Shown one piece after another: positions 1 to 37,684 of a DNA stretch of 37,684 nucleotides. A model generated the notes under the pieces. It saw only the letters and a program-made list of their open reading frames with translations, searched no databases and was not told the origin of the DNA. Source of the DNA: Clostridia bacterium (lineage in GTDB: Bacteria; Bacillota; Clostridia; Peptostreptococcales; Acidaminobacteraceae); the NCBI GenBank assembly GCA_016937975.1, contig JAFGVN010000107.1:1-37684 (forward strand). Reading direction: 5' to 3'. The position numbers and the translations under genes are program-made. The stretch's first letter is position 1, and each line of letters begins with the position of its first letter.

Positions 1-9
1 CAGTTTTTT

Positions 10-23
10 CGAACAAATGTTTG
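10..23. promoter_or_regulatory. LexA (SOS) operator upstream of lexA
   Basis: CGAACAAATGTTTG fits the Gram-positive LexA/DinR box CGAAC-N4-GTTCG with one mismatch. It overlaps the -35 hexamer of the lexA promoter, as expected for autorepression. The match is seen in the sequence; binding is inferred. Confidence 0.85.
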
Positions 24-49
24 ATTTTTTGAAAAGTTTATATTATACT
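21..49 (+). promoter_or_regulatory. sigma-A promoter of lexA
   Basis: TTGATT (21-26), a 17-nt spacer and TATACT (44-49) form a near-consensus vegetative promoter. A strong ribosome site AAGGAGG (64-70) follows before the ATG at 75. Confidence 0.8.
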
Positions 50-74
50 GTAAATAGAAGAACAAGGAGGCTAT

Positions 75-731
75 ATGAGTAAAGAACTTACTACAAAACA
101 ATTAAACATCTTAAAATATATTCAAAAACAAGTACAATTAAAAGGCTATCCACCATCAGTTCGTGAAATTGGTGCAGCTGTAGGTTTAAAATCTACTTCA
201 ACTGTTCACAGTCATTTAAGTCGCCTTGAGCAAAAAGGATTCATTCGTCGTGACCCTACGAAACCTAGAGCTATTGAAATCTTATTACCTGAAGATGAAC
301 AAGTAATTTCTGAATTAAATTCATCTAATTTCGACAATGTGACAGCATTAAATAAAAGTGTTACAATGGTTCCTATCGTAGGTAAAGTAAGCGCTGGTGA
401 ACCGATTTTAGCAGTTGAAAATATTGAAGATTCATTCCCTATGCCTACAGATTTTGTTGATGATGGTACATACTTCATGTTACAAATCTCTGGTGACAGT
501 ATGATTGAAATTGGTATTAATGATGAAGACTATGTTTTAGTCAGACAACAAAACAATGCTAAAAATGGTGATGTTATTATTGCTATGATTGATAATTCAG
601 CAACCTGTAAAACTTTCTACAAAGAAGCAGACCGTATTAGATTACAACCTGAAAACTCATCTTTGAGTCCTATCTATTCTACAGATGTGACGGTATTAGG
701 ATTGGTTAAAGGTGTTTATAGAAGAATGTAA
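75..731 (+). CDS. lexA: LexA, SOS transcriptional repressor
   Basis: LexA represses the SOS regulon and inactivates itself by autocleavage when RecA filaments form on damaged DNA. The N-terminal winged helix covers about residues 1-70, with the recognition region near [20 protein letters not shown]. The C-terminal S24 peptidase domain is complete: scissile Ala107-Gly108 in VSAGEP, nucleophile Ser152 in SGDSMIE and general base Lys179 in ATCKTF. At 218 aa it is slightly longer than Bacillus LexA; the extra residues lie in the linker around residues 75-95. The start is fixed by AAGGAGG five bases upstream. An SOS box overlaps its own promoter, so it should be autoregulated. It is a single-gene unit closed by a terminator and converges on the next gene. 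Confidence 0.97.
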
Positions 732-754
732 AAGAGGTATTTACCTCTTTTTTA
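731..754 (+). terminator. Rho-independent terminator of lexA
   Basis: AAAGAGGTA (731-739) pairs with TACCTCTTT (742-750) and runs into a T tract. The stem begins at the last base of the lexA stop codon. Confidence 0.88.
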
Positions 755-769
755 TTTTGATATTGATTT

Positions 770-800
770 AAAAAATCTTCCTAAATACAATAGGAAGATT
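770..800 (-). terminator. Rho-independent terminator of the small gene at 851
   Basis: AATCTTCCTA (774-783) and TAGGAAGATT (791-800) form a perfect 10-bp stem with a 7-nt loop. On the minus strand it is followed by a T run (770-775). It lies back to back with the lexA terminator, so the converging transcripts are separated. Confidence 0.85.
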
Positions 801-850
801 CTAAAGTTTCGAATGAATTTTAAGTATATTCTCTCGTTTGTGCATATTGA

Positions 851-1144
851 TTAATTCACATATTTTAACTTCTTACCCTTCTGTTTTCTCACTTCAATGA
901 GCGCTTCAATGCGATCACAATATAAAGCATCATCTGATACTCTAATGAGTGATTGTAAAAGATATTCAGGGAAAGTTTTAGGAATTACTTTATGACAGGT
1001 ACAGTAGATGATACGCTTTGCAGTATTTAAGGTCCGGACATGGGTGTGAGCTTGATTAAAGATAAATCTTGTATTATGTACAATATAGTTATTACCCGCT
1101 CGATATACTTTGAATTCGCCTTCTTGGTATACTTGCCTGCCCAT
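851..1144 (-). CDS. Conserved-looking small protein of unknown function
   Basis: I do not recognise this 97-aa protein. It is basic and soluble-looking, without membrane segments. It carries a YCTCH cluster (two Cys and a His) and ends in a Lys/Arg-rich tail (VRKQKGKKLKYVN). An ATG at 1162 would add six residues, but an AAAGGAG sequence sits between the two ATGs at the right distance for 1144, so I chose 1144. A terminator follows and a TATAAT-like -10 lies upstream, so it looks like a monocistronic gene convergent with lexA. The Cys/His cluster might bind a metal, but two Cys and one His alone do not establish that. Confidence 0.7.
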   Translation of the reverse strand: MGRQVYQEGEFKVYRAGNNYIVHNTRFIFNQAHTHVRTLNTAKRIIYCTCHKVIPKTFPEYLLQSLIRVSDDALYCDRIEALIEVRKQKGKKLKYVN

Positions 1145-1206
1145 AAACACACTCCTTTTCATTAAATTGTAAAAAACATCAAAAATTAGGTACCTTTTAT
1201 ATTTTT

Positions 1207-1212
1207 ATTATA
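1207..1212 (-). promoter_or_regulatory. Probable -10 element for the gene at 851-1144
   Basis: The minus strand reads TATAAT about 63 nt upstream of the chosen ATG. No convincing -35 is present at 16-18 nt, so only the -10 is proposed. Confidence 0.4.
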
Positions 1213-1255
1213 CCTCAAAAAATTTCTATATATATTAAAATCCTGTTAAAAAGAT

Positions 1256-1300
1256 AAAAAAATACACAATATATTGTGTTATATTGTGTTATATTGTGTA
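1256..1300 (-). terminator. Repeat-built terminator at the end of the GNAT gene
   Basis: TACACAATAT (1263-1272) is the exact inverted complement of ATATTGTGTA (1291-1300), and a seven-base T run (1256-1262 on the minus strand) follows, so the operon ends here. Between the arms lie copies of a 10-bp direct repeat (see the separate repeat entry), which allow alternative shorter hairpins. The GNAT stop codon (1289-1291) lies inside the structure. Confidence 0.7.
1271..1300. repeat. Three tandem copies of a 10-bp repeat
   Basis: ATATTGTGTT occurs at 1271-1280 and 1281-1290, then ATATTGTGTA at 1291-1300. The first copy also forms the right half of a 16-bp perfect palindrome ACACAATATATTGTGT (1264-1279). 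The repeats overlap the last codons of the GNAT gene. Confidence 0.9.
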
Positions 1301-1723
1301 TCGATAGGATAAAATTATTTTCTTGTGATCTAAATGAGAAACTTCTTCGCCTGTAACTTTTGCTCCCATATGGCAGTAGAAACCTTTTAAGGATTGACTA
1401 GATACAAAATGTATTTCTGTGAGTTGATGAAAAGTCATATATTCATTAAGAGAAAGCCACATTTTTCTTCCATAACCACTCCCAATGAGATACGTATCCA
1501 AATAGAAATATTCAAGTTCTCCCTCACAAATATTGAAAAAACCACAAGCTACTTCTCCATCACTAAAGATCATAATATCTTTCAAACTTAATGTATTTTC
1601 AGTCAAAGTATACAATTGAATAAATTGATTTTTATAGGGCAAATTCTCTTTCCAATACATTTCGCCTTGAATTAAAACCTGATTTAACCAAGGCAAATCC
1701 TTAATTTCCGCTTTTCTCAACAT
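1289..1723 (-). CDS. GNAT-family N-acetyltransferase
   Basis: This 144-aa protein has the size and fold pattern of a single-domain GNAT enzyme, which transfers an acyl group from acyl-CoA to an amine. The acyl-CoA binding turn is visible as YLIGSGYGRKMW (about residues 78-89), matching the Q/R-x-x-G-x-G/A motif with the first position changed. The C-terminal segment FYCHMGAKVTGEE is the usual beta5-alpha4 region. The substrate cannot be told. Its ATG starts directly after the stop codon of the LUD gene, so it is the last gene of the 4193-1289 operon. There is no clear ribosome site of its own, which suggests translational coupling. Confidence 0.8.
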   Translation of the reverse strand: MLRKAEIKDLPWLNQVLIQGEMYWKENLPYKNQFIQLYTLTENTLSLKDIMIFSDGEVACGFFNICEGELEYFYLDTYLIGSGYGRKMWLSLNEYMTFHQLTEIHFVSSQSLKGFYCHMGAKVTGEEVSHLDHKKIILSYRYTI

Positions 1724-2365
1724 TTAGTAACCGAAATTCCCAGATACAAAAATGACGTGCATACGATTCGGATCTATTTGACTGCTAATAATCGTATGCG
1801 CATGACAAATTTTATCCGGACTTTGACAATCTGTACAGTAACCAGTGGTATGACATGGTGTTTTCTTGTTTAAGCGTTGTACATTTGCTGGTGCTGCTAT
1901 TTTTCTATTTCTTTCTTTTGCAGCTTCCAAATCTTTAACAATCTTATTGATACCCGTGATTAAAACCACCTTTTTCGGACCATAAATCATAGCGGCAACA
2001 CGATTCCCTCTGCCATCTACATTATAAAGTTCACCATCAAAAGTAATAGCATTGGTACTTGCAAAGTATACATCCGCATTAAATGCTTTAAAATAGATTT
2101 CATTGATGTCATCTGAAGATAAACCAGGGGCATAACGATCTAAGAAGTTCACATTTCTATTTCTTAAATAATCAATGACATTGAGTTCAAATAAAGACAT
2201 TGAACCCCCAACGGAAACCACTTGATCATCTTTCACAAGTTCATCTAAAAGTGTATTCAATTCTGAAACACTTTGTATATAATAACCATTCATTTTCCGC
2301 TTTTTTAAGTTTTCAATGACTTTTGCAACGTGCTGATCTTCGACTTGTTTCAAATGTTGATCCAT
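1724..2365 (-). CDS. LUD-domain protein (LutC/YkgG-like)
   Basis: This 213-aa protein matches the LUD (lactate utilisation, DUF162) family. It has VVSVGGSMSLFELNVIDYLR near the N-terminus, then FASTNAITFDGELYNVDGRGNRVAAMIYGP, VVLITGINKIVKDLEAA, and a Cys-rich C-terminal part with CHTTGYCTDCQSPDKICH. LutC works with LutA and LutB in L-lactate oxidation, but neither partner is here, so this is a stand-alone LUD protein whose substrate is unknown. The cysteine group could hold a metal or an Fe-S cluster; this is an inference. The ribosome site AGGAGG (2371-2376) fixes the start. It lies between lepB and the GNAT gene. Confidence 0.85.
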   Translation of the reverse strand: MDQHLKQVEDQHVAKVIENLKKRKMNGYYIQSVSELNTLLDELVKDDQVVSVGGSMSLFELNVIDYLRNRNVNFLDRYAPGLSSDDINEIYFKAFNADVYFASTNAITFDGELYNVDGRGNRVAAMIYGPKKVVLITGINKIVKDLEAAKERNRKIAAPANVQRLNKKTPCHTTGYCTDCQSPDKICHAHTIISSQIDPNRMHVIFVSGNFGY

Positions 2366-2383
2366 CTTATCCTCCTATAGGTT

Positions 2384-2911
2384 TTAAAAGAGTTTAAACT
2401 TTGGAAAATACTTAAAAAGTACTTTACCTAAAATAACTTTTTCATCGACAAATGCTGCATTTTCAATATCTGGATGATATAATTCCCACTCGGGTGAATC
2501 TAAACTATTGTTCCGATTATCACCTAATACAAAGTACATTCCCTCAGGAATAACATCCCATTCTGGTGTATAGTTCCACTTCATTTCAATTTCAGAAAAA
2601 TCTTCAATAGGTTCACCATTAATATAAATCAAACCATTTTCAATCTTTAAAGATTCACCCGGTAAACCAATAATTCTTTTTAATAAAAGTTTATCTTCAA
2701 ATCGACTATCAAAAACAATGATGTCTCCTCTTTCAGGCTCACTGAAAACATATGATAAACGATTTGCGAACAATCGATCATTTTCATTTACTACGGGAAT
2801 CATAGAACCTGTAGGTACGATCACATTAACAATCAAAAAATGTGTAATTACAAATGCAATAGCCACAGAAAATAATAAGATAAAAATAAAGCTTTTTATT
2901 TGATTCTTCAC
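2384..2911 (-). CDS. lepB: Signal peptidase I
   Basis: This enzyme cleaves signal peptides from proteins exported by Sec. It has one N-terminal membrane anchor (about residues 7-30), catalytic Ser36 in PTGSMIP, catalytic Lys78 in LLLKRIIGLPGE, and the box E sequence GDNRNNSLDSPEW. The 175-aa length is normal for the small Gram-positive (SipS) type. An ATG at 2944 lies inside ynbB and lacks a ribosome site. The GTG at 2911 follows the ynbB stop codon and an AAGGGGGG sequence at proper spacing, so I chose GTG. It is the second gene of the operon that begins with ynbB. Confidence 0.93.
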   Translation of the reverse strand: MKNQIKSFIFILLFSVAIAFVITHFLIVNVIVPTGSMIPVVNENDRLFANRLSYVFSEPERGDIIVFDSRFEDKLLLKRIIGLPGESLKIENGLIYINGEPIEDFSEIEMKWNYTPEWDVIPEGMYFVLGDNRNNSLDSPEWELYHPDIENAAFVDEKVILGKVLFKYFPKFKLF

Positions 2912-2921
2912 AATACCCCCC

Positions 2922-4193
2922 TTACTTAATACTTTCAATTGCATTTAAGGCCTTTAAGGCACCAAATTTACCGTGCTCATAGGTTAATCCACCTTGGAAA
3001 TAAACTATAAACGGTTCTCTTATAGGGGCATCAGCACTGAGTTCAATTGAACTACCTTGTACAAAAGCTCCCGCTGCCATAATCACCTCAGAATCATAGC
3101 CTGGCATAGCCCAAGGCACTGGTGTTACATGGGCATCAACTGGCGCTGCAGCTTGCACACCCTCACAAAACCTAAGAACTTTTTCCTCTTTTAATAGTTT
3201 AACAGACTGAATGATATCACTTCTTGAATCTTCAGGTTTTGGACAAACTTCATAACCAGATTGCTCAAATAGTTTCGAACAAAAGATAGCTGATTTAACG
3301 GCAGAAAGCACCGTTTGCGGTGCTACGAACAGACCTTGAAACATTAATCTCGACTGCCCAAACATCAAACCACATTCCTTACCAATGCCTGGCGATGTCA
3401 TTCGATAAGATACAGCTTCTACTAAATCACTTCTACCGACGATATACCCACCAGCTATAGCAAATCCACCACCTGGGTTCTTAATCAGTGAGCCAGCCAT
3501 AATATCTGCACCCACTTCAGTCGGTTCCTTATAATCCATGAACTCACCATAGCAGTTGTCAATCATGACGATGACATCGGATTTTTTTGCTTTAACAATT
3601 GCTATTATCTCTTCAATCATTTCAATGGTTAAGGCTGGTCTCCAACCATAACCTGTTGATCTTTGTATATAAACCATTTTAGTTTTTTCGTGTATTTTAT
3701 TTAAAATGGATTGAACATCAAATTTACCATTTTCCAGTAAATCTACCTGTTGATAGGTAACCCCAATATCCTTAAGTGATTGATTGTATTTATTGGTTAT
3801 GCCAATAACTTCATCTAAAGTATCATAAGGTTTGCCAGAGATTGCTAACAACTCATCTCCTGGTCTGAGTAAGCCAGTTAAACATAAAGTCAAGGCATGG
3901 GTACCATTCACAATGGTTGGTCTAACGATTGCATCTTCCGTTTTAAAAATTCGTGCAAAGATAGCTTCAATTTTTTCTCGACCTGGATCATCGTATCCAT
4001 AGCCTGTATGCCAGTTAAAATGCATATTGGAAAGTCTTTCCTCCTGCATAGCTGTTAACACCTTTAACTGGTTATAAGAACAAATATCTTCATATTTCTT
4101 GAAGATTGGTTCAAGGGATGCATCAATTTTATCTGCTAACTGGATTAAATCTTCATGAATACCCAGTTCTTTTAACATGTTATTTTTATTCAT
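2922..4193 (-). CDS. ynbB: YnbB-type PLP enzyme (methionine gamma-lyase family, 'aluminium resistance protein')
   Basis: This 423-aa protein belongs to the fold-type I PLP enzymes annotated as methionine gamma-lyase-like or aluminium resistance protein. In Bacillus, ynbB lies just beyond miaA and hfq, and a similar neighbourhood occurs here. Seen features are the substrate/PLP region RPTIVNGTHAL, the aspartate in VIVMIDNCYGEF, and the PLP lysine in GSLIKNPGGG. The true substrate of this family is not established to my knowledge. A GAGG ribosome site supports the ATG at 4193. An extended -10 promoter lies upstream. It is the first gene of the ynbB-lepB-LUD-GNAT operon. Confidence 0.9.
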   Translation of the reverse strand: MNKNNMLKELGIHEDLIQLADKIDASLEPIFKKYEDICSYNQLKVLTAMQEERLSNMHFNWHTGYGYDDPGREKIEAIFARIFKTEDAIVRPTIVNGTHALTLCLTGLLRPGDELLAISGKPYDTLDEVIGITNKYNQSLKDIGVTYQQVDLLENGKFDVQSILNKIHEKTKMVYIQRSTGYGWRPALTIEMIEEIIAIVKAKKSDVIVMIDNCYGEFMDYKEPTEVGADIMAGSLIKNPGGGFAIAGGYIVGRSDLVEAVSYRMTSPGIGKECGLMFGQSRLMFQGLFVAPQTVLSAVKSAIFCSKLFEQSGYEVCPKPEDSRSDIIQSVKLLKEEKVLRFCEGVQAAAPVDAHVTPVPWAMPGYDSEVIMAAGAFVQGSSIELSADAPIREPFIVYFQGGLTYEHGKFGALKALNAIESIK

Positions 4194-4210
4194 AGTTACC
4201 TCACTAGCCC

Positions 4211-4239
4211 ATTATATCAAGAATTGTCATGAATTTAAA
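4211..4239 (-). promoter_or_regulatory. Extended -10 promoter of the ynbB operon
   Basis: The minus strand reads TGATATAAT, a TGn extended -10 (TATAAT at 4216-4211). A weak TTTAAA lies 17 nt upstream (4239-4234). Leader to ATG is short. Confidence 0.55.
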
Positions 4240-4273
4240 TTCAATTAATGATTTTATAAGATATAATTAGTCT

Positions 4274-4305
4274 AAAAAAAAGAACTTCACATTAGGGCGA
4301 AGTTC
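4274..4305 (-). terminator. Rho-independent terminator of the exported-protein gene
   Basis: GAACTTC (4282-4288) and GAAGTTC (4299-4305) form a 7-bp stem followed on the minus strand by eight T (4281-4274). It lies between the stop at 4341 and the ynbB promoter. Confidence 0.85.
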
Positions 4306-4340
4306 CAATCCATATACTATGACGAAAGACAAAGAAATAC

Positions 4341-4727
4341 TCACTTTTTTATACCTGTAAAGGTTGTAGTTGGAGGTTTAAAATCCTTTGGAAAAACACC
4401 TTCAAGGATCAAAGTCTGACCATCTTTCACAATGATCAAGTCCCCATTAATAATCTCAGGAAGTGGAACATCATATATCTTCTCATTGGATGTAATAGAA
4501 TCCATTGGTAAAGTATCTTTTATGCCCTCAAAGAAACCTCCTGTAAAAACAAAACCCTCATCAAACACATCAGGTAATACTATAGTCTCACCATTCTTGT
4601 CAGTTATTATGAAATCTCCATTGATAATCACTGACTCATCAGACAAACTCAGTTCAAATCCACCAGTAGTAAGTTGAGTAGTGACAATGATTACGCATAA
4701 AATATACAAAAGTGTTCTTTGAAACAT
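4341..4727 (-). CDS. Small exported protein with a duplicated motif, unknown function
   Basis: I do not recognise this 128-aa protein. Residues 4-20 are a hydrophobic stretch that fits a Sec signal peptide or a membrane anchor; there is no lipobox. The mature part contains two copies of one motif: about residues 33-63 (VIINGDFIIT...NGETIVLPDVF...FTG) and 91-125 (EIINGDLIIV..DGQTLILEGVF...FTG), separated by an acidic/proline linker. The core I-I-N-G-D-x-I-I looks like paired beta hairpins. GGAGG upstream fixes the ATG. It has its own promoter and terminator, so it is monocistronic. Being made of hairpin-like repeats, it may be a surface or adhesive element; this is a guess. Confidence 0.75.
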   Translation of the reverse strand: MFQRTLLYILCVIIVTTQLTTGGFELSLSDESVIINGDFIITDKNGETIVLPDVFDEGFVFTGGFFEGIKDTLPMDSITSNEKIYDVPLPEIINGDLIIVKDGQTLILEGVFPKDFKPPTTTFTGIKK

Positions 4728-4819
4728 CTTATACCTCCAAACCTAAACAAAAAGAGCATACTGAATGTCTAGAAGCCTTTTTTACTCCGATATCTATTCA
4801 TATGAATTGTACTCATTTA

Positions 4820-4848
4820 ATTATTTCACTAAGAAATTAAATAGTCAA
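4820..4848 (-). promoter_or_regulatory. sigma-A promoter of the exported-protein gene
   Basis: On the minus strand TTGACT (4848-4843) and AATAAT (4825-4820) are 17 nt apart. A 12-bp perfect palindrome ATTCATATGAAT (4796-4807) lies just downstream of the predicted start and could be an operator. Confidence 0.55.
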
Positions 4849-4945
4849 GATAGATTTTGTTTTATGTGCAACAAGACTGAAACATCCATAAAATTTCATA
4901 AAAACTAAAAGCATCAATGTAAAATCCATTTAATAAACAACAACT

Positions 4946-4981
4946 AAAAAAATAAAAAGCACTCTAGATTCTAGAATGCTT
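4946..4981 (-). terminator. Rho-independent terminator after hfq
   Basis: AAGCACTCTAGA (4957-4968) pairs with TCTAGAATGCTT (4970-4981) with one wobble. The minus strand then has T5-A-T7. It ends the miaB-mutS-mutL-miaA-hfq operon. Confidence 0.85.
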
Positions 4982-4988
4982 CTTGTCC

Positions 4989-5234
4989 TTATTCATTTGC
5001 AAATTCTTCAATGCGTTTATTAAAATTCACAGGTTTTGCAGGTACTATGGTGGAAATTGCATGTTTGTAAATCATCTGTTGTTTACCATCAGAATCAAGA
5101 ACAATTGTATAATTGTCAAAACCCTTTACATAACCTTTGATTTGAAAACCACTAACTAAGAAAATGACAATGCTGACGTGTTCCTTTCGAACATCATTTA
5201 GAAAAATATCTTGTAAATTCAATGCGCTTTTCAT
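4989..5234 (-). CDS. hfq: RNA chaperone Hfq
   Basis: Hfq forms a hexameric ring that binds U-rich and A-rich RNA and helps small RNAs pair with messages. The 81-aa protein shows both Sm motifs: Sm1 in [13 protein letters not shown]...[21 protein letters not shown], and Sm2 with the YKHAIST signature (about residues 56-62). GGAGGGG precedes the ATG. It directly follows miaA, the same order as in proteobacteria and Bacillus, and is the last gene before the terminator. Confidence 0.97.
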
Positions 5235-5257
5235 ACAACCCCTCCATATTTTTTATT

Positions 5258-6184
5258 TTATGATAGAATTAGATCCAATATTGCTTGTCTCATCTCTTCA
5301 TATGATTCATATTGATCATAATCAAACCAATGCATATCTTCGTAACGTCTAAACCAAGTCATTTGACGTTTGGCATAACGTCTTGAATTCTGCTTAATGG
5401 TTGAAATCATGGATTCCTTATCATATAAGCCGTCTAAATAAGGTATTACTTCCTTATAGCCTATACCCTGCATTGCTGTGTTTAACGCAGATAATCCCAT
5501 TTCTTTTAATTTTTTTACTTCCTCAATGAGACCCATATCCATCATAAGATCTACTCTTTTATTAATTCTAACATATAATCGTTTACGATTACGAGTTAAT
5601 CCAATTAATAAAACATCATAATCTTCAGTAGGTTTTAAATCCGTACTAAAATCAGCACAAGGCTGACCGGTCACTTTGTTGATTTCAAGTGCACGAATAA
5701 CTTTTCTAGTATTATTAAAATGGATTCGTTTTGCAGCCTCTGGATCCATTTCTTTTAGCATATCGTGTAAATATTCATTGCCCTTATCTTCTGCTAGAGC
5801 TTCAAGGGCTTCACGGTATTCAGGGTCACTGTTTGTATTGGAAAAATCCATATCATAAAGCAGCGCATTTACATACAGACCTGTACCCCCTGCAATAATA
5901 GGTACTTTTCCTCTAGAGAAAACATCTTCAATACACTTTTTAGCCATTTCTTGATATTCAGACACTGAAAAATTATCAAATGGATCCACAACATCAATCA
6001 TATGATGAGGAGCTCGACTTAACTCTTCAGGTGTAGGTTTTGCACTACCAATATCGAAATGTTTGTAAATTTGCATGGAATCAGAAGAAATAATTTCTCC
6101 ATGAAGGGCATTTGCAAGATCAATAGCCATATCTGTTTTACCTACTGCAGTAGGACCTACTAAAAATATTACACGTTTATCCAT
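5258..6184 (-). CDS. miaA: tRNA dimethylallyltransferase
   Basis: MiaA adds a dimethylallyl group to N6 of A37 in tRNAs that read U-starting codons; MiaB, encoded upstream in the same operon, then methylthiolates the product. Visible motifs are the P-loop GPTAVGKT (residues 10-17), DSMQIYK, GGTGLYVNALLYD, and the C-terminal QMTWFRR. The length of 308 aa is normal. Its ATG comes 7 bases after the mutL stop and the AGGTGA ribosome site lies in the end of mutL, so the two are probably coupled. The dimethylallyl donor would come from the IspH pathway, whose last enzyme is encoded at 35476-36300. Confidence 0.97.
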   Translation of the reverse strand: MDKRVIFLVGPTAVGKTDMAIDLANALHGEIISSDSMQIYKHFDIGSAKPTPEELSRAPHHMIDVVDPFDNFSVSEYQEMAKKCIEDVFSRGKVPIIAGGTGLYVNALLYDMDFSNTNSDPEYREALEALAEDKGNEYLHDMLKEMDPEAAKRIHFNNTRKVIRALEINKVTGQPCADFSTDLKPTEDYDVLLIGLTRNRKRLYVRINKRVDLMMDMGLIEEVKKLKEMGLSALNTAMQGIGYKEVIPYLDGLYDKESMISTIKQNSRRYAKRQMTWFRRYEDMHWFDYDQYESYEEMRQAILDLILS

Positions 6185-6191
6185 AAGTCAC

Positions 6192-8210
6192 CTATGTTCT
6201 GTTAAATTTCTTTTCTAATTCACTCTTACCAATTGTAATAATAATCGGTCTGCCATGAGGACAAGTATAAGGATCTTTCAACCCTTTTAATTGCTTAATC
6301 AAACTGTTTACTTCAATGGTATCCAAACGATCATTGGCTTTTATAGCCGCTTTACAAGAAGCCTGCATTAAGTCATCTAATGCCAGATGAAATCTTTCTT
6401 CAGGTAAACTGAAGTCCAATTTTTCGATTAAATCCTGTATCATTTTCTCTGCAGTTCTAATATCCATCATAGATGGAATTTCCCTTACGATGACTGTATC
6501 TTCACCAAAATCATCAATGATAAAGCCTAATCGACTTAAATCATCTTCATGAGCCAACAAATTACCTTTTTCCATATAATTCACATGAACCGTGATGGGT
6601 TCTAGTATCATTTGTGACATCATTTTTTTGTTTCTATATTGCTGTACATAATCTTCAAATAAGATTTTTTCATGGGCAGCATGTTGATCAATGAGGTACA
6701 TGGTACTATCCTTTTCAAAGATTAAATAAGTTTGAAAAATATTTCCCTTGTAAATCAAATGATCATATATACTGGATTCCTCTTTTTCAAACATAGATTT
6801 TGCAGGTTCATATACTTGCTCTACAAAAACCGCCTCTCTTTTTAAAGATTTAGAAAAAATAGGTTCATCTTCTTTTTCTTGAACAATCTCATCTTTTACA
6901 AAAGGGACTTCCTTGAAGGCTTTTTCCTTCATAAAAGACAATTCCTTTTTAAAGGTCTCAGGTTGTACATCTGGTTCGAAAGCATTTACGGACTCATGTA
7001 AATGAGATAATACCTCACGAAAAACCTTAGATTCTTCCTTTACTGATGGGGTTTGATGAAACTCATCTCTTAAGATCCCAACAGATCTAGGTTTAACTTC
7101 TTCTCTAAAAGGTGACTCTTTTATGCCTTCAGCTTTTTCATTAATTTCATCGTATAATCTCAAAACTTGCTTCGGCTCGATAGGCTTTGCATTGAGTTCT
7201 TTTGAAGGTGTTAAATTATATTGGTTTAAAACACTGGATAATGATTTGTAAATTAAATCCTTTACCAATCCTTCTTGATGAAATCTAATTTCTGTTTTTG
7301 CTGGATGGATGTTGATATCCACTAATGAAGGATCTATTTCAAGATTTAAAAATACAATAGGAAATCGATTGTGAGGAATTAAGGTTCTATAGGCTAAGTT
7401 AACAGCTTGATCCACTACATCACTTTTCACATATCGATTGTTAACAAATGCTATTTGCTGTGTTTTATTGCCTCTTGTCATCTCAATTGTAGAGATAAAC
7501 CCTTTTACATGAATATCATTTTCAGTATAAATAACGTCTAATAAATTTCTGCCTATTCTTCTTTCATAAATATTTAAAATTACATCATAGAGTTGACCAT
7601 TACCAGGCGACATAAAAATATTATGTCCACCAACTATGTATTTGAAAGCAATTTCAGGATGGGACAAAGCCAATTTGTTCATAATATCATTGATAGCATT
7701 TTGCTCTGCATGATTACTTTTCATAAACTTCAATCTTGCAGGCGTGTTATAGAAAAGGTCTTTTACCATAATAGTCGTCCCTTGAGGTGCTCCAATTGGT
7801 GTATGTTCTACGACATGACCACCTTCAAGAACAGCCTTCTGACCCATATCATAATCCACGTGCTTAGTAATTAATTCTACAATAGAAACAGAAGCAATAC
7901 TGGCTAAGGCTTCACCTCTGAACCCCAAACTAGCAATGTGATAAATATCATTAATGGTCCTTATTTTACTGGTTGAATGTCTTTCAAAGGCCAGTAAAAC
8001 ATCTTCAGGCAAAATGCCTTGACCATTGTCTGTGACTCTGATTAAAGATTTACCTGCATCATTGATTTCAACTGTAATCTTAGTCGCTCCAGCATCTATG
8101 GCATTTTCTACAAGTTCCTTCACAACAGCTAAAGGTCTTTCCACAACTTCACCAGCGGCAATTTTGTTAGAAATATCTTTATCCAATTGTTTAATTTTAT
8201 TATCCTTCAT
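6192..8210 (-). CDS. mutL: DNA mismatch repair protein MutL with endonuclease motif
   Basis: MutL couples mismatch recognition by MutS to strand removal. The N-terminal GHKL ATPase is seen in VVKELVENAIDAGAT, DNGQGI and TSKI...SLGFRGEALASI. A low-complexity, Glu/Lys-rich linker (about residues 340-470) joins it to the C-terminal dimerisation domain. That domain carries DQHAAHEKILFE, matching the DQHA-X2-E-X4-E metal site, plus SCKAAIKAN and CPHGRP, so this MutL should nick DNA itself, as in bacteria without MutH. The ATG at 8243 lies deep in mutS; the ATG at 8210 has AAGGAAG at correct spacing and overlaps the end of mutS by 11 bases, so I chose it (672 aa). Confidence 0.96.
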   Translation of the reverse strand: MKDNKIKQLDKDISNKIAAGEVVERPLAVVKELVENAIDAGATKITVEINDAGKSLIRVTDNGQGILPEDVLLAFERHSTSKIRTINDIYHIASLGFRGEALASIASVSIVELITKHVDYDMGQKAVLEGGHVVEHTPIGAPQGTTIMVKDLFYNTPARLKFMKSNHAEQNAINDIMNKLALSHPEIAFKYIVGGHNIFMSPGNGQLYDVILNIYERRIGRNLLDVIYTENDIHVKGFISTIEMTRGNKTQQIAFVNNRYVKSDVVDQAVNLAYRTLIPHNRFPIVFLNLEIDPSLVDINIHPAKTEIRFHQEGLVKDLIYKSLSSVLNQYNLTPSKELNAKPIEPKQVLRLYDEINEKAEGIKESPFREEVKPRSVGILRDEFHQTPSVKEESKVFREVLSHLHESVNAFEPDVQPETFKKELSFMKEKAFKEVPFVKDEIVQEKEDEPIFSKSLKREAVFVEQVYEPAKSMFEKEESSIYDHLIYKGNIFQTYLIFEKDSTMYLIDQHAAHEKILFEDYVQQYRNKKMMSQMILEPITVHVNYMEKGNLLAHEDDLSRLGFIIDDFGEDTVIVREIPSMMDIRTAEKMIQDLIEKLDFSLPEERFHLALDDLMQASCKAAIKANDRLDTIEVNSLIKQLKGLKDPYTCPHGRPIIITIGKSELEKKFNRT

Positions 8211-10815
8211 AAGCTTCCTTTTTTGCTTTTTCAACAAGCTCATTTAATATATTCATCGCTTCAATTGGTGACATATGCATCACATCAATAGCCTTTAATG
8301 ACTCAACCAGTGGATGTGGTTTAATAACCTCTTTGAGCATTGGCATCTCCATAGAGGCTTGGATGGAATTGATGTTATTATTGATATCATGTACTTCAAG
8401 TTCTTTTAGAATATTTTTAGCTCTAGAAATGACTTTTTCAGGAATACCTGCTAATTTTGCCACTTCAATACCATAGGAACGGTCAGCGCCACCACGAATA
8501 ATCTTTCTTAAAAAGATGATATCATCACCGGATTCTCTAACAGAAATACAATAATTTTTAACCCCTTCAAATCGACCTTCAAGTTCAGTCAATTCATGAT
8601 AATGGGTTGCAAACATGGTTTTAGCTGCAATATCCTCGGTTTGAGATAAATACTCCACAACAGACCACGCAATACTCAAACCATCATAAGTAGAAGTCCC
8701 TCGACCGATTTCATCTAAGATGATTAATGAATTTCTCGTCGCATTGTGTAGGATATTAGACAGTTCATTCATCTCAACCATGAAAGTTGATTGACCTTGT
8801 GACAAGTCATCACTTGCACCAACCCGTGTAAAGATTCTATCCACAATTGAGATTGTTGCTTCACTTGCAGGAACAAAACAACCAATTTGCGCCATCAATG
8901 TAATTAAGGCAACTTGTCTTAAATAAGTGGATTTACCTGCCATGTTCGGACCTGTAATAATGTAAAATCTAGGGTCCTCTTGATTGATCAAAGTATCATT
9001 TGGCACAAATATCTCACCCTCTTGGATATGTTCTACTACAGGATGACGACCATTTGTGATGGCAATTTCACCATTTTCTTCAATGGTTGGCTCTACATAA
9101 TCATTGCTATATGACACCAAAGCAAAAGAAAGCAAAGAGTCAATTTCAGCTATAACTTGAGCGGTGTTTTTAATACGTAAAATATGATTCAGGATATGAT
9201 CTTTTACTTCATTAAATAAATCATATTCCAAATTATTGATTTCTTCACCAGCATTTAATATTTTAGTCTCAATTTCCTTTAATTCTGGATAAATAAAACG
9301 CTCAGCATTGGCTAAGGTTTGCTTACGAATATAGTTATCTGGCACTAAATCTGCATTTTTTCTCGTGACCTCAATGTAGTAACCAAAGACTTTATTAAAT
9401 CTGATTTTAAGTGAATTGATGCCTGTTTTCTCACGCTCAGCTTGTTCCAACTTCACAATCCAATGCTTACCATTATGAATAATGTCTCTTAATTCTGCCA
9501 AGCTTTCATTATAGCTGGTTTTAATTAAATTGCCTTCACGTATGGTAATAGGAGGTTCTTCATAAATTGCTCGATCTAACAAATCATATAAATCACTTAA
9601 ATCATCAAAACGATTGATCATCTTCTGTAACATGAGATTATCTGATTTCTTCAGAATCTCAATAATTTGGGGTAAAAATTGCAGGGATTGTTTTAAAGCT
9701 AGCATATCTCTTGCATTTACCGTACCATAAACCAATTTAGATGATAATCGTTCCAAATCGTATATTCTAGAAAGGTATTCATGCATATCTTGTCTAGCTG
9801 CAATATTGTTATAAAAATACCTTACAACTGAAAGTCTATTTTCTATTTCTTTTTTTGATAATAAAGGTGCTTCTATCCATTTTCTTAGATTTCTTGCTCC
9901 CATTGCTGTAGCCGTTTTATCTAAAACCCACAAAAGTGAGCCCTTCTTTTCATTACCTCTCATCGTCTCTGACAATTCGAGATTCCGTCTTGTGAATTTA
10001 TCTAGGACCATATAATGATTATGCTGGTAAATCTCAATGTGATTAAAATGAGACAAATTACATTTCTGAGTTTCTTCAATGTAATTTAATAAAGCACCTG
10101 AAGCAATGGTCATATGTTCGGATTCGGATAGACCTAAACTTTCAATGGCATAAACATTAAAGAGTCTTTTAATGACTTGCTCTGCTTGTGCATATTTAAA
10201 ATGGACATGTTGATAGGATGTCATCAAGTAATTTTGCTGTTTAAAAAAGGTTTGTATCCCTTCTTCAAGTTCTTGCTGATTACTGATGAGAATTTCCTTC
10301 GGGTTCACCTTTTGAATTTCGTTTAATAGAGGTTGTAAACCTTCTTTTGATGGAAAATATGTGGTTTTAAACTCTGATGTTGAAATATCAGAGTAAGCAA
10401 TACCATACCCAGTCTCATTGACAAATAAAGCTAATAAATAGTTATTCACTTTATCATTTAACATATTGGGATCAGTAATGGTTCCAGGTGTTACAATGCG
10501 TGTTACTGCTCTTTGAACAATACCTTTTGCGAGTTTTGGGTCTTCAATTTGCTCACAAATAGCAACCTTTAAACCTGCAGCAACAAGCTTTGCCAAATAC
10601 CCTTCTGCAGCATGATATGGCACACCTGCTAAAGGTGCTTTTTCTTCTAATCCACATCCTCTAGCCGTTAAGGTGATATCTAGAACTTTTGAGGCAATAA
10701 CAGCATCATCAAAGAACATTTCATAAAAATCACCTAATCTAAAAAAGAGAATGTAATCTTGATAGTCTTCCTTAATTGACATATACTGCTGCATCATTGG
10801 TGTTAACTTTGACAT
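8200..10815 (-). CDS. mutS: DNA mismatch repair protein MutS
   Basis: MutS recognises base mismatches and small loops and recruits MutL. Residues 30-32 are the Phe-Tyr-Glu of the GDFYEMF mismatch-reading motif. The C-terminal ABC-type ATPase has Walker A GPNMAGKST, the signature region DDLSQGQSTF, Walker B LIILDEIGRGTS and the TMFATHYHEL switch. At 871 aa it has the normal MutS1 length. The ATG lies immediately after the miaB stop, with GGAGG inside the end of miaB, and its 3' end overlaps mutL. The miaB-mutS-mutL order is the one found in Bacillus. Confidence 0.98.
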   Translation of the reverse strand: MSKLTPMMQQYMSIKEDYQDYILFFRLGDFYEMFFDDAVIASKVLDITLTARGCGLEEKAPLAGVPYHAAEGYLAKLVAAGLKVAICEQIEDPKLAKGIVQRAVTRIVTPGTITDPNMLNDKVNNYLLALFVNETGYGIAYSDISTSEFKTTYFPSKEGLQPLLNEIQKVNPKEILISNQQELEEGIQTFFKQQNYLMTSYQHVHFKYAQAEQVIKRLFNVYAIESLGLSESEHMTIASGALLNYIEETQKCNLSHFNHIEIYQHNHYMVLDKFTRRNLELSETMRGNEKKGSLLWVLDKTATAMGARNLRKWIEAPLLSKKEIENRLSVVRYFYNNIAARQDMHEYLSRIYDLERLSSKLVYGTVNARDMLALKQSLQFLPQIIEILKKSDNLMLQKMINRFDDLSDLYDLLDRAIYEEPPITIREGNLIKTSYNESLAELRDIIHNGKHWIVKLEQAEREKTGINSLKIRFNKVFGYYIEVTRKNADLVPDNYIRKQTLANAERFIYPELKEIETKILNAGEEINNLEYDLFNEVKDHILNHILRIKNTAQVIAEIDSLLSFALVSYSNDYVEPTIEENGEIAITNGRHPVVEHIQEGEIFVPNDTLINQEDPRFYIITGPNMAGKSTYLRQVALITLMAQIGCFVPASEATISIVDRIFTRVGASDDLSQGQSTFMVEMNELSNILHNATRNSLIILDEIGRGTSTYDGLSIAWSVVEYLSQTEDIAAKTMFATHYHELTELEGRFEGVKNYCISVRESGDDIIFLRKIIRGGADRSYGIEVAKLAGIPEKVISRAKNILKELEVHDINNNINSIQASMEMPMLKEVIKPHPLVESLKAIDVMHMSPIEAMNILNELVEKAKKEAYEG

Positions 10816-12246
10816 CTAGACCTCCACAATTTCTCCATATAACGAAAACTTCTTAGGTTCTGTTATTTTAATAGATACAAATTCACCAATTAAAGATTCA
10901 TCACCTTTAAAATGTACCGTTCTATTGCCATCTGTTCTACCCATTAAAGTTTGATCTTTTTCTGAGTAATTTTCAACTAAGATTTCTACAACCTCATCTT
11001 TTAATTGTAAGTTCTTCTCAATGATGATTTCATTTAAAGCTTCTAAAACCTTGTTGAATCTTACATGTTTAATATCTTCAGGAATTTGATTTTCCATCTC
11101 GTCTGCAGGTGTACCTTTTCTTTGAGAGTAAATGAAAGTAAAGGCAGAATCATATCTTACTTCTTTGATTAAATCAATTAACATCTCGATGTCTTCTTCA
11201 GTTTCTCCTGGAAAACCGATTATTAAATCTGTCGAAATCGTTAAATTCGGAATATGCTCCTTTGCATAACGAATGGTCTCCATATACGACTCTCTTGTAT
11301 AGTTTCTGTTCATGGCTTTTAAGAGTGCATTGCTACCTGCTTGAACAGGTAAATGTAAATAACTTGAGACATTATCATATTTCGCCATAACATCTAAGAC
11401 ATGTCTTGAAAGATCCTTTGGATGAGAGGTCATAAATTTAATACGTTTTAAACCCTCTACTTGAGCAACTTCCTCAAGTAACTCATCAAAGGAAACAGGC
11501 TGACTTAAAGTTTTACCATAAGAGTTAACATTTTGACCCAGTAAGGTCACTTCCTTAGTACCATTTTTTACTAAGTCGCGGATTTCCGCTAAGATCACTT
11601 CTTTTTCACGGCTTCTCTCACGACCTCTTGTATAAGGTACAATACAATAAGTACAGAAATTGTTGCAACCATACATAATATTTACATAAGCTTTTAACTC
11701 ATATTTTCTGTGAGAATCCAAACCTTCAATAACTTCACCATCAATGTCCCAAACTTGAACAACAGTGTTCTTTTGTGTATAGGCATCCTTTAATAAGCTT
11801 GGGAAGTTATGCACATTATGCGTACCAAACACCACATCCACATGTCTATATTTCTTTTTAATTTCTTCTACTACATGTTGCTGTTGCATCATACAGCCAC
11901 AAATGGCTATAATTAGATTTGGATTTTTTTGTTTTAGTGGTTTAAAGGTACCAATTTTACCGTATACCTTTAATTCAGCGTTTTCTCTAACACAACAGGT
12001 ATTTACAATAATTAAATCCGCATCTTCATATACAAAAGTTAACTGATAGCCCATACGTTCTACTGAAGCTCTCAGTTTTTCTGAATCATGCTCATTCATT
12101 TGACAACCATAAGTAATAATGAAAAACTTTTTCTTTCGACCATATTGTTTTTCAAAACCTTCATTTTCTATTCTAATTTCTTCAATTACATTCTCATTAA
12201 TCGCCAACAGGTCATTTGATGGGATTACTAATTCTCGCTTGCTCAT
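10816..12246 (-). CDS. miaB: tRNA-2-methylthio-N6-dimethylallyladenosine synthase
   Basis: MiaB is a radical-SAM methylthiotransferase that converts i6A37 to ms2i6A37. The N-terminal UPF0004 domain holds three cluster cysteines (Cys48 in YGCQMNE, Cys84 in NTCCVRE, Cys118 in CGCMM). The radical SAM cysteines are 194, 198 and 201 in GCNNFCTYCIVPY. A C-terminal TRAM domain (about residues 405-475) binds tRNA. The 476-aa length is normal, with an N-terminal extension of about 40 residues, as in Bacillus YmcB. AGGAGG precedes the ATG. Its partner miaA is three genes downstream, so both A37 enzymes are co-transcribed. Confidence 0.97.
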   Translation of the reverse strand: MSKRELVIPSNDLLAINENVIEEIRIENEGFEKQYGRKKKFFIITYGCQMNEHDSEKLRASVERMGYQLTFVYEDADLIIVNTCCVRENAELKVYGKIGTFKPLKQKNPNLIIAICGCMMQQQHVVEEIKKKYRHVDVVFGTHNVHNFPSLLKDAYTQKNTVVQVWDIDGEVIEGLDSHRKYELKAYVNIMYGCNNFCTYCIVPYTRGRERSREKEVILAEIRDLVKNGTKEVTLLGQNVNSYGKTLSQPVSFDELLEEVAQVEGLKRIKFMTSHPKDLSRHVLDVMAKYDNVSSYLHLPVQAGSNALLKAMNRNYTRESYMETIRYAKEHIPNLTISTDLIIGFPGETEEDIEMLIDLIKEVRYDSAFTFIYSQRKGTPADEMENQIPEDIKHVRFNKVLEALNEIIIEKNLQLKDEVVEILVENYSEKDQTLMGRTDGNRTVHFKGDESLIGEFVSIKITEPKKFSLYGEIVEV

Positions 12247-12305
12247 TTTGCCTCCTAATATTAAGTCTTATGGTACCTTATAATATAACACTAATTTAGT
12301 AGATT

Positions 12306-12992
12306 TTAAACATTTTCCTTCGATTTGAAGTAGTCAATAATGGTATGATAAGTTTCGAGTGCTTGGTAACCTTCTGATGTCAACCGATATTGTCCTCGAT
12401 CTATACGTTCATACCATTTGTAATAATTGCTATATAAAATCGCATTTGCATTCATCAAACCTGTTTTTTTCTTGATCTCACTAGGTTTTGAAGATTCCTC
12501 TAATGATAAAGCATAAGCCACATGCAGTGCTGACTCGCGATAAGCTGTTACCCGTTTCTCTTTTGTGGTGCCACCAATATTATCCATGACACCCGTTCTT
12601 TTATTCAGCTCATTAATAATGGCTTTCGCTTTTCTATGATTGGTTTTTCGCTCTAATACAATAGGATGATGCTCTACATGAACTACCGTCTTAGTTTTCA
12701 AGAAATTTACTGTTATTAGACCAATTTCAAGACGTTTTAAAAGATGAACCATTTCTCTATATCTTTTATCGAATTTAGGTTTTGGAATTGCCACATATAC
12801 AGATTCAAAGTATTTCTGTCTCTCCACCGCTTGGAAGATTAATTTTAAGTTAAAGGATGTTTTCAATTCAATGGCAATCTTTGTATCCTCTTGATACACC
12901 ACCATATCTACATCTTTTACTTCACCTGCAACTTCATAGCCATTTTCAATAAAAAATGCCTTAATCGGCAAATATAATTCAGCTTCTTTCAT
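12306..12992 (-). CDS. DUF2161-type putative PD-(D/E)xK phosphodiesterase
   Basis: The N-terminal part (about residues 1-65) has a PD-(D/E)xK nuclease pattern: acidic residues in VKDVDMVVYQ (Asp27/Asp29), then IELKTS (Glu42, Lys44) and a helix with QAVERQ. The C-terminal part (about residues 150-220) looks like a winged helix, ending GQYRLTSEGYQAL. This agrees with the DUF2161 family, whose cellular role is not known to me. AGGAG supports the ATG, and a good promoter lies upstream. It is 59 bases upstream of miaB with no terminator between, so it may be the first gene of the mismatch-repair operon. Confidence 0.75.
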   Translation of the reverse strand: MKEAELYLPIKAFFIENGYEVAGEVKDVDMVVYQEDTKIAIELKTSFNLKLIFQAVERQKYFESVYVAIPKPKFDKRYREMVHLLKRLEIGLITVNFLKTKTVVHVEHHPIVLERKTNHRKAKAIINELNKRTGVMDNIGGTTKEKRVTAYRESALHVAYALSLEESSKPSEIKKKTGLMNANAILYSNYYKWYERIDRGQYRLTSEGYQALETYHTIIDYFKSKENV

Positions 12993-13011
12993 AATAACTC
13001 CTCTTCATTCT

Positions 13012-13040
13012 ATTATAACGGAAAAAGCATTTAATCTCAA
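13012..13040 (-). promoter_or_regulatory. sigma-A promoter of the DUF2161-miaB-mutSL-miaA-hfq operon
   Basis: On the minus strand TTGAGA (13040-13035) and a perfect TATAAT (13017-13012) are 17 nt apart. The 12992 ATG follows. Confidence 0.75.
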
Positions 13041-13070
13041 TTAAAGCAAGGCGTAAAATGAATTCTTTCT

Positions 13071-13096
13071 AAAAAAAAAGTAGACCGAAGTCTACT
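13071..13096 (-). terminator. Rho-independent terminator of the gcv-glyA operon
   Basis: AGTAGAC (13079-13085) and GTCTACT (13090-13096) close a loop that reads TTCG on the transcript (a stable UUCG tetraloop), followed by nine T. Confidence 0.92.
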
Positions 13097-13108
13097 ATAT
13101 TCAATAAT

Positions 13109-14344
13109 TTATGCATTTGGATAAAGTGGATATTGATCACATAATGCTTTTACTCTGGCTTTCACATCTGTTAAATCACCATCTCTATTTTTGATGGCTT
13201 CATCAATGATGTCTGCGATTTCTTCCATGTCTTTTACTTGGAAACCACGAGTTGTTATAGCAGGTGTACCAATTCTTAAACCACTTGTCACAAATGGACT
13301 TTCAGTTTCGTTTGGCACTGTGTTTTTATTGGTAGTAATACCAACTGAGTCTAACAAGTTTTCAGCTAATTTACCTGTAACCCCTTTATTTCTTAAGTCC
13401 AATAACATTAAATGGTTATCAGTACCACCTGAAACTAAGTTAAAGCCTCTCTTCACAAAAGCTTCTGCCAATGCTTTTGCATTATCAATCACTTGTTGTT
13501 GGTAAGTTTTGAACTCAGGTTGTAAGGCTTCATGGAAGCATACAGCTTTCGCTGCAATTGTATGCATTAAAGGGCCACCTTGAATACCAGGGAAAATCAC
13601 TTTGTTAATTGCTTTTTTGAATTCTTCTTTACAAAGAATTGCACCACCTCTTGGACCTCTTAAAGTCTTATGAGTTGTAGTAGTTACAAAGTCAGCATAT
13701 GGTACTGGATTTTGATGTAAACCAGCAGCGACTAAACCAGCAATGTGCGCCATATCTACTAAGAAATATGCACCGATTTTATCAGCAATTTCTCTGAATT
13801 TAGCAAAATCAATTGCTCTCGGATAAGCACTTGCACCAGCAACGATCATTTTTGGTTTTTCTTCTAAAGCAAGTCTTTCAACTTCTTCATAATTGATATA
13901 ACCTTCATCGTTAACACTGTAAGACACAACTTCATATAATTGACCTGAGAAGTTTACAGAAGCACCATGTGTTAAATGACCACCATTTGATAAATCCATA
14001 CCAAGGATTTTGTCGCCAGGTTTTAACACTGCCATATAAACACCCATGTTTGCTTGAGAACCTGAATGCGGTTGTACGTTGGCATGATCTGCACCAAATA
14101 ATTCTTTCATTCTGTTGATTGCTAAATCTTCAGCCATATCAACATACTCACAACCACCATAGTAACGTTTGTTAGGGTAACCTTCAGCATATTTATTCGT
14201 TAATTGAGAACCATTAGCTTCCATTACAGCTTGACTCGTAAAGTTTTCTGAAGCAATTAACTCGATGTGCGTTTGTTGACGATTCATTTCTAATTGCATC
14301 GCTTCATATAATTCTGGGTCTTGCTTTTTAATTAAATCTAACAT
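13109..14344 (-). CDS. glyA: Serine hydroxymethyltransferase
   Basis: GlyA interconverts serine and glycine using tetrahydrofolate. The PLP lysine lies in [14 protein letters not shown]; other family motifs are [23 protein letters not shown] and [14 protein letters not shown]. The 411-aa length is normal. Its ATG overlaps the gcvPB stop by one base (TAATG), so translation is coupled. As last gene of the glycine riboswitch operon, it links glycine cleavage, which yields methylene-THF, to serine formation: two glycines give one serine plus CO2 and ammonia. Confidence 0.98.
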
Positions 14345-15807
14345 TACGCCTCCTCTTTCATATAACGAATAATTGGGTTACGCGCTGCTTCAACTTCATC
14401 AATTCTTGAAATATGAGTTGTATTAGGCGCTGTGTGTAAAATATCTGGATCTGTATCAATTTCGCCTCTAATCTTAATCATTGCATCGATGAATTTATCC
14501 ATTGATTGTAAGCTTTCCGTTTCAGTAGGCTCAACCATCATCGCTTGATCAATAATGAGTGGGAAGTAAATTGTTGGTGGATGGAAACCAAAGTCTAATA
14601 ATCTCTTAGCAATATCAATGGTGTTGATACCGTGAGTTAAACCAAAGTTACCACTTAATACAAATTCATGCTTACATAATTCATCAATTGGTAAATGATA
14701 ATGTGCTTTCAAACGCTTTTGCATGTAGTTTGCATTTAATACAGCGACTTCACTTGCACGCTTTAAACCATCTCTACCCATTCTTAAAATGTATGTGTAA
14801 GCTCTTGTCACGATACCAATATTACCATAGTAATTTTTAATTTTACCAATAGAATCAGGACGATCATAGTTAAGAACAAATTTTTCTTCTTGCTTTTCCA
14901 ATACTGGGAAAGGTAAGAATTTTTCTAATCTTGCTTTAACACCAATTGGACCTGCACCTGGACCACCACCACCATGAGGAGTAGAGAATGTTTTATGCAA
15001 GTTCAAGTGAATGATATCAAAGCCCATGTCACCAGGACGTACTTGGCTCATGATGGCATTCATGTTTGCGCCATCATAATATAATAAACCACCAGCTTCA
15101 TGGACAATTTTAGTGATTTCTTCAATGTTTCTTTCAAACAAACCTAATGTAGATGGGTTTGTTAACATTAAACCTGCAAAGTTTTCATCAATAGCAGCTT
15201 TTAAAGCTTCTACATCAACTGCACCATTTGCTTTTGATTTAATTTCAACGGTATTAAAACCTGACATATTTGCAGACGCTGGATTTGTACCATGAGCTGA
15301 ATCAGGCACAATAATGTTCACTCTGTGATGATCACCACGACTTAAGTGGTAGGCTTTCATAATCATTAAACCTGTTAATTCACCATGTGAGCCAGCAGCA
15401 GGTTGTAATGAAATTGCATCCATACCTGTAATTTCAGCCAATGCTTCCGAACAGTCATACATTAAGTTTAATGTACCTTGAACATCCTCTATTGGTTGTT
15501 CTGGATGAATATGAGAGAATTTAGGATTGCCTGCAATTTCTTCATTAATCTTTGGATTGTATTTCATTGTACAAGATCCTAAAGGATAGAAACCTGTATC
15601 AACACCGAAGTTTAAATTGCTTAATGCAGTATAATGTCTTACAACTTCTGTTTCGTTTATTTCTGGAAAGTCAAGTTCAGAAGTTCTTAACTCATCTTCA
15701 TTAAAAAATTGGTTATAATCTACATTTGAAAACTCTTCGTCTGCAAGTGTAAAACCGATACGACCAGGTTGAGAGAGTTCAAATATTAATTTATCATAGC
15801 TACTCAT
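14344..15807 (-). CDS. gcvPB: Glycine dehydrogenase (decarboxylating) subunit 2
   Basis: This is the C-terminal half of the P protein, which decarboxylates glycine and passes the aminomethyl group to lipoyl-GcvH. The PLP lysine lies in [18 protein letters not shown]. The 487-aa length matches the split Gram-positive form. It must pair with GcvPA, encoded just upstream; the two genes overlap by one base (TAATG). It lies between gcvPA and glyA in the riboswitch-controlled operon. Confidence 0.97.
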
Positions 15808-17129
15808 TATAAGCCCTCCACTACCTGAATTAAATAATCTAACTCAGATTTAGTACGATTTTCTGTTACTGTAAATTGTACTAAATCAGTTCCAACTACT
15901 TTTAGCGATAAAATATTGTTTTTATTTAAATGCTCATTTAAAGTTTTAACATCTACTTTTGATCTTAAAACAAATTCACGGTAGAAGTTACCATTTGAAA
16001 CTTTTTCAAATGAACCTGTTTTAATTAAAACATCGTGTAAGTAATGTGCTTTAGATGTATTGTTAATGGCAAGTTCTTTCAAACCTGTTTTACCAAGTAA
16101 TGACATATAGATTGTTGAAGATAATGCATTCAAAGCTTGATTTGAACAGATGTTTGAAGCCGCTTTATCTCTACGAATATGTTGTTCTCTTGCTTGAAGA
16201 GTTAATACAAATGCACGATTACCTCTTCTGTCTTTTGCTTGACCAGCAATACGGCCAGGTAATTTTCTCATGAGTTTAGCAGTTGCTGCCATAAATCCAA
16301 TGTGTGGACCACCGAAGTTCATAGCATTACCAAATTGTTGCATATCCCCAACAACCACATCAACGCCTAATTCTCCTGGCGTTTTAAGAAGAGCTAGTGA
16401 TGAAGGATCAGCATACATTACACCAATAGCTTTGTTTTCATTTGCTATTTCTACGAAACCTTTTACATCTTCTAAATAACCATAACGGTTTGGTGATTGA
16501 ACAAGAACACCAACAAGATCTTTTGAAGCCTTTGCTTTAAAATCTTCTAAATCAGCTCTTAAATCCTTTTGATCGATAATAAGAACTTCGTGATTTCTAT
16601 ATTTTAAATAAGTTGTAATAACATCAATTGTATTTTGGTTTACAGTTGAAGCAATAGCAAATGTATTGCCCTTTGATTTATCAAATGCCATTAAAGCTGC
16701 TTCAGCAGCAGCTGTTGGACCATCATACATTGACGCATTGGATGCGTCCATATCAGTTAAGTTACAAACTAATGATTGGAATTCGAATATTCCATGTAAT
16801 GTACCTTGACTGATTTCTGGTTGATATGGTGTATATGCTGTACTAAATTCACTTCTTGAAGTTAAGTAAGGTACAATCGATGGAATATATGAATCATATG
16901 TACCATCACCTAAGAAACATAACTTATCTGAAGCACTGATGTTTTTACTAGCGTAGCCATTCATAATCTGTCTTATCTCGATTTCAGATTTTTGAAGGGG
17001 CAATTTTAATTCGCCCCTAAATCTTACATTCTCAGGAATGTCAACAAACAAATCATCAATGTTTCCTACACCAATAATATCCAACATATGCTTTTCATCG
17101 TTTTTGGATACCGGGATGTATGGGAACAT
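15807..17129 (-). CDS. gcvPA: Glycine dehydrogenase (decarboxylating) subunit 1
   Basis: This is the N-terminal half of the split P protein and forms the alpha2beta2 enzyme with GcvPB. Typical segments are [49 protein letters not shown] and [10 protein letters not shown]. It has no PLP lysine, as expected for this subunit. The 440-aa length is normal. It overlaps both neighbours by one base (gcvH upstream, gcvPB downstream), so gcvH, gcvPA, gcvPB and glyA form a chain of coupled start-stop sites. Confidence 0.97.
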
Positions 17130-17512
17130 TATGCCTCCTTCGCACAGAATGCTTCGTATGCTTCTTTATCCATCCAATTGTCTAATTGAGAAAGATCATT
17201 TACTCTGATTTTAACAATCCAAGCTTCATATGGTGCATCGTTTAATGATTCAGGAGCATCGTCCAACGCTTCGTTAACAGCGATAATTTCACCATCAACT
17301 GGAGATAAAACGTCAGTAGCAGCTTTAACTGATTCAATTGTAATGAAGCTATCACCTTGTTCTACTTCATCTTCTTCTTCAGGTAATTCTACATAAACGA
17401 TACCGCCTAACATGTCTTGTGCATAATCAGTAATACCAAAAGTAGCAACATCACCTTCTAATTGAATCCACTCATGTTCTTCATTGTACAATAAATTTTC
17501 TAAAACTTTCAT
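17129..17512 (-). CDS. gcvH: Glycine cleavage system H protein
   Basis: GcvH carries the lipoyl arm that shuttles the aminomethyl group between P, T and L proteins. The lipoylated residue is Lys63 in ESVKAATDVLSPV. It is acidic and 127 aa long, as usual. A GTG at 17524 would add four residues but would place the ribosome site inside the gene; GGAGG sits five bases before the ATG at 17512, which I chose. The lipoate is probably attached by the products of the divergent lplA-lipA genes at 19095-20941. Confidence 0.97.
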   Translation of the reverse strand: MKVLENLLYNEEHEWIQLEGDVATFGITDYAQDMLGGIVYVELPEEEDEVEQGDSFITIESVKAATDVLSPVDGEIIAVNEALDDAPESLNDAPYEAWIVKIRVNDLSQLDNWMDKEAYEAFCAKEA

Positions 17513-17523
17513 AACTTCCTCCA

Positions 17524-18621
17524 CTATTTTTTATAATTTTTCTTGTAAAATCTCTTACTTACTATTTTAGCAGGTATTTGCTTTTTTCTCACCTGTAAAA
17601 TGACTTCATTACCCATTGCACCATGCTCTGAATCAATTAAGGCAAGTGCAACGCTTTTGCCTAATGATGGAGAAAGGTATCCAGTTGTGATATGACCAAT
17701 AACTTGATCCCCAACTAATACTTCAGTACCTTCTCTTGCTATACCTTTTTCTAATTCCAAACCTACTAATTTACGTTTAGGCGCATCGATAATAGCAGCG
17801 ATTGCTTCTTTACCGATGAAGTTGTCAGTATCCATTTTAACAAACATTTTTAAGCCCGCTTCAATTGGGTTAATTGTGTCGTTAATTTCATGACCATAAA
17901 GTGGTAAGCAAGCTTCAAAACGAAGTGTGTCTCTAGCCCCTAATGCGATTGGCATAACTCTTTCGCCACCTTTTTCAAGGATTGCTTGCCAAACTTTTGC
18001 TGCTTGGTCGTTATCTAAGTAAATTTCAAATCCATCTTCACCAGTATAACCAGTTCTTGAGATTAATGCCTTAGCACCTAAAACATTGATATCTCTTTTG
18101 CAATGGAAAAATTCAATTTCTGTTAAATCAAAATCCACAAGTTCTTGTAAGATTTCTTGAGCTTTCGGCCCTTGAAGAGCTAACTGAGCAACATTATCAG
18201 AAATATTTACTAATTCAATGTCAAAACCTTCAGCTTGTTTTTGCATCCAAGCAAAGTCTTTGTCAACGTTTGAAGCATTAATAACCAAATAGAAGTTATC
18301 TTCTTCAAAACGATAAACCAGTAAATCGTCAACAACAGTACCATTTTCATAACACATTAATGTGTAAAGTACTTGATTATCAACTAAATTCTTGACGTTG
18401 TTTGTTACTAGATTTTGTACAAACTTTAATGCATCTGGACCTTTTACAGTCACTTCACCCATATGTGATACATCGAATAAACCTGCTGATGTTCTCACAT
18501 GATTATGCTCTTCTGAAATACCTGCGTACTGAATTGGTAATTCATATCCAGCAAAATCTACGATACGACCACCAGCTTTTACATGTTCATCATAAAGTGG
18601 TGTACGTTTTAACTCACCCAT
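17524..18621 (-). CDS. gcvT: Aminomethyltransferase (glycine cleavage T protein)
   Basis: GcvT takes the aminomethyl group from GcvH and, with tetrahydrofolate, releases ammonia and methylene-THF. Seen motifs are TPLYDEHVKAGGRIVDFAGYELP, GLFDVSHMGE, the folate-site region SRTGYTGEDGFEIY and the C-terminal GYLSPSLGKSVALALI. Translation upstream of 18621 is open but lacks a ribosome site; GGGAGG precedes the ATG at 18621, giving the usual 365 aa. It is the first gene after the glycine riboswitch. Confidence 0.96.
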   Translation of the reverse strand: MGELKRTPLYDEHVKAGGRIVDFAGYELPIQYAGISEEHNHVRTSAGLFDVSHMGEVTVKGPDALKFVQNLVTNNVKNLVDNQVLYTLMCYENGTVVDDLLVYRFEEDNFYLVINASNVDKDFAWMQKQAEGFDIELVNISDNVAQLALQGPKAQEILQELVDFDLTEIEFFHCKRDINVLGAKALISRTGYTGEDGFEIYLDNDQAAKVWQAILEKGGERVMPIALGARDTLRFEACLPLYGHEINDTINPIEAGLKMFVKMDTDNFIGKEAIAAIIDAPKRKLVGLELEKGIAREGTEVLVGDQVIGHITTGYLSPSLGKSVALALIDSEHGAMGNEVILQVRKKQIPAKIVSKRFYKKNYKK

Positions 18622-18696
18622 AATAGACCTCCCTGTTAGGTATAATTGTATGGTACCTTTGAACAAAATTGACAATAAATTGAACTCAATATTATT

Positions 18697-18739
18697 AAAA
18701 AAGACACAATTGTACGGCAAATAAGCCTCAATTGTGTCT
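18697..18739 (-). terminator. Expression-platform terminator of the glycine riboswitch
   Basis: On the minus strand an 11-bp perfect stem (arms 18739-18729 and 18712-18702) holds a smaller inner GGC/GCC pairing and is followed by six T. It lies between the second aptamer and gcvT, so it must be controlled for the operon to be expressed. Glycine riboswitches of gcvT operons usually act as ON switches; that direction is taken from known examples. Confidence 0.9.
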
Positions 18740-18905
18740 CTGTCTTATAACCTGAGAGTTTCCAGTGTTGTTGCTCCTTCGGCGCACTTTGCTTTTCCAG
18801 AGTTCCATCATGTATCGGTTTCTTTGCCTGAGAGTTTCCCTTATTTTATTGAGATCAATAAGCTTTCTCCTTCGGCTACTGCTTACCCAGTATCTCCCGA
18901 GTACA
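18740..18905 (-). ncRNA. Tandem glycine riboswitch
   Basis: Two aptamers of the gcvT (glycine) class lie in series. Each holds the conserved segments GCCGAAGGAG (core at 18875-18867 in the first and 18782-18774 in the second) and GGAAACTCTCAGG, in the right order and spacing. Aptamer 1 is about 18905-18822 and aptamer 2 about 18815-18740, joined by a short linker. The terminator at 18739-18697 follows at once. It controls gcvT-gcvH-gcvPA-gcvPB-glyA by glycine concentration. The boundaries are approximate. Confidence 0.95.
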
Positions 18906-18914
18906 ATCATTTGG

Positions 18915-18944
18915 ATCATATTTTGTTGCTATTATTTTAGTCGA
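18915..18944 (-). promoter_or_regulatory. Probable promoter of the glycine riboswitch transcript
   Basis: TCGACT (18944-18939), an 18-nt spacer and TATGAT (18920-18915) on the minus strand place the start just before aptamer 1. The -35 matches consensus at only four of six positions. Confidence 0.5.
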
Positions 18945-19042
18945 TTTTAGAGGCCTTGTAAAGCCTAGATATAAATTTAACAAAAATGCAATAACTTCCA
19001 TGTCATGTATAAAGAAATTCACTCGTAGAATCGAAAATTTTC

Positions 19043-19070
19043 TTTACAATTTGAACAAATATGTTATGAT
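19043..19070 (+). promoter_or_regulatory. Promoter of lplA-lipA
   Basis: TTTACA (19043-19048), a 16-nt spacer and an extended -10 TGTTATGAT (TATGAT 19065-19070). AGGAGGGG follows before the ATG at 19095. Confidence 0.65.
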
Positions 19071-19094
19071 GATTTCAATTGACAAGGAGGGGTT

Positions 19095-20072
19095 ATGAAA
19101 ATAATTTTAAATGAAAATACCAGTTTAAGCTTCAATATGGCTGCTGAAGAATACTTGATGAAGCATTCAAATGACGACGTTTTCATGCTATGGCGAGCAG
19201 CAAGATCAATCTTAATTGGCAAGAACCAAAACACCATGAAAGAAATCAATTACGATTATGTGAAAGAGCATAATATTGACGTTGTCAGAAGACTTTCAGG
19301 AGGCGGTACTGTATTTTGTGACTTAGGCAATACCAATTTTGCATTTATCGTAACAGACAATCAAGCATTTTCTGACTTTCGAAAATTTACTACTCCAATT
19401 CTTGAAGTACTTAGAAATTTAGGCGTTAATGCTGAGTTTTCAGGTAGAAATGACCTAACCATCGACGGGTTAAAATTCTCTGGCAATGCTCAGTATAAAT
19501 ATAAAGATCGTTTACTACACCACGGTACACTACTATTTAGTTCTGATATTGGGGATTTGGCAAAGGCACTTAATCCAGACCAATTAAAACTCAAATCAAA
19601 AGGTGTAGACTCAGTTAAAAGTCGTGTTACAAACATCTCTGCTCATCTTCAAGAGGAAATCGATATCCTGGAATTTCGTAAAAAAATTAACGAACATATT
19701 AAAACAAACAATCCAGAGGCTGAGTTTTATGAATTTACTGAAGAAGATATTCATGAAATCAAGAAAATTGAAGCAGAAAGATTCAACACTTGGGACTGGA
19801 ATTTTGCAAGTTCCCCTGCTTTTGATGGGTCAAGAATGGAGAAGTTTCCTGGTGGGATTGTCGAATTAAATTATACAGTTAAAAATGGAAAGATTCATGC
19901 CATTAAATTCTATGGCGATTTCTTTAGTAAAAAAGAAATTGAAGATGTGGAAAAAGAAATTATCGGTACCCTTCATACAGAAGATGCAATTCAATCATTT
20001 TTTGAAAACATTACCTTAGATGATTATTTCAAAAGTATCACAGCTGATGAATTAACAAGCTTATTTTTTTAG
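19095..20072 (+). CDS. lplA: Lipoate-protein ligase A
   Basis: LplA activates lipoate (or octanoate) with ATP and attaches it to the lysine of lipoyl domains such as GcvH. The family motifs are RRLSGGGTVFCDLGN (residues 65-79), the catalytic lysine (Lys127) in DGLKFSGNAQ, and HHGTLLFSSD. The 325-aa length includes the C-terminal accessory domain of LplA/LplJ. It is transcribed away from the gcv operon and followed by lipA 8 bases later. The closeness to gcvH suggests that GcvH is a main target. Confidence 0.95.
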   Translation: MKIILNENTSLSFNMAAEEYLMKHSNDDVFMLWRAARSILIGKNQNTMKEINYDYVKEHNIDVVRRLSGGGTVFCDLGNTNFAFIVTDNQAFSDFRKFTTPILEVLRNLGVNAEFSGRNDLTIDGLKFSGNAQYKYKDRLLHHGTLLFSSDIGDLAKALNPDQLKLKSKGVDSVKSRVTNISAHLQEEIDILEFRKKINEHIKTNNPEAEFYEFTEEDIHEIKKIEAERFNTWDWNFASSPAFDGSRMEKFPGGIVELNYTVKNGKIHAIKFYGDFFSKKEIEDVEKEIIGTLHTEDAIQSFFENITLDDYFKSITADELTSLFF

Positions 20073-20080
20073 GAGGGTCC

Positions 20081-20941
20081 ATGAGTAAAATGATTAGAAA
20101 ACCTGAATGGATGCGTGTTAAACTTAACAGCACTGCCCATTTAAATAAAGTAACTGGATTATTGTCCAATCTAAACTTAAACACTGTATGCGAAGCAGCT
20201 AATTGCCCTAATCGTTTAGAGTGTTTCAGTTCTAAAACAGCAACCTTTATGATCCTTGGAACAACTTGTACAAGAAACTGTAAGTTCTGTAATGTTGAAG
20301 GTGGTACACCTAATCTACCTGATCCCCATGAGCCTAAAAACATTGCAATCGGTATAAAAGAATTAGGTTTAAAACATGCTGTCATCACGTCTGTAACAAG
20401 AGATGACTTAGAAGATGAAGGTGCTGGACATTTTGTAAAATGCATCGAAGAAATTAAAGCCCTTAACCCTTCTACATCCATTGAAGTTTTAACACCTGAC
20501 TTCAACGGAAAAGAAGAGCTCATTCAACAAGTCGTGTTCGCTAAACCAAATGTTTTCAATCACAATATTGAAACCGTTAAAAGACTTTATAATACAGTTC
20601 GTCCAGAAGCAAGTTATGCCCAATCTTTATATGTTTTAAAATATATTAAAGAGGTTGATCCAAAAATGGCAACTAAATCTGGCATTATGGTAGGCTTGGG
20701 AGAAACTGAAGAAGAAGTTTTTGAAACTTTAAAAGATTTGCGTGAAGTTGGATGTGACATTGTAACCATTGGTCAATATATGCAACCTTCTGAAAAACAC
20801 ATTGATCTTGTGGAATATGTACACCCAGATGTTTTCAAACGTTATGAAGAAAAAGCTTATGCTTTAGGTTTTTCAGCAGTTGCTTCTTCTCCACTTGTAA
20901 GAAGTTCATACAAAGCATTGGAATCTTACAATCAAATGTAA
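20081..20941 (+). CDS. lipA: Lipoyl synthase
   Basis: LipA is a radical-SAM enzyme that inserts two sulfur atoms into protein-bound octanoyl groups. Both [4Fe-4S] sites are complete: the auxiliary CX4CX5C (Cys37, Cys42, Cys48) and the radical SAM CX3CX2C (Cys63, Cys67, Cys70). The C-terminal SSPLVRSSYKA supplies the conserved RSSY serine that ligates the auxiliary cluster. The 286-aa length is normal. AGGAGG (20071-20076) overlaps the lplA stop codon, so the two are coupled. No octanoyltransferase (LipB/LipM) is nearby, so octanoyl loading may rely on LplA; this is an inference. Confidence 0.97.
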   Translation: MSKMIRKPEWMRVKLNSTAHLNKVTGLLSNLNLNTVCEAANCPNRLECFSSKTATFMILGTTCTRNCKFCNVEGGTPNLPDPHEPKNIAIGIKELGLKHAVITSVTRDDLEDEGAGHFVKCIEEIKALNPSTSIEVLTPDFNGKEELIQQVVFAKPNVFNHNIETVKRLYNTVRPEASYAQSLYVLKYIKEVDPKMATKSGIMVGLGETEEEVFETLKDLREVGCDIVTIGQYMQPSEKHIDLVEYVHPDVFKRYEEKAYALGFSAVASSPLVRSSYKALESYNQM

Positions 20942-20947
20942 AAAATT

Positions 20948-20980
20948 AGAGATAATGTAAAAACATTATCTCTTTTTTTT
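20948..20980 (+). terminator. Terminator after lipA, probably bidirectional
   Basis: AGAGATAATGT (20948-20958) and ACATTATCTCT (20963-20973) close an AAAA loop and run into eight T on the plus strand. On the minus strand AATTTTTT follows, so it can also serve degV, whose stop is at 20979. Confidence 0.9.
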
Positions 20981-21836
20981 ATTTGACCAATTGGTTTAAG
21001 AAAAATACTGAAAGTGTTCCAGGACCTGAATGTGCACCAATAGCACAGCCAGTATAGTTGATGATAAAGTCTTTCACTTGATATTTTTCTTCAATCATTT
21101 CCTTTAGTTTCAAAGCAGTCTCCAGATCATCGCCATGATTGATGGCAATGGTTTGTTCGCTTAAATCTGAACCTCGCTCTCCCATTATTTCTAAAATTCT
21201 TTGAATCGCTTTTTTTCTTGATCTAATCTTCTGAAGTGGTACAAGTTTACCATCTTCCACATCTAGAATCGGTTTGATATTTAACATAGAACCCACTACA
21301 GCAGCACCTCGTGAAACACGACCACCTCGATACAAATATTCCAAATCATCTACTGTAAAAATATGCTCCATATGTTCAATGTGTAGCATGGTTTTTCGAA
21401 TGATTTCTTCTAAGGATTCACCATTTTTAGCCATTTGAGCCGCATAATAGACTTCCAATCCAAAACCAATAGAAGCAGACTTTGAATCAATAATGGTAAT
21501 ATTTAAATCATATTCCTCTTTAAGATTATTTAAAACCATAACAGCAGTTTGATATGTACCAGATAAACCACTTGAAAAAGCAATATATAAAATATCATCT
21601 TCAGAATCCTTATATGAAAGGAATTTTTTTTCTAGAGTTGTCGCTGGAATTTGAGCAGTTCTTGTAACAGTACCTTCACGCATCTTACGATAAAATGTTT
21701 CATGATCTATGGTTTGTCCATCTAAATACTCTTCTTCATCTAGATAAACCAAAAGGGGCATAATTTCAATATTTAAAGCATCCAATATCGATACTGGTAA
21801 ATCACATCCAGTATCAGTTAATATTTTTACAGACAT
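20979..21836 (-). CDS. DegV family protein (fatty-acid binding, FakB-like)
   Basis: DegV/FakB proteins hold a fatty acid in a buried pocket and, in the Fak system, present it to FakA kinase for phosphorylation. The N-terminal ILTDTGCDLP, FSSGLSGTYQTA, IDSKSASIGFG, DDLEYLYRGGRVS and C-terminal GAHSGPGTL are all family signatures. The 285-aa length is normal. AGGAGG precedes the ATG. It lies 8 bases after the MocR-like regulator, so the two form an operon and the regulator may govern degV. FakA is not in the window. Confidence 0.9.
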   Translation of the reverse strand: MSVKILTDTGCDLPVSILDALNIEIMPLLVYLDEEEYLDGQTIDHETFYRKMREGTVTRTAQIPATTLEKKFLSYKDSEDDILYIAFSSGLSGTYQTAVMVLNNLKEEYDLNITIIDSKSASIGFGLEVYYAAQMAKNGESLEEIIRKTMLHIEHMEHIFTVDDLEYLYRGGRVSRGAAVVGSMLNIKPILDVEDGKLVPLQKIRSRKKAIQRILEIMGERGSDLSEQTIAINHGDDLETALKLKEMIEEKYQVKDFIINYTGCAIGAHSGPGTLSVFFLNQLVK

Positions 21837-21844
21837 TTTACCTC

Positions 21845-23143
21845 CTAGTTATTTTCTATGTAATCGCTTATCCATTTAGCCAAATGTATTACATCTGAAG
21901 ATGAACACTTGGTCACAAAAATGTTGAAGCCTTTGTATAATTGATAACCAATAAACTCCTGGTTTGCATTATCAATAATCATATTATGTTTTCTTAGTTC
22001 AATTGCCATCATTTTAATGTTAAAATCTGATGGTACTTCTACGTAACATCCCATTTGATTTGAAAATCTAGTTAAATAAAACCCATCTTTTAGAATTAAA
22101 TGTTCCTCTATTAAATCCAATTTTTGTTTTAATTGGAACACCAATTTTTTTTCAGCTTCTTCTAATGCATCGCTTCTATAAATTTCATTTAAAATCAATT
22201 GCTCTAATTGAGAGGTTTCACCATAGAATTTCATTTTAGACTTAATCATTGTATTTACATATAATCTAGGTGAAACTACTGCGACAATTTTAAACATTTG
22301 GTGATAACTGTATTCAAAACTCTTTAAGTGAAAAACATGATCCTGTTTATCCAATGCGTATAAACTTTGCTCCTGTTCATATCCATAGGTTTCCTCTATC
22401 ATATTATTCTCAATGACATAAACATCATGATTATAACATAACGATAATAAATCCATTTTGTCTTTTAAGGACAAATCCTGTCCTTTAGGTCCATAACCTT
22501 GTGATGAGATGTAAATTAACTGTACGTTTTCCTTTATTAAGTGATATTCAATTAAAGATGTATCCAGTTGAGTATCTACACGATTAAAGAAAATGACGTT
22601 ATCTAAATCAGAAAAAACCTCTTTTGCATGGTCATCCATAGGATTTTCAACGAGTATTTTTCCATTACCCTCTTTAAAAATCTGCAAAATTACATTTAAC
22701 GCCTCTTTTTTTGAACTATGGATTAGGATGTCATGCACATTTGAAAAAATTTTTCTTTTTTTAAACCAAGCTTTTAAACTGTCTCTTAAATCAAAACTAC
22801 CTTGAATATCATCTTCTTCAACGTTGTAATTTATCATCATCTTGTTAAATAGAATTTGAATATCATTTTGCTGAATCAAAGACGGATTTAAATGCATAGA
22901 GGTAAAGTTCACTTGATCTGACAGAAGAATATCTTGAGGATTTTGCATTAAATAGTAACCTGATTTATCTATAACATATGCCAGTTTATGACTCACCAAC
23001 TGTTCATACGCTTTCACAACCGTAGATTTAGAACACTTTAGTTCTTCTGCTAAAATTCTAACTGAGGGCAATTTACTGCCAGATATCAACTGTTCTTCTT
23101 TAATTAATTCCTCTATATATTCAATAATTTCATAATAACGCAT
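21845..23143 (-). CDS. GntR/MocR-like regulator with degenerate aminotransferase domain
   Basis: The N-terminal GntR winged helix (about residues 1-68) is clear: GSKLPSVRILAEELKCSKSTVVKAYEQL. The remaining 360 residues follow the MocR pattern of a fold-type I aminotransferase. However, the PLP lysine position (normally in a TFSK motif) reads SFEYSY, giving Tyr278. The Asp that contacts the pyridine nitrogen (normally IEDDY) reads IENNM, and the C-terminal Arg motif is not seen. So PLP binding looks lost, and the domain may sense another ligand or only dimerise. A TTG at 23158 would add five residues; the ATG at 23143 with AGAGG upstream is preferred (432 aa). It is co-transcribed with degV. 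Confidence 0.8.
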   Translation of the reverse strand: MRYYEIIEYIEELIKEEQLISGSKLPSVRILAEELKCSKSTVVKAYEQLVSHKLAYVIDKSGYYLMQNPQDILLSDQVNFTSMHLNPSLIQQNDIQILFNKMMINYNVEEDDIQGSFDLRDSLKAWFKKRKIFSNVHDILIHSSKKEALNVILQIFKEGNGKILVENPMDDHAKEVFSDLDNVIFFNRVDTQLDTSLIEYHLIKENVQLIYISSQGYGPKGQDLSLKDKMDLLSLCYNHDVYVIENNMIEETYGYEQEQSLYALDKQDHVFHLKSFEYSYHQMFKIVAVVSPRLYVNTMIKSKMKFYGETSQLEQLILNEIYRSDALEEAEKKLVFQLKQKLDLIEEHLILKDGFYLTRFSNQMGCYVEVPSDFNIKMMAIELRKHNMIIDNANQEFIGYQLYKGFNIFVTKCSSSDVIHLAKWISDYIENN

Positions 23144-23167
23144 ACTGCCTCTTTTCAACCTAATTCT

Positions 23168-23196
23168 ATTATATTACAATAAATGGGATTAATGAA
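23168..23196 (-). promoter_or_regulatory. Probable promoter of the MocR-like/degV operon
   Basis: A perfect TATAAT (23173-23168, minus) lies close upstream of the ATG; the -35 (TTCATT at 23196-23191) is poor. Confidence 0.4.
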
Positions 23197-23262
23197 GAAA
23201 GTTTTATCCTTTGTGGTATATTCATACACTTGGCCTAGTATTCTAACCCTAATAACGACATC

Positions 23263-23305
23263 AAAAAATAAATACCAAATTCATTATAAACAAGAACTTG
23301 GTATT
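23263..23305 (-). terminator. Rho-independent terminator of the SHOCT gene
   Basis: AATACCAAATTC (23271-23282) pairs with GAACTTGGTATT (23294-23305) with one wobble. The minus strand then reads TATTTTTT. Confidence 0.8.
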
Positions 23306-23334
23306 CTTCTTGAATGATTTCTAATGATAAAACA

Positions 23335-23661
23335 CTATAAATCCTGTAAGACATTTGTTTTTTTAATATCATATTCTTCAGATGTTATAAGTCTTTGTAC
23401 TCTTAAAAGATCTAATTTACTCAAACGTCCTTCAATATCATTTTTTTTGTCAGAATCCTCAATTGACATGGTAGAATTACCTCTATGGGTAAATATGTTA
23501 ATACCATGCATGATGGTAATGATAAAAGCTAATCCAGTCCACAAGATACCTAAAACACCTATTTTTATAAATGTTGTTAAACCAAATCCTATAAAACATA
23601 GACCAACAATAAACCCAATGACCGATTGCGTTTTAGAAGGTTTTAAGCTCTTTTTCCTCAT
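23335..23661 (-). CDS. Small membrane protein with a C-terminal SHOCT-like domain
   Basis: This 108-aa protein has two membrane segments (about residues 14-34 and 37-58). A C-terminal helical pair follows, IEGRLSKLDLLRVQRLITSEEYDIKK, which fits the SHOCT (short C-terminal) domain; that domain is found in many proteins and is thought to mediate oligomerisation. The function is unknown. A TTG at 23673 is open, but GGAGG lies right before the ATG at 23661, which I chose. It has its own promoter and terminator, so it is monocistronic. Confidence 0.75.
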   Translation of the reverse strand: MRKKSLKPSKTQSVIGFIVGLCFIGFGLTTFIKIGVLGILWTGLAFIITIMHGINIFTHRGNSTMSIEDSDKKNDIEGRLSKLDLLRVQRLITSEEYDIKKTNVLQDL

Positions 23662-23703
23662 GAATTCCTCCAAACTAAACTTTTTTATGGATGCACATAG
23701 TTT

Positions 23704-23733
23704 ATTTTAACATATATAACAATGGTTTCTCAA
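23704..23733 (-). promoter_or_regulatory. Promoter of the SHOCT gene
   Basis: TTGAGA (23733-23728), an 18-nt spacer and TAAAAT (23709-23704) with a TG extension on the minus strand. Confidence 0.6.
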
Positions 23734-23784
23734 AGAATGTCATCAAAATGAATCCAACTAGCATAAAAATACATTTAATTTTTC

Positions 23785-23811
23785 AAAAAAAAGATTACTT
23801 GACTGTAATCT
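23785..23811 (-). terminator. Rho-independent terminator of the membrane-protein gene
   Basis: AGATTAC (23792-23798) and GTAATCT (23805-23811) form the stem; a run of T follows on the minus strand. The stem touches the TGA stop codon of the gene. Confidence 0.85.
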
Positions 23812-24401
23812 CAAAAATCGTATTCTTGTGAACCTTTTAAAATGGTACTAATTAATTTTTCTGATGTTGGCCAACCACTTAGTGTATCATCATGATAAAC
23901 TTTAAAAGCTTCATAACCATATTTATAAGTTGCTCTCATATGACTAATCGTTCTGTATAAAATAATGAAACTTTGGTTATATAATCCTAAGGAAAGCAAT
24001 AATCCACCTGATAAAACTGGAGTAATATATGCCGCACCATAAACAACATGAGCGATAAGAATTAATATGACTTGAAGTCCTGTTAAAATAAGAAAAGGTT
24101 TCACTTCTAGTGTAATAACTTCTTCAAGTTTATAACGACTAGAACTCCAAAATGTAGGATTTAGAGTCCATGATTTTCCTTCAACATCCTTATCCATCAT
24201 TTTAGCCGTATGAATATAGAGGTACTGTCTTAGATATCTCAAAACAAAAACAATTAACATACATTCATACAAGAATAAAATTCCTCCTGCAAATAATGAC
24301 TCAATATGATTCCAAAAGATCACAAAATACAAACCATAAATAATAATCCAACTCCAGATTTTATAGGATTTTTTGATTACATACTCTTCAAACAATCTCA
24401 T
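23811..24401 (-). CDS. Integral membrane protein of unknown function
   Basis: I do not recognise this 196-aa protein. About four membrane segments are visible (near residues 12-30, 34-57, 103-123 and 124-148). A polar loop with KMMDKDVEGKSWTLNPTFWSSSRYKLEE separates the second and third, and a polar tail of about 45 residues ends the protein. AAGGAGG precedes the ATG. It ends in TGA, which confirms standard stop usage. It is monocistronic, with a terminator at the stop. No enzymatic motif is seen; it could be a small transporter-like or stress membrane protein, but nothing supports one choice. Confidence 0.7.
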   Translation of the reverse strand: MRLFEEYVIKKSYKIWSWIIIYGLYFVIFWNHIESLFAGGILFLYECMLIVFVLRYLRQYLYIHTAKMMDKDVEGKSWTLNPTFWSSSRYKLEEVITLEVKPFLILTGLQVILILIAHVVYGAAYITPVLSGGLLLSLGLYNQSFIILYRTISHMRATYKYGYEAFKVYHDDTLSGWPTSEKLISTILKGSQEYDF

Positions 24402-24812
24402 AGAAACCTCCTTTGATCATTAGATTTATACCCATAAAAACCAGTGCAAAACAGTTGCATGCTTTGCAAGAACTAATGCTAAGTTGCATAAAATCAAAAT
24501 TCAACGAAGCATAGCAATTTGTATTGTTTCCATCTTCTCCATCAAGATCTGTTTCAACACATTAAATTTATATATTAAAGTTTCTGAAATAATTTTTCAT
24601 AACAGTCAATTCTAAATCATCCAAGATTTTTCTTATTTATTTCATAAATAAAAAAAGAATTTCAACATCATTTTCTCTAAACTGATGATAATTCTTATTG
24701 TTAGATATGATGCATGTCTGAATGCAAGAACAAGAATCATAGAGGTAAAACTAACATAAGATAATCAGTTTCTCGTATATCTGTGCATTATTTTATCATA
24801 AGAAAAAGGATG
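24402..24812. other. Gene-free stretch of 411 bp
   Basis: There is no convincing coding region on either strand. It holds the leader and ribosome site of the membrane-protein gene at its left end, and a terminator-like hairpin at 24648-24696 (minus). An 8-bp stem TTATTTAT/ATAAATAA lies around 24632-24650, and several scattered TTGCAT words are present, for example near 24454 and 24483. The pepF terminator is at the right end. Confidence 0.6.
24648..24696 (-). terminator. Orphan terminator-like hairpin
   Basis: On the minus strand AATTCTT-type arms (24690-24696 with 24655-24661) and an inner CATCA/TGATG stem (24666-24670 with 24683-24687) form an imperfect hairpin followed by seven T. It lies more than 100 bp beyond the pepF terminator with no gene between, so it is a back-up terminator or the end of a small RNA. 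Confidence 0.45.
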
Positions 24813-24825
24813 CTAAGCATCCTTT
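24803..24825 (-). terminator. Rho-independent terminator of pepF
   Basis: AAAGGATGCT (24805-24814) and AGCATCCTTT (24816-24825) pair perfectly; the minus strand then reads TTTTTC. The pepF stop codon (24813-24815) is inside the hairpin. Confidence 0.85.
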
Positions 24826-26606
24826 AACAATTCTTTCATTTCTTTAACCAGATTTCTAAATACCTTCAAAGCGTTTTCTACGGGTTGTGGTGTCGTCATA
24901 TCAACACCAGCTAATTTAAGTACTTCAATTGGATAATTTGAACAACCTGCACTTAAGAAGCCTTTATAAGCATTTACAGCACTTTTAGGATCATTCACCA
25001 TCCTATCTGCTAAAGATTCAGCAGCTGAGAAACCAGTCGCATATTGGAACACATAGAAGTTGTAGTAGAAATGAGGAATTCTTGCCCACTCCAAATCAAG
25101 TTCAGAGTCAATGTCCAATGCTGGTCCATAGTATTTTACATTTAAATCATGATACAAAGTATTAAAGACATCAGCAGTTAAAGCTTCTCCTTTTTCTACT
25201 TTGTCATGAATCATTTTTTCAAATTCAGCAAACATCGTTTGTCTAAATACTGTACCCCTAAAGTTTTCCAAATAGTTGTTTAACAAGTAAAGTTTTTCTT
25301 TTTTATCTTTTACATTATTCAACAAATATTTGTTTAATAAAGCTTCATTGGTGGTCGACGCAACTTCTGCTACAAAAATACTGTAATTGCCATAAACATA
25401 TGGTTGATTTTCCCTTGAATAATAACTGTGCATTGAATGTCCCATTTCATGGGTTAATGTAAACATATCGTTTAACTGATCATGATAGTTCAACAAAATA
25501 TATGGCTTAGAATCATAGGTTCCCCATGAATAGGCACCACTTCTTTTGCCTACATTTTCGTAAACATCAATCCAACCATCAGTAAAACTATTCTCAACGA
25601 CTTCTGTATAATCCTTACCTAGAATCTCCAAAGACTTTAATACATGACCTTGGGCTTCTTCATATGGATAAGACATATCCACATCTTCTATGAGTGGCAC
25701 ATATAAGTCATATGGCTTTAAAGAATCTACCCCAAGCAGTTCTTTTCTCAAACCTATATATTCATGAAGTGAATCTAGACTCTCATGAACAGCACTGATC
25801 AATTGATCATAAACACTTTCTGGAACATTGTTTTCAAATAATGCTGCAGCTCTAGCAGAAGCAAAACCTTTAGATTTTGCATAGAAGATATTCTTTTTTA
25901 CTTCTGAATTTAATAAGCTGGCAAATACGTTTTTATGACCATCAAATATACTATAATATTTTTTAAATGCTTCTTCCCTTACTTTACGATTCTTGCTCAT
26001 TAAAGTAGGAACAAAGTTACCATGAGTTAATTCAAAGACCTCGCCTTTTTCATTTTCCATTGACGGGAATTTTAAATCTGCAGCACTAAGCATACCATAT
26101 GCATTAGAAGGTGCTGCCATTAATTCGCTTGCTTTGGCAAGAATAGTCTCAGACTCTTGGCTTAAAGTATGAGGTCTTGCTCTTAATATATTATGGATGT
26201 GTTGATCATAGAGTTTTAATTCAGGCGTATTCAAGTAGGTTTCAATTAACTTTGGATCACCTGAAATAAGCTCAGGTACAAAGAATGAAGTTACCTCACG
26301 ATATGATCCAATTAAGGTTTGCGCTCTTGCAAATAAACTCTGATAATGGCTATCTTTCGTGTTCTCATCTTGTTTCATTTTTGCATAGGTACTTAAGTTT
26401 GAGATTAACCGATCTACTTTTTCAATAGACTCTAATACCTTTAATAAATTTTCTTTTGTATCAAGCACATGCCCTTTGAAATTTTCTATGCTCTCAAATA
26501 AACTACTTGCCGTAGTAAAATCATTTTCCCAAGATTCATCATTTACATATAATGACGATAAATCCCATTTAAATTTTCCTTCAATGTCTTTTCTTTCTTT
26601 TAACAT
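24813..26606 (-). CDS. pepF: Oligoendopeptidase F (M3 family)
   Basis: PepF is a cytoplasmic zinc metallopeptidase that cleaves peptides of roughly 7-17 residues. The zinc site HEMGH is at residues 386-390, and the third ligand is probably Glu414 in FVAEVASTTNE. The 597-aa length and the start (KERKDIEGKFKWDLSSLY) are typical of the family. AAGGAGG lies ten bases before the ATG. It is monocistronic: a TATGAT -10 upstream and a terminator at the stop codon. It may serve peptide recycling or nutrition. Confidence 0.96.
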   Translation of the reverse strand: MLKERKDIEGKFKWDLSSLYVNDESWENDFTTASSLFESIENFKGHVLDTKENLLKVLESIEKVDRLISNLSTYAKMKQDENTKDSHYQSLFARAQTLIGSYREVTSFFVPELISGDPKLIETYLNTPELKLYDQHIHNILRARPHTLSQESETILAKASELMAAPSNAYGMLSAADLKFPSMENEKGEVFELTHGNFVPTLMSKNRKVREEAFKKYYSIFDGHKNVFASLLNSEVKKNIFYAKSKGFASARAAALFENNVPESVYDQLISAVHESLDSLHEYIGLRKELLGVDSLKPYDLYVPLIEDVDMSYPYEEAQGHVLKSLEILGKDYTEVVENSFTDGWIDVYENVGKRSGAYSWGTYDSKPYILLNYHDQLNDMFTLTHEMGHSMHSYYSRENQPYVYGNYSIFVAEVASTTNEALLNKYLLNNVKDKKEKLYLLNNYLENFRGTVFRQTMFAEFEKMIHDKVEKGEALTADVFNTLYHDLNVKYYGPALDIDSELDLEWARIPHFYYNFYVFQYATGFSAAESLADRMVNDPKSAVNAYKGFLSAGCSNYPIEVLKLAGVDMTTPQPVENALKVFRNLVKEMKELLKDA

Positions 26607-26634
26607 AATTAACAGCCTCCTTGATTTCTAGAAT

Positions 26635-26663
26635 ATCATATGTCATCTTAAAATACATCTTAA
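26635..26663 (-). promoter_or_regulatory. Possible promoter of pepF
   Basis: TTAAGA (26663-26658), a 17-nt spacer and TATGAT (26640-26635) on the minus strand. The -35 is weak. Confidence 0.4.
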
Positions 26664-26710
26664 ATCATTCTTAATTGGAAAACTAATCTTTTATAACAAA
26701 CTTTACATAC

Positions 26711-26740
26711 AAAAATAGACTGCATAAAAATCATGCAGCC
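26711..26740 (-). terminator. Rho-independent terminator of the barstar gene
   Basis: GACTGCAT (26718-26725) pairs with ATGCAGCC (26733-26740) with one wobble; the minus strand continues with TATTTTTG. Confidence 0.75.
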
Positions 26741-26760
26741 ATTTATTCTTACATCAATCC

Positions 26761-27039
26761 TTAGAAGTTCTCTTGTAATTCAAAGTGAAAATCTTCAATT
26801 TCCTCATCAGCTTCAGTAAACAGTTCTAATAAATCATCTGCATCTGAACCCAAAAGCGCTCTGCTGGTTTCAAAATCTAACCAATAGAGATTAACAGGAT
26901 AATTTACTTTATGGACCAAAAAGTCCCATAAGTCATCCAATGTATCGTTATAGTCTTCAGGAAAATCCATTTTTTCCTTTATCAATTCATGAAACTCTTC
27001 AATTGTATTAAATTCACAAGCATCAATTACAATATTCAT
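26761..27039 (-). CDS. Barstar-family RNase inhibitor
   Basis: Barstar binds and blocks the extracellular RNase barnase. This acidic 92-aa protein follows the family closely: IEEFHELIKEKMDFPEDYNDTLDDLWDFL (the helix that plugs the barnase active site), then the strand NLYWLDFETSRALL and a C-terminal acidic helix and strand. The GAGGTGG ribosome site fixes the ATG. No RNase gene lies beside it; the neighbours are pepF and the ECF operon. So it is either an orphan immunity protein against RNase toxins of other cells, or its partner is elsewhere. It has its own -10 and terminator. Confidence 0.88.
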   Translation of the reverse strand: MNIVIDACEFNTIEEFHELIKEKMDFPEDYNDTLDDLWDFLVHKVNYPVNLYWLDFETSRALLGSDADDLLELFTEADEEIEDFHFELQENF

Positions 27040-27067
27040 AATCCACCTCGCTTAAGTACTTTTTCAC

Positions 27068-27073
27068 ATTATA
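27068..27073 (-). promoter_or_regulatory. -10 element of the barstar gene
   Basis: The minus strand reads GGGTATAATG with a perfect TATAAT, about 30 nt upstream of the ATG. No good -35 is seen; the region upstream is a long T/A run. Confidence 0.45.
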
Positions 27074-27113
27074 CCCGTTAAAAAACACTTAAAAAAAATT
27101 TTTTATTTTTTTT

Positions 27114-27140
27114 GAACTTTTTTTGAAATAGAATGTCTTA
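27114..27140 (+). promoter_or_regulatory. ECF-type promoter of the sigma operon
   Basis: TGAACTTTT holds a GAACTT-like -35 (27114-27119). Fifteen bases later GTCTTA (27135-27140) resembles the GTC-type -10 of ECF sigma factors. The AT-rich run before the -35 is also usual. The operon encodes its own ECF sigma factor, so autoregulation is likely. No sigma-A promoter of good quality is seen here. Confidence 0.6.
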
Positions 27141-27158
27141 TATACAGGAGGTGTTCAT

Positions 27159-27374
27159 ATGAAAGAACTTTTTACAACTGAAATACTGTTGATGATTATC
27201 CCATTATTCATTTTACAACTGTCATTGGCTTTATACTGTATCGTTAAAATCCTTAAAGAAGGTGTCAATAACTTGTCCGTACCACTCTGGATTGGGATTG
27301 TTCTAGTTTTAAACATGGTAGGTCCAATTGCCTATCTCTTAATTGGGAGAAATAAAAATGATTACTATTCGTAA
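27159..27374 (+). CDS. PLDNc-type small membrane protein (YxlE-like)
   Basis: This 71-aa protein has two membrane segments (about residues 8-31 and 42-63) and ends with NMVGPIAYLLIGRNKNDYYS. The GP-x-x-YLL-x-GR pattern is that of the phospholipase-D nuclease N-terminal (PLDNc) family. In the Bacillus sigY operon, a protein of this kind (YxlE) helps restrain the sigma factor. AGGAGGTG fixes the ATG. It is the first gene of the operon and overlaps the ABC ATPase by 17 bases. Confidence 0.8.
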   Translation: MKELFTTEILLMIIPLFILQLSLALYCIVKILKEGVNNLSVPLWIGIVLVLNMVGPIAYLLIGRNKNDYYS

Positions 27375-28206
27375 TTTAACCAAAAAATTTCAAGATAAAT
27401 TAGTTTTAAATAACTTGAATCTAACGATAGAACCTGGAGATATTTACGGTTTTTTAGGTAAAAATGGTGCCGGTAAAACAACGACCTTAAATATCATAAC
27501 CAACTTAATTGAAAAAGATAGTGGTGAAATTGTAAAACCGGAAGGTTTAAAAATAGGTTATTTGCCAGAATCCCCACAGTTCTACGATTATATGACCGGT
27601 TATGAGTATCTTTATTTTCTAACCGCACTAGAGAAAAAAGACAAAGAAAAAGTTTTGCAACTCCTTGAGCTTGTTGACTTAAAAACCCATATGAAGAAAC
27701 CTATCAAGTTCTATTCCAGAGGTATGCAACAACGTTTAGGAATTGCAGCAGCACTGATACACGATCCAGATTTAGTTTTATTGGATGAACCAACATCTGC
27801 ATTGGATCCTCAAGGTAGAGTAGCTGTAATGAATCTGATACAAAAACTCAGTCAACAAGGAAAAACCATCCTCTTCTCTACTCATATTTTATCGGATGTA
27901 GAAAGAATTTGTACGCGTGTAGGTATTTTAAGTGAAGGTGTACTGATTATAGAAGACAAAATAAATGCAGTCATGACTGATGTCTTACAGTATAAGATTT
28001 TAACTGAACAACATGAAATTTTGAAAGAGATTTTGGAAGAGAATAAGAACTTTGAAGTCACTCACTATGAACCGCCTTACTTAATTGTTAAACCCATAGG
28101 CATTTTTGATGTATTTAAAACATTGGCTTCATTCCCAGTTGAAATCAAAGAATTGATTCATGTAAAACCTTCACTTGAAGACATTTTTGTAAAGGTGGTG
28201 AAATAA
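27358..28206 (+). CDS. ABC transporter ATP-binding protein (YxlF-like)
   Basis: The ATPase subunit of an ABC exporter. In the 282-aa form, Walker A is GKNGAGKT (34-41), the signature is YSRGMQQRL (119-127), Walker B LVLLDE (139-144) and the switch His lies in STHILSD. A longer reading from 27343 exists, but GGGAGA precedes the ATG at 27358, which I chose. The permease follows by a TAATG overlap. The Bacillus sigY cluster has a like pair (YxlF-YxlG). The cargo is unknown. Confidence 0.9.
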   Translation: MITIRNLTKKFQDKLVLNNLNLTIEPGDIYGFLGKNGAGKTTTLNIITNLIEKDSGEIVKPEGLKIGYLPESPQFYDYMTGYEYLYFLTALEKKDKEKVLQLLELVDLKTHMKKPIKFYSRGMQQRLGIAAALIHDPDLVLLDEPTSALDPQGRVAVMNLIQKLSQQGKTILFSTHILSDVERICTRVGILSEGVLIIEDKINAVMTDVLQYKILTEQHEILKEILEENKNFEVTHYEPPYLIVKPIGIFDVFKTLASFPVEIKELIHVKPSLEDIFVKVVK

Positions 28207-28943
28207 TGACAACTTTTATTGCTTATTTTAAAAAAGAACATATGGAATTTACAAGAACTTATAAATTCTTAATTTTAGGTTTTATAGCGCTTTTTTTCGC
28301 ACTGAGTAGTCCAATAGTTTTATATTTCACACCAAAAATTCTTGCTACACAATTTGATGGTTCATTTGATTTTGCAACCCTGATGCAAACCTCATTAAAA
28401 ACTTCATTCTTTGGGTATATGGATGATGTTTATCAAATATTGTTTGTTATCATGTTATTCTTTGGGCTTGCAATCTTTAACAATGAACGTGTGAAATATA
28501 AAAACGTTCTGCCTAAAATGGCTGGTGCAACAGATCAAGGTATTTATGCAGGGAAGATTGTTTACATTGCTGCTATTATGCTTTTCATTACCTATATAGC
28601 GAGTTTTATCAATTATGCTTATGGATATTTTATTTTTCCAAAAGACTTAACATTATCAGATAGTTCAATCATCATTTTGGGCTATTATCTCTTTTTTATG
28701 TTTAATATCGCCCTGCTTTCATTATTTTCTGCTATACAAATGAAAAAGTTTTTTATAATTTTCATCACTTTAATTCATTATTATGCTGTGCCACCTGTCG
28801 CTAATTTATTCAAATTAAAGGTTTCGCCATATCATTTAATAAACCATGGTGTTTTAAATGAAAATTATTACTATTCTCTTATAATAACGGGTATACTTAG
28901 TATTGTAATCATCTTATTGGGTTATTTTATTCATAAGAAATAG
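28206..28943 (+). CDS. ABC-2 type permease (YxlG-like)
   Basis: This 245-aa protein has about six membrane segments (near residues 22-42, 80-96, 111-131, 148-168, 175-192 and 222-241), the pattern of an ABC-2 permease that dimerises with the ATPase just upstream. The first cytoplasmic part YFKKEHMEFTRTYKF is typical of the NatB/YxlG kind. Its ATG overlaps the ATPase stop (TAATG). The exported substrate cannot be told; cell-envelope or toxin export is possible. Confidence 0.85.
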   Translation: MTTFIAYFKKEHMEFTRTYKFLILGFIALFFALSSPIVLYFTPKILATQFDGSFDFATLMQTSLKTSFFGYMDDVYQILFVIMLFFGLAIFNNERVKYKNVLPKMAGATDQGIYAGKIVYIAAIMLFITYIASFINYAYGYFIFPKDLTLSDSSIIILGYYLFFMFNIALLSLFSAIQMKKFFIIFITLIHYYAVPPVANLFKLKVSPYHLINHGVLNENYYYSLIITGILSIVIILLGYFIHKK

Positions 28944-28954
28944 AAGGAGGTATT

Positions 28955-29506
28955 ATGGACAATGAGCAACTCATTGAATTAGCAAAAAAACAAAATAAAA
29001 ATGCATTGTCCATATTATTAACAAGTCATTATGAAATTGTTTATGGATATATGCTAAAGCTTACTTTGAATCCAGAAGTTGCAAAGGATCTTACGCAAGA
29101 AGTGATGGTAAAGGCGATTGTCCATATGAATAAGTTTAAAGGTGACTCTAAATTTTCTACCTGGTTGATTGCTATTGGCACTAATATCTACAAAAATCAA
29201 CTCAAAAAAAATAAACGTATGGTAATAACTGAAGATTTTAGCTTCTTAGATGCGATGACCTTTCAACATACTTCTACAGAAGATGCTTATATAAAACGAG
29301 ATAACATGAAAACAATTTTAAAGTTACTCAATGAAATGAAAGAACAACAAAAAATTCCTTTTCTTTTAAAACACTATTATGGTTACTCTTATGAAGAGAT
29401 AGCAGTTATACTTAAAATTCCAATAGGAACGGTAAGATCTCGCATACACAATACCATAAAAAAATTACAAGACTCCATGAAAGGAGGTTTATATGAAATC
29501 GTGTAG
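28955..29506 (+). CDS. ECF RNA polymerase sigma factor (SigY-like)
   Basis: A 183-aa sigma-70 family factor of the ECF group, with only regions 2 and 4. Region 2 (about residues 10-80) has AKDLTQEVMVKAIVHMNKFKG and FSTWLIAIGTNIYKNQLKK; region 4 (about 120-178) has LLKHYYGYSYEEIAVILKIPIGTVRSRIH, a helix-turn-helix for the -35. GAAGGAGGT precedes the ATG. The anti-sigma gene overlaps its end by 14 bases, which couples their synthesis. The gene set is like Bacillus sigY-yxlCDEFG, with the sigma gene placed after the transporter. Confidence 0.93.
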   Translation: MDNEQLIELAKKQNKNALSILLTSHYEIVYGYMLKLTLNPEVAKDLTQEVMVKAIVHMNKFKGDSKFSTWLIAIGTNIYKNQLKKNKRMVITEDFSFLDAMTFQHTSTEDAYIKRDNMKTILKLLNEMKEQQKIPFLLKHYYGYSYEEIAVILKIPIGTVRSRIHNTIKKLQDSMKGGLYEIV

Positions 29507-29876
29507 TTTTTATGAAACAATGATTCTTAACGAAGAAACTTCAGATAAATTAAATGAGCACTTAAAAAATTGCATCCAATGTCAACAGCTACAAAGTTTA
29601 ATGCGTTTTGAGACTACAGAAATCAAATTACCAGATGCCTTTATAGAGGATGCGGTTAAAGAAGCTTTCATAAAAGCTGAGCCAATTAAACGAAGACATG
29701 ATTTCTTTTCAACTATAGTTTTCATTGCTGTTGCCATCATACTTGTTAGTATCATCATCACCAGTTTGATGATACAAGACCAATTATTAAAATACTACTT
29801 TGGAGGCGTATCCTTGTTTATGCCGTTTACAGTTCCTGTATTCTCAATTATTCGTAAAAAGGTGGTGATGAAATGA
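29493..29876 (+). CDS. Zinc-binding anti-sigma factor, membrane-bound
   Basis: This 127-aa protein starts with a short ZAS (zinc anti-sigma) region: Cys4, then H23-x3-C27-x2-C30 in EHLKNCIQC. Two membrane segments follow (about residues 70-92 and 102-119). Such proteins hold the ECF factor at the membrane until a signal releases it. GGAGG lies within the sigma gene and the start overlaps it by 14 bases. It ends in TGA overlapping the next ATG (ATGA). No site for regulated proteolysis can be named. Confidence 0.85.
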   Translation: MKSCSFYETMILNEETSDKLNEHLKNCIQCQQLQSLMRFETTEIKLPDAFIEDAVKEAFIKAEPIKRRHDFFSTIVFIAVAIILVSIIITSLMIQDQLLKYYFGGVSLFMPFTVPVFSIIRKKVVMK

Positions 29877-30193
29877 GTCCAACAGAAATTAAAATACTGA
29901 TTGTTGTCATTCTACTGGTTGTCACCCAAGGCACTTGGATATTCTTAGATGCTGGGAAACATGGAGAAAACAAGTGGTTATGGGGTCTTTTCGGTTTAGT
30001 GAATGTACCATCTAGTTTAATCATTTACCTCATTATTACACGTGTTGTGACAAAGCATATCATATGCCCTCACTGCTTCTACTCTATTAAAGATGATTCA
30101 CAATATTGTTCTTATTGCGGACATGAAATCACAGAAACTGATCGTAAAGAAGGAAAACTCGAAAAAATTAATCAATTAAAGAAACATCGATAA
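29873..30193 (+). CDS. YxlD-like membrane protein with a C-terminal zinc ribbon
   Basis: The 106-aa protein has two membrane segments (about residues 6-25 and 38-58) joined by FLDAGKHGENKWLWGLFGL, a pattern I associate with the YxlD/PLDNc-like helpers of sigY operons. The C-terminal part has C65-x2-C68-x10-C79-x2-C82, a zinc ribbon, followed by a Lys-rich tail. It is the last gene of the operon and may modulate the anti-sigma complex. The resemblance to YxlD is from memory and not certain. Confidence 0.7.
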   Translation: MSPTEIKILIVVILLVVTQGTWIFLDAGKHGENKWLWGLFGLVNVPSSLIIYLIITRVVTKHIICPHCFYSIKDDSQYCSYCGHEITETDRKEGKLEKINQLKKHR

Positions 30194-30216
30194 AAGCTGC
30201 TTGGCAGCTTTTTTTT
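30192..30216 (+). terminator. Rho-independent terminator of the ECF operon
   Basis: AAAAGCTGC (30192-30200) and GCAGCTTTT (30204-30212) form a strong stem and continue into T8. Confidence 0.9.
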
Positions 30217-30238
30217 ATAAAGGAAACATCCAAAGGTC

Positions 30239-30261
30239 AAAAAAAGTCGCATTAGCGACTT
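30239..30261 (-). terminator. Rho-independent terminator of dsdA
   Basis: AAGTCGC (30244-30250), ATTA loop, GCGACTT (30255-30261); seven T follow on the minus strand. The stop codon of dsdA begins in the stem. Confidence 0.9.
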
Positions 30262-31555
30262 ATAAATATTTTTTTCTGACTTCATCAGGTACCATATTAC
30301 CACCTGTTGACCAAATGATATGTGTTCCCCCTGCAACCATTTCAGGTGTGATACTGACTTGACCATAAATAGGTGCTTCAATTTTTAACATATCATAGAA
30401 TCCTTTTACACCCGCAGTAGCAGATGGTTCGAGAAAAACTTCATATTTTTCATCAATTAATTTCAAATAAGCTTTTAATTCATCATCCTCAACAGTGGAC
30501 ACACCCAATAATAATTCATCAATGATCTTACCAACAAATTTAGAAGCTCTTCCAACTGCAAGGCCGTCTGCAATGGTAATATTGTCTATATGGAAGTCTT
30601 GTACACATACTTGATCATGATACTCTGTCATCATCCCTAAGAGCATACACGGCGAATGTGTGGGTTCTACGAACATACAATGAACACGATCACCAAAGAC
30701 TTCCTTCAAACCATAAAGGATACCGCCAGGTCCACCACCTACACCGCAAGGAATATAAACAAATAAAGGTTTTTCACTGGTTATTTCTACTTTTGCTTCT
30801 TTTAGTTGTTCTTTCAGTCTAAATGCAGAAACTGCATAACCTAAAAACAGATTTTTGGAATTTTCATCATCGACAAAGTAAGCTGTTGGATCCTTTAAAG
30901 CAATTTTTCTACCCATTTCTACAGCATATGAATAGTCTGATTCATGTTCGATAACCTCACATCCAATGGATCTTAATAGATCTTTTTTCCATGTCATGGC
31001 ATCGTGAGACATATGCACATATACTTTAAACCCTAATTTTGCACTGATGATGCCAATACTTAAGCCAAGATTACCCGTTGAACTGACTACTACTTTATAA
31101 TTACTTAAAAACTTTTTAATTTTATCATCACAAATAATATCATATGGATCAGTTATTTTAAGCAAACCATTTTTAAACAACAATTCTTCAGCATATCTTA
31201 GAATTTCATAAATACCGCCTCTTGCCTTTACAGAACCAGAAATGGGTAATTGATGATCACATTTTAAATAAACTTTGGAATGACTATGAAAATCAACAAG
31301 TTCCAACAATGGTGATTCAATAATACCATCATGTTTATCTGTTTCAGGAAAAGCTTTTGCAATAAAAGGTGCAAATCTTCTTAATCTACCTTCGGCATCA
31401 ACAATATCTGAAATTGAAAAATTCAGTTTCTTCAACGCTTTAGAAGCATGGTCATATCTTGGATTAAGCCACTGTACTGGTTTATAATCCATCATGTTTT
31501 TTAATAAAGGATATTCTCCCAACCATTGTTCAATGGTTTTGTCTAATACTTTCAT
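30260..31555 (-). CDS. dsdA: D-serine ammonia-lyase
   Basis: DsdA converts D-serine to pyruvate and ammonia. This fold-type II PLP enzyme (431 aa) has its PLP lysine in PISGSVKARGGIYE, the phosphate/substrate region SSTGNLGLSIGI, and the glycine loop PCGVGGGPGG. Near its end it has EPSATAGVKGF and the STGGNMVP motif. The length is normal for DsdA. The ribosome site is GGGGGA, weaker than its neighbours. It is divergent from the YjfB gene (80 bp between) and monocistronic. Its pyruvate may feed central metabolism. Confidence 0.93.
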   Translation of the reverse strand: MKVLDKTIEQWLGEYPLLKNMMDYKPVQWLNPRYDHASKALKKLNFSISDIVDAEGRLRRFAPFIAKAFPETDKHDGIIESPLLELVDFHSHSKVYLKCDHQLPISGSVKARGGIYEILRYAEELLFKNGLLKITDPYDIICDDKIKKFLSNYKVVVSSTGNLGLSIGIISAKLGFKVYVHMSHDAMTWKKDLLRSIGCEVIEHESDYSYAVEMGRKIALKDPTAYFVDDENSKNLFLGYAVSAFRLKEQLKEAKVEITSEKPLFVYIPCGVGGGPGGILYGLKEVFGDRVHCMFVEPTHSPCMLLGMMTEYHDQVCVQDFHIDNITIADGLAVGRASKFVGKIIDELLLGVSTVEDDELKAYLKLIDEKYEVFLEPSATAGVKGFYDMLKIEAPIYGQVSITPEMVAGGTHIIWSTGGNMVPDEVRKKYL

Positions 31556-31586
31556 TGATCCCCCAGAATAAATAATTTCTTTTTTC

Positions 31587-31614
31587 TAAACCTTTGACAG
31601 CATTCTTCCGATAA
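31587..31614 (+). promoter_or_regulatory. sigma-D (sigma-28)-like promoter of the YjfB gene
   Basis: TAAA (31587-31590), 16 bases, then TCCGATAA (31607-31614) resembles the flagellar sigma consensus TAAA-N15-GCCGATAA. A sigma-A-like pair TTGACA (31594-31599) and TATAAA (31618-31623) overlaps it, but would start RNA after the ribosome site. Confidence 0.55.
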
Positions 31615-31635
31615 ACTTATAAAGGATGTGATGCT

Positions 31636-31812
31636 ATGGATATTGCAGGATACTCTATGATCTCCAATCAAATGAAACTTATGAATCAAGTTTCAATAGC
31701 AGTTGCTAAATTGGCAATGGATACTGCAAAAGAAAATACCAGTGAATTTGCCAAAATGCTACAACAAAGTGTAGAGCCAGGCAAAGGCACATCTATTGAT
31801 ATTAAAGTATAA
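31636..31812 (+). CDS. YjfB-family putative motility protein (58 aa)
   Basis: A short gene on the plus strand. The protein begins MDIAGYSMISNQMKLMNQ and ends GTSIDIKV. The start MDI, the middle VSIAVAKLAMDTAKENTSEF and the SIDI end agree with the YjfB family, called putative motility proteins. AAAGGA lies 10 bases before the ATG. In Bacillus, yjfB belongs to the sigma-D regulon, and a sigma-D-like promoter is present here as well. It is flanked by its own promoter and terminator, and lies between divergent dsdA and convergent aminotransferase. The molecular role is not known. Confidence 0.82.
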   Translation: MDIAGYSMISNQMKLMNQVSIAVAKLAMDTAKENTSEFAKMLQQSVEPGKGTSIDIKV

Positions 31813-31820
31813 TATCCGTG

Positions 31821-31850
31821 AGACACCATAAGGTGTCTTTCGTCATTTTT
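31821..31850 (+). terminator. Rho-independent terminator of the YjfB gene
   Basis: AGACACC (31821-31827), ATAA, GGTGTCT (31832-31838). The T run is interrupted (TTTCGTCATTTTT), so it may be only moderately efficient. Confidence 0.7.
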
Positions 31851-31854
31851 GTTG

Positions 31855-31890
31855 AAAAAACAAGGTGTTTTCAACTCAATGAAAACACCT
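31855..31890 (-). terminator. Rho-independent terminator of the aminotransferase gene
   Basis: AGGTGTTTTCA (31863-31873) and TGAAAACACCT (31880-31890) pair perfectly over 11 bp; TGTTTTTT follows on the minus strand. Confidence 0.9.
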
Positions 31891-31903
31891 CTAGTATTAA
31901 CTT

Positions 31904-33217
31904 TTATCTTTGAGCTTCATATTGTTGTAATAATTTTACAAACAATTCAGGAATTTTAGCCATGTTTTCAGGCGTTTCAACAAATGAGATTCTAAATTGA
32001 GTAGAACCTGGATTTGCACCTTCCTTAACATCGTAGAAGCCTGTCATTGGAGCAACTAACAAAGTTGTTTCAACACCATCAATCACTACAGAACCTTCAC
32101 TTGCACAGTAAATAACAAATTCACTTGCATTGAAGCCTGGTTTAACAACATTTCTTACATCAATTACAGAATAAATTGAAGCATCAGGACTTGAAACGAT
32201 TAGACCTGGTTCCAAAGTTTTTAAACCGTTGTATACATTGATGATTTGCTCTTTATAATACTCTTTAATACCTTTAGTCCATGCATGAATTTGCTCAGGT
32301 GTTTCATGAGCCAAAGCACCAAATACATACTGACCAATAACGTTGGCACATAAGTTAGCAGTATATTCAGCGACTGAACGATTGTTGAATTCTGGGCTAT
32401 CTGTAATAACCGCACCAATTCTTAAACCACATGCATTCCATACTTTGGAAGCCGTTTCAATACTAATTCTTCTACCTTCAATACCTGGAACGTGTTCATC
32501 TGTTATACCCCAGATACTTACTAATCTTTGACCATCTTCATAATATAATTCACGATATGCTTCATCACTTACCATCCACATATTGTATTTAACACATAAG
32601 TTTGCCAAGGCTTCCATAGTTTCATAATCATATAATTGACCTGTTGGGTTGTCATATGGAATAACTAATAAAGCACCTGGATTATTTGCTTTTATTGCTT
32701 CTTCAATTTGATCTAATTGTGGTAAGTTAAATTTACCATCTTCCCCAAGATGACGTTTAACTGTAACAGTTTTTCTGCCAAGGCGTTGAGCAAAAGATAT
32801 GTAGTTTGTATAAGCAGGGTCGATCATCATTAAAGGTTGCTCATCTGTTCCAGCAGGACCACATAAACCAACTAATAACAACTCCATACCTGCAGAACCA
32901 CCATCAGTTACCTGAATGTGTAATTTGCTTGTATCAAAACCTTCACAATTTAAAATATTACGGAATGCTGCTTGACATTCATCTGTACCTGCAGTTGTTG
33001 AATATCTAACAACACCTTTAGAAAATGGACTTTCTGGTGAGCTTAATTCAAACATTCTTTTTTGCATTGCAGGATTCGTTGGCAATGACACATTACCAAT
33101 ACCTACATTGATAACTGCTTCAGGCTTAACTTTACGCTCTTCATATTTCATTTGAGCCATACGTACAGCTGAAGGTTTTCTTGACTCAAAATGAGCAGAT
33201 AAAACCGGTTTACTCAT
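31904..33217 (-). CDS. PLP-dependent class I/II aminotransferase
   Basis: A 437-aa fold-type I aminotransferase. Visible landmarks are NVGIGNVSLPTNPAM near the N-terminus, VVRYSTTAGTDE, IPYDNPTGQLYDY (Asn/Pro contact), WMVSDEAYRELYY, and the PLP lysine in SIETASKVWNACGLRIG. The usual C-terminal Arg that binds the alpha-carboxylate is in TQFRISF. The amino-acid specificity cannot be told from the sequence; aspartate or aromatic amino acids are possible. AAGGAGA supports the ATG. A 16-bp palindrome lies between the probable -10 and the gene. Confidence 0.88.
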   Translation of the reverse strand: MSKPVLSAHFESRKPSAVRMAQMKYEERKVKPEAVINVGIGNVSLPTNPAMQKRMFELSSPESPFSKGVVRYSTTAGTDECQAAFRNILNCEGFDTSKLHIQVTDGGSAGMELLLVGLCGPAGTDEQPLMMIDPAYTNYISFAQRLGRKTVTVKRHLGEDGKFNLPQLDQIEEAIKANNPGALLVIPYDNPTGQLYDYETMEALANLCVKYNMWMVSDEAYRELYYEDGQRLVSIWGITDEHVPGIEGRRISIETASKVWNACGLRIGAVITDSPEFNNRSVAEYTANLCANVIGQYVFGALAHETPEQIHAWTKGIKEYYKEQIINVYNGLKTLEPGLIVSSPDASIYSVIDVRNVVKPGFNASEFVIYCASEGSVVIDGVETTLLVAPMTGFYDVKEGANPGSTQFRISFVETPENMAKIPELFVKLLQQYEAQR

Positions 33218-33256
33218 AACTTATCTCCTTTTATTTTATATTGCCAATGGCTTTCT

Positions 33257-33272
33257 AATATCCTAGGATATT
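33257..33272. promoter_or_regulatory. 16-bp perfect palindrome upstream of the aminotransferase, probable operator
   Basis: AATATCCTAGGATATT is fully self-complementary. A TG-extended -10 TAAAAT (33287-33282, minus) places the transcript start just upstream, so the palindrome would sit at about +3 to +18. No regulator gene is adjacent. Confidence 0.5.
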
Positions 33273-33413
33273 CCCCTCTACATTTTAACACTGTTAGAAC
33301 CATACTTCACGTCTTTTTTTTTATTTTTACGTTTTTTTCAAACAAATTGAGTAAATAAAAAAACATTATTAAAACGTTGTCAATTTAATATATATTTTAT
33401 TTTCACCAAAATT

Positions 33414-33434
33414 TAAAAAAGCGCTAATGCGCTT
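33414..33434 (-). terminator. Rho-independent terminator of cheR
   Basis: AAGCGC (33419-33424), TAAT, GCGCTT (33429-33434); T6 follows on the minus strand. The stop codon of cheR begins in the stem. Confidence 0.85.
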
Positions 33435-34206
33435 ATAAATATTTTTCATAGAAAAATGTTTTTAATGAATTGAATTTATATTTGTTAGGCATAATGATCT
33501 GCTCAGTGCTACCAACAAATAAAATACCACATGGAACGAGAGCATCATTAAATTTATGATACATTTCATCCTTTGCTTCTTCAGTGAAATAAATCATAAC
33601 ATTCCGACATACAATTAAATCATAATTTGTAGGATAAGTATCTTTCAACAAATTGAATTTTCTAAACTCAACACATCTTTTGATTTCATCTGAAATTTTA
33701 TAGGATTGACCCACTTGCTCAAAATACTTTTTCTTGAACTCTGCAGGGACATTGGCAATACTCTTTTCAGAATAAATGCCTAATTTTGCTTTATTGATCG
33801 CTTCATCATCAATATCGTAAGCTTGAATTTTTATTTTAGACAAGGGTAAGAAATAACTCATAACCATAGCAATGGTATAAGGTTCTTCACCAGTTGAGCA
33901 CGCAGCACTCCAAATTTTAATATTTTGCTTACCTTCCATTAATTTGGGAATAACTATATCCTTAAGATTTTCCCACTGAGAGGGATTTCTAAAGAACTCT
34001 GAAACGTTAATGGTTAAATAATTAATAAACTCATTGAAACGATCGACATCTTTATCAATTAAATTAAAATACTCTTCAAAATCATTCTTTCCATTTCTTT
34101 TGATCATAGATTCAATTCTACGTTTCATTTGTCTTTCTTTGTAACTGGATAGATCGATACCAGTTTTCTTTAAAACTTGACCTTTAAACTTCTCATATGG
34201 CGTCAT
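33433..34206 (-). CDS. cheR: Chemotaxis protein methyltransferase CheR
   Basis: CheR methylates glutamates of chemoreceptors with S-adenosylmethionine, setting the adaptation level. The N-terminal helical domain (about residues 1-75) is followed by TINVSEFFRNPSQW, the SAM site IWSAACSTGEEPYTIAM, AYDIDDEAINKAKLGIYS, and YDLIVCRNVMIYF. The 257-aa length is normal. The ribosome site is GGGGGGAC. No other chemotaxis gene is adjacent, so it is an isolated copy, between the aminotransferase and the rpsA cluster. Together with YjfB it indicates a taxis system in this organism. Confidence 0.95.
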   Translation of the reverse strand: MTPYEKFKGQVLKKTGIDLSSYKERQMKRRIESMIKRNGKNDFEEYFNLIDKDVDRFNEFINYLTINVSEFFRNPSQWENLKDIVIPKLMEGKQNIKIWSAACSTGEEPYTIAMVMSYFLPLSKIKIQAYDIDDEAINKAKLGIYSEKSIANVPAEFKKKYFEQVGQSYKISDEIKRCVEFRKFNLLKDTYPTNYDLIVCRNVMIYFTEEAKDEMYHKFNDALVPCGILFVGSTEQIIMPNKYKFNSLKTFFYEKYL

Positions 34207-34299
34207 ATAACGTCCCCCCGTTAAGCAATTTTATTTTGCTTTGTTCATACCCATATATATGTAAATTAATAACATTTAAAAAAATAATTTTTAATGTTG

Positions 34300-34328
34300 T
34301 AAAAAAAATAGGACCGAACGGTCCTATT
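34300..34328 (-). terminator. Rho-independent terminator of the cmk-plsC-ispH-rpsA cluster
   Basis: AATAGGACC (34307-34315), GAAC, GGTCCTATT (34320-34328), then T6 or more on the minus strand. Confidence 0.92.
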
Positions 34329-34336
34329 CAATTGTA

Positions 34337-35431
34337 TTATTCAGTAACTTCTTCAGTAACTTCTTCTTCATTGATTGCTCTGATAGATAATTTGATTTTT
34401 CTTTCTTCTAAGTTTACTTCAATAATCTTAGCTTCTGAAACATCACCAATCTTTAAAATATCAGCTGGCTTTTCAATTCTGTCTGCACTGATTTGTGAAA
34501 TGTGTACTAAACCTTCTAAACCTGGTTCGATTTCAAGGAATGCACCAAAATCTGTTAAGTTAACAACTTTAGCATCTACAACATCACCAACTTTGTAGTT
34601 TTTATCAAACTCAATCCATGGATCGTTCTTAACTTGCTTTAATGATAAAGAAACTTTTTCAGTACCTTCGTCAATTGTTAACACTTTAACTTTAACTACA
34701 TCACCAATTTTAACAGCTTCTTTAGGTGATTTAATTCTACCCCATGACATTTCTGAAATGTGGATTAAACCATCTAAACCACCGATATCAATGAAAGCAC
34801 CAAAGCTAGTGATTCTCTTAACTTCACCTTCAACAACAGCGCCTTCAACGATGTTTCCCCATAACTCAGCTTTCTTTTCTTTTAATTCGTCAGAAAGCAT
34901 TTGTTTTCTTGTGAATACTGCTCTTCTCTTGTTTTTGTTAACTTCAAGAATTTTTACATCTATTTTTTGTCCAACATAAACTGATAAATCATTTACATAA
35001 TGTAATGCAATTTGAGATGCTGGGATGAAACCTCTGATTTCGCCATAGTAAGCAATCACGCCACCTTTAACAGCTTCTTTAATTTGTACAATGATTGTCT
35101 CATCAGACTCTGCTAATTTTTCTAATTCTGTCCAATCTTTTAATTGGCTAATTCTCTTAAGTGATAATAAAACGTTGCCGTCTCCATCATCTTTCTTAAG
35201 AATATAAACTTCTAATTCTTGACCTTCATGCGCGAACTCTTTTAAGTTGACATCGTTGTTAGAAACTTCTGTTTTAGGGATGATACCGTCTGCTTTGTAT
35301 CCGATGTTTACAACGATTTCTTTGTCACTTACCGATACAATCTTGCCTTTAACAAGTTCTCCTTTTTTTGGTACTACAAAATCTTTCTCATACTGTTCTA
35401 GCAATTCTGCCATTGAATTATTGTTATCCAT
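34337..35431 (-). CDS. rpsA: 30S ribosomal protein S1 homologue, four S1 domains
   Basis: Four S1 RNA-binding domains lie in series (about residues 20-93, 104-175, 193-265 and 278-350 of 364). The last two are the most regular (FGAFIDIGGLDGLIHISEMSW and FGAFLEIEPGLEGLVHISQIS). The four-domain form is typical of Firmicutes; E. coli S1 has six. TTG codons at 35437 and 35434 are in frame, but the ATG at 35431 follows GAGG and is preferred. The tail is acidic with EEVTEEVTE. It closes the cluster that starts at cmk. Whether it binds the ribosome or serves in other RNA tasks is not settled by sequence. Confidence 0.92.
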   Translation of the reverse strand: MDNNNSMAELLEQYEKDFVVPKKGELVKGKIVSVSDKEIVVNIGYKADGIIPKTEVSNNDVNLKEFAHEGQELEVYILKKDDGDGNVLLSLKRISQLKDWTELEKLAESDETIIVQIKEAVKGGVIAYYGEIRGFIPASQIALHYVNDLSVYVGQKIDVKILEVNKNKRRAVFTRKQMLSDELKEKKAELWGNIVEGAVVEGEVKRITSFGAFIDIGGLDGLIHISEMSWGRIKSPKEAVKIGDVVKVKVLTIDEGTEKVSLSLKQVKNDPWIEFDKNYKVGDVVDAKVVNLTDFGAFLEIEPGLEGLVHISQISADRIEKPADILKIGDVSEAKIIEVNLEERKIKLSIRAINEEEVTEEVTE

Positions 35432-35475
35432 CAACAATTACCTCTCTCTTTTTAAAAAATTTACTGTGGTATACA

Positions 35476-36300
35476 TTACTGCTGAACCAGAAAATCATAT
35501 ACTTCATCAATAATCCAATCCGGTGTTGATGCACCCGCAGTTATACCTATAATACCACACTTATTCATGTTAGTCATCACCAAATCTGATTTTTTTTCTA
35601 TATGAATCGTATTTTCACATAATTCTTTACAAATTTCATACAATTTTCTTGTATTTGAACTGTGGTATCCTCCAATTACAATCATGCAATCCACTTTTTT
35701 AGCTAGAACCATTGCAGCTTCTTGCCTTTCACTTGTTGCAGAACAAATGGTGTTAAAAACTGTCATAGCTCCCATACCACTTAGCTTATGGGTTATAGCT
35801 TCCCATAAAGCATATTTTAATGTTGTTTGTGCAACTACACAATAGGGTTTATCTTCAAGTTGTAAAATCTCATCAATATCATTCAAAATTAAAGCTGAAT
35901 TGTTACACCAACCATTAATCCCAATCACTTCTGGATGATTTTTATCACCAATTATAATTATGCCATAACCCTTTTTATAATATGAGTCCACTATTCTATG
36001 CACTTTTTCAACAAATGGACAAGTACAATTAATCACATTAAGATTTTTATCTTCACAAGCGTCATAAAATGATTTTCCAACACCATGAGACCTTACAATA
36101 ACATCACCTGAAGTGATTGGTTCTATACTTTCGATTAACAAAATGCCCTTTTCAGCTAACTTTTGAGTCACTTGATCATTATGAATCAACTGACCATAGC
36201 TGTAAATTTCCTTATCTTTAGAAGCAACCTCTAATGCCATATCTACAGCACGTTTAACGCCAAAACAAAACCCTGCTTTTTCAGCTTTAATGACTTTCAT
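35476..36300 (-). CDS. ispH: 4-hydroxy-3-methylbut-2-enyl diphosphate reductase
   Basis: IspH makes isopentenyl and dimethylallyl diphosphate in the last step of the MEP pathway. In the 274-aa form the three cluster cysteines are Cys12 (AGFCFGVKRAV), Cys94 (NCTCPFV) and Cys186 (TICSATSERQ); Glu and His residues of the active site are in SHGVG and KNHPEVIG. An ATG at 36339 lies in plsC; GAGGGA before the ATG at 36300 decides the start. It follows plsC by 10 bases. The product also feeds MiaA. In Clostridia IspH is often fused to S1; here rpsA is separate but adjacent. Confidence 0.96.
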   Translation of the reverse strand: MKVIKAEKAGFCFGVKRAVDMALEVASKDKEIYSYGQLIHNDQVTQKLAEKGILLIESIEPITSGDVIVRSHGVGKSFYDACEDKNLNVINCTCPFVEKVHRIVDSYYKKGYGIIIIGDKNHPEVIGINGWCNNSALILNDIDEILQLEDKPYCVVAQTTLKYALWEAITHKLSGMGAMTVFNTICSATSERQEAAMVLAKKVDCMIVIGGYHSSNTRKLYEICKELCENTIHIEKKSDLVMTNMNKCGIIGITAGASTPDWIIDEVYDFLVQQ

Positions 36301-36310
36301 TTTTCCCTCT

Positions 36311-36886
36311 TTACTGAAGAACTTCATAAATCTTATCAAGAATTTTTTGAGAAATTTCTTGATAATCTTCTGAGGTCACTCTTCTTTCAAAATATTCATC
36401 CAAGTAAATCGGTTCTCCAACATACACATGCATTTTTCTAAAAAGCTTATAATCCGATTTTAATGTGATTGGTATTATGGGAACCTTTGCCTTTACAGCG
36501 ATCATTGCTACACCTGGTTTTGCTTCAAGAGGTGTATTGGTATTATTTCTTGTACCTTCAGGGAATAACATCAGGGTTGTTCCATCTTTTAAGATCTTTA
36601 AAGAAGTTTTGATTGCTGAAATATCATTGGCTTCACGGTCTACTGGAAATGCACCATTGACAGTTAAAAACCATGAAACTATTTTATATTTAAATAATTC
36701 TTTTTTTGCCATAATTTTAATGACAGGTTTAAGATTTGTGCCAATAACAAAAGGATCCTGAGCATTTAAATGATTTGAACATATTAAGACTGGTTGATCC
36801 ATAGGCAATCTCTCTGGATTGTGAACCTTTACACCGTAAAAAATTTTATAGAACCATTTGATTACAAATTTAAAGAAACTTCTCAT
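36311..36886 (-). CDS. plsC: 1-acyl-sn-glycerol-3-phosphate acyltransferase
   Basis: PlsC acylates lysophosphatidate to phosphatidate in membrane lipid synthesis. The catalytic HX4D box is in SNHLNAQDPF, and the substrate box is LFPEGTRNN. A hydrophobic stretch near the N-terminus (FFKFVIKWFYKIFYG) may seat it on the membrane. The 191-aa length is at the short end of the family. Its ATG overlaps the cmk stop (ATGA), so the two are coupled. Confidence 0.92.
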   Translation of the reverse strand: MRSFFKFVIKWFYKIFYGVKVHNPERLPMDQPVLICSNHLNAQDPFVIGTNLKPVIKIMAKKELFKYKIVSWFLTVNGAFPVDREANDISAIKTSLKILKDGTTLMLFPEGTRNNTNTPLEAKPGVAMIAVKAKVPIIPITLKSDYKLFRKMHVYVGEPIYLDEYFERRVTSEDYQEISQKILDKIYEVLQ

Positions 36887-37527
36887 GATTGGATTTCCTC
36901 AATAATGACTTGAATCACTTCATTGATAGTCATTGATGTCGTATCGATTAAAATAGCATCATCCGCTTGTCGTAAAGGTGAAATTTCTCTGCTTGAATCC
37001 TTTTCATCCCTTAATTGAATATCTGCAATTAATTCTTCCAAAGAGATTTCAATCCCTTGAGCTTCGAAATCCTTTAATCTTCTTTTAGCACGTTCTTCTA
37101 CTGATGCATTTAAAAAGAATTTGAAACTTGCATCTTGCAAAACATGTGTACCAATATCACGACCATCCATTATAATAGCTTGACCTTTAGCAATTTCTCT
37201 TTGCATCGCTACCATTTTCTCTCTTACTATGCCTATGGCAGCAACTTGAGATACATGATTAGCTACAATATTGTTTCTTATTTCAGTGGTTACATCTTCA
37301 TCATTTAAAAATAGACCGTTGGGTCTAAATTCGATTTTGATTTGCTCCAAGACTTCTTCAACAGCTTTTATATCATCCATATCTGTTTTATTATTTAAAA
37401 GATTCAAGGTAACCATTCTATACATAGCCCCTGTATCTAAATAGGTAATTTTGAGCTGCTCTGCAATCGCTTTCGCGACTGTACTCTTACCTGAACCTGC
37501 TGGACCATCAATTGCAATACTTAACAT
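36883..37527 (-). CDS. cmk: Cytidylate kinase
   Basis: Cmk phosphorylates CMP and dCMP. The P-loop DGPAGSGKST (residues 7-16) and YLDTGAMYR, MDGRDIGTHVL and the lid DFEAQGIEISLEELIADIQLRDEKDSSRE are clear. The 214-aa length is short for the family but has all core elements. AAAGGAG supports the ATG; it ends in TGA overlapping plsC. It is first in the cmk-plsC-ispH-rpsA cluster. An unusual inverted repeat lies between the promoter and the gene. Confidence 0.96.
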   Translation of the reverse strand: MLSIAIDGPAGSGKSTVAKAIAEQLKITYLDTGAMYRMVTLNLLNNKTDMDDIKAVEEVLEQIKIEFRPNGLFLNDEDVTTEIRNNIVANHVSQVAAIGIVREKMVAMQREIAKGQAIIMDGRDIGTHVLQDASFKFFLNASVEERAKRRLKDFEAQGIEISLEELIADIQLRDEKDSSREISPLRQADDAILIDTTSMTINEVIQVIIEEIQS

Positions 37528-37560
37528 ATATTTCTCCTTTATAACTCATTAGCTAAGCGC

Positions 37561-37590
37561 TAAAAAGCATACCATGACCATGGTATGCTT
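37561..37590 (-). terminator. 12-bp inverted repeat upstream of cmk; terminator of the previous gene or operator
   Basis: AAGCATACCATG (37565-37576) and CATGGTATGCTT (37579-37590) pair perfectly; five T follow on the minus strand (37566-37562). The probable cmk transcript start (about 37588) lies in its first arm. It may end the gene beyond the window, or act as operator or leader hairpin of cmk. Confidence 0.6.
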
Positions 37591-37594
37591 AGTA

Positions 37595-37623
37595 ATTATA
37601 TCGTATATTGACACTTATATCAA
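37595..37623 (-). promoter_or_regulatory. sigma-A promoter of the cmk cluster
   Basis: TTGATA (37623-37618), exactly 17 bases, and TATAAT (37600-37595) on the minus strand. One of the best promoters in the window by consensus. Confidence 0.75.
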
Positions 37624-37683
37624 TGTTGTAGAGTCATTTTCATACTTATCAGTGTAAGTGTGGGATTCCTCCCAAATACGCTC
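37615..37683 (-). CDS. Possible C-terminal end of a gene running in from beyond the window
   Basis: One minus-strand frame is open from the window edge to a TAA at 37617-37615 and would end ...DKYENDSTTLI. If real, the hairpin at 37565-37590 is its terminator and the cmk promoter overlaps its last codons. Twenty-two codons are too few to name it; another frame stops earlier with ...GGIPHLH. Confidence 0.3.
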   Translation of the reverse strand, partial: ERIWEESHTYTDKYENDSTTLI

Positions 37684-37684
37684 C

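Follow-up and report, generated by a model that had tools for sequence, protein, structure and literature searches.

From our analysis of a 37,684-nt stretch of Clostridia DNA (hereafter the window), the short gene yjfB very probably belongs, as a one-gene unit, to the late flagellar (sigma-28/SigD) regulon; its transcription is predicted to depend on FliA and to end at a terminator of its own. The profile PF14070 (YjfB_motility) matches the ORF at 31636-31812 with 63.3 bits against a cut-off of 27 (E 2.1e-17), and the match covers the full length of the profile (positions 1-57 of 57). The initial annotation had proposed a short YjfB-family gene starting at 31636 behind a sigma-28-like promoter; the family assignment is confirmed by this full-length match, and the boxes lie at 31587-31614 as written and are kept in the genus. 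Both the 58-aa gene and its promoter had thus been read correctly from raw sequence.

The yjfB gene and its putative promoter

The features of the window to which the argument refers are as follows.

31587..31614 (+): putative sigma-28/SigD-type promoter, TAAA-N17-CCGATAA (from sequence, pattern, conservation and likeness to C. difficile fliC)
31621..31626 (+): ribosome binding site AAAGGA, about 9 nt 5' of the yjfB ATG (from sequence; kept in 4/4 aligned relatives, window included)
31636..31812 (+): yjfB, 58 aa, ATG start, PF14070 (from the ORF list and profile search)
31820..31839 (+): intrinsic terminator of yjfB, 8-pair stem and T-rich tail (from terminator scan, fold test and conservation)
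31904-33217 (-): aminotransferase gene, between yjfB and cheR
33433-34206 (-): CheR gene, its near end 1.6 kb beyond the end of yjfB

The PF14070 profile search found a single copy of YjfB in the 4.03-Mb genome. Since the gene upstream of yjfB is divergent and the gene downstream is convergent, yjfB looks like a transcription unit by itself. The predicted terminator stem has a fold z of -4.5 and beats 200/200 shuffles, and a similar AGACAC...GTGTCT stem follows yjfB in Acidaminobacter sp. JC074, the nearest named genome found (CheR 81% and S1 protein 90% identical), and in MAG21 of the same genus. The YjfB protein of the window is intact and 72% identical to both of these orthologues, and the YjfB alignment (n=14) holds 10 invariant columns. 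Structure prediction gave a single helix (residues 3-46) with a loose tail, albeit as a poor model (mean pLDDT 62.6, pTM 0.28); the YjfB alignment, searched against PDB sequences, returned no relative at E up to 1, and no signal peptide was seen by eye.

The promoter boxes can be written in two notations, TAAA-N16-TCCGATAA and TAAA-N17-CCGATAA, which denote the same positions. The CCGATAA box ends 21 nt 5' of the yjfB ATG, and the site is the sole exact match to TAAA-N15-18-CCGATAW within the window. The yjfB of JC074 has TAAA-N17-CCGATAA, likewise 21 nt before its ATG, that of MAG21 has imperfect boxes (TTAA-N16-TCGATAA) at the same distance, and in G001, which belongs to the same family, TAAA-N17-CCGATAC lies 42 nt 5' of the ATG. 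When the four upstream regions were aligned, CGATA, the TAAA/TTAA-like stretch and AAAGGA were conserved amid diverged DNA. A sigma-28/SigD-type promoter ahead of yjfB, conserved in the genus, is therefore supported by the placing of these boxes. PMC3865298 gives the C. difficile SigD consensus as TAAA and CG, 15 to 18 bases apart, and counts fliC and CD0226 among the SigD-dependent promoters.

In the explanation that we propose, FliA, encoded elsewhere in the genome, would recognise TAAA-N17-CCGATAA and transcribe yjfB alongside other late flagellar genes; we infer this step because the boxes are conserved and a FliA gene is present. The short yjfB mRNA would then terminate at 31820-31839, a terminator evident from sequence and conservation. 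Its 58-aa product, probably a long helix with a loose tail, might serve as a filament-stage accessory in flagellin production, export or assembly.

Motif statistics and alternative readings

The initial annotation had also suggested a scan for further sites of this kind. The strict motif, the window site included, occurs 32 times genome-wide; this is not above the 34 occurrences of the reversed control, and the motif is hence not enriched. As a rough measure of chance occurrence, the 32 sites, counted over both strands of the 4.03-Mb genome, correspond to about 4e-4 per 100-nt stretch, which is not a p-value because yjfB had been picked partly for its motif. Among the 28 strict-motif sites with assessable surroundings, 24 fall within ORFs of >=80 aa. 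The promoter claim rests, given these counts, on position and conservation. The GCCGATAA forms number 4 genome-wide against 1 in the control, and 8 against 2; one of the 8 sites precedes a flagellin. Outside ORFs, these forms precede a flagellin (on contig C97) and two genes whose products have signal-peptide-like starts. Intergenic GCCGATAA-type sites stand ahead of genes with signal-peptide-like starts near the middle of loci L040 and L157, and these genes are possible further FliA targets.

We scored the 150 nt upstream of yjfB in 69 loci (67 named loci, the window and G001). A score of >=10 was reached in 7/69, where 0.4 were expected from dinucleotide shuffles and 1 was found in the reversed control; a score of >=9 was reached in 17/69 (5.8 expected in shuffles, 2 in the reversed control). 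With the window excluded, 6/68 loci score >=10, close relatives of the window included. A good site is absent (score <9) within this distance in 52/69 loci. The upstream stretch of JC074 gives the top score in the reversed control too, which is indicative that AT-richness helps the scores. Nine more distant loci of the same family (L047-L055) had their ORFs read and lie outside the promoter scan, L058 was covered by a crude ORF screen only, and L059 and L060 are outside the analysis. Within the genome itself, the flagellin gene at C97:73345 has TTAA-N16-CCGATAA 101 nt upstream; no good site was found ahead of the flagellin-type genes C97:75312 and C97:70222, nor ahead of the flhA start.

Transcription of yjfB from an overlapping TTGACA housekeeping-type promoter instead of by FliA is very improbable. 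The TTGACA at 31594 is exact and is followed, at a spacer of 18, by TATAAA (5/6). Transcription starts 5-8 nt downstream of a -10 box, and the TATAAA extends as far as the ribosome binding site; such a start would yield a nearly leaderless mRNA with AAAGG cut off. Moreover, TTGACA is not kept at the aligned position in JC074, MAG21 or G001, and a sigma-70 scan of 31400-32000 did not report a plus-strand site at TTGACA/TATAAA. We rejected TTGACA as the main yjfB promoter on these three counts: conservation, the scan and the want of room for a leader.

The lack of enrichment of the strict motif across the genome would suit another reading, in which the boxes match by chance and yjfB is either a relic or expressed by read-through from elsewhere. 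Against this, the boxes keep their position in the genus although their surroundings diverge, each of the three genus members has a terminator of its own after the gene, the product is intact at the identity given above, and read-through is opposed by the divergent upstream gene. We hold this reading to be very improbable. Least probable of all is that YjfB is a broken-off flagellin piece (the C-terminal D0 helix) acting as a flagellin mimic: QQxAS-SVMKMAMD of YjfB resembles flagellin QQASTAMLAQANQ by eye and the flagellin C-terminus gave the highest probability among the profile comparisons with YjfB, but that probability is 0.54% (E 0.11) against 0.43% with both profiles reversed, and the fragment was rejected as not significant.

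Flagellar genes and lineage of the genome

FliA-dependent transcription of yjfB, the reading that we prefer, agrees with the gene content of the genome, which carries a full complement of flagellar genes and from its sequence does appear to have a flagellar regulon. The FliA/WhiG model TIGR02479 matches at C71:40941 with 251 bits (cut-off 189.6). The same cluster carries FlhA, an SRP54-type GTPase, a ParA-type ATPase, CheA, CheW, CheC, CheD and FapA; by our own naming parallel, we take the GTPase to be FlhF-like and the ATPase to be FlhG-like. Four Flagellin_N matches were found in the genome, one of which adjoins FlgK and perhaps FlgL; FlgK, FliW and CsrA lie on contig C97. FliA, flagellin, CheA and CheW, for which a search had been proposed, are all present, and a lack of a flagellar sigma factor or of flagellar genes, which had been named as grounds for giving up the promoter reading, is not what the genome shows.

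The nearness of CheR had been taken as a further hint of a shared regulon. The distance of 1.6 kb stands, with cheR on the opposite strand; the hint does not, as no promoter of this kind was seen by eye upstream of cheR, and we rejected CheR proximity as evidence for a shared regulon. Among 74 loci compared, a CheR homologue lies within reach of yjfB only in the 2 genus members. The order dsdA-like gene, yjfB, cheR, S1, ispH, plsC, cmk is common to the window, JC074 and MAG21; the aminotransferase between yjfB and cheR in the window has no match in JC074 or MAG21. Elsewhere in the window (28955-29876, plus strand), a small sigma factor of 183 aa with Sigma70 regions 2 and 4 precedes a 127-aa gene that matches no Pfam model, and the pair comes after genes for an ABC ATPase and a membrane protein. 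The 127-aa gene is perhaps the anti-sigma partner of the small sigma factor.

The lineage had been described as close to wall-less relatives, in which a motility regulon would be unusual. Neither description holds: these are Acidaminobacter-like Clostridia with mraY (298 bits), NCBI taxonomy places Acidaminobacter in the class Clostridia, order Peptostreptococcales, and flagellin occurs in 151 of 297 genomes surveyed in this order. A literature search on Acidaminobacter motility found nothing relevant. The genome is that of an ordinary flagellated member of the Clostridia, and yjfB with its promoter is unremarkable here.

Distribution, gene company and known systems

Across the 297 genomes, YjfB occurs in 78, and 77 of these also have flagellin; 74 have flagellin alone and 145 have neither (Fisher p 3e-27, for related and hence not independent genomes). 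The only genome with YjfB and without flagellin (G173) is 77% complete. The 74 flagellated genomes among the 219 without YjfB indicate that flagella can do without it. We further surveyed the same-strand genes within about 6 kb of yjfB at 69 loci (67 named loci, G001 and G131; representative identities by Pfam), and found flagellin at 29, CsrA at 14, FliD at 12 and FliS, FliW and FlaG at 11 each. The CsrA model also has weak minus-strand matches in L087 and L088, which fall on the S1 protein and not on CsrA. Alignment A3 was built from the window and 37/67 named loci, picked for complete matches and spread. The family is thus almost confined to flagellated genomes, often stands beside flagellin and its chaperones, and is biochemically uncharacterised. 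From gene company and co-occurrence only, we tentatively suggest that YjfB may act as an accessory protein when flagellin is handled.

Two small families recur beside yjfB, and no Pfam model reaches its cut-off on either. A123 (about 123 aa) is found in 10/69 yjfB loci, of which at least 6 have it immediately 5' of yjfB. B77 (about 77 aa) is found in 12/69, a count that leaves out four loci where the B77 model matched only a flagellin. Profile comparison of B77 with the N-terminal region of flagellin gave a probability of 77% (E 2e-5; reversed control 1%), with a flagellin profile that included some untrimmed upstream translation; from its sequence, B77 resembles the N-terminal D1 helices of flagellin. 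On a short MAG contig (L119:3374-3829, plus strand), a YjfB domain (27.7 bits, cut-off 27) is fused to a B77-like half, and two more yjfB copies lie just upstream of the fusion. In G131 (L158:7056-12068), tandem repeats of A123, yjfB and B77 follow a flagellin gene, with one yjfB shortened and mobile-looking genes interspersed. Searches of the window's genome for A123 and B77, run without a positive control genome, came back empty. Conceivably, though we think it rather unlikely, YjfB and the two helical families B77 and A123 could form an undescribed flagellin-handling module in which YjfB and B77 bind or replace flagellin segments in export or assembly, with YjfB acting alone in the window's genome. 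The YjfB-B77 fusion and the recurrent neighbours are a lead to YjfB function.

In Bacillus subtilis, yjfB belongs to the sigma-D regulon; a literature search on this regulon found nothing stating yjfB membership. The window protein is like the PF14070 family of B. subtilis YjfB in its full-length profile match. PMC10802407 presents YjfB as a small uncharacterised protein encoded among flagellar genes, in the company of sigma-28 and FapA. The window yjfB differs from that flagellar neighbourhood of the family, as it is isolated, adjoins the dsdA-like gene and lies outside the flagellar clusters read. The boxes and spacing of the SigD fliC promoter of C. difficile, a member of another genus and family in which the start was RACE-mapped (PMC3865298), are identical to those of the putative yjfB promoter of the window, TAAA-N17-CCGATAA.
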